Below are positions 1-64,000 of a stretch of DNA of 64,000 bases, piece by piece. The number at the start of each line of letters is the position of its first letter. Positions within the stretch are counted from its first letter, which is position 1. The notes under the pieces were generated by a model. The model was given only the letters and a program-made list of their open reading frames with translations. It ran no database searches and was not told the DNA's origin. The DNA comes from Sphingomonas vulcanisoli (GTDB taxonomy: Bacteria; Pseudomonadota; Alphaproteobacteria; Sphingomonadales; Sphingomonadaceae): positions 248,001-312,000 of the forward strand of contig NZ_JAAOZC010000004.1 in NCBI RefSeq assembly GCF_011761305.1, in the 5' to 3' direction. The translations under genes were made by a program, and so were the position numbers.

Positions 1-3
1 CCG

Positions 4-41
4 CGCGAGCCCCTACCCGAAACGGCAGTGTTTGGCTCGCG
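4..41. repeat. 8-bp inverted repeat at left edge
   Basis: CGCGAGCC at 4-11 is matched by its exact reverse complement GGCTCGCG at 34-41, separated by 22 bases. It sits just upstream of the first gene and could be the remains of a terminator stem for a gene beyond the left edge or a chance GC-rich repeat. No T-run follows it. The remaining bases up to the first start codon show nothing else I recognise. Confidence 0.25.
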
Positions 42-81
42 GAATGTCGCGGCTTTTGCGCATGGGCGTTAAAGGATGGTC

Positions 82-786
82 ATGGAGGCGTTGAGACGAT
101 TGAAGCCGTGGCACTGGGTGACGATCGCTTTCCACTTCGTCATCGTCGTGCTGCTGCTGTGGTTCGCGCTCGCTTATGGCGGGCTGCCCCGGCTCTGGAG
201 CCATCACGAGCGCAAGCATTTCGCCGGGCGCGATCAGATCATCTCCTACACGGCACAGGATATTCCCGCCGATCCGATCAATCTTCACCTTCTCGGGAGC
301 AGGGACGCGATCACCCGCGCGTTCCGGCAGGCCGGATGGCATCTCGCCGATAACGTCGCTTTATGGTCGGCGCTCAAGATCGGCGGCAGCGTCGCGCTGG
401 ATCGCCCCTATCCGCAGGCGCCGGTCAGCAATCTCTACGTGCAGGATGCCGTTCAGGATTTGGCGTTCGAAAAGGCCGATGGGCGGAGCGCCGAGAAGCG
501 GCATCATGTGCGCTTCTGGCAGGTGGGGCCGGATCAGTGGCTGGGCGCGGCGACCTTCGATCGCGGTGTGGGCCTGAGCCTGTTCACCCTCCAGATCACC
601 CATCACATCGGCCCCGACGTCGATGGCGAGCGCGATACGATCGGCCGGCTGATCGTCGCCAGCGGCGGCCGGGAGATCGGCCGCGAGCCCTCACGCATCT
701 CGCCCGGCGCCTGGCACCGCAACGGCGGCGGCGACAAATATCGCAGCGACGGAATGATCGCCGACTATCGGCTAAGCCAAGGCTGA
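82..786 (+). CDS. LssY-C-like domain protein with N-terminal membrane anchor
   Basis: This protein of about 234 residues has one hydrophobic segment near the N-terminus (around residues 13-32) followed by a soluble domain. The soluble part, with its HLLGSRDAITRAFRQAGW stretch and later VRFWQVGPDQWLGAATFDRGV, resembles the LssY C-terminal domain found in membrane phosphatase-like proteins and alone in many proteobacteria. Its biochemical role is not known. An ATG exists at 76, but the purine-rich AAAGG at 71-75 is spaced correctly only for the ATG at 82, so I chose 82. It converges on the nitronate monooxygenase gene, and the two ends overlap by 15 bases. Family assignment is moderate; function is unassigned. 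Confidence 0.7.
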   Translation: MEALRRLKPWHWVTIAFHFVIVVLLLWFALAYGGLPRLWSHHERKHFAGRDQIISYTAQDIPADPINLHLLGSRDAITRAFRQAGWHLADNVALWSALKIGGSVALDRPYPQAPVSNLYVQDAVQDLAFEKADGRSAEKRHHVRFWQVGPDQWLGAATFDRGVGLSLFTLQITHHIGPDVDGERDTIGRLIVASGGREIGREPSRISPGAWHRNGGGDKYRSDGMIADYRLSQG

Positions 787-1686
787 ACACCGATCGCCGA
801 GAGCGCGGACCGCGCTGTGATAGTCCGTGATCAGCCGTTCGCAGATAAGCTTGGCGGGTTGCACTTCCGTCACTGCCGCGACGCCGTGCCCGGCGGACCA
901 GGCATCGCGCCAGGCTTTCGTTTCGGCTTTGACGTCCACCGCGCCGCTATGCTTCGCGTCCAGGCCGAGGCTTGGTTTCAGGAAGTTGGCGGAGATGCCG
1001 CTGATCGCATCGGTATAGACAATGTCGGCGGCGGTAGCGTCGATCAGCATCGCCTTCTGGGCGTCGCTCGCCATGCTTTCCGCGGCGGCAATGAAAAGGC
1101 TGCCGAGATAGCCGAAATCGGCGCCCATCATTTCGGCTGCGGCGATATGGCGCCCCTCGGACATCGCCCCCGCCAGCGCCAGCGCACCATCGAAGAAGGA
1201 GCGGATCTCGGCGACCAGCGCGAAGGGGCTGAGCGTGCCGGCATGGCCGCCCGCGCCGGCGGCGACGGCGATCAGCCCGTCCACCCCCGCCGCGACCGCC
1301 TTTTCGGCGTGGCGCGTCGTGGTCACGTCATGGAAGACCAGCCCGCCATAGGAATGCACCGCCGCCACGACATCCGGCACCGCGCCGAGCGAGGTGATGA
1401 CCAGTGGCACGCGATGCTTGACGATCTCTTCCAGGTCGGCAGTGACACGCGGATTGGAGCGGTGGACGATCAGGTTGACGCCATAGGGCCGCCCCCGCAC
1501 GCGCGCTTCGATCGCCTCCAGCCATTCGACGAAACCCTCGGTCGTCCGCTGGTTGAGCGCCGGAAAGGTGCCAAGCAGCCCCGCGCGGCAACATTCCACG
1601 ACCAGATCGACGCCCGAGACGAGAAACATCGGCGCGACGATCGCGGGGATCGCCAGTTTGCCGGCCAACGCAGCGGGCAGCGTCAC
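772..1686 (-). CDS. Nitronate monooxygenase (2-nitropropane dioxygenase family)
   Basis: An FMN-dependent TIM-barrel flavoprotein of 304 residues that would oxidise alkyl nitronates such as propionate-3-nitronate to carbonyl compounds and nitrite. Family features seen are the N-terminal IPAIVAPMFLVSG strand, the mid-protein VVAAVHSYGGLVFHDVTT and the glycine-rich AAGAGGHAGTLSPFALVAEI segment that binds FMN phosphate and carries the catalytic histidine region. The start is GTG at 1686. The gene begins four bases after the acyl-CoA dehydrogenase stop, so it is probably the last gene of the beta-oxidation operon. Such proteins are common next to fatty acid oxidation genes in sphingomonads. The exact substrate is unknown. 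Confidence 0.85.
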   Translation of the reverse strand: MTLPAALAGKLAIPAIVAPMFLVSGVDLVVECCRAGLLGTFPALNQRTTEGFVEWLEAIEARVRGRPYGVNLIVHRSNPRVTADLEEIVKHRVPLVITSLGAVPDVVAAVHSYGGLVFHDVTTTRHAEKAVAAGVDGLIAVAAGAGGHAGTLSPFALVAEIRSFFDGALALAGAMSEGRHIAAAEMMGADFGYLGSLFIAAAESMASDAQKAMLIDATAADIVYTDAISGISANFLKPSLGLDAKHSGAVDVKAETKAWRDAWSAGHGVAAVTEVQPAKLICERLITDYHSAVRALGDRCSALA

Positions 1687-1690
1687 GCGC

Positions 1691-3481
1691 TCAGAACGCC
1701 GCTTCGTCGAGCGCCATCATCGATTGCTTGCCCGCCTTGATCGCCAGGAAGCAGGTGGTGGCTTGCGGCAGCAGGCGATCGAAGAAGAATTGCGCGGTGA
1801 TCAGCTTGGCCTTGTAGAAACCAGCGTCCTCCGCCCCTTCGGCCAGCCGGGCCTGCGCGATCTTGCTCGCCCGCGCGAAGCAATAAGCGATCGCCACCAG
1901 CCCCAGCAGGCGGAGATAATCGACTGAGGCCGCGCCCGCCTCTTCGGGATCCTTGAGGCCGCGCTCGGCGATCATGCCCGTCGCCAGTTGCAACGCGCCG
2001 AACGCCTGGCCCAGCCCCTCGATCATCGTGGCGAGCTCCGCGTTCGCACCATTCTCCTCGATGAACTGCGAGACGGGATGGAAGAAGGAGCGCAGATAGC
2101 GGCCCATATGCGCAGGCAGTTTGCGGCCGACCAGATCGAGCGCCTGGATACCGTTGGTGCCTTCATAGATCATCGCGATCCGCGAATCGCGGACATGCTG
2201 CTCCACCCCGCTCTCGCGGATGAAGCCATGGCCGCCATAGACCTGCACGCCGAGATTGGTCGCCTCGAAGCCGAGATCGGTGAACAAAGCCTTCACCACC
2301 GGGGTCATCAGCGCGACGAAATCGCCCGCGCGCTTCTGCACCTCGGGATCGGTCGAGAACTTCTCGGCATCCAACGCGCGGCTGACCCAGCCGCCGAGTG
2401 CGCGACAGCCCTCGGTATAGGCGCGCGCGGTCATCAGCATACGGCGAACATCGGGGTGGACGATGATCGGATCGGCGGCTTGTTCGGGATGCTTGGCGCC
2501 CGAGAGCGAACGGCCCTGGACGCGATCCTTGGCGTAATAGACCGCCGCCTGATAGGAGGCTTCGGCCAAGCCCAGGCCCTGGACGCCGACCGAGACGCGC
2601 TCGGTGTTCATCATAGTGAACATCGCCTCCATGCCCTTGTTGGGCTTGCCGATCAGCCAGCCCTGGCTGTCCTCGAAGCTGATCTGGCAGGTGGCCGAGG
2701 CCTTGATGCCCATCTTATGTTCGATCGCAGTGCAGAAAACGCCGTTCGACGGGCCGACGCCGCCATCGGCGTTGGGCAGATATTTGGGGACGAGGAACAG
2801 GCTGATGCCCTTGACGCCCTTGGGCGCATCCGGCGTGCGGGCGAGGACGAGGTGGATGATATTCTCGGTGAGATCATGATCGCCCGCCGAGATGAAGATC
2901 TTGGCGCCGGTGATCCGGAAGCTGCCGTCGTCCTGCGGCACCGCGCGGGTGCGGAGCATGCCGAGATCGGTGCCGCAATGCGCCTCCGTCAGGCACATCG
3001 TCCCCGACCAGCTGCCCTCGACCAGCTTGGGCAGATAAGCGTTCTTGAGGTCTTCGGAGCCATGGCCCTCCAGCGCGGTGGTCGCGCCGTGCGTGAGGCC
3101 CGGATAGAGGCTGAACGAGACGTTGGTCGCGCAGATCATCTCCTCGATCAGCTTGTTGATCCGCTCGGGAAGGCCCTGCCCGCCCCACTTTGGATCGGAC
3201 GCCAGCGCGCACCAGCCGCCTTCGCGGAATTGCTCGTAAGCTTCCTTGAAGCCCTTGGGCGTGCGGACGACGCCGTTCTCCAGCGTGCAGCCTTCTTCAT
3301 CGCCGGAGCGGTTGAGCGGCAGCAGCACGTCGCGCGTCAGCCGCGCGGCCTCTTCGAGCACGGCATCGACGACATCGTCGCTGAACTCCTCCAGCGCCGG
3401 CAGATCGCCATAGCCATCGTCCGCATGCAACTCGCGGAGCACGAAGCGCATATCGCGCAAGGGGGCTTCATAAACTTGCAT
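1691..3481 (-). CDS. Acyl-CoA dehydrogenase, long form with C-terminal extension
   Basis: FAD enzyme catalysing the first, alpha-beta dehydrogenation step of beta-oxidation. At about 596 residues it is about 200 longer than classical acyl-CoA dehydrogenases and matches the long subfamily with an extra C-terminal helical domain. Visible motifs are CLTEAHCGTDLGMLRTRA (FAD/substrate signature), RITGAKIFISAGDHDL, and IAMIYEGTNGIQALDLVGR, whose Glu is the expected catalytic base. The ATG at 3481 is chosen over the GTG at 3484 because GGAG lies six bases ahead of it. It sits between the multifunctional hydratase/dehydrogenase and the nitronate monooxygenase on the same strand, consistent with one operon. 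The chain-length preference cannot be read from sequence. Confidence 0.93.
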   Translation of the reverse strand: MQVYEAPLRDMRFVLRELHADDGYGDLPALEEFSDDVVDAVLEEAARLTRDVLLPLNRSGDEEGCTLENGVVRTPKGFKEAYEQFREGGWCALASDPKWGGQGLPERINKLIEEMICATNVSFSLYPGLTHGATTALEGHGSEDLKNAYLPKLVEGSWSGTMCLTEAHCGTDLGMLRTRAVPQDDGSFRITGAKIFISAGDHDLTENIIHLVLARTPDAPKGVKGISLFLVPKYLPNADGGVGPSNGVFCTAIEHKMGIKASATCQISFEDSQGWLIGKPNKGMEAMFTMMNTERVSVGVQGLGLAEASYQAAVYYAKDRVQGRSLSGAKHPEQAADPIIVHPDVRRMLMTARAYTEGCRALGGWVSRALDAEKFSTDPEVQKRAGDFVALMTPVVKALFTDLGFEATNLGVQVYGGHGFIRESGVEQHVRDSRIAMIYEGTNGIQALDLVGRKLPAHMGRYLRSFFHPVSQFIEENGANAELATMIEGLGQAFGALQLATGMIAERGLKDPEEAGAASVDYLRLLGLVAIAYCFARASKIAQARLAEGAEDAGFYKAKLITAQFFFDRLLPQATTCFLAIKAGKQSMMALDEAAF

Positions 3482-3513
3482 CACATTCTCCAGCCCTGCC
3501 CGGGCGCATCATC

Positions 3514-5835
3514 CTAGTTACGAAGCGGCTTACCAGTTTCCAGCATCTGTTCGATCCGGGCCATCGTCCGCGGATCGTGGATGCGGGCCATGAAAGCCTT
3601 GCGTTCCAACTTGAGCAGATCGGCCTCGGTAACGGTATCGATCCAATCGGCATCACCGCCTGTCAGAACCTGGGCCAGATCATCGGCGACCACGAGATCG
3701 TAATCGGTGGCCAGCCCGCGCTTGTGCATCGCGTCCGCCGCCAACTTCAGCGCGGCGCGGCCGCTCGGCCCCGGCAAGCGGAACTCTGGCGGCTTGGGCG
3801 CCTCATAGCCCTCGACCATCGCCAGCGCGCGCGCCTTGGCATCGGCGAGCAGGCGATCGCGGTTCATCGTGATGCCGTCGCTGGGGCGGAGGAAGCCATG
3901 CTCGCGCGCCTCGGCGGCGGAACGGGAAACGGTGGCGACCGAGACGGTCTCGAACGTCTTGGCCACCGCCGGGATCGGCCCCTTGGGCAGCGCCGGATTG
4001 CTCCGCCAGCGATCAAGCATCTCGCCGCAGCCGCCCCAGCCCGGGATCAGCCCGACGCCGGTTTCGACCAGCCCCATATAGGTTTCGGAATGCACCTGCG
4101 CGGCATCGGCGTTGAGCACGAATTCGCACCCGCCGCCCAGCGCCATCCCGAACGGCGCCGCAACCACCGGGAAGGGGGCATATTTGAGCGCCTTGAGCGC
4201 CTTCTGGCCACCTTCCACCAGTTTCTCGATCTCACCCCACGCCGCGATGTTCACCGCGAACATGGCCAGGCCGAGGTTGGCGCCTGCCGAGAAGTTCGAT
4301 CCCTCATTGTAGATCACCAGCGCCTTGAAGCCCTTCTGAACGATCGGGATCGCCTTCTGGACGGCCTTCATCACCTCGCCATCCAGCGCGTTCATCTTGC
4401 CGGTGAATTCGAGCGCAGCGACGCCATCCCCGACATCCCACAGCGCCGCCGATCCGGTCTTCACTAGCGGCTGCGACGTGCGCTTGATGTCTTCGAGGAG
4501 CAGGATGCCCTCACGGCGGACGATATCGTGATAACCGCCATCGAGCCCGAGATATTGGCGCTTGCCCTCCTCGATCCGATAGAAACTGCGGTCACCTGCC
4601 ATCTCAATCAGCGCGGGCACCGCCTTGCCCTCGGCGCGATAGCGTTCGGCGAGCCTCGCCGCGCCAATCTTGTCGATCAGCTCGAACGGGCCCCATTTCC
4701 AATTGTAGCCGAGCTTCATCGCATCATCGATCGCGACGATCGTATCGGCCGCTTGCGGCACGAGGCTCGCGGCATAGGAAAGCGTCGGCCCAAGCACCGC
4801 CCAGGCATAAGCGCCGGTCTTGCCAGGAGCGGAGATCAGCGCGCCGATATCGCCCTTGGCGGCGGCACCGCTCGGCCCGATCGCCTTGGCCATCTCGCGA
4901 TAGTCGCCGGTCGTCAGATCGATCGCCTCGCGCCTTTTATCGAGCTCGCGGTTGACCCGATAGAAGCCGCCCTTGCCCTTGCGGCCGGTGTAACCGCCCT
5001 CGATCATCTTACCGACGAGAGGGTGATCGCGCGCGATCTCCAGATAAGCGTCTCCGGTGGTCAGCGTGCGCGTCATGCTCTGCATCAGGTGCGGCATCAG
5101 ATCGATGCCGATCAGATCGACCAGCCCGAACACCCCGGTCTTGGGCACGCCCATCGGGCGGCCACCGATGGCATCCGCCTCCTCCACCGTCAGCCCCTGA
5201 TCGAAGGCCGCATTCATCGCCGCCTGGATCCAGAAGATGCCGAGGCGATTGGCGATGAAGCCGGGCGAATCCTTGGCCGCGACGATTGACTTGCCGAGCT
5301 TGCGATCGACGAAATCCTCGACGCTCGCCACCAGCGCCGGATCGCTCTGCGGCCCCGCGACGATCTCGATCAGCCGCATGTAGCGCGGCGGATTGAAGAA
5401 ATGGGTGATGAGGAAATCGCGCGTGAACGCTTCCGAGCGACCGCCGGTGAGGTCGGCGAGCGGGATCGTCGAGGTGTTGGAGGAGATCGCGGTGCCGGGG
5501 CGGCGCACCGCCTCGAGCTTGGCGTAAAGCGCCTGCTTAAGATCGAGCCGCTCGACGATCGCCTCGACGATCCAATCGCACTCGGCGACCTTGGCGAGAT
5601 CGTCATCGATGTTACCGGTCTCCACCAGCCTGGCCGCACCCTTGCCCATGAACGGCGCGGGTTCGGTCTTGAGCATCTTCTCGACCGCGCCACGCGCGAC
5701 CGAACTGCGATCCTGCTCGTCCCGGACGATATCGAGCAGCAGCACCGGCACACCCGCATTGGCGACCTGCGCGGCGATCCCCGCGCCCATCGTGCCCGCG
5801 CCGATCACGCAGACCTTTTTGATTGGCTCGCTCAC
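3514..5835 (-). CDS. 3-hydroxyacyl-CoA dehydrogenase / enoyl-CoA hydratase fusion
   Basis: Bifunctional beta-oxidation enzyme of 773 residues. Domain order is dehydrogenase first and hydratase last, the reverse of E. coli FadB. The N-terminus has the NAD-binding loop VCVIGAGTMGAGIAAQVANA, followed by the dehydrogenase C-terminal domains. The hydratase/isomerase-type domain near residues 490-680 has NFSAGANLGLAMF for the oxyanion hole and GGGCEF plus MGLVETGVGLIPGWGGC, carrying the expected glutamates. The start is GTG at 5835, overlapping the thiolase stop as GTGA, which implies translational coupling. An upstream in-frame start would run into the thiolase gene and is unlikely. It is cotranscribed with thiolase, acyl-CoA dehydrogenase and nitronate monooxygenase. 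Confidence 0.94.
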   Translation of the reverse strand: MSEPIKKVCVIGAGTMGAGIAAQVANAGVPVLLLDIVRDEQDRSSVARGAVEKMLKTEPAPFMGKGAARLVETGNIDDDLAKVAECDWIVEAIVERLDLKQALYAKLEAVRRPGTAISSNTSTIPLADLTGGRSEAFTRDFLITHFFNPPRYMRLIEIVAGPQSDPALVASVEDFVDRKLGKSIVAAKDSPGFIANRLGIFWIQAAMNAAFDQGLTVEEADAIGGRPMGVPKTGVFGLVDLIGIDLMPHLMQSMTRTLTTGDAYLEIARDHPLVGKMIEGGYTGRKGKGGFYRVNRELDKRREAIDLTTGDYREMAKAIGPSGAAAKGDIGALISAPGKTGAYAWAVLGPTLSYAASLVPQAADTIVAIDDAMKLGYNWKWGPFELIDKIGAARLAERYRAEGKAVPALIEMAGDRSFYRIEEGKRQYLGLDGGYHDIVRREGILLLEDIKRTSQPLVKTGSAALWDVGDGVAALEFTGKMNALDGEVMKAVQKAIPIVQKGFKALVIYNEGSNFSAGANLGLAMFAVNIAAWGEIEKLVEGGQKALKALKYAPFPVVAAPFGMALGGGCEFVLNADAAQVHSETYMGLVETGVGLIPGWGGCGEMLDRWRSNPALPKGPIPAVAKTFETVSVATVSRSAAEAREHGFLRPSDGITMNRDRLLADAKARALAMVEGYEAPKPPEFRLPGPSGRAALKLAADAMHKRGLATDYDLVVADDLAQVLTGGDADWIDTVTEADLLKLERKAFMARIHDPRTMARIEQMLETGKPLRN

Positions 5836-6968
5836 TCGGCCGCCTCCAGCAAAGTGGCGATGCCCTGGCCGCCACCAATGCACTGGGTGGCGATCGCATA
5901 TTTGCCGCCCTCGCGCTTCAGCAGCGACGCCGCCTTGCCGACAATGCGCGCGCCAGTGGCGCCGAGCGGATGGCCGATCGCGATGCCGCCGCCGTCCAGA
6001 TTTACCTTGCTCTCGTCGATCCCGAGATCGTGCATGCAGGCGAGCGCCTGGCTGGCGAAGGCCTCGTTGAGTTCGACGACATCGAGCTGCCCGACATCGA
6101 CCCCGCCGCGCTTGAGCGCCTTGCGCGTCGCCTCGACCGGGCCGATGCCCATGATCTCCGGCGCGCAGCCCGATACCGCTACCGCCTTGATGCGAGCGAG
6201 GATCGGAAGGTTGTGGGCGCGGGCATAGTCCTCGCTGGTGACGAGCACCGCGCTGGCGCCGTCGGTCAGCGGCGAGGAGGTGCCCGCCGTAACCGAGCCG
6301 TTCTGATCGAAAGCGGGCTTGAGGCCGGCAAGTCCCTCGGCGGTGGTTTCGGGGCGCAGCGTGCCATCCTCGCTCACCGTGCCCGCCTTGGTAGTGATCG
6401 GCACGATCTCATCCACGAGCTTGCCACCTTCGCGCGCAGCGGCGGCTTTTTTCTGGCTGGAAACCGCGAAAGCCTCCTGCTGCACCCGCGTGATCTGATA
6501 TTTGGTTGCGACATTCTCGGCAGTGTCACCCATGCCGAGATACGCCGCGCTCTTGGCGGCCAGCGCGGGGTTGGGCAGCGGGTTGAAGCCCGACATCGGC
6601 ACGCGGCTCATCGATTCGACGCCGGCGGCGATGAACGCCTCGCCCGCGCCGATCTCGATCTGGCCCATCGCAATATGGATCGCGCTCATCGAGGAGCCGC
6701 AGAAGCGGTTGACCGTCATGCCGCCGACCGACAGCGGCAGATCCGCCAGCAGCCCGATCAGCCGCGCGACGTTGAGCCCCTGCTCGCCTTCCGGGAAGGC
6801 GCAGCCGACGATGATATCCTCGATATCGGCGGCATCGACTCCCGTCCGATCGACCAATCCGCGAATCACCTGCGCGGCGAGATCATCGGGCCGGACGCGC
6901 GCCAGCGCACCCTTTCCGGCCAGGTGGAAGGGCGACCGGGCATAGCCGGCGATGACGATATCGCGCAT
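5832..6968 (-). CDS. Thiolase (acetyl-CoA C-acyltransferase)
   Basis: Thiolytic cleavage enzyme, the last step of beta-oxidation, 378 residues, slightly shorter than the usual 390. The three thiolase signatures are present: the active-site cysteine in NRFCGSSMSAIHIAMG, the GGGIAIGHPLGATGARI histidine motif, and the C-terminal QCIGGGQGIATLLE with the second cysteine. It is the first gene of the minus-strand operon and is divergent from the DUF2147 gene across a 147-bp intergenic region that must hold both promoters. It ends in a GTGA overlap with the hydratase/dehydrogenase gene. A biosynthetic thiolase role (e.g. acetoacetyl-CoA formation) is less likely given the operon. Confidence 0.94.
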   Translation of the reverse strand: MRDIVIAGYARSPFHLAGKGALARVRPDDLAAQVIRGLVDRTGVDAADIEDIIVGCAFPEGEQGLNVARLIGLLADLPLSVGGMTVNRFCGSSMSAIHIAMGQIEIGAGEAFIAAGVESMSRVPMSGFNPLPNPALAAKSAAYLGMGDTAENVATKYQITRVQQEAFAVSSQKKAAAAREGGKLVDEIVPITTKAGTVSEDGTLRPETTAEGLAGLKPAFDQNGSVTAGTSSPLTDGASAVLVTSEDYARAHNLPILARIKAVAVSGCAPEIMGIGPVEATRKALKRGGVDVGQLDVVELNEAFASQALACMHDLGIDESKVNLDGGGIAIGHPLGATGARIVGKAASLLKREGGKYAIATQCIGGGQGIATLLEAAE

Positions 6969-7041
6969 TCGTTCCTCTCCGTTGCAGCCAGGACACGCCC
7001 GGCGAACTTGTCCCTAAGGGTGCGCTGATTTCCCTATACGT

Positions 7042-7057
7042 CAACTAAATTTTGTTG
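7042..7057. promoter_or_regulatory. Candidate operator in beta-oxidation divergent promoter
   Basis: CAACTAAA is followed directly by TTTTGTTG, a 16-bp palindrome with a single mismatched pair, about 75 bases from both divergent start codons. On the minus strand TTGACG adjoins it and could be a -35 box for the thiolase operon. The LiuR-like MerR regulator encoded at 10537-10932 is a possible ligand, but no binding data can be read from sequence. Confidence 0.35.
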
Positions 7058-7115
7058 CAGACGACGATTCATGGCGAGCGCCGGAGCAACCGGGCCGCGC
7101 GTAGGAGAGTGACCA

Positions 7116-7514
7116 ATGATCATGCTGATGGCGCTGGCCGCCGCAGCCCTTTCGCCCGATGCGGCGATCGGCCGCTGGAAAACCGAAACCAAGAACGGCA
7201 TTGTCGAGGTCACGCCCTGCGGCGGTTCGATCTGTGGCAAGCTTGTCGGGTCCGATGGGCTGCGCGCCAATCCGGAGCTCCGCGACGTCAACAATAAGGA
7301 CGCCGCCTTGCGAGGCCGCAAGCTGATGGGCGTGCAGATCCTGGGCGGTTTCACCCGTGCGAGCGATAGCTGGACGGGCGGCACAATCTACAACGGTGAG
7401 GATGGCGGCACCTACAAGGCGACGGTGACGCCGGTCGACGCCGATCACCTCCGCGTGAAGGGCTGCATCATCTGGCCGCTGTGCAAGACCCAGACCTGGA
7501 CGCGCCTGCGCTGA
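7116..7514 (+). CDS. DUF2147 family secreted protein
   Basis: A 132-residue protein with a short hydrophobic N-terminus (MIMLMALAAAAL) that looks like a signal peptide with cleavage near residue 12. The mature part begins with IGRWKTETKNGIVEVTPCGGSICGKLVG, the hallmark of DUF2147, a lipocalin-like beta-barrel family of periplasmic proteins. Two cysteine pairs (CGGSIC, and later C-IIWPLC) could form disulfides. It is the first gene on the plus strand of the fatty acid divergon, 33 bases before the FadL porin, so a role in handling hydrophobic ligands in the periplasm is plausible but inferred. No enzymatic function is known for the family. Confidence 0.85.
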   Translation: MIMLMALAAAALSPDAAIGRWKTETKNGIVEVTPCGGSICGKLVGSDGLRANPELRDVNNKDAALRGRKLMGVQILGGFTRASDSWTGGTIYNGEDGGTYKATVTPVDADHLRVKGCIIWPLCKTQTWTRLR

Positions 7515-7547
7515 CCCAATTCTAAAGAGATATTTCAGGAGAGAATA

Positions 7548-8870
7548 ATGACAAAGATTTCGTTGAAGGCAGCCCTCCTGGCGGCCCCCATCCTGATCGG
7601 CGCGGCCGGCGCGGCCAACGCTGCGGGCTTCTACCTGCAGGAGCAATCCGCGCGCGGCGCGGGCCGCGCCTATTCCGGCGAGGGCGCCGATACCGGGCCG
7701 GATTCGCTGTGGTGGAACCCGGCGTCGATCGGCGGTCAGACGGGATTCTCCGCTTCGGTCAACGCCAGCGCCATCCTGCCGCGCGGCAAGGTCGAGAATG
7801 TCGGCACGCTGATCGTGCGCCCCGGCCAGGCGCCCGCGCCGGTCGGCGGCAACCAGAGCGCCAAGAACCCGATCGCCAACGGTCTGCTACCCTCCGGCGC
7901 GATCGCCTACGGACTCAATGATACGATCGCTCTGGGCCTGTCGATCAACTCGCCCTACAGCTTCTCGACCAATTACGGCTCCACCGATTGGGTGCGCTAC
8001 ACCGCCGATAAGACCTATTTGCGCACGGCGGACATCGCGCCTTCGATCGCGATCCACTTCACGCCGGGGATCAGCATCGGTGCGGCGGTCAACGTCGAAT
8101 ATGCCTTCGCAACGCTGTCCAACTCGCTGCCCAATCTCTCGCCGCTGCTGCCCGACGGCCACCAGGGCCTGAAGGGTGACGGCTGGAACGTGGGCTATTC
8201 GGTCGGCGCGCAGTTGCACGAAGGGCCGCTGTCGATCGGCCTCAGCTACAAATCGAGCGTCAAGCACAAGCTCGACGGCAATGTGACGACCGCGGGCCTG
8301 ATCAGCGTGCCGATCGCGCCCGGCGTGATCGTTCCGCTCGCCAACAACAATGGCACTGTCGCCACCACTGCGACTTTCCGCACGCCCTGGCAGGCGATCG
8401 CCAGCGTCCGCTTCTCGGTCACGCCGCAGATCACGCTCAACGGCCAGATCGTGCGCTATGGCTGGGCCAAGTTCGACGCGATTCGCCTCGGCGCGCCGCT
8501 CAACACCGCGATTCCGGAAAATTATCGTAACACCTGGAGCTTCGCCGGCGGCGTCGATTACGCCATCGCGCCGCTCGTGACGCTGCGGGCCGGCATCCAG
8601 CACGATCAATCCCCCACGCAGAACGGCCAGCGCGATGCGCGCGTACCGGACAGCGACCGCTGGAACTTCAGCGGCGGTGGCAGCTTCGATCTGACCAAGC
8701 ATATCGGCGTGGATGCGGCGGTCAGCTACATCGCGTTCAAGGACGCTACGATCGATCGCACCACCGCTGCCTACGCCGGCACCGCCGTCCAGACGCCGAT
8801 CCTGGTCAACGGTCGGCTCGACAGCGCGCACGCGGTCGTGCTGTCGCTGGGCGCCCGGGTCGCATTCTGA
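7548..8870 (+). CDS. FadL/OmpP1-type outer membrane long-chain fatty acid transporter
   Basis: Outer membrane beta-barrel of 440 residues that would admit long-chain fatty acids or other hydrophobic compounds. It has a clear signal peptide ending ANAAG, then the family start AGFYLQEQSARGAGRAYSGEGA, where the mature FadL N-terminus plugs the barrel, and GPDSLWWNPASIGG. The chain ends in a phenylalanine (RVAF), the usual outer membrane insertion signal. A good ribosome-binding site (AGGAGAG) lies just before the ATG. The stop overlaps the ATG of the acyl-CoA ligase as TGATG, so uptake and activation are translationally linked. Confidence 0.93.
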   Translation: MTKISLKAALLAAPILIGAAGAANAAGFYLQEQSARGAGRAYSGEGADTGPDSLWWNPASIGGQTGFSASVNASAILPRGKVENVGTLIVRPGQAPAPVGGNQSAKNPIANGLLPSGAIAYGLNDTIALGLSINSPYSFSTNYGSTDWVRYTADKTYLRTADIAPSIAIHFTPGISIGAAVNVEYAFATLSNSLPNLSPLLPDGHQGLKGDGWNVGYSVGAQLHEGPLSIGLSYKSSVKHKLDGNVTTAGLISVPIAPGVIVPLANNNGTVATTATFRTPWQAIASVRFSVTPQITLNGQIVRYGWAKFDAIRLGAPLNTAIPENYRNTWSFAGGVDYAIAPLVTLRAGIQHDQSPTQNGQRDARVPDSDRWNFSGGGSFDLTKHIGVDAAVSYIAFKDATIDRTTAAYAGTAVQTPILVNGRLDSAHAVVLSLGARVAF

Positions 8871-10540
8871 TGGCGAGCGCGGTGACGATCGGTGCGGCGG
8901 ATACTGATGCCCCTCCGCCGATCGCGCCGCGCCTGCTGACCGATCTGCTCGACAAGGCGCTCGATCTCTACGGCGATCGGGTGGCGATCGATTTCCAGGG
9001 CCGCTGCTGGACCTATGCCGATATCGGCGAACAGGTGCGGCGGACGGCGCGCGGGCTGCAGGATATCGGCGTGACGCCGGACACGCGCGTCGGCCTCTGC
9101 TTGCCCAACACGCCCTATTTCGTGATCTTCTATTTCGCGGTGCTGCGGATCGGCGGCATCGTCGTCAATTTCAACCCGCTCTACGTCGAACGCGAACTCC
9201 TGCATCAGGTGCGCGACAGCGGCACCACCGTGATGATCGTGCCGGATCTCAAGCTGATCCACGCCAAGGTCGCAGCAATCGCGGAGGATGCGGCCCTCCA
9301 GCATATCGTCGTCTGCCCGATGGCAGGCATTCTGCCGCCCTTGCTGTCCTGGGGCTTCCGCCTGCTCAAGCGTAGCGATCATGCGATAATGCCGCAGGAT
9401 CGGCGACACGTCGGTTACGCAAGGCTGATCGCGCGCGGCAGTGATCCCGATCCCATCAGCGTCTCGCCCGATCAGATCGCGGTGCTGCAATATACCGGCG
9501 GCACCACCGGCGTGCCCAAGGGCGCGATGCTGACCCACGCCAATCTCGCCGCCAACAGCGCGCAGATGGTCGCGCATGTCGGCCATATGCCTGAGGACCA
9601 GGAACGGACGCTGGGCGTGTTGCCGCTATTCCATGTCTTCGCCTTGACCTGCGTGCTCAATTATTCGGTCGATACCGGTGCGGAAATGGTGCTGCTGCCG
9701 CGCTTCGAGATGAACAGCTTCCTCAAGACCGCCAAACGCACCCGGCCGACCCAATTCTTCGGCGTGCCAACGCTCTACGCCGCACTCAATGGGGTCGATC
9801 CTCAACGCCTCTCCGGCCTCGCCAACGTGCATGTTTGCATCTCGGGCGGGGCGCCCTTGCCGCTCGAAATCCGCCAAAGCTTCGAGGCGCGGACGGGGGT
9901 CCGGGTCGTCGAAGGCTACGGGCTTTCCGAAAGCTCGCCGATCATCGCCTGCAACCCGCTTGAAGGCGCGATCAAGGACGATAGCTGCGGCCCTGAATTC
10001 CCCGCCACCACCCTGGAAATCCGCGCGCTGGATGATCCCCATCGGCTGCTGCCGCGCGGCGAAAAGGGCGAGATCTGCGCGCGCGGCCCGCAGGTAATGA
10101 AGGGCTATTGGGGGCGGCCGGAGGAGACCGAAGCGGTGTTCGTCGATGGCGCGCTGCGCACCGGTGATGTCGGCTACCTCGATGAGGACGGCTGCCTGTT
10201 CCTAGTCGACCGCATCAAGGATCTGATCCTGTGCGGCGGCTACAATGTCTATCCCCGCGTGATCGAGGATGCTCTGTACGAACATCCTGCGGTGGCGGAG
10301 GCGGTGGTGATCGGAGTTGCGGATGCCTATCGCGGCCAGGCGCCCAAGGCCTTCGTCGCGCTCAAGCCCGGCATCGAGGCGACCAGTCAGGCGTTGTGCG
10401 ATTTCCTCGCGGAAAGGCTCAACAAGATCGAGATGCCGCGCGAAATCGAATTCCGTGCGAGCTTGCCCAAGACGCTGATCGGCAAATTGTCCAAGAAGGA
10501 GCTTATCGCCGAAGAGCAGGCACGGGCGGGGGCGCAATGA
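8870..10540 (+). CDS. Long-chain acyl-CoA synthetase (AMP-binding)
   Basis: ATP-dependent fatty acid CoA ligase of 556 residues that activates imported fatty acids for beta-oxidation. It carries the AMP-binding P-loop YTGGTTGVPKGAMLTHANL, the VVEGYGLSESSPI motif, LRTGDVGYLDEDG and the C-terminal KDLILCGGYNVYPRVIED with the expected lysine-containing tail LIGKLSKKEL. Length and motif order match FadD-type ligases. It starts inside the FadL stop and ends overlapping the MerR gene as ATGA. Chain-length specificity is not determinable. Confidence 0.94.
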   Translation: MASAVTIGAADTDAPPPIAPRLLTDLLDKALDLYGDRVAIDFQGRCWTYADIGEQVRRTARGLQDIGVTPDTRVGLCLPNTPYFVIFYFAVLRIGGIVVNFNPLYVERELLHQVRDSGTTVMIVPDLKLIHAKVAAIAEDAALQHIVVCPMAGILPPLLSWGFRLLKRSDHAIMPQDRRHVGYARLIARGSDPDPISVSPDQIAVLQYTGGTTGVPKGAMLTHANLAANSAQMVAHVGHMPEDQERTLGVLPLFHVFALTCVLNYSVDTGAEMVLLPRFEMNSFLKTAKRTRPTQFFGVPTLYAALNGVDPQRLSGLANVHVCISGGAPLPLEIRQSFEARTGVRVVEGYGLSESSPIIACNPLEGAIKDDSCGPEFPATTLEIRALDDPHRLLPRGEKGEICARGPQVMKGYWGRPEETEAVFVDGALRTGDVGYLDEDGCLFLVDRIKDLILCGGYNVYPRVIEDALYEHPAVAEAVVIGVADAYRGQAPKAFVALKPGIEATSQALCDFLAERLNKIEMPREIEFRASLPKTLIGKLSKKELIAEEQARAGAQ

Positions 10541-10932
10541 CCGAACCACTCATTGGCATACAGGAGGTGGCGAGCAAGCTGGGCGTCACACCGCGCACGC
10601 TGCGATTTTACGAAGACAAGGGCCTGATCGAACCGCAAAGGGTCGGCACGACGCGCATCTACACCAAGCGCGAAGTCGCCCGGATGCACCTGATCCTGCG
10701 CGGCAAGCGGCTGGGATTTTCGATCCGCGAGATCAAGGAATTTCTCGATCTTTACAATGGCGATTCCCGGCATGTCGAGCAGGTGCGTCACCTGAGGTCG
10801 CGCGTCAGCGTACATCTGGATGATCTCCAGAAACAGCTCAAGGCGCTGCGGCAGACCATCGACGAACTGCGGGCGATCGATCGCGAAGCCGAGGCCTGGC
10901 TGGAAAATGCCGGCGATAGGCAAGACTGTTGA
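10537..10932 (+). CDS. MerR-family regulator, LiuR-like
   Basis: Transcription factor of 131 residues. The N-terminal winged helix-turn-helix reads EVASKLGVTPRTLRFYEDKG and is followed by TRIYTKREVARMHLILRGKRLGFSIREIKEFL, which closely resembles LiuR, the proteobacterial regulator of branched-chain amino acid and fatty acid degradation. The C-terminal half (about residues 75-125) is a heptad-rich helix suited to dimerisation, with no cysteine cluster of metal-sensing MerR proteins apart from the very C-terminal residue. It overlaps the acyl-CoA ligase stop (ATGA). It probably controls this beta-oxidation divergon, which is inference from position and family. Confidence 0.88.
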   Translation: MTEPLIGIQEVASKLGVTPRTLRFYEDKGLIEPQRVGTTRIYTKREVARMHLILRGKRLGFSIREIKEFLDLYNGDSRHVEQVRHLRSRVSVHLDDLQKQLKALRQTIDELRAIDREAEAWLENAGDRQDC

Positions 10933-10986
10933 TTTGACGCCGATCAAGCGCGCCGGGCATGGGATATTTCCAGCCCGGGAGGATGC

Positions 10987-11811
10987 GTGACCGACGATGC
11001 TCGCCAGAGCGCAGACGAAGGCAAGTATCTGCGGGATGCCGCGCGGTCGTTCGGCTTCACGCGCATCGCCGCCGACGGGCGGGAAGAGGGGATCGACCGC
11101 GACGTGGCCGAAGAAATGCCGATCGCGCTGGAATATCAGGGAATCGGCTATGCCGTTCTGATGGCGACCCCGGCCGATCTCCTTGATCTGGCCTATGGCT
11201 TTTCGCTATCCGAGCGGCTGATCGATCGCGCCGATCAGATCCTCGATATTGACCTCCATCAAACCCCGCGCGGCGCGATCCTGAGGGTTCAGTTGGCCGA
11301 TGACGTCGTTCCCCGCGTCACCGATCGCGTGCGGCACCGCGCGACCGATGCCTCCTGCGGCCTATGCGGAATCGAGAATCTCGAACAGGCGATGCGCCCG
11401 CTGCCCAAGATCACCGCGGTTTCGCGCGCCAGCGAACGGGATTGCTTTGCTGCGCTGGATGCTCTGGCGGCGTTCCAGACGCTGAACCGGCGGACGGGCG
11501 CGGTCCATGCCGCCGCCGCCTGTTCGGCCGAGGGCGCGCCGTATCTGGTCCGCGAGGATGTCGGTCGTCACAATGCGTTCGATAAATTGATCGGCGCGAT
11601 GCTGAGATCGGGCAAAGAATGGGACGGCGGTTTCGCGCTGCTGTCCTCGCGCTGCTCCTACGAGCTTGTCGAAAAGGCGGTCCTCGCCGGATGCCCGATG
11701 CTGGCGACGATATCGGCGCCCACCGCCCTCGCGCTCGATCGGGCGGCGGAGGCCGGGTTGCCGCTGCGGGTCTTGGTGCGCTCCGATGCGCTGCTGGTGC
11801 CGCGGCGATGA
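10987..11811 (+). CDS. fdhD: Formate dehydrogenase accessory sulfurtransferase FdhD
   Basis: FdhD of 274 residues transfers sulfur from a cysteine desulfurase to the bis-MGD molybdenum centre, which is required for active formate dehydrogenases. The sulfur-relay CxxC is visible as DASCGLCGIENLEQAM. The conserved VREDVGRHNAFDKLIGAML and LLSSRCSYELVEKAVLAG segments are also present. The start is GTG, supported by GGGAGGA a few bases upstream. It overlaps mobA by ATGA and converges with its probable client enzyme at 12362-14638. Confidence 0.95.
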   Translation: MTDDARQSADEGKYLRDAARSFGFTRIAADGREEGIDRDVAEEMPIALEYQGIGYAVLMATPADLLDLAYGFSLSERLIDRADQILDIDLHQTPRGAILRVQLADDVVPRVTDRVRHRATDASCGLCGIENLEQAMRPLPKITAVSRASERDCFAALDALAAFQTLNRRTGAVHAAAACSAEGAPYLVREDVGRHNAFDKLIGAMLRSGKEWDGGFALLSSRCSYELVEKAVLAGCPMLATISAPTALALDRAAEAGLPLRVLVRSDALLVPRR

Positions 11812-12365
11812 GGTTGCTGGGTGCGGTCCTCGCGGGCGGGCGTTCGCGGCGGTTCGGCTCGGACAAGGCGATGGCGCTGCTCGACGGCTATGCCCTGCTC
11901 GATTGGGCGACGCGCGCGCTGGAGGAGCATGTCGAGCAGATCGTCCTCTGCGGGCGGGAAGGCGGTCTCGCCGATCGCCCGGCGCCCGATCTTGGGCCAC
12001 TGGGCGGGCTCAATGCCGCGGTCCACTTCGGTTGGTCGAACGGCTTCGATGCCGTGCTGAGCGTCCCCTGCGACACGCCAGCGATACCGACCGAGGCCGT
12101 CACGCATCTGCTGGCGGCAGAGGCACCTGCCTATCTCTCAAGCTGCCCCGTCGTCGGTCTCTGGCCGTGTGCCCTTTACGATCGCCTCGACACCTACCTC
12201 TGCGGCGAGGACCGATCGATGCGCGGCTGGGCCAATCATATCGGCGCGACCCCGCTCGCGACGGCCGACCGCATCGCCAATATCAACACCTCGGAAGACC
12301 TCGACGCGCTCACTGCAATGGCATGGCGGACCACGCCTCCGACCGGTTCGCGGACGCGAGACTAA
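11808..12365 (+). CDS. mobA: Molybdenum cofactor guanylyltransferase MobA
   Basis: A 185-residue nucleotidyltransferase that adds GMP to Mo-molybdopterin to make the guanine dinucleotide form used by formate dehydrogenase-type enzymes. It has the N-terminal GAVLAGGRSRRFGSDKAMALL signature and a downstream VLSVPCDTPAIPTEAV metal-binding Asp region. It starts in an ATGA overlap with fdhD, and its TAA stop overlaps by four bases with the stop of the convergent oxidoreductase. It is slightly short for the family but has both key motifs. Confidence 0.93.
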   Translation: MRLLGAVLAGGRSRRFGSDKAMALLDGYALLDWATRALEEHVEQIVLCGREGGLADRPAPDLGPLGGLNAAVHFGWSNGFDAVLSVPCDTPAIPTEAVTHLLAAEAPAYLSSCPVVGLWPCALYDRLDTYLCGEDRSMRGWANHIGATPLATADRIANINTSEDLDALTAMAWRTTPPTGSRTRD

Positions 12366-14638
12366 ACCACGATCCGAACCGGCACGCCCTTCGCCGCCGG
12401 CGTCTTCGATTCCTCATCATGATACCAGAGCGGGATCAGCGGGTTCATCTCGGGATAATAAGCCCCGAGGCAACCGCGCGGCAGCAGGAAGGGCGTGACG
12501 GTCAAACCGCCGACCTGCCGATCGACCCCATCCCCGGCATCGCTCTTAAGCCCGACGATCTGACCCTTCGTCAGCCCGGCCGCCGCAATATCCTCAGGAT
12601 TCATCAGCAACACGTCGCGCGTGCCTTCGATGCCGCGCAAGCGATCCGAATAGCCGTAGATGGTGGTGTTGAACTGGTCGTTCGATCGCAGCGTCATCAG
12701 CCGATAGCGCTCCGGCGCATCGTCGAACGCGATCGCACGCAGCGTCTTGGGCACCGAGAAATGCGCCTTGCCGCCCTCGGTCTTCCACACCCGCTCGCGC
12801 GCCGAATTGCCGCGATAGAAGCCGCCAGGCGTGAACACCCGCGCGTTGAAATCATGGAATTGCTCGGGATAGGTTTCCGCGATCAGATCGCGGACTTTGG
12901 CGTAATCGCCTGTCCATTCGTCCCACTTCACCTTCGGGTTCGGGGGCAGCGTCGCCTTGGCGATGCTGGCGACGATCGCGATCTCGGATTTCAAGTCCTT
13001 CGAGGCGGGCTTGTTTTTGCCCAGCGAGCCGTGGATGCAGGAAAGCGAATCCTCCATTGTCACCGCTTGCGAACCGGTCGCCTGTTTATCTGTCTCCGAT
13101 CGACCGAGGCACGGCAGCAAATAAGCGACCTCGCCATTAATCAGGTGGCTGCGGTTGAGCTTGGTGGCGATCTGCACGGTGAGGCGCAGGCGCGTCCAAG
13201 CCTCCTCTATCATCTCGCGCTCGGGGATCGCGCGGACGAAATTGCCGCCGAGGCCGATGAACGCCTTGACCTCTTCGCTCAGGATCTTCTCGCACGCCTT
13301 GACCGTATTGAACCCTTCGTCGCGCGGCGGCGCGAAGCCGAATTGCTCGGCAAGTTTATCGAGCGGCACGAGCTCGGGCTTTTCCGCAATGCCGACGGTA
13401 CGCTGGCCCTGCACGTTCGAATGGCCGCGCACGGGCGAGATGCCGGCGCCGTCACGCCCGACATTGCCTTTCAGCAGCCACAGGTTGGTCAGCGCCGCCA
13501 GATTCTCGAAGCCATGGACATGCTGGGTCAGCCCCATGCCGAACATCGCGATCGAACGGGGCGCCTCGACATAGATTTGCGCCGCCTCCTCGAGATCGGC
13601 CCGGGCGAGCCCGCTCTCATGCTCGATCTCTTCCCAGCTCGTCGCATCGGCCTGGGCCTTCATGGCGGCGAAACCGGCGGTATGCTGCTCGATGAAATCG
13701 ACGTCGAGGACGTGCAGCTTCTCCTCCGCCCACTTCTTCTCCTCGGCAGCCAGGACATGCTTGATGAGCCCGGTAATCGCCGCGATGTCACCGCCGGCCT
13801 TCACCTGCAGATAGAGCGTGGAGATTGGCGTCGCTTTCGGCGTCAGCATTTCCACCGGGCTCTGCGGATTCTTGAAGACCTCCAGCCCCTTCTCCTTGAT
13901 CGGATTGAAGGTGACGATCTTGACGCCCCGCTTGACCGCCTCCTGCAACGGATGAAGCAGGCGCGGGCTGTTCGATCCAGTATTCTGCCCGAAGAAGAAG
14001 ATCGCGTCGCACAGATCGAAGTCGGCGAGCACGCAGGTTCCGACCGGTGAACCGATCAGCTTCTTGAGCGCCACCGAGGTCGTCTCGTGACACATGTTCG
14101 AGCTGTCGGGCAGATTGTTATGCCCATAGAGCCGCGCGAACAGCGCGTAGAGATAAGACGTCTCAAGGCTGGCGCGCCCGGATGAATAGAAAACGGTGGA
14201 GCGCGGATCGAGCTTCTTAAGTTCTGCGCCAATAGCCGCGAATGCTTCCTCCCAGGCACAGGGCACATATTTGTCGCTGACGGAATCGTAGCGCATCGGG
14301 TGCGTCAGCCGGCCCTGCTGCTCGAGGTCGTAATCTTTCCAGCCCTTGAGTTCGCTGACCGTATGGTCGGCGAAGAACTCCGGCGTGCAGCGCCGCGTGG
14401 TCAGCTCCCACAGCGTCGCCTTCGCGCCATTTTCGCAGAATTCGAAGCTGAGCGGCTCGGCGGGCTTCGTCCACGCGCACGAAACGCACATGAACCCCTT
14501 TACCTTGTTCTGGCGGCGCAGCGTGTTGAGCACCCCCGGCGTCGGCCGGGTGCGCAGCCCCGTTTCAACGATGCCACGGACCGAGCCCCAGCCACCCTCC
14601 GTCCCGGAATAGTGAACGGTCTCGTCTTCCTTGGCCAT
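12362..14638 (-). CDS. FdhF/YdeP-family molybdopterin oxidoreductase
   Basis: A 758-residue bis-MGD molybdoenzyme of the formate dehydrogenase alpha-like (FdhF/YdeP) family. N-terminal FMCVSCAW plus FCENGAKA offer cysteines for an iron-sulfur cluster. The SSNMCHETTSVAL segment aligns, by my reading, with the Sec-His of E. coli FdhF, so a cysteine may be the molybdenum ligand here. MGD-binding features include FFGQNTGSN, VTFNPIKEKGLE and the C-terminal RLMTLRSNDQFNTTIYGY. No partner electron-transfer subunit is adjacent, unlike NAD-linked formate dehydrogenases. The neighbouring fdhD and mobA support a bis-MGD cofactor. True substrate is uncertain: formate dehydrogenase activity has not been shown for most YdeP-type members. 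Confidence 0.9.
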   Translation of the reverse strand: MAKEDETVHYSGTEGGWGSVRGIVETGLRTRPTPGVLNTLRRQNKVKGFMCVSCAWTKPAEPLSFEFCENGAKATLWELTTRRCTPEFFADHTVSELKGWKDYDLEQQGRLTHPMRYDSVSDKYVPCAWEEAFAAIGAELKKLDPRSTVFYSSGRASLETSYLYALFARLYGHNNLPDSSNMCHETTSVALKKLIGSPVGTCVLADFDLCDAIFFFGQNTGSNSPRLLHPLQEAVKRGVKIVTFNPIKEKGLEVFKNPQSPVEMLTPKATPISTLYLQVKAGGDIAAITGLIKHVLAAEEKKWAEEKLHVLDVDFIEQHTAGFAAMKAQADATSWEEIEHESGLARADLEEAAQIYVEAPRSIAMFGMGLTQHVHGFENLAALTNLWLLKGNVGRDGAGISPVRGHSNVQGQRTVGIAEKPELVPLDKLAEQFGFAPPRDEGFNTVKACEKILSEEVKAFIGLGGNFVRAIPEREMIEEAWTRLRLTVQIATKLNRSHLINGEVAYLLPCLGRSETDKQATGSQAVTMEDSLSCIHGSLGKNKPASKDLKSEIAIVASIAKATLPPNPKVKWDEWTGDYAKVRDLIAETYPEQFHDFNARVFTPGGFYRGNSARERVWKTEGGKAHFSVPKTLRAIAFDDAPERYRLMTLRSNDQFNTTIYGYSDRLRGIEGTRDVLLMNPEDIAAAGLTKGQIVGLKSDAGDGVDRQVGGLTVTPFLLPRGCLGAYYPEMNPLIPLWYHDEESKTPAAKGVPVRIVV

Positions 14639-14738
14639 GCTACGCCACCTCCGGCCGCGATGGTAACCGTCGGCGGGGCGGCCGCAAAGCCTGGATTATC
14701 GCAACGTGCTGCCCACAGATCGGGCAGGTCGAAATTGC

Positions 14739-16625
14739 TTAGCTCGTTCCGCGCTCGAGCAAGCGCATCAGCCGGGCCGAGAAGGCGCGGGGATCGACCG
14801 GAAGTTCGCCGTCGGCGATGCGGGCCTCATCGAACAGGAGATGCGCGGCGTCCGCCCGAACCTCCGGATCATTGGATTCGACCGCGCTGAGCTTTTCGAC
14901 AAGCGCGTGATGCGGATTGATCTCCAGCACCGGCTTCGCCGTCGTGTCGAGCCGACCGGCGCCGGCAAGCAGCTTCTCGAGCTGGCGGTCCATGCCATTT
15001 TCGGGGGCCACCAGACAGACGGCGCTTTCGGTGAGGCGATCGGAGGCGCGGACGTCGGAGACCGCATCGCCCAGCACTTCTTTGACGAAGGCGATGAAGC
15101 CGTTGACCGCGTCCGATGCGGCGGCCGCCGGCTCTTCGCCTTCCGGCAGCGGGATCAGGCTGAGATCGGCCAAGCCTTGCGTGACCGACTTGAAGGGCTT
15201 GCCTTCATAATCGACGCCAGAGGTAACCCAGAAACTGTCCACCTGATCGGCCAACAGCAACACCTCGATGCCCCGCGCCCGGAAGCCTTCGAGCTGCGGC
15301 GAGGTAGCCAGGCGATCGAGATCGGTGCCTGTTGCGTAGTAGATCGCGGTCTGATTGTCCTTGAGGCTGGCGGCATAGTCTTTGAGCGAGCGCCATTCGC
15401 CGCCCGATGCGGTGGTCTTGAACCGGGCGAGCCCCAGCAGCGTCTCCCGCCGCGCATAATCCTCGTAGAGGCCTTCCTTCAGCACCGGGCCGAAATTGTC
15501 CCAGAGCTTGAGATAGGCTTCCGCGTCGCTGCCTGAAAGCTTGTCGAGTTCCGACAGAATACGGTTCGCCACGCCCTTCTGGATCGCCGCCAGCACCGGG
15601 CTTTCCTGGATCATCTCGCGCGAGACGTTGAGCGGCAGATCGTTGGAATCGACCAGACCGCGAACGAACCGAAGGTAGCGCGGCAGGATCTGTGCCTCAT
15701 CGGTGATGAACACGCGGCGGACGTAGAGCTTCATGCGGCCCGCGCGATCGGGGTCGAAGAGATCGAACGGCTTGGTCTCGGGCACGAACGCCAGCACAGT
15801 ATATTCGTGCAGGCCCTCGGCACGGTAATGCAGCGTCAGCGCGGGCTCGTCGAACTGACCGGCGGCGCTGCGATAGAAATCCTTATACTCTTCCGGCGTG
15901 ATCGCGGATTTGGGCTTGGTCCACAGCGCGGCGCCATCGGCGATCTGCTTCGGCTCGGCGTCCGGCTTTTCTTTGAGGAAGATCGGCACCGGCACATGGC
16001 CCGACTGGGCCTTGATCGTGCGTTCGATCTTGAAGCTCTGCGTATAATCCGCCGCATCCTCCTTCAGGTGGAGCAGCACGCGCGTGCCGCGGGCTGGCGC
16101 GTCCGTGGTCTCGACCGGCCTGATGGTGTAGGTGCCAAGGCCATCGGATAGCCAAGCCGCCGCCGTATCCGCGCCTGCGCGGCGCGAGACGACCTCGACC
16201 TGATCGGCGACCATGAATGCCGAATAGAAACCGACTCCGAACTGGCCGATCAGCTGGCTGCCCTCGGCATCCTTGGCACCGGCGATCTTGTCCATGAACG
16301 CCTTGGTGCCCGAGCGCGCGATCGTACCGAGTGCATCCGCCAGCTCCGCCTCGCTCATGCCGATGCCGTTATCCTCGATCGTCAGCCGGCGGGCATCCGG
16401 ATCGAGCGTCACGGTGATGCGCGGCTGACCATCGTCGCCAAGCAGGCCGGCGTCGGTCAGCCCCTCATAGCGGAGCTTTTCACACGCATCGGCGGCATTC
16501 GAGACAAGCTCGCGCAGGAAGACGTCTTTGTCCGAATAGACCGAGTGCACCATCAGGTGCAGCAGTTTGGCGACATCGGCTTCGAAGGAACGGATTTCAG
16601 GCGTGGCTTCGGTCGTCGTCGTCAT
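14739..16625 (-). CDS. htpG: Molecular chaperone HtpG (Hsp90)
   Basis: Bacterial Hsp90 of 628 residues, cytosolic ATP-dependent chaperone. The GHKL ATP site is clear: LRELVSNAADACEKLRYEGL, then TIEDNGIGMSEAEL and GQFGVGFYSAFMVA. The middle domain has the catalytic arginine region RGLVDSNDLPLNVSREMIQ, and a C-terminal dimerisation domain follows. I chose the ATG at 16625 over a TTG four codons upstream. It is monocistronic by orientation. A weak hairpin CTGCCC/GGGCAG lies 3' of its stop without a T-run. Confidence 0.97.
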   Translation of the reverse strand: MTTTTEATPEIRSFEADVAKLLHLMVHSVYSDKDVFLRELVSNAADACEKLRYEGLTDAGLLGDDGQPRITVTLDPDARRLTIEDNGIGMSEAELADALGTIARSGTKAFMDKIAGAKDAEGSQLIGQFGVGFYSAFMVADQVEVVSRRAGADTAAAWLSDGLGTYTIRPVETTDAPARGTRVLLHLKEDAADYTQSFKIERTIKAQSGHVPVPIFLKEKPDAEPKQIADGAALWTKPKSAITPEEYKDFYRSAAGQFDEPALTLHYRAEGLHEYTVLAFVPETKPFDLFDPDRAGRMKLYVRRVFITDEAQILPRYLRFVRGLVDSNDLPLNVSREMIQESPVLAAIQKGVANRILSELDKLSGSDAEAYLKLWDNFGPVLKEGLYEDYARRETLLGLARFKTTASGGEWRSLKDYAASLKDNQTAIYYATGTDLDRLATSPQLEGFRARGIEVLLLADQVDSFWVTSGVDYEGKPFKSVTQGLADLSLIPLPEGEEPAAAASDAVNGFIAFVKEVLGDAVSDVRASDRLTESAVCLVAPENGMDRQLEKLLAGAGRLDTTAKPVLEINPHHALVEKLSAVESNDPEVRADAAHLLFDEARIADGELPVDPRAFSARLMRLLERGTS

Positions 16626-16663
16626 GCAGCTTCTCAATGGCCTCCAGGTTTAATGGCGAGCAG

Positions 16664-16804
16664 ATGGGCGGAAGTTTCTGGCGTTTCAAGACCTACGAAC
16701 TGACATCCCGATCATGGTTCACGACGCCGAAGCTGGGCCGAAAGGAGCATCCGCAGGGCCTGAAAGCGCGCTTCGGCTTCCAGTTCGGCCGCACCTTAGC
16801 GTAA
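16664..16804 (+). CDS. Candidate 46-residue basic protein, unknown function
   Basis: A short frame between htpG and the cytochrome gene. Its product is about 46 residues, basic and aromatic-rich, with GSFWRFKTYELTSRSWFTTP in the first half and LKARFGFQFGRTLA at the end. No signal peptide or known domain. Evidence that it may be real: the stop codon is merged with the start of a strong Rho-independent terminator (16803-16828), the composition is not low-complexity, and it fills most of an otherwise empty 325-base gap. Evidence against: the ribosome-binding site (GAG at short spacing) is poor. Confidence 0.4.
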   Translation: MGGSFWRFKTYELTSRSWFTTPKLGRKEHPQGLKARFGFQFGRTLA

Positions 16805-16828
16805 AGGGCCATCGAAGACGGCCCTTTT
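16803..16828 (+). terminator. Rho-independent terminator
   Basis: AAAGGGCC (16803-16810) pairs with GGCCCTTT (16820-16827) around a nine-base loop and is followed by further T. The A-run/T-run flanks make it potentially bidirectional. It overlaps the TAA of the small frame at 16664-16804. From 16829 to 16950 I see only a likely promoter/leader region for the cytochrome gene, with no motif I can defend. Confidence 0.8.
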
Positions 16829-16950
16829 ATCGGAAAGAACCGTTTTCCTGTACATTTGCATGGATAGCGCTTGCGTAAAGAGCGTTGGACAAGCACATCT
16901 GATGGGTCGAAAGACTCCGGACGGATTTTTCAGCGGAGAGGAACGCGAGA

Positions 16951-17487
16951 ATGCATGTGAGTTCGATGACTCGGTTTGGGCGACTGTCGGTGGGCCTGGC
17001 GATATCGGCGCTGGCGCTAACCGCCTGCGGTAAGAAAGCGGATACCACGGAGACGACGACCACCACCACCGCTGCAGCCAACCCCGATGTCGCCGCGGCG
17101 CCCGCCGCCGCTCCGGCGGCTGCGGCAGCTCCCGCGGCAGACAATACCGATACGATCAGCGGCGTCAAATATGCCAGCTACACGGGTGACGCGGCCGCGG
17201 GCAAAACGGATTTCGTCACGTGCCAGACCTGCCATTCGATCGATCCGGGCGTGAACAAGATCGGCCCGTCGCTCCATGGCGTCGTCGGCCGCAAGGCGGG
17301 CTCCATCGCGGACTTCACCTATTCGAATGCGAACAAGAGCAGCGGGATCACCTGGACGCCCGAAAAGCTGTTCCAATATCTCGAGGCGCCGCAGCGCGTC
17401 GTCCCGGGCACGAAGATGACCTTTGCCGGCTTCTCGGATCCGCAGAAGCGCGCCGACGTGATCGCCTATCTCAAGACCAATTCGTAA
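16951..17487 (+). CDS. Lipoprotein class I cytochrome c
   Basis: A 178-residue monoheme cytochrome c. The N-terminus is a lipoprotein signal peptide with lipobox ALTAC (Cys around residue 26), so the protein is probably tethered to a membrane on the periplasmic side. A Thr/Ala/Pro-rich linker (about residues 30-70) is followed by the heme domain: CQTCH near residue 91, IGPSLHGVVGRKAG, and PGTKMTF with the likely methionine axial ligand. The fold matches small cytochrome c2-like carriers. It converges on the photosynthesis cluster, ending close to the small membrane protein gene at 17510. A role as mobile or tethered donor to the reaction centre cytochrome is possible but inferred; a respiratory role is equally compatible. 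Confidence 0.88.
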   Translation: MHVSSMTRFGRLSVGLAISALALTACGKKADTTETTTTTTAAANPDVAAAPAAAPAAAAAPAADNTDTISGVKYASYTGDAAAGKTDFVTCQTCHSIDPGVNKIGPSLHGVVGRKAGSIADFTYSNANKSSGITWTPEKLFQYLEAPQRVVPGTKMTFAGFSDPQKRADVIAYLKTNS

Positions 17488-17509
17488 TTGATCGACTGGC
17501 CCGGCGGCA

Positions 17510-17779
17510 TCAACCGCCGGGCCGCGATTTCCGCCTTGGGCGATTGGCGAGATCGGCGAGGTGAGCCGGGAAAGACAGCATCAGCGGCAGCGCGATCGCG
17601 TACCAGGCCTGCCCGGTTAACGCCGCACGCAACGCCAGCAACATCAGCGCCCCGGGCGCTAGCCGCAGCAGCGCATCGACCAGCCGCCACCCGCTGCGGG
17701 TAACCAGCCACACCAGCTCCACCGCGATGACGGCGAGCACGATATCGACAGCATGGCCGCTACCGAACAGCCAAGGCAT
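17510..17779 (-). CDS. Small polytopic membrane protein downstream of tspO
   Basis: An 89-residue, mostly hydrophobic protein with about three membrane segments (AVDIVLAVIAVELVWLV, LLRLAPGALMLLALRAAL, WYAIALPLMLSFPAHLADL) and a basic tail RPRRKSRPGG. I do not recognise the family. It lies 29 bases after the tspO stop on the same strand and so is probably the last gene of the ppaA/ppsR/bchG/bchP-side transcription unit. The ATG at 17779 is preceded by CAGGGG at a slightly long distance. Alternative: an N-terminal extension in the same frame exists but would lie inside tspO and has no plausible start. Confidence 0.6.
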   Translation of the reverse strand: MPWLFGSGHAVDIVLAVIAVELVWLVTRSGWRLVDALLRLAPGALMLLALRAALTGQAWYAIALPLMLSFPAHLADLANRPRRKSRPGG

Positions 17780-17808
17780 TATCGCCGGCCCCTGCGCCGC
17801 AGCCGCTT

Positions 17809-18288
17809 TCAGGAAAACGGCCCGTTGAGCTTGACGATCGTCATGTTGAGATAGCCCGCGAACGTTACCCACATCAGATACGGCAGCAGCAGCGTCGTGC
17901 CGATCATCGACCGGCGCCAGACCACCACGATCAGCGCGGCAACCGACAACCACAGCCCCACCACCTCGATCAGCGCCCAGTCAGGCCGATGAAAGCGGAA
18001 AAACAGCAGGCTCCACAGGATATTGAAGAAGCCGTTGAGCGCGAACATGCCGAGCAGCCACTCTCGCTCGGACCGGCGCGGCGTAGCCAGCCAGGCGGTA
18101 ACGCCGGCCAAGGCGGTAAGCGCATAGATCGCCGTCCACGCAACCCCATAGGCTGCCTCCGGCGGCGCCCAGCGCGGCTGTAAGAGGCTATGATACCAAG
18201 GGCCGATCTCGGTGATCGTCCCGCCCATGATCGCAACGACCAGGGCAATCAGGCCGGCGATCAGGATCGGAAACAGCCAGCGACCCAT
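17809..18288 (-). CDS. tspO: TspO/MBR family tryptophan-rich sensory protein (copy 1)
   Basis: A 159-residue, five-helix outer/inner-membrane protein of the TspO (CrtK) family, which in Rhodobacter binds tetrapyrroles and modulates photosynthesis gene expression in response to oxygen. Family features: PWYHSLLQPRWAPPEAAYGVAWTAIY, a central NILWSLLFFRFHRPDWALIE motif and PYLMWVTFAGYLNMTIVKLN. It follows bchP by five bases on the same strand. A second paralogue lies at 59157-59642, at the other end of the cluster. The two share the RPDWALIEVV core and the C-terminal helix pattern but are otherwise well diverged. Confidence 0.93.
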   Translation of the reverse strand: MGRWLFPILIAGLIALVVAIMGGTITEIGPWYHSLLQPRWAPPEAAYGVAWTAIYALTALAGVTAWLATPRRSEREWLLGMFALNGFFNILWSLLFFRFHRPDWALIEVVGLWLSVAALIVVVWRRSMIGTTLLLPYLMWVTFAGYLNMTIVKLNGPFS

Positions 18289-18293
18289 GGCGA

Positions 18294-19487
18294 TCAGCCC
18301 GCCGTCTGCAGCAAGTGACGCATATCCTTGAGGAAGATACGCAAATAAGCGAGCGGACGGGCGTAAACCAGTTTCTTGTTCATATAGGCCGGCCAGATCA
18401 GATTCTGCACATCGCGATCCTCGCACATCGTCACGAAGCGCTCTCGGCGCTGATCGTTGCGATACCAGAAATGCTGCATGATCCCAAGAATCCAGAACAC
18501 CCGGCCATGCGCGCGCATGAAGGCGCGGCGTGCCTGGCCAAGCGCTTTGGGGTTCCCGGAAACGAGGAACGCGCCGGCTGCCTTGGCCGCCTCGCGCCCT
18601 GCGACCATCGCATAATAGATGCCCTCGCCCGATGCCGGCGCGACCACGCCTGCGGCATCGCCGGTGACGAGCACATCGCGGCCATTGTCCCATTTGCGCA
18701 GCGGCTTGAGCGGGATCGGCGCGCCCTCGCGACGGATCGTCTCGCATGCCGCCAGCCCTTCACGCCGGCGCAAGCGGCCGACCGCATCCCGCAGCGCGAA
18801 CCCCTTCTGCGCGCTGCCGACCCCGACGCTGGCGGTATCGCCGTGCGGGAAGATCCAGGCGTAGAAATCGGGCGACAGCGCGGCCTGGTAAAAGACATCG
18901 CACCGGCCGCGATCGAAGGCGGCATCGGCGATGGCGGGCGAACGGATTACCTCATGATAAGCGAACACGCACGGCATCCGCTCGGCCCCCTCAAGCGTGG
19001 CGCGCGCGACCCGCGAACGCGCGCCATCCGCGCCGATCACGCAGCGCGCGCGGACGCGCTGTTTGGATCCGTCGGCGGCATCGGTGTAGACGATGATCGC
19101 GGTCCCGTCGGCGTCGCGCTCGATCTGGTCGAACGTGCCGGTACGGCGCTCTGCCCCGGACGATGCCGCCCGCGCCCGGAGCCATTCGTCGAACTCTTCG
19201 CGATCGACCATCCCGACCATTCCGCCCGCATTTCCCCGATCGACCGGCATATCGACCGCGTTATCGGACGGCGCGATCATCCGCGCCAGATGGGCACGGC
19301 CGACAATCAGGTGATCGGGGATCGCGAAGTCGGCAATCAGCCGTGGTGGGATCGCACCGCCGCAGGGTTTGATCCGCCCCGCCCGATCAAGCAATAAGAC
19401 CTTCCGCCCCGCGGCGGCGAGATCGGTCGCAGCGGTCGCCCCGGCCGGCCCACCCCCGACGACGACACAATCGTACGTGAGGCTCAT
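18294..19487 (-). CDS. bchP: Geranylgeranyl diphosphate/bacteriochlorophyll reductase BchP
   Basis: A 397-residue FAD-dependent reductase that saturates three double bonds of the geranylgeranyl tail to give phytylated bacteriochlorophyll a. It has an N-terminal dinucleotide-binding motif CVVVGGGPAGATAATDLAAA, the second FAD motif DVLVTGDAAGVVAPASGEGI, and the family's PCGGAIPPRL early motif. It starts in an ATGA overlap with the pucC-like transporter gene. The longer upstream in-frame reading lies inside that gene and lacks a good start. Order bchG - pucC-like - bchP is the conserved order in proteobacterial clusters. Confidence 0.96.
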   Translation of the reverse strand: MSLTYDCVVVGGGPAGATAATDLAAAGRKVLLLDRAGRIKPCGGAIPPRLIADFAIPDHLIVGRAHLARMIAPSDNAVDMPVDRGNAGGMVGMVDREEFDEWLRARAASSGAERRTGTFDQIERDADGTAIIVYTDAADGSKQRVRARCVIGADGARSRVARATLEGAERMPCVFAYHEVIRSPAIADAAFDRGRCDVFYQAALSPDFYAWIFPHGDTASVGVGSAQKGFALRDAVGRLRRREGLAACETIRREGAPIPLKPLRKWDNGRDVLVTGDAAGVVAPASGEGIYYAMVAGREAAKAAGAFLVSGNPKALGQARRAFMRAHGRVFWILGIMQHFWYRNDQRRERFVTMCEDRDVQNLIWPAYMNKKLVYARPLAYLRIFLKDMRHLLQTAG

Positions 19488-20800
19488 GCCGGCGCAAGCA
19501 CTGGTCGCCGGCTGGGCGACGAACCGCGCAGCGCCAGCGACGCGGCAACGAGGAACAGCAAGGCTTCGCTGCCGAACACGATGGTGAACGTCTCGGGTGT
19601 AGAGCCGATCAGCGCGCGCCCGACATCGACGCCGACCGCCCCGATAAGCCCGCCCAGCCCGAACGCGATCGCCTGCGCCGCGCCCCATACGCCCATGCGG
19701 ATTCCTTCCCGGCCGCCCTCGCCTGCGCCGCCGCCCGCCCCGGCCAGCCCCATCATGGCGCCGATCGCAGCGACCGCGAAAACGCCATTAGCAAAACCCA
19801 AGGCGGCGATGTTGGCGGAGAGCGGCCATGTCGGCCCGACCCGCGCGGCAAGCGACAGACCCGCCAGCGCCAGCGCCGATCCGATGCAGCCCCCGACGAT
19901 CCAGCGCCGCATCCCCGCCGCACTCCGCCCGCCGAACGCGCTCCCCCCGACCCCGATCAGGATCATCCCCGCGAGCACGCCGCCATGCTGCACGCCCGAC
20001 AATTGGGTCGACTGGCCCGGCGTGAAGCCGAACAGCAGCCCGGCGAACGGCTCAAGGATCAGATCCTGCATCGAATAAGCCAGCATCGACAGGAACACGA
20101 AGATGGTGAACCGGCGCGCCTCATCGTCTTCGAGAATCTCCCGCAGGGCCACACCGAAGGACGGGCCCGGCACGGCATCCGCCACGATCGCTTCTGCCGT
20201 AGAGCGCTGTTCGACACCCCATACCGCCAGTACCGCGACGAGAAACGCGCCGCCCGCTACGCCGCCGGCGACCATCGCCAGCCGCGGCAGCGAGAAGGGA
20301 TCGATGAGCGCGCCGGCGATGCCGGCGGTGACGACGATGCCGGCCACCATCATGATCCAGGTGATCGATGCTGCCGCCGCGCGCCGTTCGGGCGCGACCT
20401 GCGTAGCGAGCAGCGCCAGCAGCGACGTCCCCGCCGCCCCGACGCCCGCACCGATCATCGAGAAAGCGAGGATCGACAATATAAAGCCCCACACCGAATG
20501 CGTGGCGAGCAGACTGAGCGCATCGATCGCCAGCAGCGAGCCCAGCGCGAGCGTTCCCATCCCGAAGATGATCCACGGCGTCCGCCGCCGCCCACGATCG
20601 GAACCGTGGCCCCACATCGGCCGCGACAATTGCACCGCATAATGCCAGGCGACGAGGCCCGCGGGCAGCGCCGCCGGCAGCGCATATTCGACCACCATCA
20701 CCCGGTTGAGCAGCGAGGTCGCCAGCATCACGATCGCGCCGATCGAACTTTGCACCAGTCCCAACCGGACGATCCCCAGCCAGCCGAGCGGCTTGATCAC
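19484..20800 (-). CDS. PucC/Bch2-type MFS transporter (BCD family)
   Basis: A 438-residue, roughly 12-helix membrane protein of the bacteriochlorophyll delivery (BCD) branch of the major facilitator superfamily, corresponding to ORF428/Bch2 located between bchG and bchP in Rhodobacter. It begins LGWLGIVRLGLVQSSIGAIV, has LLNRVMVVEYALPAALPAGL (the family-specific NRVM-E motif shared with LhaA), and MWGHGSDRGRRRTPWIIFG. It is thought to help hand over or export bacteriochlorophyll to complexes. It overlaps bchG (stop 20797) and bchP by ATGA junctions. The second BCD protein of the cluster is lhaA at 33073. Confidence 0.93.
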   Translation of the reverse strand: MIKPLGWLGIVRLGLVQSSIGAIVMLATSLLNRVMVVEYALPAALPAGLVAWHYAVQLSRPMWGHGSDRGRRRTPWIIFGMGTLALGSLLAIDALSLLATHSVWGFILSILAFSMIGAGVGAAGTSLLALLATQVAPERRAAAASITWIMMVAGIVVTAGIAGALIDPFSLPRLAMVAGGVAGGAFLVAVLAVWGVEQRSTAEAIVADAVPGPSFGVALREILEDDEARRFTIFVFLSMLAYSMQDLILEPFAGLLFGFTPGQSTQLSGVQHGGVLAGMILIGVGGSAFGGRSAAGMRRWIVGGCIGSALALAGLSLAARVGPTWPLSANIAALGFANGVFAVAAIGAMMGLAGAGGGAGEGGREGIRMGVWGAAQAIAFGLGGLIGAVGVDVGRALIGSTPETFTIVFGSEALLFLVAASLALRGSSPSRRPVLAPA

Positions 20801-21705
20801 AGCCCCACGGCTCCGCCCAGCCCGAAGGCCGATGCCAGCATACCGAGCACGTACAGCGTCGTGCCGGTGGCATTATACCATGGCGTATGCAGGCGTGGAT
20901 CGCTGAGCAGCCGCCGCATCAAGAGCAGCTGGCCGAACAGCAGCGCAGCAACGATGATGGCAGCAAGGCGGTGATCCCACATCGTGAGCAAGGTGACGAC
21001 GACGATCTGCGGTGCGGCCATCACGACGCACGCCAGCCGTGCTGCACGATCGACGCCTAAAACGACTGGCAGCGAGCGCAGGCCGGTCGCGCGGTCACCC
21101 TCGACCGCCTTGAAATCGTTCAGCGTCATGATCCCGTGCGCGCCCGCACTGTAAAGCGCGAGAATGATCAGCACATGCGCCGCGGGCAGCGCACCCGCCA
21201 TCACGCTTGCGCCCGTAAACCAGGTCAGCCCCTCATAGGTCAGCGCGACAACGGCCGGGCCCCAGATTCCGCTGACTTTGAACCGGAATGGCGGCGCACT
21301 GTAACCCCATGCGCAGATCAACCCAAGACATGTCGCACCGAACACCCAAGGCCCGGTCGCCCAGGCGACGAGCAACGACAGTGCCGTTCCGACGATCGCG
21401 ATCCACAGCCCCCACCGCCCCGCGATCCGCCCCGATGGAATCGGGCGCTCGGGCTGGTTTATCGCGTCGACATGGCGATCGAACCAGTCGTTGACCGCCT
21501 GGCTGGTCCCGCAAACCAGCGGGCCGCTCAGCAGGATGCCCGCGATCAGGAAAGGCCAGCGGTCGGCGATGGGAATGCCCGACGACACCACCCCGCACAT
21601 GAACGCCCAGATCGGCGGAAACCAGGTAACCGGTTTGAGCAGTTCGAGCACATCGCGGGGAGCGGGAAATGGCGTTACGACGGCAGGAAAGCTCGATCGA
21701 TCCAT
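20797..21705 (-). CDS. bchG: Bacteriochlorophyll synthase BchG
   Basis: A 302-residue UbiA-family prenyltransferase that esterifies bacteriochlorophyllide a with geranylgeranyl diphosphate in the cytoplasmic membrane. The Mg/diphosphate-binding motif is NDWFDRHVDAINQPERPIPSG, and the second aspartate-rich region is TLNDFKAVEGDRATGLRSLP. Eight to nine membrane helices are apparent. It is the first gene of the bchG - transporter - bchP - tspO run. A degenerate PpsR-type palindrome lies 31 bases before the ATG. Confidence 0.97.
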   Translation of the reverse strand: MDRSSFPAVVTPFPAPRDVLELLKPVTWFPPIWAFMCGVVSSGIPIADRWPFLIAGILLSGPLVCGTSQAVNDWFDRHVDAINQPERPIPSGRIAGRWGLWIAIVGTALSLLVAWATGPWVFGATCLGLICAWGYSAPPFRFKVSGIWGPAVVALTYEGLTWFTGASVMAGALPAAHVLIILALYSAGAHGIMTLNDFKAVEGDRATGLRSLPVVLGVDRAARLACVVMAAPQIVVVTLLTMWDHRLAAIIVAALLFGQLLLMRRLLSDPRLHTPWYNATGTTLYVLGMLASAFGLGGAVGL

Positions 21706-21735
21706 GATCGAAGGGCTAAGCTAGACGCCCAGTGG

Positions 21736-21753
21736 CGTCAAATAAATTTGACG
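21736..21753. promoter_or_regulatory. Degenerate PpsR-type palindrome upstream of bchG
   Basis: CGTCAAAT-AA-ATTTGACG is a perfect palindrome with 8-bp arms. It has the CrtJ/PpsR spacing but with CGT and ACG half-sites in place of TGT and ACA. TTGACG on the minus strand could be the -35 element of a bchG promoter. PpsR binding is plausible by analogy with the other sites, less certain because both half-sites deviate. Confidence 0.5.
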
Positions 21754-21774
21754 GTTGTGCGGTAGGCCGACGCC

Positions 21775-23205
21775 TCAGTTTTCGCCTGGCACCAGATTGC
21801 CGAGCCCATGACGATGAAGCTTGGAATACAGGCTTTGACGACTGACGCCCAGCACCTCAGCCGCCGAAGCGCGATTGTCCGATGTGTAGACCAGCGCGGC
21901 TTCGATACAGAGCCGCTCGATCATATCGGTACTTTCGCGCACGATCTCCTTCAGGGACATGCGACCGACCAGTTCGGTCAATTGCCCGACGGACCGCGGC
22001 ATATCACCAACGTCGACCGGACTGCTCCGAAGGCGGCGCCCAACCGTGCGAATGGTGAAGCCGTAGCAATCGCTACCGCTCATCGGTGCGACGACGCCCG
22101 AAACCTCGATCTCTTCCTGCGCACCCGCGCCGCCGCGCATGATCGTCGCCACGTTGCGCACAGAGCCATGCTCCCGCATCTGCGCGACGATCAGCTCAAG
22201 ATCGACACCCGGCCGGCCGAGCCAGTTGCCCAGACGTGCGCCGACCACCCGATCGATCGACGGCATCTCCGTCAGGTCGAGAAAGGCGGCATTCGCGGTC
22301 AGCACCGTCAGGTCGCGGTCAGCCAGCACAAACGAATCGGGCATCCGCTCGACGACATTGCCCAACGTTGCATCGAACTGGTGTTCGCCCAGTGTCCGTT
22401 CCGCTGGTTCGATGCGGACGATCAACAAGGGTACGCGCGCCTGCCGGAAAAACCGCGCCGAGATCCTGGCCTCGCCGCGACGGTCAGCCAAGTTCAACGT
22501 CACCGGCGCGATATCGTCGGCTGCTTCGACCGCGCCAAGATGCGCGACAAGATCGTCACGCTGGTCGGTGCCGACGATCATCTGGACGGGATTGCCGATC
22601 AGGGCGCCGTCGCTCGCGTCGAGCAGCCGGTGCGCCGCCGGATTGGCCTCGCGAATGCGACGGGTTTCGGCGTCGACGATCAGGACCGGCTCGGTCGCCA
22701 TCTCGAATAGCAGGCGATAGCGGGTCTCCGCCTGCCGCAGCCGGATGTAGTCGCGCTCCAGCGCCTGCTGCGTCTGAAGGAGACGCTGCTGCATCGCCGC
22801 CGCGCTCCCCATGTCACGGCCGATCGCAATCAGTCGGCCGCTATCGCCCAGCGCCATCACCAGATAGCGAACCGGCACGTCACCGCCTGCGGCCATGTGG
22901 TTCACCTGCCGCCAGCGCGGCGTGGTCTCGGTCTTGATCGCGTCGAGCATCTCGACGACCTTGGGCCGGCTTTCTGCGGTTACGGTATCGATCCACGCGC
23001 TACCGACCCAATCGGCAAAGCCGCGATTGGCAAGTTCAGTATTCGATACCGCGATATCCAGGATCATCCCATCGGCGGACAGGATCAGGGCAACGTCGCC
23101 AACGGCCGCCAGCAATGCGGCAGCCACGTCTGCGGATAGCGCGCCCGGCATGACGTCGGGCTTCGCGAATGCCGTTTTGCGGGAAGGGACGATAGGCTTG
23201 TTCAT
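21775..23205 (-). CDS. ppsR: Photosynthesis gene repressor PpsR/CrtJ
   Basis: A 476-residue transcription factor that represses photosynthesis genes in oxygen and/or light by binding TGT-N12-ACA. The layout is an N-terminal PAS-like domain (about residues 25-130), a coiled linker with QQRLLQTQQALERDY, two further PAS domains (about 155-265 and 280-395), and a C-terminal Fis-type helix-turn-helix NRASAAEVLGVSRQSLYSKL. Only two cysteines are present, near 380 and 433. The latter, in IERLCIEAALVY, matches the redox-active cysteine of the DNA-binding domain. It sits between ppaA and bchG, the usual place. The first cysteine is not in the position known from Rhodobacter. Confidence 0.96.
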   Translation of the reverse strand: MNKPIVPSRKTAFAKPDVMPGALSADVAAALLAAVGDVALILSADGMILDIAVSNTELANRGFADWVGSAWIDTVTAESRPKVVEMLDAIKTETTPRWRQVNHMAAGGDVPVRYLVMALGDSGRLIAIGRDMGSAAAMQQRLLQTQQALERDYIRLRQAETRYRLLFEMATEPVLIVDAETRRIREANPAAHRLLDASDGALIGNPVQMIVGTDQRDDLVAHLGAVEAADDIAPVTLNLADRRGEARISARFFRQARVPLLIVRIEPAERTLGEHQFDATLGNVVERMPDSFVLADRDLTVLTANAAFLDLTEMPSIDRVVGARLGNWLGRPGVDLELIVAQMREHGSVRNVATIMRGGAGAQEEIEVSGVVAPMSGSDCYGFTIRTVGRRLRSSPVDVGDMPRSVGQLTELVGRMSLKEIVRESTDMIERLCIEAALVYTSDNRASAAEVLGVSRQSLYSKLHRHGLGNLVPGEN

Positions 23206-23233
23206 CGACCCGGGTCGCGCTCCAGAAACCAGT

Positions 23234-24169
23234 TCAACTACTAACGACGAACTCCCCTTCGCAGATGCGAACGAGGTCCGCGGCTACCTTCAGGGCAAGC
23301 TTGGCATCGGGCGCCGTGCCGTCCGCACCGACATCGACCGCACGCTCAGGATTGGCGCTAAAAATGCGGCCACCGACCATGATGCACACGCGAGGATTTC
23401 GGGAAACATTCCGCAGCGCAACAATGAGCGATGTCAATTCGCCGATATGATGGTCGCAGGTGATCGTCAAGCCGACCATATCGAACCAATCGTCGCTCAC
23501 GCGCTTGAGCAATTCCGGCGTCTGCGCTTCGCTGATGCGATCGGTAACCCAGCCATCGCGGCGGAACAATTCATCAATAAGAACGGTGCCAAAATTATGT
23601 TTGTCGCCGGGCATCGACGCGAACAAGGCGCGATGCCCGCCCGCCGCATGCAGCCGATCCGCAGGCGCGCGCGCCGCAACCTCGTGGACGACCTCCTGCA
23701 AACGCCAAAGCCCCATCGTCACATCGACGAAATCGCACCGATCGTCTTCCCAATATTCGCCGAGCAGGCGCGCGGTAGGCGCAAGCAGATCGACCATTAC
23801 GGTATCTACGGTGACGCCGCGCGCCAGGATGGTCTCAATATAGGCGAGCAGCGCATCGGCCTCGACCTGAAGCGCGAGAGGGGCGAGGGCCTCCACTTCG
23901 GACGCAGCGATCACCCCGTCGACGGACCCGGTCTCGACCGAACCAGCATCGGTGGATGCCAAGGCCAGGATCGGAGTATTCGCCGCATGCGCGACCATCA
24001 GACGCGGAATAATTTCGCTCTCGATCAGGGTCGATAGCGACCGATCATAGTCGACGTCAGCGTGAACCCGAAAAACAGCAAGACTGTCTTTTTCGCTTGC
24101 AAACCGCCGTGCAAGACGACCGTCGCCAGTCAATGACGCATTGCGATTGAAGTGGGCCAATGATGCCAT
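23234..24169 (-). CDS. ppaA: B12-binding antirepressor PpaA/AerR
   Basis: A 311-residue cobalamin-binding regulator that in Rhodobacter antagonises or co-acts with CrtJ/PpsR in a light-dependent way. The C-terminal Rossmann-like domain contains the B12 motif DxHxxG as GDKHNFG (His near residue 191), then VGLTITCDHHIGELTSLI and MVGGRIFSANPERA. An upstream helical segment carries EYWEDDRCDFVDVTMGLWRL. I set the start at ATG 24169 because GGGAG precedes it. The reading upstream of it would start at TTG. It lies immediately before ppsR (28-base gap) and is divergent from bchF. Confidence 0.94.
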   Translation of the reverse strand: MASLAHFNRNASLTGDGRLARRFASEKDSLAVFRVHADVDYDRSLSTLIESEIIPRLMVAHAANTPILALASTDAGSVETGSVDGVIAASEVEALAPLALQVEADALLAYIETILARGVTVDTVMVDLLAPTARLLGEYWEDDRCDFVDVTMGLWRLQEVVHEVAARAPADRLHAAGGHRALFASMPGDKHNFGTVLIDELFRRDGWVTDRISEAQTPELLKRVSDDWFDMVGLTITCDHHIGELTSLIVALRNVSRNPRVCIMVGGRIFSANPERAVDVGADGTAPDAKLALKVAADLVRICEGEFVVSS

Positions 24170-24305
24170 GCCCGGCTCTCCCAGCCTAAGTCCAACGAGT
24201 CGCAACTACCAGAGAGAGCGTCCTTTTGGACTTGCCCCCGCGACTCGCAGCCTATGCTCATTAACAAGGGCTGGCAATCGCCGACGCGGGCTTGAAATAA
24301 ATAAG

Positions 24306-24339
24306 TGTCAATTATTTTGGACGTCAGTTTTGATTGACA
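24306..24339. promoter_or_regulatory. Tandem PpsR-type sites in the ppaA/bchF divergent promoter
   Basis: Two overlapping palindromes fit the CrtJ/PpsR pattern with one deviating base each: TGT-N12-ACG at 24306-24323 and CGT-N12-ACA at 24322-24339. Each contains a TTGACA hexamer on the appropriate strand. The one at 24334-24339 could be the -35 box for bchF, with CTAGTC 17 bases on as a weak -10; the mirror copy could serve ppaA. The rest of the 227-base gap (24170-24396) shows nothing else recognisable. Confidence 0.72.
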
Positions 24340-24396
24340 CTTCCTGCGCCGCTGCCCTAGTCTCGTCGGCGAGCAGGATGAGGCAGGCAGAACGCG

Positions 24397-26195
<1,799 letters not shown>

Positions 26196-26199
26196 GGCC

Positions 26200-27784
26200 G
26201 TGCAGCTGACCGTCTGGACCTATGAGGGCCCACCCCATGTCGGCGCGATGCGGATCGCAACCGCGATGGAGGGGGTCCACTACGTCCTTCATGCCCCCCA
26301 GGGCGACACCTATGCCGATCTGCTGTTCACGATGATCGAGCGGCGCGGCAAGCGCCCGCCGGTCACCTACACCACCTTCCAGGCGCGCGATCTCGGCAAG
26401 GATACCGCGGAGCTGTTCCAGACCGCGACGCGCGAGGCCTATGCGCGCTTCAAGCCGCAAGCGATGCTGGTCGGCGCATCGTGCACCGCCGAACTGATCC
26501 AGGACGATCCCGCTGGCATGGCGCAGACCATGGGCCTGCCCTGCCCGGTCGTCGCGCTCGAACTGCCGAGCTATCAGCGCAAAGAGAATTGGGGGGCTGC
26601 GGAAACCTTCTATCAGCTGGTCCGCACGCTTGCCGACAAGGATATCCGGCCAACGCCCCGCGAGGGCCGGCGTCCGCGCGCGAATCTGCTCGGCCCGACC
26701 GCGCTGGGTTTCCGCCACCGGGACGATGTGATCGAGATCACGCGGCTGCTGACGACGCTCGGCGTGGAGGTCAACGTTGCCGCCCCGCTCGGCGCGACAC
26801 CGGCCGACCTGGCGCGGCTCGGTACAGCGGATTTCAACATCTGCCTCTATCCCGAGATCGCCGACACCGCCTGCCGCTGGCTGGAGAAGACGTTCGGCCA
26901 GAAGACCGTGCGCACCGTGCCGATCGGCCATGCCGCTACCCGCGACTTCATCGCCGAGGTCGCGGCGCTGGCAGGCGTCGACGCGAGCGCGGCGCTCGAC
27001 ACCTCGAACCTGCCCTGGTGGAGCCGCTCGGTCGACTCGACCTACCTGACCGGCAAGCGCGTCTTCATCTTCGGAGACGCCACGCATGCGATCGCCGCAG
27101 CCCGCGTCGCGCGTGACGAGCTCGGCTTCGAGGTCGTCGGGCTCGGCTGCTACAACCGCGAATTCGCGCGCGATATCCGCGACGCAGCCAAGCTCTACGG
27201 CGTCGAGCCGCTGATTACCGACGATTATCTCGCAGTTGAGGAGGCGATCCAGGCGCTGCAGCCCGAGCTGGTGCTCGGCACGCAGATGGAGCGCCATATC
27301 GCCAAGCGGCTGCGGATCCCCTGCGCGGTGATCTCGGCACCGGTGCACGTCCAGGATTTCCCGGCGCGCTATTCGCCGCAGATGGGCTTCGAGGGCGCGA
27401 ACGTACTGTTCGATACCTGGGTGCATCCGCTGGTGATGGGGCTGGAGGAGCATCTGCTGACGATGTTCCGCGATGATTTCGAATTTTCGGACGCGAGCGG
27501 CGCGAGCCATTTGGGTCATGGTTCGGCGCCTGCCGTCCAGCGTCACGCGCAACCCGAGCCGACGCCGCACAACGACGCACCCTTGAAGGTTGAGGTGGCG
27601 GTCTCAGAACCGATTCACGATCTTCCCGTCGCGGCCACCGGCTGGTCTTCGGAGGCCGAAAAGGAACTCCTCAAGATCCCGTTCTTCGTGCGTGGGAAAG
27701 CACGGCGGAACACCGAGCGCTATGCCAGCGAGCAAGGCATCGCCGCGATCACGCTCGACACGCTCTACGATGCGAAGGCGCATT

Positions 27785-27795
<11 letters not shown>
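26200..27795 (+). CDS. bchB: Light-independent protochlorophyllide reductase subunit B
   Basis: The 531-residue BchB subunit of the dark-operative protochlorophyllide reductase. It starts with [20 protein letters not shown], characteristic of ChlB/BchB, and holds [19 protein letters not shown] plus the C-terminal light-independent reductase tail [21 protein letters not shown]. The start is GTG. The last 11 bases overlap the beginning of bchH. Activity needs BchL (31483) as ATP-dependent electron donor. Confidence 0.96.
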
Positions 27796-32388
<4,593 letters not shown>

Positions 32389-32389
32389 G

Positions 32390-33076
32390 ATGACGACGGC
32401 GACCTACAACCGGTTTCGGGGCGATCTCCAGACCTATTTCGATCGCACCGCGGCGAAAGCGTGGGAGCAGCTAACGTCTGACGCGCCCGTCAGCAGCATC
32501 CGCGCCAAGGTTCGCGCGGGGCGTACCGAAATGCGCGATACGTTGCTGTCGTGGCTGCCCGCCGACATGACCGGAATGCGCCTGCTCGATGCCGGCTGCG
32601 GCACTGGCGCACTGGCGGTCGAGGCGGCGCGGCGTGGCGCAAAGGTCGTGGCGATCGATGTCGCGCGCAGCCTCGTCAAAATCGCCCGCGATCGCGCGCC
32701 GGCCGCGCTGGATATCGATTGGCGCGTGGGTGACATGCTCGATCCCGCGCTCGGGCATTTCGATCATGTCGTCGCGATGGATTCGCTGATCCATTACAAG
32801 CCGTTCGACATCGTCGAGGTCGTGCGCCAGCTGGCCGACCGGACCGGCGGATCGATTGCGTTCACCTTCGCGCCGCAGACGCCATTGCTGATGGCGATGC
32901 TCGGCATGGGGCGGCTGTTCCCGCGCAGCGACCGCTCTCCGGCGATCCTGCCGGTCCGCGACCGGCTGCTGCGCACCCTCATCCGCAGCGCGCTGCCGAA
33001 GGCGCGTATCGGACGCGATCGCCGCATCTCGGCAAGCTTCTACACCAGCCATGCTCTGGAGGTGGTGACCGGATGA
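32390..33076 (+). CDS. bchM: Mg-protoporphyrin IX O-methyltransferase BchM
   Basis: A 228-residue SAM-dependent methyltransferase that methylates the propionate of Mg-protoporphyrin IX. The SAM motif is RLLDAGCGTGALAVEAARRG, and the motif IHYKPFDIVEVVRQLADR is typical of BchM/ChlM. The start is one base after the bchL stop, and the gene ends in an ATGA overlap with lhaA. Its product goes to the AcsF cyclase encoded further down the same run. Confidence 0.96.
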   Translation: MTTATYNRFRGDLQTYFDRTAAKAWEQLTSDAPVSSIRAKVRAGRTEMRDTLLSWLPADMTGMRLLDAGCGTGALAVEAARRGAKVVAIDVARSLVKIARDRAPAALDIDWRVGDMLDPALGHFDHVVAMDSLIHYKPFDIVEVVRQLADRTGGSIAFTFAPQTPLLMAMLGMGRLFPRSDRSPAILPVRDRLLRTLIRSALPKARIGRDRRISASFYTSHALEVVTG

Positions 33077-34584
33077 GTTACCTGATTGCCCTGAAGGCTT
33101 CGTTCGTTGCGTCGGCTCCAGCTGACGCAACGAACGTGATCGGCCGGGTGGAGAGTCTGAAGACCGGCGCGTTCTGGAACCGGCTTGGTACGCGGTTCCT
33201 GCCGTTCGCCGACGCGGCGACCAAAGACCTGCCGCTGTCGCGCATCCTGCGGCTGTCGCTGTTCCAGATATCGGTCGGGATGGCGGCGGTGCTGCTGCAG
33301 GGCACGCTCAACCGCGTGATGATCGTCGAGCTTGGCATGTCTGCAAGCCTGGTCGCTGCGATGGTGTCGCTGCCATTGTTATTCGCGCCCCTGCGCGCGT
33401 TGATCGGTTTCAAGTCGGACCATCATACCTCGCTGCTCGGCTGGAAGCGCGTGCCGTACATCTGGTTCGGCACGCTGATGCAATTCGGCGGACTGGCGAT
33501 TCTCCCCTTCGCGCTGCTGGTGATGACCGGCGGCGGCACCGGCCCCGCATTTGTCGGGCAATTCGGCGCGGTTTTCGGCTTCCTGCTGGTGGGCGCCGGC
33601 ATGCACATGACGCAAACCGCGGGGCTCGCCCTCGCCACCGATCTCGCGCCCGAGCATGCCCGCCCGCGTGTCGTCGCGTTGCTCTACGTGATGCTGCTGA
33701 TCGGCATGCTGGTCAGCTCGATCGTGATCGGCAGGCTGCTGGTCGACTTCACTCCGACCAAGCTGGTGCAGATCGTTCAGGGTGTCGCCGCGCTGACGAT
33801 GGTCCTCAACATCGTCGCCTTGTGGAAGCAGGAAGCGCGCAACCGTACGGCCACCGCCCGGCGCGCAACTCCGATATTTCGTGAGGTCTGGGCGGCATTC
33901 ATCGCGCGTCCGCGGACGATACGCCTGCTGGTCGCGGTCGGGCTCGGCGCCGCCGCATTCAGCACCCACGACGTTCTGCTCGAACCCTATGGCGGGCAGG
34001 TGCTCGGCCTCGGGGTCGGCGCCACCACTCTTCTCACCGCGGCGTGGGCTGCGGGAATGCTGGTCGGGTTCGCGCTCGCCGCGAGGCGCCTCGCCGATCA
34101 TGGCGAACCGCTTCGCCTGGCCGGGTTCGGTGCGACGATCGGCATCGTCGCCTTCCTGGCGGTGATCTTCGCCGGGCCGCTGGGATCACCGGCGATGCTC
34201 GGCATCGGCGCAACCGCGATCGGATTGGGCAACGGCCTCTTTTCGGTCGGCACGCTGATCGCCGCGATGGCGATCACCGACGATGCGAGCCTGGACGGTC
34301 GAACCGGTCTCGCGCTCGGCGCGTGGGGCGCGGTGCAGGCGAGCGCCGCCGGCGCCGCGATCGGGATCGGCGTGTTCATCCGTGATATCGTCTCCACCGC
34401 TGCGGTCGCTCATAACCTCGGCCCGACGCTGGCCGGCCCCGACGCCGGCTATGCCGTAGTGTACATTCTCGAAATCGTGTTGCTGATCGGCACGCTCGTC
34501 GCACTCGGGCCGCTGGTCCAGAGCAGCCGCGCCGATGTGATCTCGTCCAACACGCGGTTCAGTTTCCAGGAATTTCCGATATGA
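33073..34584 (+). CDS. lhaA: LH1 assembly protein LhaA (PucC family)
   Basis: A 503-residue, 12-helix BCD-family membrane protein needed for light-harvesting 1 assembly, located between bchM and puhA as in Rhodobacter. Features are GTRFLPFADAATKDLPLSRI, LLQGTLNRVMIVELGMSASL and FKSDHHTSLLGWKRVPYIWF. The first 30 or so residues are longer than I expect for the family and include a 13-bp inverted repeat (33101-33136), so translation may start downstream, for example at the GTG near 33148. It is paralogous to the transporter at 19484-20800. Confidence 0.95.
   Translation: MSYLIALKASFVASAPADATNVIGRVESLKTGAFWNRLGTRFLPFADAATKDLPLSRILRLSLFQISVGMAAVLLQGTLNRVMIVELGMSASLVAAMVSLPLLFAPLRALIGFKSDHHTSLLGWKRVPYIWFGTLMQFGGLAILPFALLVMTGGGTGPAFVGQFGAVFGFLLVGAGMHMTQTAGLALATDLAPEHARPRVVALLYVMLLIGMLVSSIVIGRLLVDFTPTKLVQIVQGVAALTMVLNIVALWKQEARNRTATARRATPIFREVWAAFIARPRTIRLLVAVGLGAAAFSTHDVLLEPYGGQVLGLGVGATTLLTAAWAAGMLVGFALAARRLADHGEPLRLAGFGATIGIVAFLAVIFAGPLGSPAMLGIGATAIGLGNGLFSVGTLIAAMAITDDASLDGRTGLALGAWGAVQASAAGAAIGIGVFIRDIVSTAAVAHNLGPTLAGPDAGYAVVYILEIVLLIGTLVALGPLVQSSRADVISSNTRFSFQEFPI
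33101..33136. repeat. 13-bp perfect inverted repeat at the bchM-lhaA junction
   Basis: CGTTCGTTGCGTC (33101-33113) and its exact reverse complement (33124-33136) flank a 10-base spacer. The structure lies 25 bases downstream of the bchM stop, within the first codons assigned to lhaA. As RNA it would form a stable hairpin just after the lhaA start, able to limit translation, mark an RNA-processing point or attenuate transcription. It may also be the scar of a small palindromic element. Confidence 0.75.
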
Positions 34585-34597
34585 AGGGGGAAGTCTG

Positions 34598-35365
34598 ATG
34601 CATCCCAATCTCACCGGCGGCATCGATGTCGCCCTGCTAGTCTTCTGGGCGTTCATTCTCTTTTTCGTGTGCCTGGTCTTCTACCTGCGACGCGAGGACC
34701 GCCGCGAGGGCTATCCGCTCGAAGATGAAACGTCGGGACGGCTCGATACCGTCGGCGGCGTCCTGCACACCGCCGCGACCAAGTCGTTCCTGCTGCCCTT
34801 CGGTCACGGCGTCGTCACGGCGCCGACGAAGGGCCGCGAGCCGGTGAATATCGCCGCGCGGCGGACTGAGCGCTTTTCAGGCGCGCCCTATGCACCGACC
34901 GGCAATCCGCTCGTCGACGGCATCGGCCCGGCAGCCTGGGCCGATCGTGCCAAGCGCCCCGATCTCGACATGGACGGCCATCCCCGGATCGTGCCTCTGA
35001 GCACCGCCGTCGGCTACGGCGTCGCGCCCAGGGATTCCGATCTCGGCGGCTGGCCGGTTATCGGCGCCGACGGGGCTGTCGCGGGGACGGTCAGCGATCT
35101 TTGGATCGACACCGCCGACCGGCTGGTGCGCTATATCCAGATCGCGAGCGAGGGAATGCCCGCGCTGGCGCCGATCATGATGGCAAAGGTCGATCGCCGC
35201 CGTCGCCGTGTCGTCATCGATGCGCTCAACGCCGCGCAGTTTGCGGACGTGCCGCGGCTCGGCGCGACCGACCAGATCACGCTATACGAAGAAGAGCGGG
35301 TGCAGGCCTATTTCGGTGGCGGCTATCTCTACGCCAACGCCGCGCGCCAGGAGCCATTGATATGA
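34598..35365 (+). CDS. puhA: Photosynthetic reaction centre H subunit PuhA
   Basis: The 255-residue H subunit with a single N-terminal membrane helix (about residues 12-32) and a cytoplasmic PRC-barrel-like domain. Family features are LVFYLRREDRREGYPLED just after the helix, DLDMDGHPRIVPLSTAVGYG, and GTVSDLWIDTADRLVRYIQI. It caps the L/M core and guides proton transfer to the secondary quinone. GGGGGAAG precedes the ATG. It overlaps puhB by ATGA. Confidence 0.97.
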   Translation: MHPNLTGGIDVALLVFWAFILFFVCLVFYLRREDRREGYPLEDETSGRLDTVGGVLHTAATKSFLLPFGHGVVTAPTKGREPVNIAARRTERFSGAPYAPTGNPLVDGIGPAAWADRAKRPDLDMDGHPRIVPLSTAVGYGVAPRDSDLGGWPVIGADGAVAGTVSDLWIDTADRLVRYIQIASEGMPALAPIMMAKVDRRRRRVVIDALNAAQFADVPRLGATDQITLYEEERVQAYFGGGYLYANAARQEPLI

Positions 35366-35997
35366 CCGGATATGACAACGAGCCGATCCCCGGTCTCCCC
35401 GGCCTGCTGCCGCCGGGCGAGCAAATCCTGTGGCAGGGATCGCCCGACTGGCGGACGCTGGCGCGCACCGCGTTCCACACCCGGCTCATCGCAGCCTATT
35501 TCGCGGGGCTGGCCGCGATCGCACTGGGCTTTGCGCTGCGCAACGGCCAATATTTGGGCGTCGGCATGACGGTGACGCTCGGCCTCGTCGGCGTCGCCAT
35601 GCTCCACCTGTTCGCCTGGGCCTCGGCGCGCACGACGATCTACACGCTCACCAACCGCCGCATCGTCCTGCGGATCGGTATCGCGGTGCCCAAGTGCATC
35701 AACCTGCCCTTGGCAATGATCGCGTCGGTCGATCTGGCCGCGCGCGCCGATGGCAGCGGCGATCTGCCGCTGACGCTGATCGGCACGCCCAAGCTAGGCT
35801 ATCTCGCGCTCTGGCCGCATGCCCGGCCGCTCGAGATCGCCCGGCCGCAGCCGATGTTGCGTTCGATACCGCAGGCCGAGACCGTCGCGGCGCTCGTCGC
35901 CCGGACCTGCCTCGCGGCCAATCCCAACGGGCGGGTCGCCGCCATAGAGACACAGTCCGCGCCAATGCCGGTATTTGCCGGAGCGGCGGCGGCATGA
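35362..35997 (+). CDS. puhB: Photosynthetic complex assembly protein PuhB
   Basis: A 211-residue membrane protein with three predicted helices and a PH-like (bacterial PH) domain. Landmarks are PPGEQILWQGSPDWRTLART near the N-terminus and TTIYTLTNRRIVLRIGIAVP in the middle. In Rhodobacter it assists reaction centre assembly. Both ends overlap neighbours as ATGA (puhA and puhC), indicating tight coupling. Confidence 0.93.
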   Translation: MTGYDNEPIPGLPGLLPPGEQILWQGSPDWRTLARTAFHTRLIAAYFAGLAAIALGFALRNGQYLGVGMTVTLGLVGVAMLHLFAWASARTTIYTLTNRRIVLRIGIAVPKCINLPLAMIASVDLAARADGSGDLPLTLIGTPKLGYLALWPHARPLEIARPQPMLRSIPQAETVAALVARTCLAANPNGRVAAIETQSAPMPVFAGAAAA

Positions 35998-36500
35998 GCA
36001 GCACCCACACCCATGCCGATATGCTGCCGCGTGGCACGCTGATGATCGCGGGCGCCCTAGTCCTGTTCTCGCTCACCACCGTCAGCGTCGTGCGGATCGC
36101 AAACATCCCGGCCTCCGCATCGCCCGTGGCGCTACGCGCCGCGGCGGGAATCGCTCCGGTCGCATCGCGTGATCTGCGGTTCCTCGACCGGGCCGATGGC
36201 GCTGTGGTGATCGAGGATATCGGCCGCAATGGCGTCGCGGACGGCGTGGCATCCGTGATCGAGCCCGGCCAGCAGACCGGTTTCATCCGAGGTGTGATGC
36301 GCGGCCTTGCCCGTGATCGCCGGTCGCGCGGTATCGGCGATATGCCGCCGTTCAACCTGACGCTGTGGCGCGACGGTGAATTGTCGCTGACCGACAGCGT
36401 GACAGGCCGTTCGATCGAACTCACCGCGTTCGGATCGACGAACCGCGCGGCGTTCGCGGCACTGCTGCCCGGCGCACAGGCCAAGAAGACCGGCGCATGA
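35994..36500 (+). CDS. puhC: Photosynthetic complex assembly protein PuhC
   Basis: A 168-residue protein with one N-terminal membrane helix (around residues 14-34) and a periplasmic domain. The conserved FNLTLWRDGELSLTDSVTGR and a GFIRGVMRGLARDRR segment identify PuhC, which is needed for RC-LH1 assembly in Rhodobacter. It is coupled by ATGA overlaps to puhB and the following 98-aa gene. Confidence 0.92.
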   Translation: MSSTHTHADMLPRGTLMIAGALVLFSLTTVSVVRIANIPASASPVALRAAAGIAPVASRDLRFLDRADGAVVIEDIGRNGVADGVASVIEPGQQTGFIRGVMRGLARDRRSRGIGDMPPFNLTLWRDGELSLTDSVTGRSIELTAFGSTNRAAFAALLPGAQAKKTGA

Positions 36501-36793
36501 TCGCACTCCGTCGCACCAGCTTCGATACGCCCTGCCGGGTCGAGATCGAGCATAGCGACGAGTTTCTCTGCGCGCATGTCGTGCTGGCCAACGATTATGC
36601 GGTCGGGCCGGGCGATCGGGTCCGCGTCCATGGCGCTCCGATCAGCGTCGGCTTCGGCGAACGCCGCGTCGTCGAGCGCACCGCCACGGTGGAGCGCGCC
36701 AGCACGGTCGAGCGGCTGTGGACCAAATTCGCCGGCCATTTCGAAATGGCAGAACTCTACGAAGTCAGCTTCAGCGATCGGACCACGGTATGA
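36497..36793 (+). CDS. 98-aa soluble protein between puhC and acsF, function unknown
   Basis: A 98-residue protein coupled by ATGA overlaps to puhC upstream and acsF downstream, so almost certainly translated. It has no signal peptide or membrane helix. The N-terminal two thirds look like a small beta-rich domain with [20 protein letters not shown], followed by a basic/charged [18 protein letters not shown] helix region and a C-terminal AELYEVSF strand. I recall unnamed proteins of similar size at this location in other phototrophic Proteobacteria, but I cannot name the family. A role linked to AcsF or complex assembly is suggested only by position. Confidence 0.85.
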
Positions 36794-37851
36794 ACGCGAT
36801 CACCCCGATAACAAAAGACGACGCGATGGCGATCGCACGGGAGGATACCGTCCTCTCACCCCGCTTCTACACAACCGATTTCGCCGCGATGGACCGGATC
36901 GACGTTTCGGGCGTCCGCCACGAATGGGATGCACTGATCGCCGAGATGGCAGCCGATCCCAACAGGCTGCACTTCAAGCGCACCGAAGCGTTTAACGGCG
37001 TCATCGAGAGCCTGCCCGAGGAGCTCCGCAAGGAGTTCACTGATTTCCTCGTCAGCTCGCTGACCGCCGAATTCTCCGGCTGCATTCTCTATGCCGAGAT
37101 CGCCAAGCGGGTGAAGAACCCCGATATCATGCAGCTCTTCAAGCTGATGAGCCGCGACGAGAGCCGGCACGCCGGGTTCATCAACGATACTCTGAAGGAC
37201 GCCGGCATCGGCATCGATCTCGGCTTCCTGACGCGGACCAAGAAATACACCTATTTCCGGCCGAAATTCATCTTCTACGCGACTTATCTGAGCGAGAAGA
37301 TCGGTTATGCGCGCTACATCACGATCTTCCGCCACCTGGCAAAGCATCCCGAGCTGCGCTTCCACCCGATCTTCAACTGGTTCGAACTGTGGTGCAATGA
37401 TGAGTTCCGCCACGGCGACGCCTTCGCAATCCTGATGCGGACCGATCCGAAACTGCTCAGCGGCATCAACAAACTGTGGATCCGCTTCTTCCTCGTTGCG
37501 GTCTATGCGACGATGTATGTCCGCGATCACAACCGCCCGGCGTTTCACAAGGCGCTCGACATCGATCCGACCGATTACGATAACCGCGTCTTCACGATCT
37601 GCTCGGAGATCACGCGGCAAGTGTTCCCGATGGTGCTCGACACCGATTCCCCGCGCTTCGCCGCTGGGCTTGAGCGGATGCGGCGGATCGCGGGCGGGAT
37701 CGATGCGGCCAAACAGCAAGGCGGCGTGATCGGCGGCATCAAGCGCGCCGGCCTGATCGGCGCGGCAGCCTTCGCCTTCGCCCGCCTCTATCTGGTCCCG
37801 GTCAAGCGTAATGCGGCGCCCGCCAACGTCCGGCTGGTCCCGGCCTGGTGA
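36790..37851 (+). CDS. acsF: Aerobic Mg-protoporphyrin monomethyl ester cyclase AcsF
   Basis: A 353-residue di-iron enzyme that forms the isocyclic ring E using molecular oxygen. Iron-ligand motifs are visible: [27 protein letters not shown] (ExxH near residues 124-127), and [11 protein letters not shown] (second ExxH). The start ATG overlaps the 98-aa gene stop. No bchE (the radical-SAM anaerobic cyclase) is in the window, so ring closure encoded here depends on oxygen, consistent with an aerobic phototroph. Confidence 0.97.
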
Positions 37852-38642
37852 GCCTTCCGCCGCTTCTCTTCGCGCTCCTGATGTGGTTCATCGGCACCGC
37901 CGCGGTGGTCTGGCTCGACAGCCGCCCGCGCGAGACCTTCCGCACCAGCCTGATGCTGGCCGGTATCGTCGCGATTGCCGCCACCGCGCTGGTTTGGGCC
38001 TATGGTGATGATACGACCGTAAGCGGCGCCTATGTCGGCTTCGGCGCGGCGATCGTGATCTGGGGCTGGCACGAGATGAGCTTCCTGATGGGTCATGTCG
38101 CAGGGCCGAATAGAGCGGTTTGCCCGCCGGGTGCGGTCGGATGGGCGCGCTTCAAGGCGGCGACTGCCACCGTCATCCACCACGAACTGGCGATCGCCGC
38201 GACGGCGATCCTGTTGTTCGCGGTAACCTGGGGCCAACCCAATCAGACCGCGCCGCTGACCTTCCTGCTGCTGTTCGGGCTCAGGCTGTCGGCCAAGTTC
38301 AACCTGTACCTGGGTGTACCGAACCTCAGCGACGAGGTGTTCCCCGAGCATCTCGCCTATCTCAAGACCTATTTCCGCAAACGCCGCCTCAACGCGCTAT
38401 TCCCGGTTTCGGTCGGTGTCGGCAGCGGCGTTGCGGTCTGGGCCTGGTTGGCGGCGCAAGCGGCGCCCATGGGCAGCGGCGCTCAGGCTTGTGCGATGCT
38501 GATCGCAGGGCTTACCGTGCTCGGTGTGGTGGAACATCTGTTCCTGGTGCTGCCGTTGCGCGATACCAAGGCCTTTAGCTGGGCGATCAATAACAAGAAG
38601 GCGGCCAAGGCCGTGGCTATCGAATGCGTGGGGAGAGAGTGA
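37848..38642 (+). CDS. puhE: Photosynthetic complex assembly protein PuhE (DUF3623)
   Basis: A 264-residue, about seven-helix membrane protein. The [21 protein letters not shown] motif and the [20 protein letters not shown] segment identify PuhE, which in Rhodobacter modulates RC-LH1 levels. The start is GTG in a GTGA overlap with acsF, and the stop overlaps the hemA ATG by one base (TGATG). Confidence 0.93.
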
Positions 38643-39865
38643 TGAATTACGAGGCGGTATTCGCGGAGCAGCTCGATGGTCTGCGTGAAGCGGGCAATTA
38701 CCGCGTCTTTGCCGAGCTGGAACGCCAGGCCGGAAACTTCCCCCGCGCCAAGCGCTGGACCGAAGATGGCCAGGTCGCGGACGTCACGGTGTGGTGCTCG
38801 AACGACTATCTCGGCATGGGCCAGCATCCCAAGGTGCTGGATGCGATGCACGAAACGCTCGACCGCTGCGGTGCGGGCGCCGGCGGCACGCGCAACATTT
38901 CGGGGACGAACCACCAGCATGTCCTGCTCGAAGCCGAACTCGCCGATCTCCACGGCAAGGAAGCCGCGCTGATCTTCACATCGGGCTATGTCTCGAACTG
39001 GGCGGCGCTCTCCACCCTCGCGTCGCGCCTGCCCGACTGCGTCGTGCTGTCCGACGCGCTCAACCACGCTTCGATGATCGAAGGCATCCGCCACAGCCGC
39101 GCCGAGTGTCAACGCTGGCGGCACAATGATGTCGCGCATCTCGACGAACTGCTGTCGCAGGTCGCGCCCGGCCGCGCCAAGCTGGTCGCGTTCGAAAGCG
39201 TCTATTCGATGGACGGCGATATCGCCCCGATCGCCGAGATCCTCGACGTCTGCGAGAAGCATGGCGCGCTGACCTATATCGACGAGGTCCACGCCGTCGG
39301 CCTCTACGGCCCACGCGGCGGCGGCATCGCCGAGCGCGAGGGGCTGATGGACCGGATCGACGTCATCGAGGGGACGCTGGGCAAGGCGTTCGGGGTAATG
39401 GGCGGCTATATCACCGCATCCAAGACCCTGTGCGACTTCGTCAGGAGCTTCGCCAGCGGCTTCATCTTCTCCACCGCGCTGCCGCCCGCGATCGCGGCAG
39501 GCGCCACCGCATCGATCCGGCATCTGAAGGAAAGCCAGATCGAGCGCGTCCGTCACCAAAACCGTGTCAAAATCGTACGCGAGCGGCTGGATGCGCTCGG
39601 TATCCCGCATCTGCCGAATCCCAGTCACATCATCCCGGTGATGGTCGGCAATGCGCACCATGCGAAGATGATCAGTGACTGGCTGATGGACAATCACGGC
39701 ATCTACGTGCAGCCGATCAACTATCCGACCGTGCCCAAGGGAACCGAGCGGCTGCGGATCACGCCCTCACCGGTCCACACCGATGGCGATATCGATCGGC
39801 TGGTCCGGGCGATCAGCGAAATCTGGTCGCAATGCGAATTGGCGCGCAAGGCTTTGGCGGCTTAA
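38642..39865 (+). CDS. hemA: 5-Aminolevulinate synthase
   Basis: A 407-residue PLP enzyme condensing glycine and succinyl-CoA, the first step of tetrapyrrole synthesis by the Shemin route. The PLP lysine is K248 in [15 protein letters not shown], and [17 protein letters not shown] and [12 protein letters not shown] are the family motifs. It is the last gene of the plus-strand bchF-to-hemA run, so precursor supply is tied to pigment genes. A second hemA may exist elsewhere in the genome. It ends three bases from the convergent FNT gene with no terminator visible. Confidence 0.97.
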
Positions 39866-39868
39866 CCG

Positions 39869-40705
39869 CTACAATTCCGATCGCACTTGGGCATGGGCGA
39901 GCGCGGCGAATAGTCCGCTCCCGCCGATGATGTTGCCGGCCAGCGCCGGCAGGATGAACCCGAAGATCGCGGTCGCGAAGCTGGTCTGGCCGGTTGTTGC
40001 CAACACCCACGCCTCGGCCGATCCGGCGACGACATGGCTGAAGCCCGCGATCGCGATGACGTAGGTCAGCAGGGTCACCACCCAGATCTGCTGCCCGCCC
40101 GCATTGGGCAGCAGCCAGGCGATTGTCGCGAGCACGAAACCCGCGGGAATGCCGCGAAGGAATATCTCTTTTGCAGGGCCCTCGGTGGCATGACGCGCGA
40201 CCTCGATTACCGCGGTCAGCATCTGCGGGCTGATCAGCCCGCCGCGCGGGACCAGCAGCGCCACCGCCAGCGTCCCCGCGGCATTGGCGGCGAACACCAG
40301 CGCCCATAATCGGAGCGTCCGCCCGAGGCTGGACCAGCTCGGCTCGGTCGCCAGGGGCAGCACCGCTACGATCGTGCTCTCGGTGAACAGCTGCAACCGG
40401 CCGAGAATCACGACGACGAAGCCGACGCTATAGCCAAGCGAGACGATCGCGGGCGACCAGGGCGACGCGGGCAGTTTCAGCATCAAGGCGGCCTGCGCTA
40501 TGACCGACAGCCACATGCAGACGCCCGCCGCCGCTCCGGACCACAGCAGCGATGACGTCGGGCGTTCGAGCTCGTCGATCCCCTCCTGGCGGATGATCTC
40601 GTGGACGACGCGCGCGCTCGGCGATTTGCGCTTTTCCACCGTCTCGCGTTCGCCCGGTTCAAGGTCAGCGGGCTGGTCTTTTCCGGTGTCGCCCGCTTCC
40701 GCCAT
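39869..40705 (-). CDS. Formate/nitrite transporter (FNT) family protein
   Basis: A 278-residue membrane channel protein, YfdC-like branch of the FNT family, with a charged cytoplasmic N-terminus (about 45 residues, including RKSPSARVVHEIIRQEGIDE) and six predicted helices. Characteristic parts are GRLQLFTESTIVAVLPL and IAGFSHVVAGSAEAW with the FNT helix-break histidine. It starts two bases after the tri-heme cytochrome stop, so the two are an operon. The transported species is unknown: formate, nitrite, hydrosulfide and small organic acids are all used within the family. Confidence 0.87.
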   Translation of the reverse strand: MAEAGDTGKDQPADLEPGERETVEKRKSPSARVVHEIIRQEGIDELERPTSSLLWSGAAAGVCMWLSVIAQAALMLKLPASPWSPAIVSLGYSVGFVVVILGRLQLFTESTIVAVLPLATEPSWSSLGRTLRLWALVFAANAAGTLAVALLVPRGGLISPQMLTAVIEVARHATEGPAKEIFLRGIPAGFVLATIAWLLPNAGGQQIWVVTLLTYVIAIAGFSHVVAGSAEAWVLATTGQTSFATAIFGFILPALAGNIIGGSGLFAALAHAQVRSEL

Positions 40706-40707
40706 CG

Positions 40708-41952
40708 CTATCGCTTCGGCTCGACCGCGGCGAAGCTCTGCACTTTGGCGGGTGGCTGCGCGGCATAATAGCCCGCAACCGCCTCAATCTGGCGATCGTC
40801 GAGCTTTCTGGCGATCGCGACCATCGGGTCCTCGATCTTGTCACCGACGATCGATCCTCGGCCGCCACTGCGGAAAACCCGCATCTGGTTTGCCAGATAC
40901 CAGTGCGCCTCTCCTTCCAGCAGCGGATAGGCCTTGGATGCGGCCAGCGTGACCCCGTGGCAGGAAGCACAGGGTGCCAGCCCGGCGGAGGGCACGCCCT
41001 GCAGCGCGATCTGCTGCCCCAGCGCCGGTGCGGTTGCGCCCGCCTCGCTCGATCGGCGCGGCAGTGCGGCGTAGTGGTGCGCCAGCGCGTCGATCTGTGC
41101 AGGCGACAATTCGGTCGCAACCATCTGCATGAAACCGCTGCGCCGCCGGCCCGCGGCATAAGCGGTGAGCGTCCGCGCGAGATAGTCGGGGCTTTGGAGC
41201 GTCAAATTGGGAAAGGCGCCCCCGCCCGCGCCATCGGCGCCGTGGCAGCGCGCGCAGGTAGCGGCCGGGTTGGCGCTGAGCGCATACCCCGAGAAGCCGA
41301 AGACCGGCGTCCGATAATTATAGCTCACCCGCGGCGGTTCGTCGTCGTTGCGCAGCGCATAAGCACGTTGCGCGGGTTTTTGACCGAAGGGCACGGGTGA
41401 CACGGCCTGGTCTTGCGAAACCACGGCCAGCTGCCGGAACGTCTCCGGCGACATCTTCGGCAGAGCGCGCAGAAATGCGACGAGCTGCCAGATCTCGTCA
41501 TCGCGGCGATCGGCAGGCCAGGACGGCATCGCGCTATACTTCACCCCTGCCTTGACGATGCGGAACAGCTCGGGCGACGAGAAATTCGCGATCGGCAGAT
41601 CAGTGGCGAGATATTGCGGGCGCGGATGCATCGACAGCACGACCGGGTTTTGGCCGAAGCCCGGCCCGCCATGGCAGCGCGCGCAAACCTGACCATAATA
41701 AGCAGCGCCCGCGGCGATCCGGATAGGGGAATCGAGGTCGGCGGGGGGCTTCGGCCCGGCGTGAAAGGCGGTCGATCGATCGAACGTGTAATGCAGGAAG
41801 CGCGCCCAGCCTTCCGGATGCGGCTTGGCGGCGGACAGATCGACGATCCCGGTCACGACCACGATCACTGCGATCAGCAGCGCGCCGATCGCCGCGGCGA
41901 TCAAAGGGCCCAGCCATTGCGAGAAGCGCGACGGAAACAAATAGGGGAGCAT
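40708..41952 (-). CDS. Membrane-anchored tri-heme cytochrome c
   Basis: A 414-residue c-type cytochrome with one N-terminal membrane helix (about residues 14-35) and three heme sites: CARCH at 90-94, CARCH at 233-237 and CASCH at 328-332. The pattern of three class I domains in a row resembles cytochrome subunits of alcohol/gluconate dehydrogenases and related periplasmic electron carriers. It precedes the FNT gene by two bases. No dehydrogenase large subunit is nearby, so the electron donor is unclear. Its position between hemA and the puf genes allows the idea that it feeds or drains the photosynthetic chain, which is inference. Confidence 0.9.
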   Translation of the reverse strand: MLPYLFPSRFSQWLGPLIAAAIGALLIAVIVVVTGIVDLSAAKPHPEGWARFLHYTFDRSTAFHAGPKPPADLDSPIRIAAGAAYYGQVCARCHGGPGFGQNPVVLSMHPRPQYLATDLPIANFSSPELFRIVKAGVKYSAMPSWPADRRDDEIWQLVAFLRALPKMSPETFRQLAVVSQDQAVSPVPFGQKPAQRAYALRNDDEPPRVSYNYRTPVFGFSGYALSANPAATCARCHGADGAGGGAFPNLTLQSPDYLARTLTAYAAGRRRSGFMQMVATELSPAQIDALAHHYAALPRRSSEAGATAPALGQQIALQGVPSAGLAPCASCHGVTLAASKAYPLLEGEAHWYLANQMRVFRSGGRGSIVGDKIEDPMVAIARKLDDRQIEAVAGYYAAQPPAKVQSFAAVEPKR

Positions 41953-42017
41953 GGAGGCTAAAACGCGCGGACGCCGTGCGGTTCCATGGCTGCGAAATTA
42001 GCCGCCTCGGCCCACGC

Positions 42018-43268
42018 CTAATCGTGCAATCGCCGTCTTAACCGAACCAGCGCCAGCGTCACGCCGGCCAACACGATCGGCACCGCCGCTGCCATCGCCC
42101 AATCGTGCCGCAATCCCGGCACCGCGCCGAGCGGATAGCCGATCAGCGCGACCAGATAATAGCTGATCGCGGCGACCGATAGACCTTCGACCGTCTGTTG
42201 CAGGCGCAGCTGCAGATCCGTGCGCCGGTCCATGGAGGTCAGCAGATCGCGATTCTGCTTGGCGAGCGCGATGTCGATCCGGGTGCGCAGCAATTCGCTG
42301 GTCCAGGCGGCGCGCTGTGACAAATCCTCAAGCCGCGCCGAAAAGGAATCGCAGGTCCGGACCGCTGGCGTCAGCCGGCGCTCGGTGAAATCGGCGAGCG
42401 TCTGGTGGCCGCGCACCAAGCCGATCCGCAAACTCGCGAGGCGATCGCTGCTGAGTTGGGCATAAGCCCGCGTCGCGCTCATCCGGTAGCGCGTCTCCGC
42501 GACCAGCCGGGCGAGTTCGGCCGAAAGATACGTGAGTTCGTCGAGTAACTGATCGTCTTCGGACGTCCGTTCCGCAACCGCGCGTGTCAGCTCGGCGAGC
42601 CGGGTCTCCAGGTTGCTGACCGTCGGCGTCAACCGCTGCGCAATCGGCAGACCGAGCAGCGCCATGTTGCGATAGTTGCCGAGTTCTTGAAGCCGCAGCA
42701 CCAGCTGCGCCGGTTCGTCCCCGGCGAGGTCGCGATCGAGCACGATCAGCCGCCCATACCCATCCGGATGGAGGCGGAAATCGGACAGGATCCGCGCCGC
42801 GCCATCGGCGACATCGCAGATCACTGTCGCCTCGGCCGCGAACCAGCCTTCACGGTCTTCCGGGGTCGGATCGGGCGTACCCGCGGCGACAAGCGCAATC
42901 TGGGTAGCCCTGAGAATCTCGCCAGGCATATCCGCCAAAACCGCTGCCAACTGCGGTTCGAAAAGGGCAGGGTCGAACAGCGCGTCGAAGTCGCCGCGGC
43001 GCAGCAGCGTGTAGGTCGCGAATTCGGTATGCCGCTCCCACACCAGCGTCACCGCGCCGATTGCGATCACCGCATATTTTTCCGCGACCGGTACGATAAC
43101 TTCAGCCGAGCCCGCCAGCGCGTCGATATGGTCGCGCGCCGCAGCGCCGGCGCCTTCGCCGAGCAGGGTTACGATCTGCATCAGCCGGCACGGCGCGGCG
43201 AAACGCGGCAGCCGCCGGACGTGCATCTCCTCGGAGATGGCGGCGCGTAGGGCGTGGCTACGGATCAC
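42018..43268 (-). CDS. DUF3422 family membrane protein
   Basis: A 416-residue protein of the DUF3422 family. The N-terminal soluble region contains LRAAISEEMHVRRLPRF, and the later part has a coiled region (LTYLSAELARLVAETRYRM) and two C-terminal membrane helices before a basic tail (VRLRRRLHD). The start is GTG. No biochemical function is established. In the middle the WERHTEFATYTLLRRG motif is typical of the family. It lies between the cytochrome/FNT pair and pufC on the same strand, separated from each by 65-67 bases. Confidence 0.85.
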   Translation of the reverse strand: MIRSHALRAAISEEMHVRRLPRFAAPCRLMQIVTLLGEGAGAAARDHIDALAGSAEVIVPVAEKYAVIAIGAVTLVWERHTEFATYTLLRRGDFDALFDPALFEPQLAAVLADMPGEILRATQIALVAAGTPDPTPEDREGWFAAEATVICDVADGAARILSDFRLHPDGYGRLIVLDRDLAGDEPAQLVLRLQELGNYRNMALLGLPIAQRLTPTVSNLETRLAELTRAVAERTSEDDQLLDELTYLSAELARLVAETRYRMSATRAYAQLSSDRLASLRIGLVRGHQTLADFTERRLTPAVRTCDSFSARLEDLSQRAAWTSELLRTRIDIALAKQNRDLLTSMDRRTDLQLRLQQTVEGLSVAAISYYLVALIGYPLGAVPGLRHDWAMAAAVPIVLAGVTLALVRLRRRLHD

Positions 43269-43301
43269 GACCAGGTCCGCAGCGCGGTGACAGAATATCG
43301 C

Positions 43302-43326
43302 GCGCCGCCGCCTTCCCCGGCGGCGC
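43302..43326 (-). terminator. GC-rich hairpin downstream of pufC
   Basis: GCGCCGCCG (43302-43310) pairs with CGGCGGCGC (43318-43326) around a seven-base loop, ten bases beyond the pufC stop in the direction of transcription. No T-run follows on the minus strand, so it may act as a 3' stabilising structure or a Rho-assisted end rather than a classical terminator. Confidence 0.45.
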
Positions 43327-43335
43327 CGCGCCAGT

Positions 43336-44439
43336 TCATTTCTTCGCCGTCATCTCAGCCGGCTTGTTGAACGCCGCTGGCACTGCGGTCGCTGCCGCCG
43401 GACCGCCTTCGGGCGCCGCTGTCGCAAGCGGCGGCCCCTTCAGCGCCGGTGCTTGGGCGATCATGCTGACCCCGCCAAGCGGCTTGGACTGGCCCTGGTG
43501 ACAGGTCGTGCAATTGACCTTGTACGGATCGCCGTGCGGGCCTTTGCGATAGGCGGGGAATACCGGCTGCAGCGAGCTGATATAATCCTCGTTGATATCT
43601 CGGACCATGCGGATGCCGTAGTAAGCGGTCGCCCGCTGCGCACGGCTGAGGTTCCAGGCACGGAACGACTGGGTGTTGTGGCAATAGGTACAATTGACCC
43701 CCAGCGCCGAGCTGATGTGCATCATCAGGCCGTAGGTCTTTTCCGCATCCTTGACCGAAACCACATGGTCTTTTGACGGGAAAGGCGAATTGCCTGCGAC
43801 GCGAATCTGCTGCTGGCCATTCAGGTAATCCGCGAACGGATCGGACGGCAGAGACGCATAACCCACGTTGGCCTCAGGCGTGTTCTGGCCGTGCTTGTTG
43901 CCAAGGATCGAACCCGGATGCGGCGTCCCCTGCGCGAAGGCCCATTTGTTGACGGGCACGGCATTGCCGCGATGGCAGGTGTAGCAGGTGACGCCGGTTT
44001 CCTTGACGTGGCTGGACCAGCGCGAATTGATGTTCCGCGTCATCTGCAGCATGCGCCGCGCGACGACCTTGGTATATTTCTCGTCGGACGCCATGTTCTC
44101 GGGATTGTGGCAATAATTGCAGCCCTGCTCGGGCGGCGCCACCCACTGGCTCATTTCGGCCATCAGATGATCGAACCGCTCCTTGCTGACCCCGCCGAGC
44201 ACCTTGAGGTTCTGATAGCTCTCGCCCGCGGTCGGCCCGCCATCGGGCGGCAGGGGATAGGGCGGCGCGGGGATTGCGCTTGCCTTTACGACGTGGCGAA
44301 CGTCGACGATCTGCTCGAGCCCCGTCCCGCGATAGCCGGTCTGGGTCTTCTGCTTCGCCCCGAACTCGCAACCGCCGAGCAGGAGGAGGCTCAGGCCGCC
44401 GATCGAGGCGATCGCGGCTTTGGTGAGGGCCCGGCTCAC
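43336..44439 (-). CDS. pufC: Reaction centre tetraheme cytochrome c subunit PufC
   Basis: A 367-residue tetraheme cytochrome that re-reduces the special pair on the periplasmic face. Four heme motifs are visible: CNYCH at 107-111, CYTCH at 152-156, CTYCH at 250-254 and CTTCH at 310-314. The N-terminus ends in a lipobox LLGGC with Cys24, so it is a lipoprotein, as in Blastochloris. An Ala/Pro-rich tail of about 50 residues follows the last heme. The start is GTG in a GTGA overlap with pufM. An upstream ATG in the same frame lies inside pufM and is rejected. Confidence 0.97.
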
Positions 44440-45410
44440 TTCGGCGCTCCCGGCAGGGTGGCGGGATCGATGACGCCGGTCCCCGGATAGCTGGGTGCAT
44501 AGTGATGAAGCACTGCCCAAAGATACCAATTATCGACGACGGTGCCGGTCAGCAGGATGCCGATCGCGCCGCTCAGGGGGCACAGCACGGCGAACCACCA
44601 CGCCCAGCGGTGGATCGATTCCGCTGTCGCGTTGAAGCCCATCGTCCAGCGCCAGAACAAGGCACCGCGCTCGAATGCCGTGCCGCGATCGGTGATCTGC
44701 TCGATCTCGCGCTCGCTGCCGTAGCGTCCGGTCGCCAGGACCGTCGCGCCATGCATCGCGAACAGCATCGTCGATCCGTACAGGAACACGATCGAGAGGC
44801 AGTGGAACGGGTTGTAGAACAGGTTGCCGTAGCGGATCGAAAAAGCCGCGGTCCAATCGAGGTGCGGGAAGATGCCGAACGGCACCGCTTCGGCCCAGCT
44901 GCCCATCAGCATCGGGCGGATGAAGCCGAGGGTGATGATCAGGAAGATACCCGCGCCGAACGCCCAGGCGACATGCGTTCCCATGCCGAGCGCACGCGCG
45001 CGGCGGAAGGTCCGCAGCCACCACAGCAGCAGCGAGGTCGTCATGCAGAAGCCCGCCATCTGCCACCAGCCGCCCTCCGCGAGCGGGACGAGCAGCTTGA
45101 AGCCCCATTGCGGCCCGGGCGGTTCGAGCGCGAGCCAGGGCAGTTGGCGGACAAACTGGATCGGGTTCCAGTTGACGCTCGCGAACATGTTGAGCCCGAT
45201 GATCTCGAACGCCAGGAAGGCGAAGGTCAGCGAGGCCATGCCGATTGGGCCGAGGTAAACCGGGCCGATCTGCGCGGCCCCCAGCTTGCCGAGCCAGTAA
45301 TTGTACCCCCCCTCGCCGCTGCGCTGGAAGGTGCTGTCGCGCAGGCGGGGCCCCGCTTCGTGCGGCCCCCGCAGCTGCACTTGGGTGAACATGTTCTGAT
45401 AGCGTGCCAT
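44436..45410 (-). CDS. pufM: Reaction centre M subunit PufM
   Basis: The 324-residue M subunit, five membrane helices, binding half of the special pair, accessory pigment, QA and iron. Recognisable parts are [40 protein letters not shown], the [20 protein letters not shown] helix with pigment and iron histidines, and [20 protein letters not shown]. It overlaps pufC by GTGA and follows pufL by 20 bases. Confidence 0.98.
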
Positions 45411-45430
45411 CGCGCACCTTCCCCCTTATC

Positions 45431-46258
45431 TTATTTGGACCAGATCGGCAGATTGAGCCACCACGTCCACCATTCGGGCCAGCCGCGCGTCCAGAGCGGC
45501 CCCGAGATGATGATGCAGATCGCGCTCCAGAACCCTGCCGACAATGCCAGGAACAGGCCGAGACGGTGGATGCCCAGCGTGCCGACCGAATAGCCGATCG
45601 TATCGCGGAAGAAGGCGTCCTCATATTCGGGCGACTTCACCGCTTCGCCGGGTGCCGGATTGACCGACGAGAGCACCAGCGCACCGTGAAAGGCGAGCGC
45701 TCCGCCGGTGACGAAGAAGAAGCTAACCGCGATCATATGCGCGGGGTTGTAGTGGAAGTGGAGATATTGGTAGCCGGTGTTCGACACCCAATCGAGATGG
45801 CTGAAGATGCCGTAGGGGAAACCGAACCCCCAGGCGCCGAGCAGCCAGGGGCGGATCACCACCAACGATACATAAGCGAAAATCGCGAAGCCGTAGGCAA
45901 AGGGGACATGATATCCCATGCCCAGCTTTCGGCAGATCTCGACCTGGCGGAGCGCCCAGGATGTGAAGGCGCCGATCGCGCAGATCGTGATGATCTGCCA
46001 CAGCCCTCCTTCGCGCAGAGGCGCCAAGCCCAGGCCATATTTCAAATCAGGCGGCGCGATGCTGATGAGCCACGGATTCCACGTGTGCCCCAGTGAGGCG
46101 GCGTAGAAGATCAGCGCCGTGCCCAGCGATGCCGTGATCGCGGTAATGACGCCGAAGAATCCGACGTAGAAGGGGCCGACCCAGAAATCGAACAGGTCGC
46201 CGCCAATCAGCGTCCCTCCCCGCACCCGGTATTTTCGCTCGAAGCTCAGCAGCGCCAT
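45431..46258 (-). CDS. pufL: Reaction centre L subunit PufL
   Basis: The 275-residue L subunit with five membrane helices. It begins [20 protein letters not shown], contains [20 protein letters not shown] with the pigment-binding histidines, and ends in the canonical helix [18 protein letters not shown]. It is separated from pufA by 109 bases holding a strong stem-loop, which probably sets the high ratio of LH1 to RC transcripts. Confidence 0.98.
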
Positions 46259-46310
46259 GGCATCTCTCCGTTCCCCGACAGGCGCCGGAGATCGTTGCTT
46301 TCAGGGTATC

Positions 46311-46347
46311 GGGTGGACGGCGCCGGCCTTTCCGGCCCCGTCCACCC
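46311..46347 (-). ncRNA. pufA-pufL intercistronic stem-loop
   Basis: GGGTGGACGG (46311-46320) pairs perfectly with CCGTCCACCC (46338-46347), and the enclosed bases form a further stem GCCGG/CCGGC around a short loop. It starts 21 bases downstream of the pufA stop and lies ahead of pufL. In Rhodobacter a comparable hairpin protects the pufBA message from 3' decay and raises antenna over reaction-centre expression. The same role is inferred here. Confidence 0.8.
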
Positions 46348-46367
46348 GCAATCGCGAGTCCTTGCGA

Positions 46368-46556
46368 TCAGGTTCCCGCGGGAGCGGCGGGCGCGGTAGC
46401 CGCAGCGGCGACAGGCGCCTTGTGCGGGCCATCGAGCCAGTTGAACCGATCGGTGCTGAGCAAGATGAAGTGAATCAGCAGTGCAAGCACGAACAGGAAG
46501 ATAAACAAGGCGACCAGCGCGCGGCGCGGATCGAAGATCAGCCAAATTCTCCACAT
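46368..46556 (-). CDS. pufA: Light-harvesting 1 alpha polypeptide
   Basis: A 62-residue LH1 alpha chain: short N-terminus [18 protein letters not shown], one membrane helix with the bacteriochlorophyll-ligating histidine in [18 protein letters not shown], and an Ala/Pro-rich tail. GAAGGA precedes the ATG. It lies 45 bases after pufB. Only this antenna pair is present in the window; no LH2 (puc) genes are seen. Confidence 0.96.
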
Positions 46557-46601
46557 AACGTGGGTCCTTCTCTTTATTGTCGAAGTGTCAGAGGGCTCGG
46601 A

Positions 46602-46757
46602 TCAGAGCCAAGGCCGCCAGTTCCACACCAGCACATGGGCGACGATCGCCACGGCCGTGAAGATCAGGAAGCTGGTGATGAACAGCTTGTGGAACTCTTT
46701 CGCTTCTTCTGGGGTGAGGTACGTTCCCGGCCCCATCCTTTCGTTTGGATCGTTCAT
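46602..46757 (-). CDS. pufB: Light-harvesting 1 beta polypeptide
   Basis: A 51-residue LH1 beta chain. It contains [20 protein letters not shown], with the outer conserved histidine, and [16 protein letters not shown], with the pigment-ligating histidine and aromatic C-terminus. The ATG at 46757 is taken as the start; the longer in-frame reading upstream runs through non-coding sequence and bchZ. GTAGA-type weak Shine-Dalgarno precedes it. Confidence 0.95.
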
Positions 46758-46854
46758 TCTACGTCTCCATGGTTCCCGACGAGGGTAGGAGCGTGAAAAT
46801 AACGCGCTCCCCGGCGGCATCCACGCGGGCGGTGTACCCACGGGGATCTGTTGG

Positions 46855-46872
46855 CCCGTGCACATGCACGGG
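46855..46872 (-). promoter_or_regulatory. Palindromic hairpin between bchZ and pufB
   Basis: CCCGTGCA-CA-TGCACGGG is a perfect palindrome with 8-bp arms, located 16 bases after the bchZ stop in the bchZ-pufB gap (46758-46887). It could be an RNA-processing or stability element in the bchCXYZ-puf superoperon, or an operator. No pufQ frame and no TGT-N12-ACA site are present in this gap. Confidence 0.5.
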
Positions 46873-46887
46873 AAAGGCGGGCCGCGC

Positions 46888-48333
46888 TCATGACGCGCGG
46901 CTTTCAGTGATCGCGAGCGCCAGGCGCTCGCTGGTGACAGAGGGTTCGCCCGCGCGGCGCGCGGCGCGCTCCGCGGCGTCACGGATGCGCTTGGCCATCG
47001 AGATGCGCACGAGCACCGGCTCGCGCTCGACGATCGCGTCGAACTCGGTCTTGGCCGCATCGTCCCACATCACTTCGCGCTCGATCCGCGCCGGTGTCGG
47101 CTCGGCCTTGTCGAGCTGGCCGGCGAGGGGGAGGATGTGGAAAAGCGCATCGAACAGCGCGTTGCACACTTCCTGGATGAGATAGGTGGCGCCGGAATAA
47201 CCCATGAACGGCGTTCCGGTATGGCGGCGGATCACCGCGCCGGGAAAACTCGCCGGGATATAGACACCGCGCCCGCCGGCTTCCGCCATGTACATGCGTT
47301 CGTTGAAACTGCCGAACAGGACCAGCGGCGGAGTGTCGCGGATCATGTCCTTGACGGCCTGATTGTCGGACTTCGCCCCTGCGCAGCGCGACACCGCGAA
47401 GGTGCACGGCAGGCCCATATCGTCCTCGAGGAACTTGCGGATGCCGCGCGCATAAGTGTCGGTGGCGACGATGCCGAAGCTCGCCGTGCCGAAGAAATCC
47501 TGCGTCACCGACCGCCACAGGTCCCACAGCGGCTTGATCGTGGTGTGCTTCTCGCGCGCGATGAACGGCTCGGGGTCGAGGCCCGTCAGTTCCCCGAGCT
47601 TGCGCAGAAACAGTGTCGTGCTCTCCAGCCCGATCGGTGCCTGCAGGTAAGGCCGCTCCAGTGTCTCGCAAAGACCGCGACCGAATTCGCGGTACATGCA
47701 CACATTGACCTCGGCGTCCGCCAGCTTCTTGACGTCGGCGAGGTGGCTGCCGAGCGGGAACACCATGCCGACCTCGGCGCCGATGCCCTCGATCAGCCGC
47801 CGGATCTCGGCGAGATCGGACGGCATGTTGAAGGTGCCGTACATCGGCCCGATGATGTTGATCTTGGGCTTCTGGCCCTCCTTGCGCGGGCGCAGCGCGG
47901 GAACCTTCTTCGGCCCGAACTGCGTCCACAGCCAGGTCAGCGCGCGGTCACCGGACTGCCACTGATCCTCGTCGATCGTGCGCGGCAGGAAGCGCTGGAT
48001 GTTGGTGCCCTCGGGCGTCACGCCACCGCCGATCATCTCGGCGATCGAACCCGTTACGACAACCGCGGGCAGATCGGGATCGAGGGTCTTCCACGCGCGC
48101 TTCATTGCGCCCTCGGTGCCGTCGCGGCCCAGCTCCTGTTCGCCCAGCCCGGTGACGACGATCGGCAGCTCATGCGGCGGCAGGCCGTCCGTATAATGGA
48201 GCACCGACGTGACCGGCAGATTCTCGCAGCCGACCGGGCCATCGATGATGACCTGCAGGCCCTTGATCGCGGTGAAGGCGTAAACCGCGCCCCAATAGCC
48301 GCCGGCGCGATCATGATCGATGATCAGGGTCAT
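46888..48333 (-). CDS. bchZ: Chlorophyllide a reductase subunit Z
   Basis: The 481-residue BchZ subunit of the nitrogenase-like chlorophyllide a oxidoreductase. It begins [20 protein letters not shown] and contains [20 protein letters not shown] and the [19 protein letters not shown] motif. The ATG at 48333 overlaps the bchY stop as ATGA; the longer in-frame reading lies within bchY. It is followed by pufBALMC in the same direction, the classic superoperon layout. Confidence 0.96.
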
Positions 48334-49850
48334 GTGCCGATATGCTCCTCGGCTTTCGCGGCAGCGATGCGCTTGGCCGCGAACTTGGCCTTGAACTCGG
48401 GACGATCGACCGGGGTATTCTCCCAGACGCCCGCCGTCGGACCGGCACCCACGCCCTCGAAAAAGGCGGTCATCTTGTCGAAACGATGCTGGTTGGCGAG
48501 CGCGGCATTGACGACCATCGCCAGACTGCCCGCACCCGCCGGCCCCATCAGCGGCCGCGCCGAAATGAGGTTGGTGAAGTAGAGCGCCGGGATCGCTTTC
48601 TGCTTGGCGTGCTGCACCACCGGCGTGGTGCCGATCGCGAGATCGGGGCCATATTCCTCGACCGCGGCGATATCCTGTTCGAGACTCGCGCGATACTGAA
48701 CCCGGGCGCCGTGCGCTTCGAGCCATTCACGATCGGGATCGGACCAGACGGTACGCGGGCAGGCGGTGCCCACGTAGGGAACGTCAGCGCCGCTTTCGAT
48801 CAGCAGCCGCGCGACGAGCAGTTCGGAGCCCTCATAACCCGAGACGGTGATCCGCCCTTTGATCGGCTTGGCCGCGAGCGCGCCGCGGATCGCGGGAATG
48901 AAGCGGTTCTTCGAAGCGTCAATCTTGTCCTGGGCGACGCCGCAGGCCTGGCCGATCGCGTCGAGCCACGCCGCCGTGCCGTCCGCACCCACAGGGGCCG
49001 AACCGACCACCGTCCGCCCCGCCGCTTCGAATTCGCGGATGCTGGCGGTGTAGAAGGGATGGATCGCACCGACGACCGCGCAATCCAGCGCCGAATAGAG
49101 TTCGCGCCACTCGCGGGTCGGGACGACCGGGCCGGCGGCCAACCCCAGCGGCTCGAGCATCAGCCCGATGCCCGGCGGGTCGGCCGGGAACATCTCCCCG
49201 AGGAGAGTCACGGTAGGCCGGTCGGGCCGTTCTTTGGGCGCGGCGACGGGGCCGACTTCGGCCTCCTTGCGCGCGTAATTGAGCATCGCGCCGGCGAGCA
49301 CGTCCTTCGCCTCGGCATGGGTCGGCACGCCGAAGCCGGGCACATCGATGCCGATCACGCGGACACCGTTGATGTGGTCGGGCAGCAGTTGCAGCGGCAC
49401 GCCCGATGCGGTCGGCACGCACAGATTGGTGACGATGATCGTGTCGTACAGCGCCGGATCGGCAAGATCGTGGACCGCGTCGCGGATATCCTCGAACAGC
49501 TTGCCGGTGACGAGCGTCTCCGAAGAGAAGGGCACGTAGCCGACGCTGCGTTTCGCCCCGTAGAAATGGGACGTGAAGGTAAGACCATAGACGCAGCAGG
49601 CGGAGCCCGACAGCACGCTGGCGGTGCGCCGCATGCGCAGGCCGACACGCAGCGATCCGAACGCGGGGCACATCGATTGCGGCTGATCGTGCGGGCCTTG
49701 CGGATAATCGGCGGCGTAGCGATCGAGGATATCGGACTTGCCCGCCTTCGCGGCAGCCTCCCGCATCACGTCCTTCGACCCGCATCCGCCTTCAACCGGC
49801 ACCGCCAGGTCCATCCGGTCGCGATCGCGCGGGAGGGTTTCCACGTCCAC
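48330..49850 (-). CDS. bchY: Chlorophyllide a reductase subunit Y
   Basis: The 506-residue BchY subunit, partner of BchZ in the catalytic component that reduces ring B. Cluster-ligand cysteines are in [15 protein letters not shown] and [20 protein letters not shown]. The start is GTG at 49850, with a second GTG at 49844 also possible. It begins three bases after the bchX stop. Confidence 0.95.
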
Positions 49851-49853
49851 CGA

Positions 49854-50837
49854 TCAGACCGCGTCGTACACGACTTCGAGGCTCGGCTTGGTGACATATT
49901 CCGCGCCGCGCATGTCGGCCTGCGTCGCGGGCCTGAGCGAATAGTCCGCCCCCGTGACGTCAGCACTGAACAGGTTGAGCAGCCCATCCTGATCGAGCGG
50001 AGCCGGGCGCAGCGGTGGCGCTTCGGCGACGTTGACCGCGAGCTCCTCGAACAACGAAGCCCATTCGCCGCCGGGCTTGCCGATGATCTGGTAGTTGGCG
50101 CTCTTCTTGCGGATATCCTCGTTAGCCGGGATCGCGCACAGCACCGGGATGCCCACCGCCTCGGCAAAGGCATTGGCCTCGCCGGTGCCGTCATCCTTGT
50201 TGAGGATCATGCCGGCCACGCCGACATTGCCGCCCATCTTGCGGAAATATTCGACCGCCTTGCAGACGTTGTTCGCCACATAGAGCGATTGCAGATCGTT
50301 GGAGGCGACGACGATCACCTTCTGACACATGTCGCGCGCGATCGGCAGGCCGAAGCCGCCGCACACCACATCGCCCAGAAAATCGAGCAGGACGTAATCG
50401 AAGCCCCATTCGTGGAAGCCCAGTTTCTCGAGCGTCTCGAACCCATGGATGATCCCGCGCCCGCCGCAGCCGCGGCCGACTTCCGGCCCGCCCAGCTCCA
50501 TCGCGAACACGCCGTCGCGCTGGAAGCAGACGTCCTCGATGCCGATTTCCTCGCCCGCCAGCTTCTTCTTCGAGCTGGTCTCGATAATCGTCGGGGTCGA
50601 TTTGCCGCCGAACAGCAGGCTGGTCGTGTCGCTCTTGGGATCGCAACCGATCAGCAGCACGCGCTTGCCCTGCTGCGCCATCATGTAACTGAGGTTCGCC
50701 AGCGCGAAGGATTTGCCGCTGCCGCCCTTACCATAGATCGCAATGATCTGGGTCTGTTTGGTCACCGGGCCGGTGGGTACAGGATCGGGCTCGAACGAGG
50801 CTTCCTCGCGCAGCACGCCGGGATCGAACATGCTCAT
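49854..50837 (-). CDS. bchX: Chlorophyllide a reductase iron-sulfur ATPase BchX
   Basis: A 327-residue NifH-like electron donor for BchYZ. Walker A is AIYGKGGSGKSFALANLSYM, with cysteine ligands in GRGCGGRGI and [13 protein letters not shown] chose the ATG at 50837 because it forms an ATGA overlap with the bchC stop; the longer in-frame start lies inside bchC. Confidence 0.96.
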   Translation of the reverse strand: MSMFDPGVLREEASFEPDPVPTGPVTKQTQIIAIYGKGGSGKSFALANLSYMMAQQGKRVLLIGCDPKSDTTSLLFGGKSTPTIIETSSKKKLAGEEIGIEDVCFQRDGVFAMELGGPEVGRGCGGRGIIHGFETLEKLGFHEWGFDYVLLDFLGDVVCGGFGLPIARDMCQKVIVVASNDLQSLYVANNVCKAVEYFRKMGGNVGVAGMILNKDDGTGEANAFAEAVGIPVLCAIPANEDIRKKSANYQIIGKPGGEWASLFEELAVNVAEAPPLRPAPLDQDGLLNLFSADVTGADYSLRPATQADMRGAEYVTKPSLEVVYDAV

Positions 50838-51799
50838 ATCTGTCTCCAGTCGAGGACCATCTTCAGGCAATCAGGATCGTCGAACGCCTGCGGATAGGCT
50901 TGCAGTGCCTCGGCGGCGGGGCGCGCGTGGCTGATCAGACCGCCAAGATCGAGGTGTCCCGCATCGACAAGCGCGAGCGTCGCGGCGATGTCTGCGGGGG
51001 TGAATTCGGCAGCGATCCGCACGGAGGCCTCACGCATGAACGCGGGCGGGAAGGCGAACGACAGTCGATCGTAAAAGCCCGCGAGCACGACACCGCCACC
51101 CTTGGCGATCCGGGCGAAGGCGATATCGAGGATATCGGCGGCGCCGCTTGCGTCACATATCGTACGATAGTCGCGGCGGTCGTCGCTGGCGGGATCGATC
51201 ACGGCATAAGCAGCATCGCCGCGGCGCGCGGGATTGTTCTCCCAGACGGTCGGCGTGACGCCGCCCTTCGCAGCCGAAATCCGTGCGATCAGCCGGCCGA
51301 GGATGCCATGGCCGATGATCAGATCCGGCATGCCCCCGATCGCAATCGCATGATGCGCGGTTGCGGCCAGTGCTAGGAGGATGCCGTCGCGGCCGAGCGA
51401 CTCGGCAATGGGGATGGCCCGGGCCGAGGGTAGGATGACCGTGCGGGCGGTGCCGCCGAACAGGCCGCGGGCATCGGCGAAGCAGTTGGCGCCGGGCACG
51501 AACACCCACTCGCCGATCCGCCCGCGGGCATCAGCGCCCGCATCGACGACCCGGCCGACCGACTCATATCCCGGGACCAACGGATATCCCATGCCGGGAA
51601 AGTTCGGCATGCGGCCGGTCCACAGCAATTTCTCGGTGCCGGAGGAAATGCCGCTCCAGTCGATCTCGACCTGGATGTCGCCGGCGCCCATCGGGGACAG
51701 GGTCAGCGATCGAAGATCGAGCCTTTCCGGTCCTTCCAAGATCACCGCCAGCGCGCGCATTCCGCTCGTCCCCGTTCGCGTGCTGGTCTGGATAGCCAA
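50834..51799 (-). CDS. bchC: Bacteriochlorophyllide 3-hydroxyethyl dehydrogenase BchC
   Basis: A 321-residue medium-chain dehydrogenase that oxidises the 3-hydroxyethyl group to acetyl. It has the typical LVPGYESVGRVVDAGADARG and the nucleotide-binding LIIGHGILGRLIARI. It is the first gene of the bchCXYZ-pufBALMC superoperon. The ATG at 51799 has GAGG six bases upstream, but an internal ATG at 51760 begins the MRALAVILEGPERL that lines up with known BchC N-termini, so the true start could be 13 codons in. Confidence 0.95.
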   Translation of the reverse strand: MAIQTSTRTGTSGMRALAVILEGPERLDLRSLTLSPMGAGDIQVEIDWSGISSGTEKLLWTGRMPNFPGMGYPLVPGYESVGRVVDAGADARGRIGEWVFVPGANCFADARGLFGGTARTVILPSARAIPIAESLGRDGILLALAATAHHAIAIGGMPDLIIGHGILGRLIARISAAKGGVTPTVWENNPARRGDAAYAVIDPASDDRRDYRTICDASGAADILDIAFARIAKGGGVVLAGFYDRLSFAFPPAFMREASVRIAAEFTPADIAATLALVDAGHLDLGGLISHARPAAEALQAYPQAFDDPDCLKMVLDWRQI

Positions 51800-51812
51800 C
51801 CTCGCAACCGTA

Positions 51813-51852
51813 ACTTTACCCTGACACTTGTTGTTGTCAACTAATTTGGACA
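51813..51852 (-). promoter_or_regulatory. bchC promoter with exact PpsR site
   Basis: Read on the minus strand, TGT-CCAAATTAGTTG-ACA (51852-51835) is an exact TGT-N12-ACA operator. Its right half overlaps a consensus -35 TTGACA (51840-51835). TAAAGT (51818-51813) lies 16 bases further as a -10. The start codon of bchC would follow within about 7-50 bases. A PpsR dimer bound here would block RNA polymerase, as known for bchC in Rhodobacter. Confidence 0.85.
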
Positions 51853-51853
51853 G

Positions 51854-52978
51854 TTACCGAACGGCGGCCATGGCGCTCGTCGTCAGAGGCATCGCGGTGG
51901 CAATTTGGCGGGTCTGCGAAAAACGCGCGCTGCGCAGCATCGCCGCGATCTCTGAAGCGCTACGCGGCCGTCCGGATCCCATCGCCAGCAGGTAGAAACC
52001 GAAATAGGCGTCGCCGGCGGCGGCAGCGCCCGGGGTCCGCGCCATCGGTTCGACGATCAACAGCGTGCCGCCGGATGGCAATGCATTGTAAATGTTACGC
52101 AAAAGTTCGAGCGCGGGTCCGTCGTCATGGTCGTGCAGGACGCGGACGAGCGAGATGATGTCATAGCCCTGCGGCAGGGGATCGCGGAGAAAGTCGCCAC
52201 CGAATATCGCCGGCTGCTTCGTCAGCCCGGCCGAGTCGAACCGGACCCGGGCGCGGTCGCCGACCGCAGGGAGATCGAACAGTCCTAGCTCCAATGCGGG
52301 AGCACGGGCGCCTACCTCCGCAAGGAACGCCCCCTCGCCGCCTCCGACATCGAGCAGGCGGCGATGCCGATGGAACGGATAAGCGTCGATCGCCTGTGCG
52401 GCGATCAGGGGCTGCGACGCCGCCATCAGGGCGGAATAGGCCGCGACTGCTCGGGCATCGCCGGGGTGCGGCGACTCGGCGTAGTGCCACAGACCCGACA
52501 AGGCCCCGCCCCCGCCGCCACGCCGCAGCAGCCCGACGGGATCGGCAAGGTCGGCGTAGAGTAGGTGATGGTGCGCCACCATTTCGGCGATGCCGCGATT
52601 GCCGCGCAGCGCCGCACCGTCGCTGCCGAGCGCCCAGCCCTTCTCGATCGGCTCAACGAGCCCCAGCGCCGCAGCGCCACGGAGGAGCCGCTCGGCGCCC
52701 GCAAGCGGCAGGTCGATCCGGCTGGCGATCACCTCACTGGTCTGCGGCCCCTCGGCCAGCACCTCGAACAGATCGGTTTCGATACACGCCGCGAGGATCT
52801 GCGAATAAGTGAAACCTGCCACCAGATCGAACAAGGCGCGGGCGCGCCGTCGCGCGATCGGGCGGGTCAGCGGGAAGCGGCTGGCAAAGCGTTGGAAGCG
52901 CGGCGATGCCAGCAGCCGGTTCCGCCAGCCGATCCATTGACCCCGCCAACCATATTTCTGAGGAGTGGACGAAATCAT
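51854..52978 (-). CDS. crtF: Demethylspheroidene/hydroxyneurosporene O-methyltransferase CrtF
   Basis: A 374-residue SAM-dependent methyltransferase that O-methylates the C1 hydroxyl of acyclic carotenoids. The family start is WRNRLLASPRFQRFASRFPL and LFDLVAGFTYSQIL. The SAM motif is LLDVGGGEGAFLAEVG, and VRVLHDHDDGPALELLRNI follows. The ATG at 52978 is two bases from an exact PpsR palindrome and has no Shine-Dalgarno sequence, so the message may be leaderless or initiate slightly downstream. Confidence 0.95.
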   Translation of the reverse strand: MISSTPQKYGWRGQWIGWRNRLLASPRFQRFASRFPLTRPIARRRARALFDLVAGFTYSQILAACIETDLFEVLAEGPQTSEVIASRIDLPLAGAERLLRGAAALGLVEPIEKGWALGSDGAALRGNRGIAEMVAHHHLLYADLADPVGLLRRGGGGGALSGLWHYAESPHPGDARAVAAYSALMAASQPLIAAQAIDAYPFHRHRRLLDVGGGEGAFLAEVGARAPALELGLFDLPAVGDRARVRFDSAGLTKQPAIFGGDFLRDPLPQGYDIISLVRVLHDHDDGPALELLRNIYNALPSGGTLLIVEPMARTPGAAAAGDAYFGFYLLAMGSGRPRSASEIAAMLRSARFSQTRQIATAMPLTTSAMAAVR

Positions 52979-52979
52979 A

Positions 52980-52997
52980 TGTCCAGTTTTGTGGACA
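52980..52997. promoter_or_regulatory. Exact PpsR site between crtF and crtD
   Basis: TGTCCA-GTTTTG-TGGACA is an exact TGT-N12-ACA palindrome with fully symmetric 6-bp arms. It abuts the crtF start codon and lies 38 bases before the crtD start, so one operator could control both divergent units. TGGACA halves on each strand are acceptable -35 boxes, but no convincing -10 is visible. Confidence 0.85.
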
Positions 52998-53034
52998 CAT
53001 GATAGTCTGGCGTCAATCGCGAGGGTGCGGGCGA

Positions 53035-54588
53035 ATGCCGAACGAAAGCGTGGTCGTCATCGGAGGCGGAATCGGCGGGCTGGTCAGCGCCGCCCTCCTG
53101 GCCGCGCGCGGGTGCGACGTGACGCTGATCGAGGCGGCAGCGGGCCCGGGTGGCAAGCTGCGCGCGGTGATGGTCGGCGGCGAGGCGATCGATGGCGGCC
53201 CGACCGTTTTCACGATGCGCGGCATCTTCGAGGAGATCTTCGCCGCGTGCGGCAGCACGCTGGACGATCACCTGACAATGCGTCCCGCGACGACGCTCGC
53301 CCGCCATGCTTGGGGCGACGCGCGACTCGATCTCTTTGCGGACCCCGCCGCCAGCGAGGCCGCGATCGGCGAATTCGCCGGCGCGAGCGAGGCGCGCGGC
53401 TACCGCGCGTTCCGGGCGGAAGCGAAGCGGTTGTTCGATGCGCTCGACCGGCCCTTCCTGCGCGCAACCAAGACCGATCCGATCACCCTCGGCTGGCGGA
53501 TGGGTGCGCGCGGGCTACCCGATTACCTTAATCTGCGCGCTTACACTTCGATGTGGCGCGCGCTGAGCGGCTATTTCGCCGATCCGCGGCTGCGGCAATT
53601 GTTCGGGCGCTACGCCACCTATTGCGGCTCCTCACCCTTCCGGTGCCCGGCGACGCTGATGCTGATCGCGCATGTCGAGGCGAGCGGCGTGTGGCTTGTC
53701 GATGGCGGGATGCACCGGCTCGCGCACGCTCTCGAAACCCTCGGGCACCGCAACGGCGCCCGCTTTCGCTATGGAACACCGGTCCGCGAGATCATCGTCG
53801 AACGCGGCCGTGCTACAGGCGTCGTGCTGGCGGACGGCGAGCGGATCAGCGCTAGGTCGGTGGTGTGCAACGCCGATCCCGCCGCGATCGGCGCGGGCGG
53901 TTTCGGTGCGGCGGCCCGGCGGGCGGCTCCGCCGGTTGCGCCCCGCCGCCGGTCGCTAAGCGCGATGGTATGGACCGCGCAGGCCAAGACCGCCGGCTTC
54001 CCGCTCGTGCGCCACAACGTCTTCTTCTCGGACGATTATCGCGCCGAATTCATGTCGCTCTCTGCCGGACGGCTGGCCGCTGCGCCGAGCGTCTACGTGT
54101 GCGCGCAGGATCGCGACGCCAGCGGCGCGACGCAAGGCGACATCGAGCGCCTGCAAATCATCGTAAATGCTCCGGCCACAGGCGACGGACCGGGCTTCAC
54201 CTCAGCGGAGATCGAAACATGCAGACGGCATATGCTGGAGAGGGTTTCGCGGGCGGGACTTTCGCTCGATCTGACGCCGGGCGAAGTGTTGACGACCCCG
54301 AGGGACTTCGAGGGTCTGTTTCCGTCGACGGGTGGAGCCCTTTATGGACCGGCCTCGCACGGGTGGGCGGCCTCCTTCCGCCGGCAGGGCAGCCGGACGC
54401 GGATCCCTGGGCTCTATTGCGCGGGCGGGAGCACCCATCCCGGCGCGGGCGTCCCGATGGCGGCGCTTTCCGGCCGCTTAGCCGCCGACTGCCTGCTCAA
54501 GGACCGCGCTTCGACGTGGCGGTCGGTCCCGGGGGCTATGCCTGGTGGTATATCGACGCGACCAGCGCGGACGGTGCCCACGGGCTGA
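53035..54588 (+). CDS. crtD: Hydroxycarotenoid 3,4-desaturase CrtD
   Basis: A 517-residue CrtI-type flavoprotein that introduces the 3,4 double bond in 1-hydroxycarotenoids. The FAD motif is VVVIGGGIGGLVSAALLAAR, followed by EAAAGPGGKLRAV, and the C-terminal carotenoid-desaturase signature is GLYCAGGSTHPGAGVPMAAL. The ATG at 53035 places the FAD fold right at the N-terminus. About 24 extra residues beyond the usual end (after LLKDR) run across the start of crtC. It could be confused with CrtI, but position between crtF and crtC and the divergence of the middle domain favour CrtD. Confidence 0.9.
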   Translation: MPNESVVVIGGGIGGLVSAALLAARGCDVTLIEAAAGPGGKLRAVMVGGEAIDGGPTVFTMRGIFEEIFAACGSTLDDHLTMRPATTLARHAWGDARLDLFADPAASEAAIGEFAGASEARGYRAFRAEAKRLFDALDRPFLRATKTDPITLGWRMGARGLPDYLNLRAYTSMWRALSGYFADPRLRQLFGRYATYCGSSPFRCPATLMLIAHVEASGVWLVDGGMHRLAHALETLGHRNGARFRYGTPVREIIVERGRATGVVLADGERISARSVVCNADPAAIGAGGFGAAARRAAPPVAPRRRSLSAMVWTAQAKTAGFPLVRHNVFFSDDYRAEFMSLSAGRLAAAPSVYVCAQDRDASGATQGDIERLQIIVNAPATGDGPGFTSAEIETCRRHMLERVSRAGLSLDLTPGEVLTTPRDFEGLFPSTGGALYGPASHGWAASFRRQGSRTRIPGLYCAGGSTHPGAGVPMAALSGRLAADCLLKDRASTWRSVPGAMPGGISTRPARTVPTG

Positions 54589-55421
54589 CGATCATTGCCT
54601 TCATCGGCAGCGTCTTCTCGCCCTACTACAAGCTCAGCGGGCGCGGCGATCCGGAAAATCATTGCGCTATCAACGTATCGCTGACCGGCCCGCGCGGATC
54701 CGCCTGGGCAATGACCGAGCGCCCGCGGCGGCGGATGGCGCGCGATGCCGACAGTTTCTCGGTCGGGCCGAGCGCGCTCCATTGGGACGGGGACACGCTG
54801 GTGATCGACATCGCCGAGATTTCCGCGCCCTTGCCCTACAAGGTGCGCGGGACGGTGCGGGTCACGCCCGAGATGATCGGCACGACCGCCTTCCAGCTCG
54901 ATCCGGCGGGGCGGCACCGTTGGCATCCGGTGGCACCGCGAGCGCGGGTTGAGGTGGCGATGACGCACCCCGGCGTCAGCTGGAGCGGCGACGGCTATTT
55001 CGACTCCAACTTCGGGGACGAAGCGCTGGAAGCGGGGTTCGACGATTGGCACTGGAGCCGCGCGCATCTGAAGAACGATGTCGCCGTACTCTACGAGGGC
55101 CGGCGGCACGACGGCGCGCCGTTCGATCTCGCGCTGAAGTTCGATCGCCAGGGCCGCTGGCACGATGTCGTCCAGCCACCGGCCGCCGCGCTGCCCCGCA
55201 CCGGCTGGCTGGTAAAGCGGGCGACCCGCACCGATTCCGGCACGACGCCCCGCGTGATCAAGACGTGGATCGACGCGCCCTTCTATGCGCGCACGGCGCT
55301 GGCGACACGCTTGTTCGGCGAAGATGTGCAGGCGGTCCACGAGAGTCTGTCGCTCGGACGATTTCGGTCACCGATCATCCAGTCGATGCTGCCCTACCGG
55401 ATGCCCAGGGCAATCTGGTAG
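54516..55421 (+). CDS. crtC: Carotenoid 1,2-hydratase CrtC
   Basis: A hydroxyneurosporene synthase of about 301 residues that adds water across the C1-C2 double bond of acyclic carotenoids. Conserved landmarks are PGGYAWWYIDATSADG, IIAFIGSVFSPYY, GYFDSNFGDEALEAGFDDWH and the C-terminal KTWIDAPFYAR. The GTG at 54516 is the best start in frame, overlapping crtD by 73 bases; homology (RFDVAVGPGG) begins a few codons earlier, so an alternative initiation upstream is possible. It converges on the small gene at 55426. Confidence 0.92.
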   Translation: MAVGPGGYAWWYIDATSADGAHGLTIIAFIGSVFSPYYKLSGRGDPENHCAINVSLTGPRGSAWAMTERPRRRMARDADSFSVGPSALHWDGDTLVIDIAEISAPLPYKVRGTVRVTPEMIGTTAFQLDPAGRHRWHPVAPRARVEVAMTHPGVSWSGDGYFDSNFGDEALEAGFDDWHWSRAHLKNDVAVLYEGRRHDGAPFDLALKFDRQGRWHDVVQPPAAALPRTGWLVKRATRTDSGTTPRVIKTWIDAPFYARTALATRLFGEDVQAVHESLSLGRFRSPIIQSMLPYRMPRAIW

Positions 55422-55425
55422 CAGC

Positions 55426-55575
55426 TCACCCTGCGGCGTCGTCTTCGGGAGGCTTACGCGCCTTGTCCTTGGCGATCTCGCGGTTGATCGAGATGAGCTG
55501 CCAGATGCAGAACAGGACGACAGGGATGCCCGCGATCGCCATGTCGAACAGGCTGAAATAGCTCGCGTGCATCAT
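55426..55575 (-). CDS. 49-aa single-pass membrane protein downstream of bchO
   Basis: A 49-residue protein with a short N-terminus (MMHASYFSLFDM), one membrane helix (AIAGIPVVLFCIWQLI, about residues 13-28) and a charged tail NREIAKDKARKPPEDDAAG. Start codons ATG at 55575 or 55572 follow GGGAGAAGG, a strong ribosome-binding site, and overlap the bchO stop (ATGATG containing TGA). It ends five bases from the convergent crtC stop. The coupling to bchO and good Shine-Dalgarno support it as a real gene. I do not know a named family; a small subunit or anchor acting with pigment enzymes is only a guess. Confidence 0.75.
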   Translation of the reverse strand: MMHASYFSLFDMAIAGIPVVLFCIWQLISINREIAKDKARKPPEDDAAG

Positions 55576-56447
55576 CCTTCTCCCGCGAAATCGCGGATGA
55601 CAGCCGCGATATCCTCCGGCTTTTCCTCGTGCGCCAGATGGCCCAACCCCGCCAGCGAGATCAATCGCGCACCACTTACCATCGCCGCCGCCTCACGCGC
55701 GTTCGCCAGCGGTATCGCCGCATCGGCTTCGCCGTGAACGAGCAGCAGCCGCGCCTTTAGCCGGGGCAGGTCGCGCTTCAGCGACTCGAGATCCCAATCC
55801 GCCATCATCGTGATCGCACCGGCGCAATGGCCGGGCATCGAGAAGAGCCGCTCGTAACAGCGGCTCCCCGCCGCCTCGATCCGTGACCCCGTGCTGCGGG
55901 CCAGGAACCGCACGGTTTCACCTGGCACGCGCGCAAGCCGGGCGAAGAAATGCGGGGCGAAGGGATTGACGAACAGCAAGCGCGCCAGCGTCGGGAACAG
56001 CTTCGCGCCCAGGCCGGGAAAAGGCAGCAGCGCGGCATTGAGGCCGACGATCGCTTGCGGATCGGCAATGCCGTCAAGCGCCATGCGGATGGCGATGGCC
56101 GCCCCGGCCGAATGTCCGACGATGATGTCAGGCTTCATCTCCAGCGCGCGCAGCAGATCGCCCACCGCCCGCGCCATCGCCGACATGGAAAGGCCACCGG
56201 CGGGCCGACCGGCGGTAAAGGCATGTCCCGGAAGATCCGGCGCGACGACGGTGAAATGTTCGGCGAGCAGCGGCGCCAGCGCGCGCCAGCTATGCGTCGC
56301 CGCGCCGGTGCCATGGAGCAGAAGCATCACTGGACCCTGGCCCATGATTTGGACATGCCAGCGCAGCCGCCCGGCCTCAACGAAACGGCTCTGCGCACGA
56401 TTGGGCCAGTCGCGGCCTTCGCCATCCCAGCGCGGCATCCAGCTCAT
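55572..56447 (-). CDS. bchO: Alpha/beta hydrolase BchO (Mg-chelatase associated)
   Basis: A 291-residue alpha/beta hydrolase encoded with bchI and bchD. The nucleophile elbow is IVGHSAGAAIAI, the oxyanion strand VMLLLHGTGAATHSWRALAP, and a late AGLGHLAHEEKPEDIAA supplies the histidine. Its precise role in Mg-chelatase function is not established. It overlaps bchD by ATGA and the small membrane protein gene at its stop. Confidence 0.94.
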   Translation of the reverse strand: MSWMPRWDGEGRDWPNRAQSRFVEAGRLRWHVQIMGQGPVMLLLHGTGAATHSWRALAPLLAEHFTVVAPDLPGHAFTAGRPAGGLSMSAMARAVGDLLRALEMKPDIIVGHSAGAAIAIRMALDGIADPQAIVGLNAALLPFPGLGAKLFPTLARLLFVNPFAPHFFARLARVPGETVRFLARSTGSRIEAAGSRCYERLFSMPGHCAGAITMMADWDLESLKRDLPRLKARLLLVHGEADAAIPLANAREAAAMVSGARLISLAGLGHLAHEEKPEDIAAVIRDFAGEG

Positions 56448-58129
56448 GCCTGCTGGGCCTGGCGCACCGCGGCGTGCATCGCTGCGGCGTCGGCGCGCGG
56501 CAGCGGCAGATAGCGCGCGGCCATCGCGGCAGCGAGAGCGGCGGCTTCGGGCCGCGCGCGCGGGGAAATATCGACAAAGGCGGCGGCGATTCCCGCGGCG
56601 CGCATCGCCTTCGCCGCGGCGGTGGCATCGGCCTCGGCTACCTTCCGCACTGCGCTGCCGTCGGCGGCGATGTTGGCGCGCCCATCGGTGAGGATGACGA
56701 CGAACGGCGTTCGCCCGCGCGCTTTCGCCAGCTCGGCCAGTTCGCGGGCTGCGGTGAGCCCGGACGCCAGCGGCGTGCCGCCCCCGCCGGGCAGCTCCGC
56801 GAGCGAACGCCGGGCGCGCGCGAGCGAGCGCGTCGGCGGCAGGAGCAGTTCGGCGCCTGTCCCGCGAAACGCGATCAGCGCCACCTGCGCGCGCTTCACA
56901 TAGGCTTCGGCGAGCAGCAGCTCCACCGCTCCCTTGGCCTCGGCAAGACGCGCCAGCGCCGACGATCCCGACGCATCGACCGCGAAGATCGTCACCGCCT
57001 CCGCGCGCGTCTCGAAGCGCCGGATGCGCAGATCATCGCGGCGGACCTTCACGCGCGCGGTCCCGCTGCGCAGCTTCTGCCACGGTGCCGCGGCGCGCAG
57101 CGTATCGATCAGCGACAGCCGCACGCCACCGCCGGGGATTCCGGCGCGCGTTCCCATCGGACGCCCACGGGTGGGCGATTTGCGCCGTTCGCCGGCGCCC
57201 TGCGCGCGTGTCGTCTGCCGGCCACGCCCGGCAGCAATCCGGGCAAGGACATCTTTCGGCAATGCGGCCAAGGCAGCAGCGAGGACGATATCTTCGAGCG
57301 GGGCGGGTTCGCTGCGCTCGTCTTCGCCGCCATCGGTATCGGGGGGTGGGGGCGGCGGCGCTTCAGGCTGAGCTTCCTGCGGCGGCACCCGCGTGGCGCG
57401 GGGCGCCAAGACGAGCCGCGCGGCGAGGGTGATGTCTTCCTCATCGATGACGTCGCGCCCGGCGATCCGTGCCGACGCGCGGGCGGCGCGCAGGGCGAAA
57501 ACCGGCGCACGCGCCGAGTCTATTCCAAGCGCCAGGGCGGTCGCGGCCAGGGCATTGACCGCTTCCTCGTCACCCCGGACTTGTTCCGGGGTCCACCTCC
57601 CCACCTGCGCCGGTTTAGCGAGTTGCTCGGTGGACCCCGGAACAAGTCCGGGGTGACACATTGTCAGGTCGATCCAGAACGCCAGCCGCTCACCCATGGC
57701 CACCGGGGGCCGTTCGTCGGGCTCCACGCCGTCATCCAGCGCCACGACCAGAAATCGCGAATCGCCCCCATCGATCGCCGCCGCGATCCGGCCAGCGGTC
57801 GCGTCCGACAGCCGCTCGGCCATCGGCACCACGACGGCCCCGCCATCGGCTTCGGCTAGTACGCCCGTACTCGCCACCGGGCGGCCCAGGGCCAGCGTCG
57901 CGGTCAGGTCGATTCCGCCGAGCAGGCGCTCGTCATCGATATGCGCGGGGATGCGGCGGATCGGCGCGCCGTCCGGCAAGGAAGCGCGCAGCGCGGCGAT
58001 GACGGCGTCGCGCATATCGCCGCCGCCGCGCAGGATCAGGCCGCCCAGCCCGGGATCGATCGCGCAGAGCCGCGCGGCAAGGATCGCATCGGCGATAGGG
58101 TCGGGCGAGCCATCGCCCGGCTCGGTCAC
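56444..58129 (-). CDS. bchD: Magnesium chelatase subunit BchD
   Basis: The 561-residue BchD platform subunit of Mg-chelatase. It has an N-terminal AAA+-like domain (about residues 10-230), a Pro/acid-rich linker (QEAQPEAPPPPPPDTDGG) and a C-terminal von Willebrand A domain with the MIDAS motif AVDASGSSALARL and TDGRANIAADG. Residues about 158-187 (CHPGLVPGSTEQLAKPAQVG and onward) are encoded by a palindromic repeat inserted in frame. The gene overlaps bchI and bchO by ATGA-type junctions. Walker A of the AAA+ part is degenerate, as usual for BchD. Confidence 0.95.
   Translation of the reverse strand: MTEPGDGSPDPIADAILAARLCAIDPGLGGLILRGGGDMRDAVIAALRASLPDGAPIRRIPAHIDDERLLGGIDLTATLALGRPVASTGVLAEADGGAVVVPMAERLSDATAGRIAAAIDGGDSRFLVVALDDGVEPDERPPVAMGERLAFWIDLTMCHPGLVPGSTEQLAKPAQVGRWTPEQVRGDEEAVNALAATALALGIDSARAPVFALRAARASARIAGRDVIDEEDITLAARLVLAPRATRVPPQEAQPEAPPPPPPDTDGGEDERSEPAPLEDIVLAAALAALPKDVLARIAAGRGRQTTRAQGAGERRKSPTRGRPMGTRAGIPGGGVRLSLIDTLRAAAPWQKLRSGTARVKVRRDDLRIRRFETRAEAVTIFAVDASGSSALARLAEAKGAVELLLAEAYVKRAQVALIAFRGTGAELLLPPTRSLARARRSLAELPGGGGTPLASGLTAARELAELAKARGRTPFVVILTDGRANIAADGSAVRKVAEADATAAAKAMRAAGIAAAFVDISPRARPEAAALAAAMAARYLPLPRADAAAMHAAVRQAQQA
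57569..57657. repeat. Palindromic element inserted in frame within bchD
   Basis: Two perfect 29-base inverted arms (57569-57597 and 57629-57657) flank a 31-base centre. Each arm contains its own inner palindrome, CCCCGGA-CTTG-TTCCGGGG type. The encoded peptide CHPGLVPGS is the translation I associate with dispersed palindromic repeats of Sphingomonas genomes. The reading frame stays open across it, adding about 30 residues to the AAA+ domain. Confidence 0.85.
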
Positions 58130-59106
58130 GCCGCCAGGTCTTTCTTGGCCAGGTCCAACAGCGCGCGCTCGATCCGCGCGGTCGAGCCGGTCTCGTCGAG
58201 CACGTTGCGGCGCAGCCGGTGGCGCAGCGCGAGCGGGGCGACGCGGGTGATGTGCTGGGCCGCCACCTCCCCCGCCCCATCGAGCGCCGCCAGAGCGCGC
58301 GCCGAACGCATCAGCGTCAGCTCACCGCGCAGCCCGTCCGCACCGACCACCATGCACAACCGCGACGCGAGCATCAGGACCGCGTCGGGGACGGTGACGC
58401 CCGCGACCGCGGCCCGGGCGGCGGCGATGCGCTTGAGCGTCTTGCGCTCGGCGCGGCGCCACGTCTCGGCGAAAGCCTCGGGTTCGCGCTCGAACCTATC
58501 GCAGCGTTTGAGGATTTCGACCCGCTGCGCCAGATCCTGCGGCGTCCGCACCTCGACCGACAGGCCGAAGCGATCGAGCAGCTGCGGCCGCAGTTCCCCT
58601 TCCTCCGGGTTGCCGCTGCCGATCAGCACGAAACGCGCGGGGTGGCGGACGCTCAGCCCTTCGCGTTCGACGACATTCTCGCCCGAGGCCGCGACATCGA
58701 GCAGCAGATCGACGATATGATCCTCGAGCAGGTTGACCTCATCGATATAGAGGAACCCCCCGTTGGCCCGCGCGAGCAGGCCGGGTTCGAACGCTTTGAT
58801 CCCCGCGCCCAGCGCCCGTTCGAGATCGAGCGCCCCGACAACCCGATCTTCGGTCGCGCCGAGCGGCAGATCGACGAACGGCACCGGCACCGTCCCCTTG
58901 CGGGGGCTGCCGTCCTGATACCCCGCCTGCTCCGCCGGGACCGGCGGCAACAAGGCGGCGAGCGCGCGCACCGCGGTCGACTTGCCGGTGCCGCGATCGC
59001 CGAACACCATCACCCCGCCGATGCGGGGATCGACCGCCGCGATCAGCAGCGCCAGTTTCATCTCGTCCTGACCGACGATCGCGGAGAATGGGAAAGACAT
59101 GCGCAT
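58126..59106 (-). CDS. bchI: Magnesium chelatase AAA+ ATPase subunit BchI
   Basis: A 326-residue AAA+ ATPase driving Mg insertion with BchD and BchH. Walker A is VFGDRGTGKSTAVRAL (about 34-49), Walker B GGFLYIDEVNLLEDHIVDLL, and sensor region GSGNPEEGELRPQLLDRFGL. The start is ATG 59106 (AGG six bases upstream) or ATG 59100 (MSFPFSAIVGQ). It is first in bchI-bchD-bchO and is divergent from tspO copy 2 with a PpsR site between. Confidence 0.96.
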   Translation of the reverse strand: MRMSFPFSAIVGQDEMKLALLIAAVDPRIGGVMVFGDRGTGKSTAVRALAALLPPVPAEQAGYQDGSPRKGTVPVPFVDLPLGATEDRVVGALDLERALGAGIKAFEPGLLARANGGFLYIDEVNLLEDHIVDLLLDVAASGENVVEREGLSVRHPARFVLIGSGNPEEGELRPQLLDRFGLSVEVRTPQDLAQRVEILKRCDRFEREPEAFAETWRRAERKTLKRIAAARAAVAGVTVPDAVLMLASRLCMVVGADGLRGELTLMRSARALAALDGAGEVAAQHITRVAPLALRHRLRRNVLDETGSTARIERALLDLAKKDLAA

Positions 59107-59114
59107 CGCCAACC

Positions 59115-59132
59115 TGTATCATGCGCTTGACA
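59115..59132. promoter_or_regulatory. Exact PpsR site between bchI and tspO copy 2
   Basis: TGT-ATCATGCGCTTG-ACA matches TGT-N12-ACA exactly in the 50-base gap between divergent starts. TTGACA (59127-59132) can be the -35 for the plus-strand tspO. No strong -10 is evident on either strand. Both divergent units could be repressed by one bound dimer. Confidence 0.75.
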
Positions 59133-59156
59133 CTCTACAAGTGGACCTGCCCTGAC

Positions 59157-59642
59157 ATGATGACCCCGACGATCGTTGCCGCCAGCGTCGCGATCGCGCT
59201 TGGGATCGGTGGAGGGCTGATGACACCGATCGGGGATTGGTATCGCGATCTGCGCAAGCCATCATGGCAGCCGCCCAACTGGGCGTTCGGTCCGGCCTGG
59301 TCGATCATCCTCGGCCTTGCCGCATGGTCGGCGGTGATCGCGTGGAACGCTGCGGCCGACGATGGCGCGCGGCGCGATATCGTGATCCTGTTCGCCACCA
59401 ACGCGGTCTTCCATTTCCTGTGGAGCCCGTTGTTCTTCCGCGCCCGCCGGCCCGATTGGGCGCTGATCGAGGTCGTGTTTCTGTGGGCGTCGCTGGTCGC
59501 GCTCGTCGCAGGCTTGTGGCCGATCGCACCAATGGCGAGCCTGTTGATCGTGCCCTATCTATCCTGGGTCAGCTTCGCGGCCTTCCTCAACTACACGATC
59601 GTTCGGCTCAACCGGCCCTTCGGCAATGCTTTTGCTAGGTGA
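59157..59642 (+). CDS. tspO: TspO/MBR family protein (copy 2)
   Basis: A 161-residue five-helix TspO-family protein. It contains LRKPSWQPPNWAFGPAWSII, the central HFLWSPLFFRARRPDWALIE and PYLSWVSFAAFLNYTIVRLN. Position beside bchI matches the crtK/tspO location in Rhodobacter (tspO-bchI-bchD-bchO), so this copy may be the orthologue, while copy 1 (17809) is additional. Two adjacent ATGs (59157, 59160) are possible starts. Confidence 0.93.
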   Translation: MMTPTIVAASVAIALGIGGGLMTPIGDWYRDLRKPSWQPPNWAFGPAWSIILGLAAWSAVIAWNAAADDGARRDIVILFATNAVFHFLWSPLFFRARRPDWALIEVVFLWASLVALVAGLWPIAPMASLLIVPYLSWVSFAAFLNYTIVRLNRPFGNAFAR

Positions 59643-59710
59643 TGCTGCCACAAGGGCGTATATCGAAATCCGAGAGCTGGGAAACGGCCTATAGAAATAG
59701 AGGATGCGAT

Positions 59711-60502
59711 ATGCAGACGATCGAAGGAACCGCCTTCATCCCCGCCGCCAAGGTGCCGGAAATCCGTCGGATCAGTACGAGCGATCTGGATTGGGCGTTG
59801 CGCGAGGGCTGGACGGATTTCCGCGCCAAGCGTGGCGAATTGCTGTTCATCGGGATCGTTTACCCCGTCATCTGCCTGATCGCGGTGGTGATGACGTTCA
59901 ACGACCCCCTGCTGCCGCTATTGTTTCCCCTCGTTGCCGGGCTGTCGATCGCCGGGCCTGCGGTCGCTTCCGGATTCTACGAACTCGCCCGGCGCCGCGA
60001 AGAAGGGCGCGATTCGAGCTGGTGGCATTTCCTCGATCCGCTCAACGGACGCAGCCGGTTGCCGCTGGCGATGCTGACCGGCGGAATGGCGGTGCTGTTC
60101 GTCGGCTGGCTGGTCGTCGCCTACGGGATCTACAATGTGACCTTCGGAACTACGGCGCCGCTGCACGTCGGCGACGTGCTGGGGCGCTTATTCACGACGT
60201 CGGCGGGCTGGCAACTCATCGTGCTGGGCAACCTCGCCGGCCTTGCCTTCGCAGTCGCGACGCTGGTGCTGGGCGTGGTGTCCTTCCCGATGGTAGTCGA
60301 TAAACCGGTCGATGCCGGGCTCGCTGTCCGCACCTCGATCGCCGCGGCAGAAAAGAATCCGCGTGAGATCTTCGGCTGGGGCGTGCGCGTCGCGGGGCTG
60401 CTGCTGATCGGGCTGCTGCCGCTCGCGGTCGGGCTCGCGGTGGTGCTGCCGTGGCTCGGCTATTCGACCTGGCATCTCTACACCCGGCTGGTCGTTCGCT
60501 GA
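59711..60502 (+). CDS. DUF2189 family integral membrane protein
   Basis: A 263-residue protein with a soluble N-terminus (ISTSDLDWALREGWTDFRAK) and about six membrane helices. The features WHFLDPLNGRSRLPLAML and FPMVVDKPVDAGLAVRTSIAAAEKNP are typical of DUF2189, a family without known function, often near respiratory genes. Start ATG 59711 follows GAGGA. It lies between tspO copy 2 and the hemCFE operon on the same strand. Confidence 0.85.
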   Translation: MQTIEGTAFIPAAKVPEIRRISTSDLDWALREGWTDFRAKRGELLFIGIVYPVICLIAVVMTFNDPLLPLLFPLVAGLSIAGPAVASGFYELARRREEGRDSSWWHFLDPLNGRSRLPLAMLTGGMAVLFVGWLVVAYGIYNVTFGTTAPLHVGDVLGRLFTTSAGWQLIVLGNLAGLAFAVATLVLGVVSFPMVVDKPVDAGLAVRTSIAAAEKNPREIFGWGVRVAGLLLIGLLPLAVGLAVVLPWLGYSTWHLYTRLVVR

Positions 60503-60508
60503 GGATCA

Positions 60509-60541
60509 GCGCTGGCGCACCGCACCAGGGTGCGCCAGCGC
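60509..60541 (+). terminator. Strong hairpin after the DUF2189 gene
   Basis: GCGCTGGCGCACC (60509-60521) and GGTGCGCCAGCGC (60529-60541) form a perfect 13-bp stem with a seven-base loop, seven bases beyond the stop. No T-run follows, so it may be a Rho-independent terminator of atypical form or an RNA 3' end stabiliser separating the gene from the hemC promoter. Confidence 0.55.
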
Positions 60542-60561
60542 AAGTAGCATTGCCGGGAAAT

Positions 60562-60600
60562 CGTCCAGATCGTTTGACACCGTATTTCCGCGATTATACG
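60562..60600 (+). promoter_or_regulatory. hemC promoter with PpsR-type site
   Basis: CGT-CCAGATCGTTTG-ACA (60562-60579) deviates from TGT-N12-ACA in one base. Its right half overlaps TTGACA (60574-60579) as a -35, and TATACG (60595-60600) lies 15 bases later as a possible -10 with slightly short spacing. The remaining bases to the GTG of hemC (60601-60680) show no other recognisable element. Confidence 0.65.
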
Positions 60601-60680
60601 CCGTGCATCGAGAGAAGATGCTGATTGATGTTGTTTCCTGACCGTGCCGAAATGCTGCGCTCCGACGCTGCACCCTCTGC

Positions 60681-61556
60681 GTGAACAAAATTCGGTTAGG
60701 CACCCGCGGCTCGCCCCTCGCGCTCGTCCAGGCGGGGATGGTGCGGGATGCGCTGGTTGCAGCACACGGCATCCAAACCGAAATCGTCATCATCAGGACC
60801 ACCGGCGACGCGGTGCAGGATCGGCCGCTGGCGGAGATCGGTGGCAAGGCGCTTTGGACTAAGGAACTCGATCGCGCGCTGCTGTGCGGTGACATCGATT
60901 GCGCGGTCCATTCGATGAAGGACGTCGAGACGATCCGTCCGCCTGCGATCAGCATCGCCGCGATCCTGCCGCGCGCCGACGTGCGCGATCGCCTGATCGG
61001 CGCGCCCTCGATCGCGGCGCTGCCCCATGGGGCGACCGTGGGCACGAGTTCGCCGCGCCGCCGGGCGCAACTGCTGCGGTTAAGGCCCGATCTCACCATC
61101 GTGATGTTCCGCGGCAATGTCGACACCAGGCTTGCCAAGCTGGCGGCAGGCGAAGCTGATGCGACGCTGCTGGCGGCGGCAGGGCTCGCGCGGCTCGATC
61201 GGCCCGATGTCGGCGTCGCGATCGAGCTCGACGTGATGCTTCCCGCGCCGGCACAGGGCGCCGTCGGGATCGAGGCGCGAAGCGACGATAGCGAAACCCG
61301 CGCTTTGCTTGCGGTGCTTGACGACGCACCGACGCACCGCTGCGTGCTCGCCGAACGCGCGCTGCTCGCGGCGCTGCATGCCGATTGCCATTCCCCCGTC
61401 GCGGCGCTGGCGACCGACGGCGGCGCGATCCGCGCCGAACTCTTCGCCGAAGACGGCAGCGCCAGCGTCGCCGGATCGGGCGACGATCCCGCCGCGCTGG
61501 CGTCTGATCTGCTCGCCCGTGCCCCCGACTCCATCCGGAAACTGTTTGCCGCATGA
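60681..61556 (+). CDS. hemC: Porphobilinogen deaminase
   Basis: A 291-residue hydroxymethylbilane synthase polymerising four porphobilinogens. It opens with IRLGTRGSPLALVQAGMV, carries CAVHSMKDVET and GTSSPRRRAQLLRLRPDL, and the dipyrromethane cofactor cysteine is in ALHADCHSPVAALA. The start is GTG. It overlaps hemF by ATGA. hemB and hemD are not in the window. Confidence 0.96.
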   Translation: MNKIRLGTRGSPLALVQAGMVRDALVAAHGIQTEIVIIRTTGDAVQDRPLAEIGGKALWTKELDRALLCGDIDCAVHSMKDVETIRPPAISIAAILPRADVRDRLIGAPSIAALPHGATVGTSSPRRRAQLLRLRPDLTIVMFRGNVDTRLAKLAAGEADATLLAAAGLARLDRPDVGVAIELDVMLPAPAQGAVGIEARSDDSETRALLAVLDDAPTHRCVLAERALLAALHADCHSPVAALATDGGAIRAELFAEDGSASVAGSGDDPAALASDLLARAPDSIRKLFAA

Positions 61557-62395
61557 CGCCGCTTGATCCTGATCAGACCCGGGCCAGGACATGGTTCGAG
61601 CATCTGCGCGATTTGATCTGCGCCGAGTTCGTGGCGATCGAGCGCGAGGCAGGATCCGACGCCGGCTTCGATCTCACGCCATGGGACCGCACCGAACCAT
61701 CGGGCGCGCCGGGCGGCGGCGGCGTCCGCGGCGTGATGAAGGGCACGGTGTTCGAGAAAGTCGGCGTCAATGTCTCCACCGTCGGCGGCAGTTTTGAAGG
61801 CGAGTTCGCCAAATCGATCCACGGCGCCGGCGAAGACCCGCAATTCTTCGCTACCGGGATCAGTCTCGTCGCGCATATGGCGAACCCGCGGGTGCCGGCG
61901 GTCCATATGAACTGCCGCTTCCTGGTGACCACCAAGCGCTGGTTTGGCGGTGGTGCCGATCTCAATCCGCCGCTGCCGATCGCCGAGGATACCGATGATT
62001 TCCATGCGACGCTCAAGGCCGCATGCGATGCCCACGCCGTTGGCGATTATCCGCGCTTCTCGAAATGGGCGGAGGATTATTTCTGGCTGCCGCACCGCCA
62101 CGTCCATCGCGGGGTCGGCGGCATCTTCTTCGATCATCTCGAAGGCGATTTCGATGCCACGTTCGCCTTCACCCAGGATGTCGGACGCGCGTTTCTCGAC
62201 GTCTATCCCCGGATCGTGAGGCGGCGAATGAACGACACCTTCACGCCAGAGGACGAAGCGGCGATGCTGGCCTGGCGTGGGCGCTATGCCGAGTTCAACC
62301 TCGTCTATGACCGCGGCACCTTGTTCGGTCTCAAGACCGGCGGGAATATCGACGCGATCCTGATGAGCCTGCCGCCACGGGCGACATGGGCATGA
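61553..62395 (+). CDS. hemF: Oxygen-dependent coproporphyrinogen III oxidase
   Basis: A 280-residue aerobic enzyme converting coproporphyrinogen III to protoporphyrinogen IX. Family motifs are GGGVRGVMKGTVFEKVGVN, VPAVHMNCRFL, KRWFGGGADLNP and RGTLFGLKTGGNIDAILMSL. It lies between hemC and hemE with ATGA overlaps at both ends. It uses oxygen, unlike HemN. Confidence 0.96.
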   Translation: MTPLDPDQTRARTWFEHLRDLICAEFVAIEREAGSDAGFDLTPWDRTEPSGAPGGGGVRGVMKGTVFEKVGVNVSTVGGSFEGEFAKSIHGAGEDPQFFATGISLVAHMANPRVPAVHMNCRFLVTTKRWFGGGADLNPPLPIAEDTDDFHATLKAACDAHAVGDYPRFSKWAEDYFWLPHRHVHRGVGGIFFDHLEGDFDATFAFTQDVGRAFLDVYPRIVRRRMNDTFTPEDEAAMLAWRGRYAEFNLVYDRGTLFGLKTGGNIDAILMSLPPRATWA

Positions 62396-63405
62396 CGCCG
62401 CTGCTGGAGGTGCTGCAAGGACAGCGCGCCGAGGTGGCCCCGGTGTGGCTGATGCGCCAGGCGGGGCGTTATCTGCCCGAATATCGCGCGCTTCGCGCCG
62501 AAAAGGGTGGCTTTCTGGCGCTTGCTACCGATCCAGAGGCGGCTGCGGAGGTCACGCTGCAGCCGATCCGTCGCTTCGGCTTTGACGGGGCGATCCTGTT
62601 CTCGGACATCCTGATGGTGCCCTGGGCCCTGGGGCAGGATCTGACCTTCGGCGCAGGAGAAGGACCACGGCTCGAACCGGCGCTGCTCGATCACGCTCTG
62701 GACGCTCTCACGCGAGTGCCGGCCCGGCTCGATCCGGTCTACGAAACCGTCCGCCGCGTCGCAACCGCGCTGCCCGGGGAGACAACGTTCCTCGGTTTCG
62801 CGGGATCGCCCTGGACCGTGGCAACCTACATGGTCGCTGGGCAGGGCAGCCGCGATCAGCACGAGACGCGCCGCTTCGCCTACCGCGACCCCGGCGCCTT
62901 CGCGCACATTATCGATGCGATCGTCACGATGACGATCGACTATCTGTCACGCCAGATCGAATGCGGCGTCATGGCGGTGCAATTGTTCGATAGCTGGGCT
63001 GGAAGCCTGAGCCCCGCGCAGTTCGAGCAATGGGTGATCGCCCCCAACGCGCGGATCATCGCCGCGCTGCACGAGCGCCACCCGGGCACTCCCGTGATCG
63101 GCTTTCCGAAGGGCGCGGGGGGCAAGCTCCCCGCTTATGCACGGGGAACCGGCGCCGACGCGATCGGCCTCGACGAAACCGTCGATCCGGATTGGGCGAA
63201 CACCGTGTTGCCCGAGGGCCTGCCGGTTCAGGGCAACCTCGATCCCCTCGCGCTGATCGCGGGTGGCGCGGAACTCGATGCTGCGATTGACCGCGTCCTG
63301 AAAGCTTTCCCGACCCGCCCGCACGTCTTCAACCTCGGCCATGGCATCCTTCAAGATACGCCGATCGCCAATGTCGAACGATTATTGGCGCGGGTCCGGG
63401 GGTAA
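62392..63405 (+). CDS. hemE: Uroporphyrinogen III decarboxylase
   Basis: A 337-residue cofactor-free decarboxylase giving coproporphyrinogen III. The signature PVWLMRQAGRYLPEYRALR is near the N-terminus, with FSDILMVPWALGQDLTFG and GFPKGAGGKLPAYA further on. I chose ATG 62392 (ATGA overlap with hemF) over ATG 62386. It closes the hem operon, followed by a terminator. Confidence 0.96.
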   Translation: MTPLLEVLQGQRAEVAPVWLMRQAGRYLPEYRALRAEKGGFLALATDPEAAAEVTLQPIRRFGFDGAILFSDILMVPWALGQDLTFGAGEGPRLEPALLDHALDALTRVPARLDPVYETVRRVATALPGETTFLGFAGSPWTVATYMVAGQGSRDQHETRRFAYRDPGAFAHIIDAIVTMTIDYLSRQIECGVMAVQLFDSWAGSLSPAQFEQWVIAPNARIIAALHERHPGTPVIGFPKGAGGKLPAYARGTGADAIGLDETVDPDWANTVLPEGLPVQGNLDPLALIAGGAELDAAIDRVLKAFPTRPHVFNLGHGILQDTPIANVERLLARVRG

Positions 63406-63412
63406 GTTTGGC

Positions 63413-63440
63413 GCTGTGGCAGACGGGTGCCGCAGCTTTT
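63413..63440 (+). terminator. Rho-independent terminator of hemCFE
   Basis: GCTGTGGCA (63413-63421) pairs with TGCCGCAGC (63428-63436), including one G-U pair, around a GACGGG loop, and is followed by TTTT. It lies eight bases after the hemE stop. Confidence 0.75.
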
Positions 63441-63452
63441 AGGATACTGCGC

Positions 63453-64000
63453 CTAAATGGCGCGCTGCGCTTCGGTGTTTGCAGAACTATCGACGGACGC
63501 AATTTGAGTGTGGGCGACTGAAACCGACGTCCCCGGGTTTCTGCCGGTCACCTTGACGTGGGCTTTGAGCTGGCGGGCAAGAGCGCCAACGATGGTAGTT
63601 CCAAGGCCCGGCGTAGCATCGGCGACGTTCTCCGGCATTCCGACACCATTATCATCGACGGAGAGCGTCCAGTTGGGTCCTTGGGCGCCATAACCAACGG
63701 TAATCTGCCCAGCACGTTCGCCCGGAAACGCATGTCTGAGAGCGTTGATCACCAGCTCCGTGACGATCAGGCCGAGGCTGATGGACGTATCCGCGCTAAC
63801 GCGACTCGCATCGCTCTTGACCACAATTGATTGTTTATCGTGATCACGGATCATCGATGCCCCGAGACTCTGGCAGAGCTGGGTAAAGTAGGGATCGAGA
63901 GCGATGTCGCCCTTGCCCGACTGGGTCAGTTGTTTTTGCACGGTCGCGATCGACAGTACCCTGTTGTGGGCATCGGTCAGGTGGGTCCGCGCTTCATCCG
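63453..64000 (-). CDS. Sensor histidine kinase, C-terminal part (partial at window edge)
   Basis: The C-terminal 180 or so residues of a histidine kinase running off the right edge. The phosphoacceptor region reads THLTDAHNRVLSIATVQKQL, of the HisKA_2 type with the His in DAHNRV. The HATPase domain has LIVTELVINALRHAFPGERA (N box), SVDDNGVGMPEN (G1) and GLGTTIVGALARQLKAHV. The reading is open to 64000, so the sensor domain lies beyond. Such kinases often take part in general stress or light responses in sphingomonads, but the input domain is not visible. It converges on hemCFE. Confidence 0.88.
   Translation of the reverse strand, partial: DEARTHLTDAHNRVLSIATVQKQLTQSGKGDIALDPYFTQLCQSLGASMIRDHDKQSIVVKSDASRVSADTSISLGLIVTELVINALRHAFPGERAGQITVGYGAQGPNWTLSVDDNGVGMPENVADATPGLGTTIVGALARQLKAHVKVTGRNPGTSVSVAHTQIASVDSSANTEAQRAI

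Follow-up and report, generated by a model that had tools for sequence, protein, structure and literature searches.

CGTC REPs, described by Di Nocera, De Gregorio and Rocco in 2013 (PMC3733652), carry a CGTC or TGTC tag of which variants are allowed, a stem of 8 bp, a loop of 5 nt and a CCA tail, with the 8-bp stem and 5-nt loop representing the family 2 pattern and the first two stem positions being almost invariably complementary A-T residues. They form head-to-head dimers with spacers of 20-100 bp, have mostly alphaproteobacterial hosts and are described there as having no association with transposase genes. The same account already lists REPs inside ORFs, as dimers or groups that encode 20-30 residues, suggests that such intragenic insertions may be neutral where the protein has a flexible linker or loop, and presents a single same-site example, found in recB of two Xanthomonas species; its main text mentions neither chelatase, bchD, ribD, riboflavin nor methylthiotransferase. 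Two other systems invite comparison. Rickettsia palindromic elements (RPEs; ~105-150 bp; PMC10969869, PMC2229807, PMC6649704) are likewise palindromic and lie in frame within conserved protein genes, as the repeat treated here does in bchD, ribD and mtaB; an RPE-bearing guanylate kinase was reported to be active with changed substrate affinity (PMC2229807), and RPE-6 and RPE-4 have been equated with CGTC-1 and CGTC-4 (PMC3733652). As described in those articles, and compared by description rather than by RPE sequence, RPEs and the bchD element are cousins that belong to different families, and Pfam and NCBIfam scans of BchD returned no RPE model. REPIN/RAYT systems, built on GTAG REPs, share with the bchD element the pair of inverted REPs as a unit, but differ in the tag and in the cognate RAYT gene that is expected in the genome, for which our search came back empty.

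To judge from its sequence, the bchD element is a new member of this known kind of repeat, a CGTC-type REP head-to-head dimer of 91 bp at 57568..57658 of the window (the whole stretch of DNA analysed, 64 kb), where it represents one of 30 distinct genomic elements. The earlier note had reported a perfect 29-bp inverted repeat at 57569-57657, and this holds: the arms, 57569-57597 and 57629-57657, are 100% complementary with 31 nt between them, and no other of the 22 inverted repeats listed across the 64 kb has fully complementary arms. Two other listed repeats, at 33101-33136 and 46310-46348 (17 nt, 94% complementary, 2-5 nt between arms), are possible terminators. The sequence and the 30-copy consensus place REP unit 1 on the plus strand at 57568..57595 (tag CGTC, stem ACCCCGGA / TCCGGGGT, loop CTTGT, tail CCA), and the sequence places an inverted unit 2 on the minus strand at 57631..57658 (tag TGTC; stem, loop and tail as in unit 1), separated by a 35-nt spacer at 57596..57630 that has diverged from the family consensus. 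The stem, ACCCCGGA/TCCGGGGT, and the loop, CTTGT, lie within the 8-9 bp and 4-5 nt of a CGTC REP, both units end in TCCGGGGT-CCA, and the outer tags agree as well, with CGTC at 27 of 30 left ends, TGTC at two and AGTC at one. The first stem pair of the window copy is A-T and the second C-G; in the family's other arm type, ATGCCGGA, both pairs are A-T. The dimer form was found in 30/30 collected elements, all of which were gathered by one arm type. Within the window the core 19-mer occurs twice (<=3 mismatches), versus a mean of 0.04 in shuffles, and the transcript of the element has a predicted fold of -75.9 kcal/mol (z -9.9). The combination of perfectly palindromic arms with a diverged spacer in this copy could reflect recent insertion, gene conversion or constraint on the arms.

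That the segment is a dispersed repeat, as the earlier note had supposed, rather than a sequence unique to bchD, is evident from the source genome (3.27 Mb), where a search with the 25-nt arm (<=3 mismatches) gave 39 matches, 21 of them exact, and the reversed control gave none. Merging partner arms, by hand for the copies L009, L013, L015 and L023, yields 30 distinct elements, a count to be read as at least 30 since a single arm type was used for collection and other copies, or singletons of other types, fall outside it. Their lengths are 88 bp (21), 91 bp (4), 87 bp (3), 89 bp (1) and 97 bp (1), equal to 1 modulo 3 in 26/30, and the family consensus runs CGTCACCCCGGACTTGTTCCGGGGTCCACC-spacer-GGGTGGATGCCGGAACAAGTCCGGCATGACG. 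Four of the six reading frames are usually open (+1 in 23, +2 in 25, -1 in 26 and -2 in 25 of the 30 elements, as against two each for +3 and -3), although the window copy has a stop in frame -1. Owing to the dyad symmetry and to lengths that are mostly 1 modulo 3, both orientations code for similar peptide pairs. A covariance model of the element matched 75 places in the source genome and 34 to 145 in six congeners, so that 7/7 genomes of the genus had matches; these counts cover both strands with many places doubled, are drawn from 150 scored candidates per genome, and may include other CGTC REP types.

The host gene, bchD (56444..58129, minus strand), encodes magnesium chelatase subunit D and overlaps by 4 nt both the downstream ORF at its stop (55572..56447, minus strand; by position presumably bchO) and bchI at its start (58126..59112, minus strand). 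As proposed earlier, the frame stays open across the repeat, and the protein matches NF009943 over residues 13-560. The whole element runs CGTC...GACA and codes for residues 158-188, CHPGLVPGSTEQLAKPAQVGRWTPEQVRGDE. The further claim that it adds about 30 residues did not survive comparison: across columns 152-191 the window protein has 40 residues versus a median of 34 (range 23-70) among 91 sphingomonad BchDs including the window, a net gain of 6, and a net insertion of 30 residues was therefore rejected in favor of an element that fills the length-variable linker connecting AAA+ core and lid. In an AlphaFold2 model (30 sequences, mean pLDDT 74.6, pTM 0.51) the core ends with a strand at 151-154 and the lid begins with a helix at 188-200; the element-encoded residues, 158-188, lie in the stretch that joins them, a predicted loop of low confidence (mean pLDDT 47 for residues 161-170 and 53 for 171-180). 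The closest structural match to this model is BchI (1g8p), and the lid, residues 184-254, matches BchI 266-336 by sequence. The low-confidence loop makes tolerance the best reading of the "tolerated surface insertion" of the earlier note, minus its roughly 30 added residues, whereas the word "domesticated", which would imply a function for the segment, finds no support. The earlier note had also called the subunit essential; this would hold for bacteriochlorophyll synthesis, not for viability.

Among orthologues the segment is mostly absent: 3/147 linkers stand out by arm similarity, namely the window (score 59), L156 of genome G207 (37) and Sphingomonas hylomeconis L032 (31), with the next at 19. 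The G207 linker carries a related CGTC subtype, and that of S. hylomeconis a decayed copy of 88 bp, whose score was reached by 0/5000 codon shuffles and 0/5000 base shuffles. The window and S. hylomeconis copies may descend from one shared ancestral insertion, but on the quick tree relatives without a recognisable copy fall between the two (supports 92 and 82). When the best ungapped inverted repeat was scored for each of 142 BchD genes, 14 reached >=13, 11 of them in the linker, and nine reached >=16, 9/9 in the linker, which makes up 6.7% of the gene; the three repeats of >=13 outside it (L095, L190, L155) lie in unrelated places. The binomial p of 4e-11 for this clustering takes genes as independent, uncorrected for kinship, so that six changes on the tree are the safer number. 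As a control, bchI, the paralogous gene at the same loci, was scored in the same way, by the best ungapped repeat per gene: 2/143 genes reached >=13, one with a CG-repeat run and, to judge by the left arms, neither REP-like, and the window's own bchI likewise lacks REP-like repeats. The BchD counts follow the removal of five duplicate genomes and leave out L057, L184 and L193, whose linkers were not covered; of the 77 family genomes that matched BchD, all but 7 were retrieved.

What is new here is the recurrence: one loop of one enzyme has received six REP-like families, to which the nine strongest repeats belong. The families come from different sphingomonads, and every one of them recurs elsewhere in the genome that carries it (sparsely in the case of family E). 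CGTC/TGTC tags mark family A, that of the window (39 own-genome pattern matches), family B in G138 (CHPRERGDP; 122 matches, some sites counted on both strands of a near-palindromic pattern) and family E in G207 (VTPALSRG; 9 loose matches, of which two are the bchD pair and three more have clear REP form, against one in the reversed control). Families without these tags are C, in several species of the genus g2 (3 to 79 matches per genome in nine genomes), D, in the MAG of L045 (SPAKAGVQ; 51 matches), and F, in G068 (PPPSSGEGDRRS; 14 matches). Depending on the species within one genus, family C yields RAKSRD, ERSRGT or SEVEGP, such that all three frames are used; what persists is therefore not the peptide. 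A quick tree of the 142 BchDs, built without the linker, requires at least six changes of the REP label, of which starred branches force five, and the sister sequences L140 and L144 differ in the REP that they carry; the 15 REP-labelled rows include the queried L032, L133 and L136, plus L180 with a repeat score of only 11. In the linkers of L179 and L180, which are compound, another repeat seems to interrupt one arm of a family C palindrome, which suggests nested insertion. Separately, L099, from a record titled Bordetella parapertussis MAG, has a BchD that groups closely with those of Comamonadaceae MAGs, and by sequence its name looks wrong. Compared with the single same-site case, recB, given for CGTC REPs in PMC3733652, the BchD linker took six families, and searches of an open-licence library on intragenic palindromes, REPs and BchD linkers listed nothing on recurrent insertion in bchD.

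Nor is bchD alone as a host gene. The earlier note had treated an intragenic copy as exceptional, a view contradicted both by the intragenic CGTC REPs already published (PMC3733652) and by two further in-frame copies, so that at least 3/30 own elements lie in frame within conserved genes. In ribD (TIGR00326; L013:1163-2305, equal to G000:C3:218343-219485, minus strand) the element forms residues 260-289, inside the reductase domain (Pfam RibD_C), and in mtaB, the tRNA methylthiotransferase gene (TIGR01579; L005:307-1653, equal to G000:C2:131990-133336), residues 398-427, near the C-terminus. All three copies read HPGLVPGS...W[TM]PEQ; a rule of one preferred frame was dropped, as the G207 copy reads as another peptide. 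The ribD site holds a diverged copy of the dimer family in G003 (covariance model E 4e-19) and other repeat-like inserts, judged by eye, in G004, G002, G001 and G005, and is empty, at the family's usual length, in G006, while the mtaB site has other palindrome-like inserts in G005 and G003 (by eye) and is empty in G001, G002 and G004. Ten long frames across own copies, picked from a longer list whose unscanned frames had low codon scores, were scanned with Pfam; besides mtaB and ribD they gave no match or a domain wholly to one side of the element, and we read these elements as intergenic. Since the codon model is a simple one, trained on 30 window ORFs, three intragenic copies are a lower bound.

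We consider it very probable that the segment is a non-autonomous, selfish CGTC-type REP dimer that landed in the core-lid linker of BchD and was kept through tolerance. Two inverted copies of a short hairpin plus spacer, 88 or 91 bp long in 25/30 elements, would have landed in the linker, where, with four of six frames usually open and dyad symmetry, the insertion could be read as ~30 harmless residues in either orientation. Tolerance would come from the nature of the linker, an unstructured hinge whose length varies, and the same filter, tolerance by a flexible loop, would account for the other REP families kept at the BchD site in other sphingomonads and for the dimers kept in RibD and MtaB. 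Selfish palindromes may thus persist wherever a flexible loop accepts any peptide with an open frame, and BchD presumably still functions. A search of the source genome through PF01797 found no RAYT: the sole Y1 protein found there has a score of 148.6 for IS200, and its RAYT score of 43.3 falls short of the cut-off of 80, so that RAYT as mobiliser is unsupported. This protein corresponds to a single IS200/IS605-type transposase gene near a contig end (G000:C10:495-851). Y1 matches were absent from 5/6 congeners and partial, with a stop, in the sixth, and no enzyme that moves the dimer was identified in the source genome.

A loose loop may not be enough to account for the site, because the length of a second linker, the Pro-rich one that follows the lid (residues 245-275), is variable too, at 25 to 52 residues, yet it showed no strong inverted repeat of REP kind in the BchD gene survey. 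With no REP-like repeat found in this linker, and the arms of the window copy perfect despite a diverged spacer, site preference, gene conversion or hairpin constraint still have a place beside tolerance. We think it unlikely, though worth stating, that conserved enzymes of sphingomonads possess fixed "ports" (the core-lid hinge of BchD, a place in the RibD reductase domain and the MtaB C-terminal region) that recurrently capture different palindrome families, with site choice going beyond loop flexibility via REP-attracting DNA or the swapping of a resident REP. For BchD itself, steering of REPs by a feature of the target DNA or by recombination with a resident REP, rather than survival alone, is a doubtful explanation: six families at one site, the compound repeats in L179 and L180 and the nine strongest repeats within one 6.7% stretch would all fit it, but repeat starts are scattered 19-66 nt after ERLAF (114 in one compound case) in three phases, and the printed 8-nt flanks have no common sequence.

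Co-option, in which the mRNA hairpin or the peptide tunes bchD expression or BchI-BchD assembly under selection, appears somewhat more doubtful still. Perfect arms around a diverged spacer, a predicted RNA hairpin of great stability, recurrence at one site and the lack of a REP-like repeat in the other variable linker could all be expected under it; against it, the site is occupied by different families, and by one family in all three frames, most of the 142 genes have no strong repeat there, and the S. hylomeconis copy has decayed. The bacteriochlorophyll pathway is dispensable for growth, and a repeat that has entered one of its genes could in principle have broken bchD and left the locus decaying, which we regard as very improbable given 561 open codons with coding-like scores on either side of the element, 4-nt overlaps with bchI and the downstream ORF, and recognisable lid and VWA domains. 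Hardly credible, finally, is an old, native BchD segment that merely resembles the repeat, for instance via its WTPEQVR stretch, since the W-[TS]-x-x-[EDQ] stretches in some orthologue linkers (such as L096, PRWTGEDVRDAR) stand against two perfect 29-nt arms, 30 genomic copies and the absence of the segment from most orthologues.

Tolerance of a selfish palindrome, our preferred reading, has consequences beyond this locus. REPs are named as extragenic, yet here they write ~30 residues into conserved enzymes, and BchD offers a natural series, six repeat families at one site and one family in three frames, with which one can test whether palindromes inside genes are simply tolerated or are steered and used. 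For annotation there is a warning: where predicted proteins of sphingomonads show a segment of the "HPGLVPGS...WTPEQVRGD" type, it stems from repeat DNA and is no conserved domain. The source genome also holds a second REP-like family, TACCCCGGCGnAGGCCGGGG, with nine matches (<=3 mismatches) on contigs C1, C2 and C3, which is akin to family D of L045.
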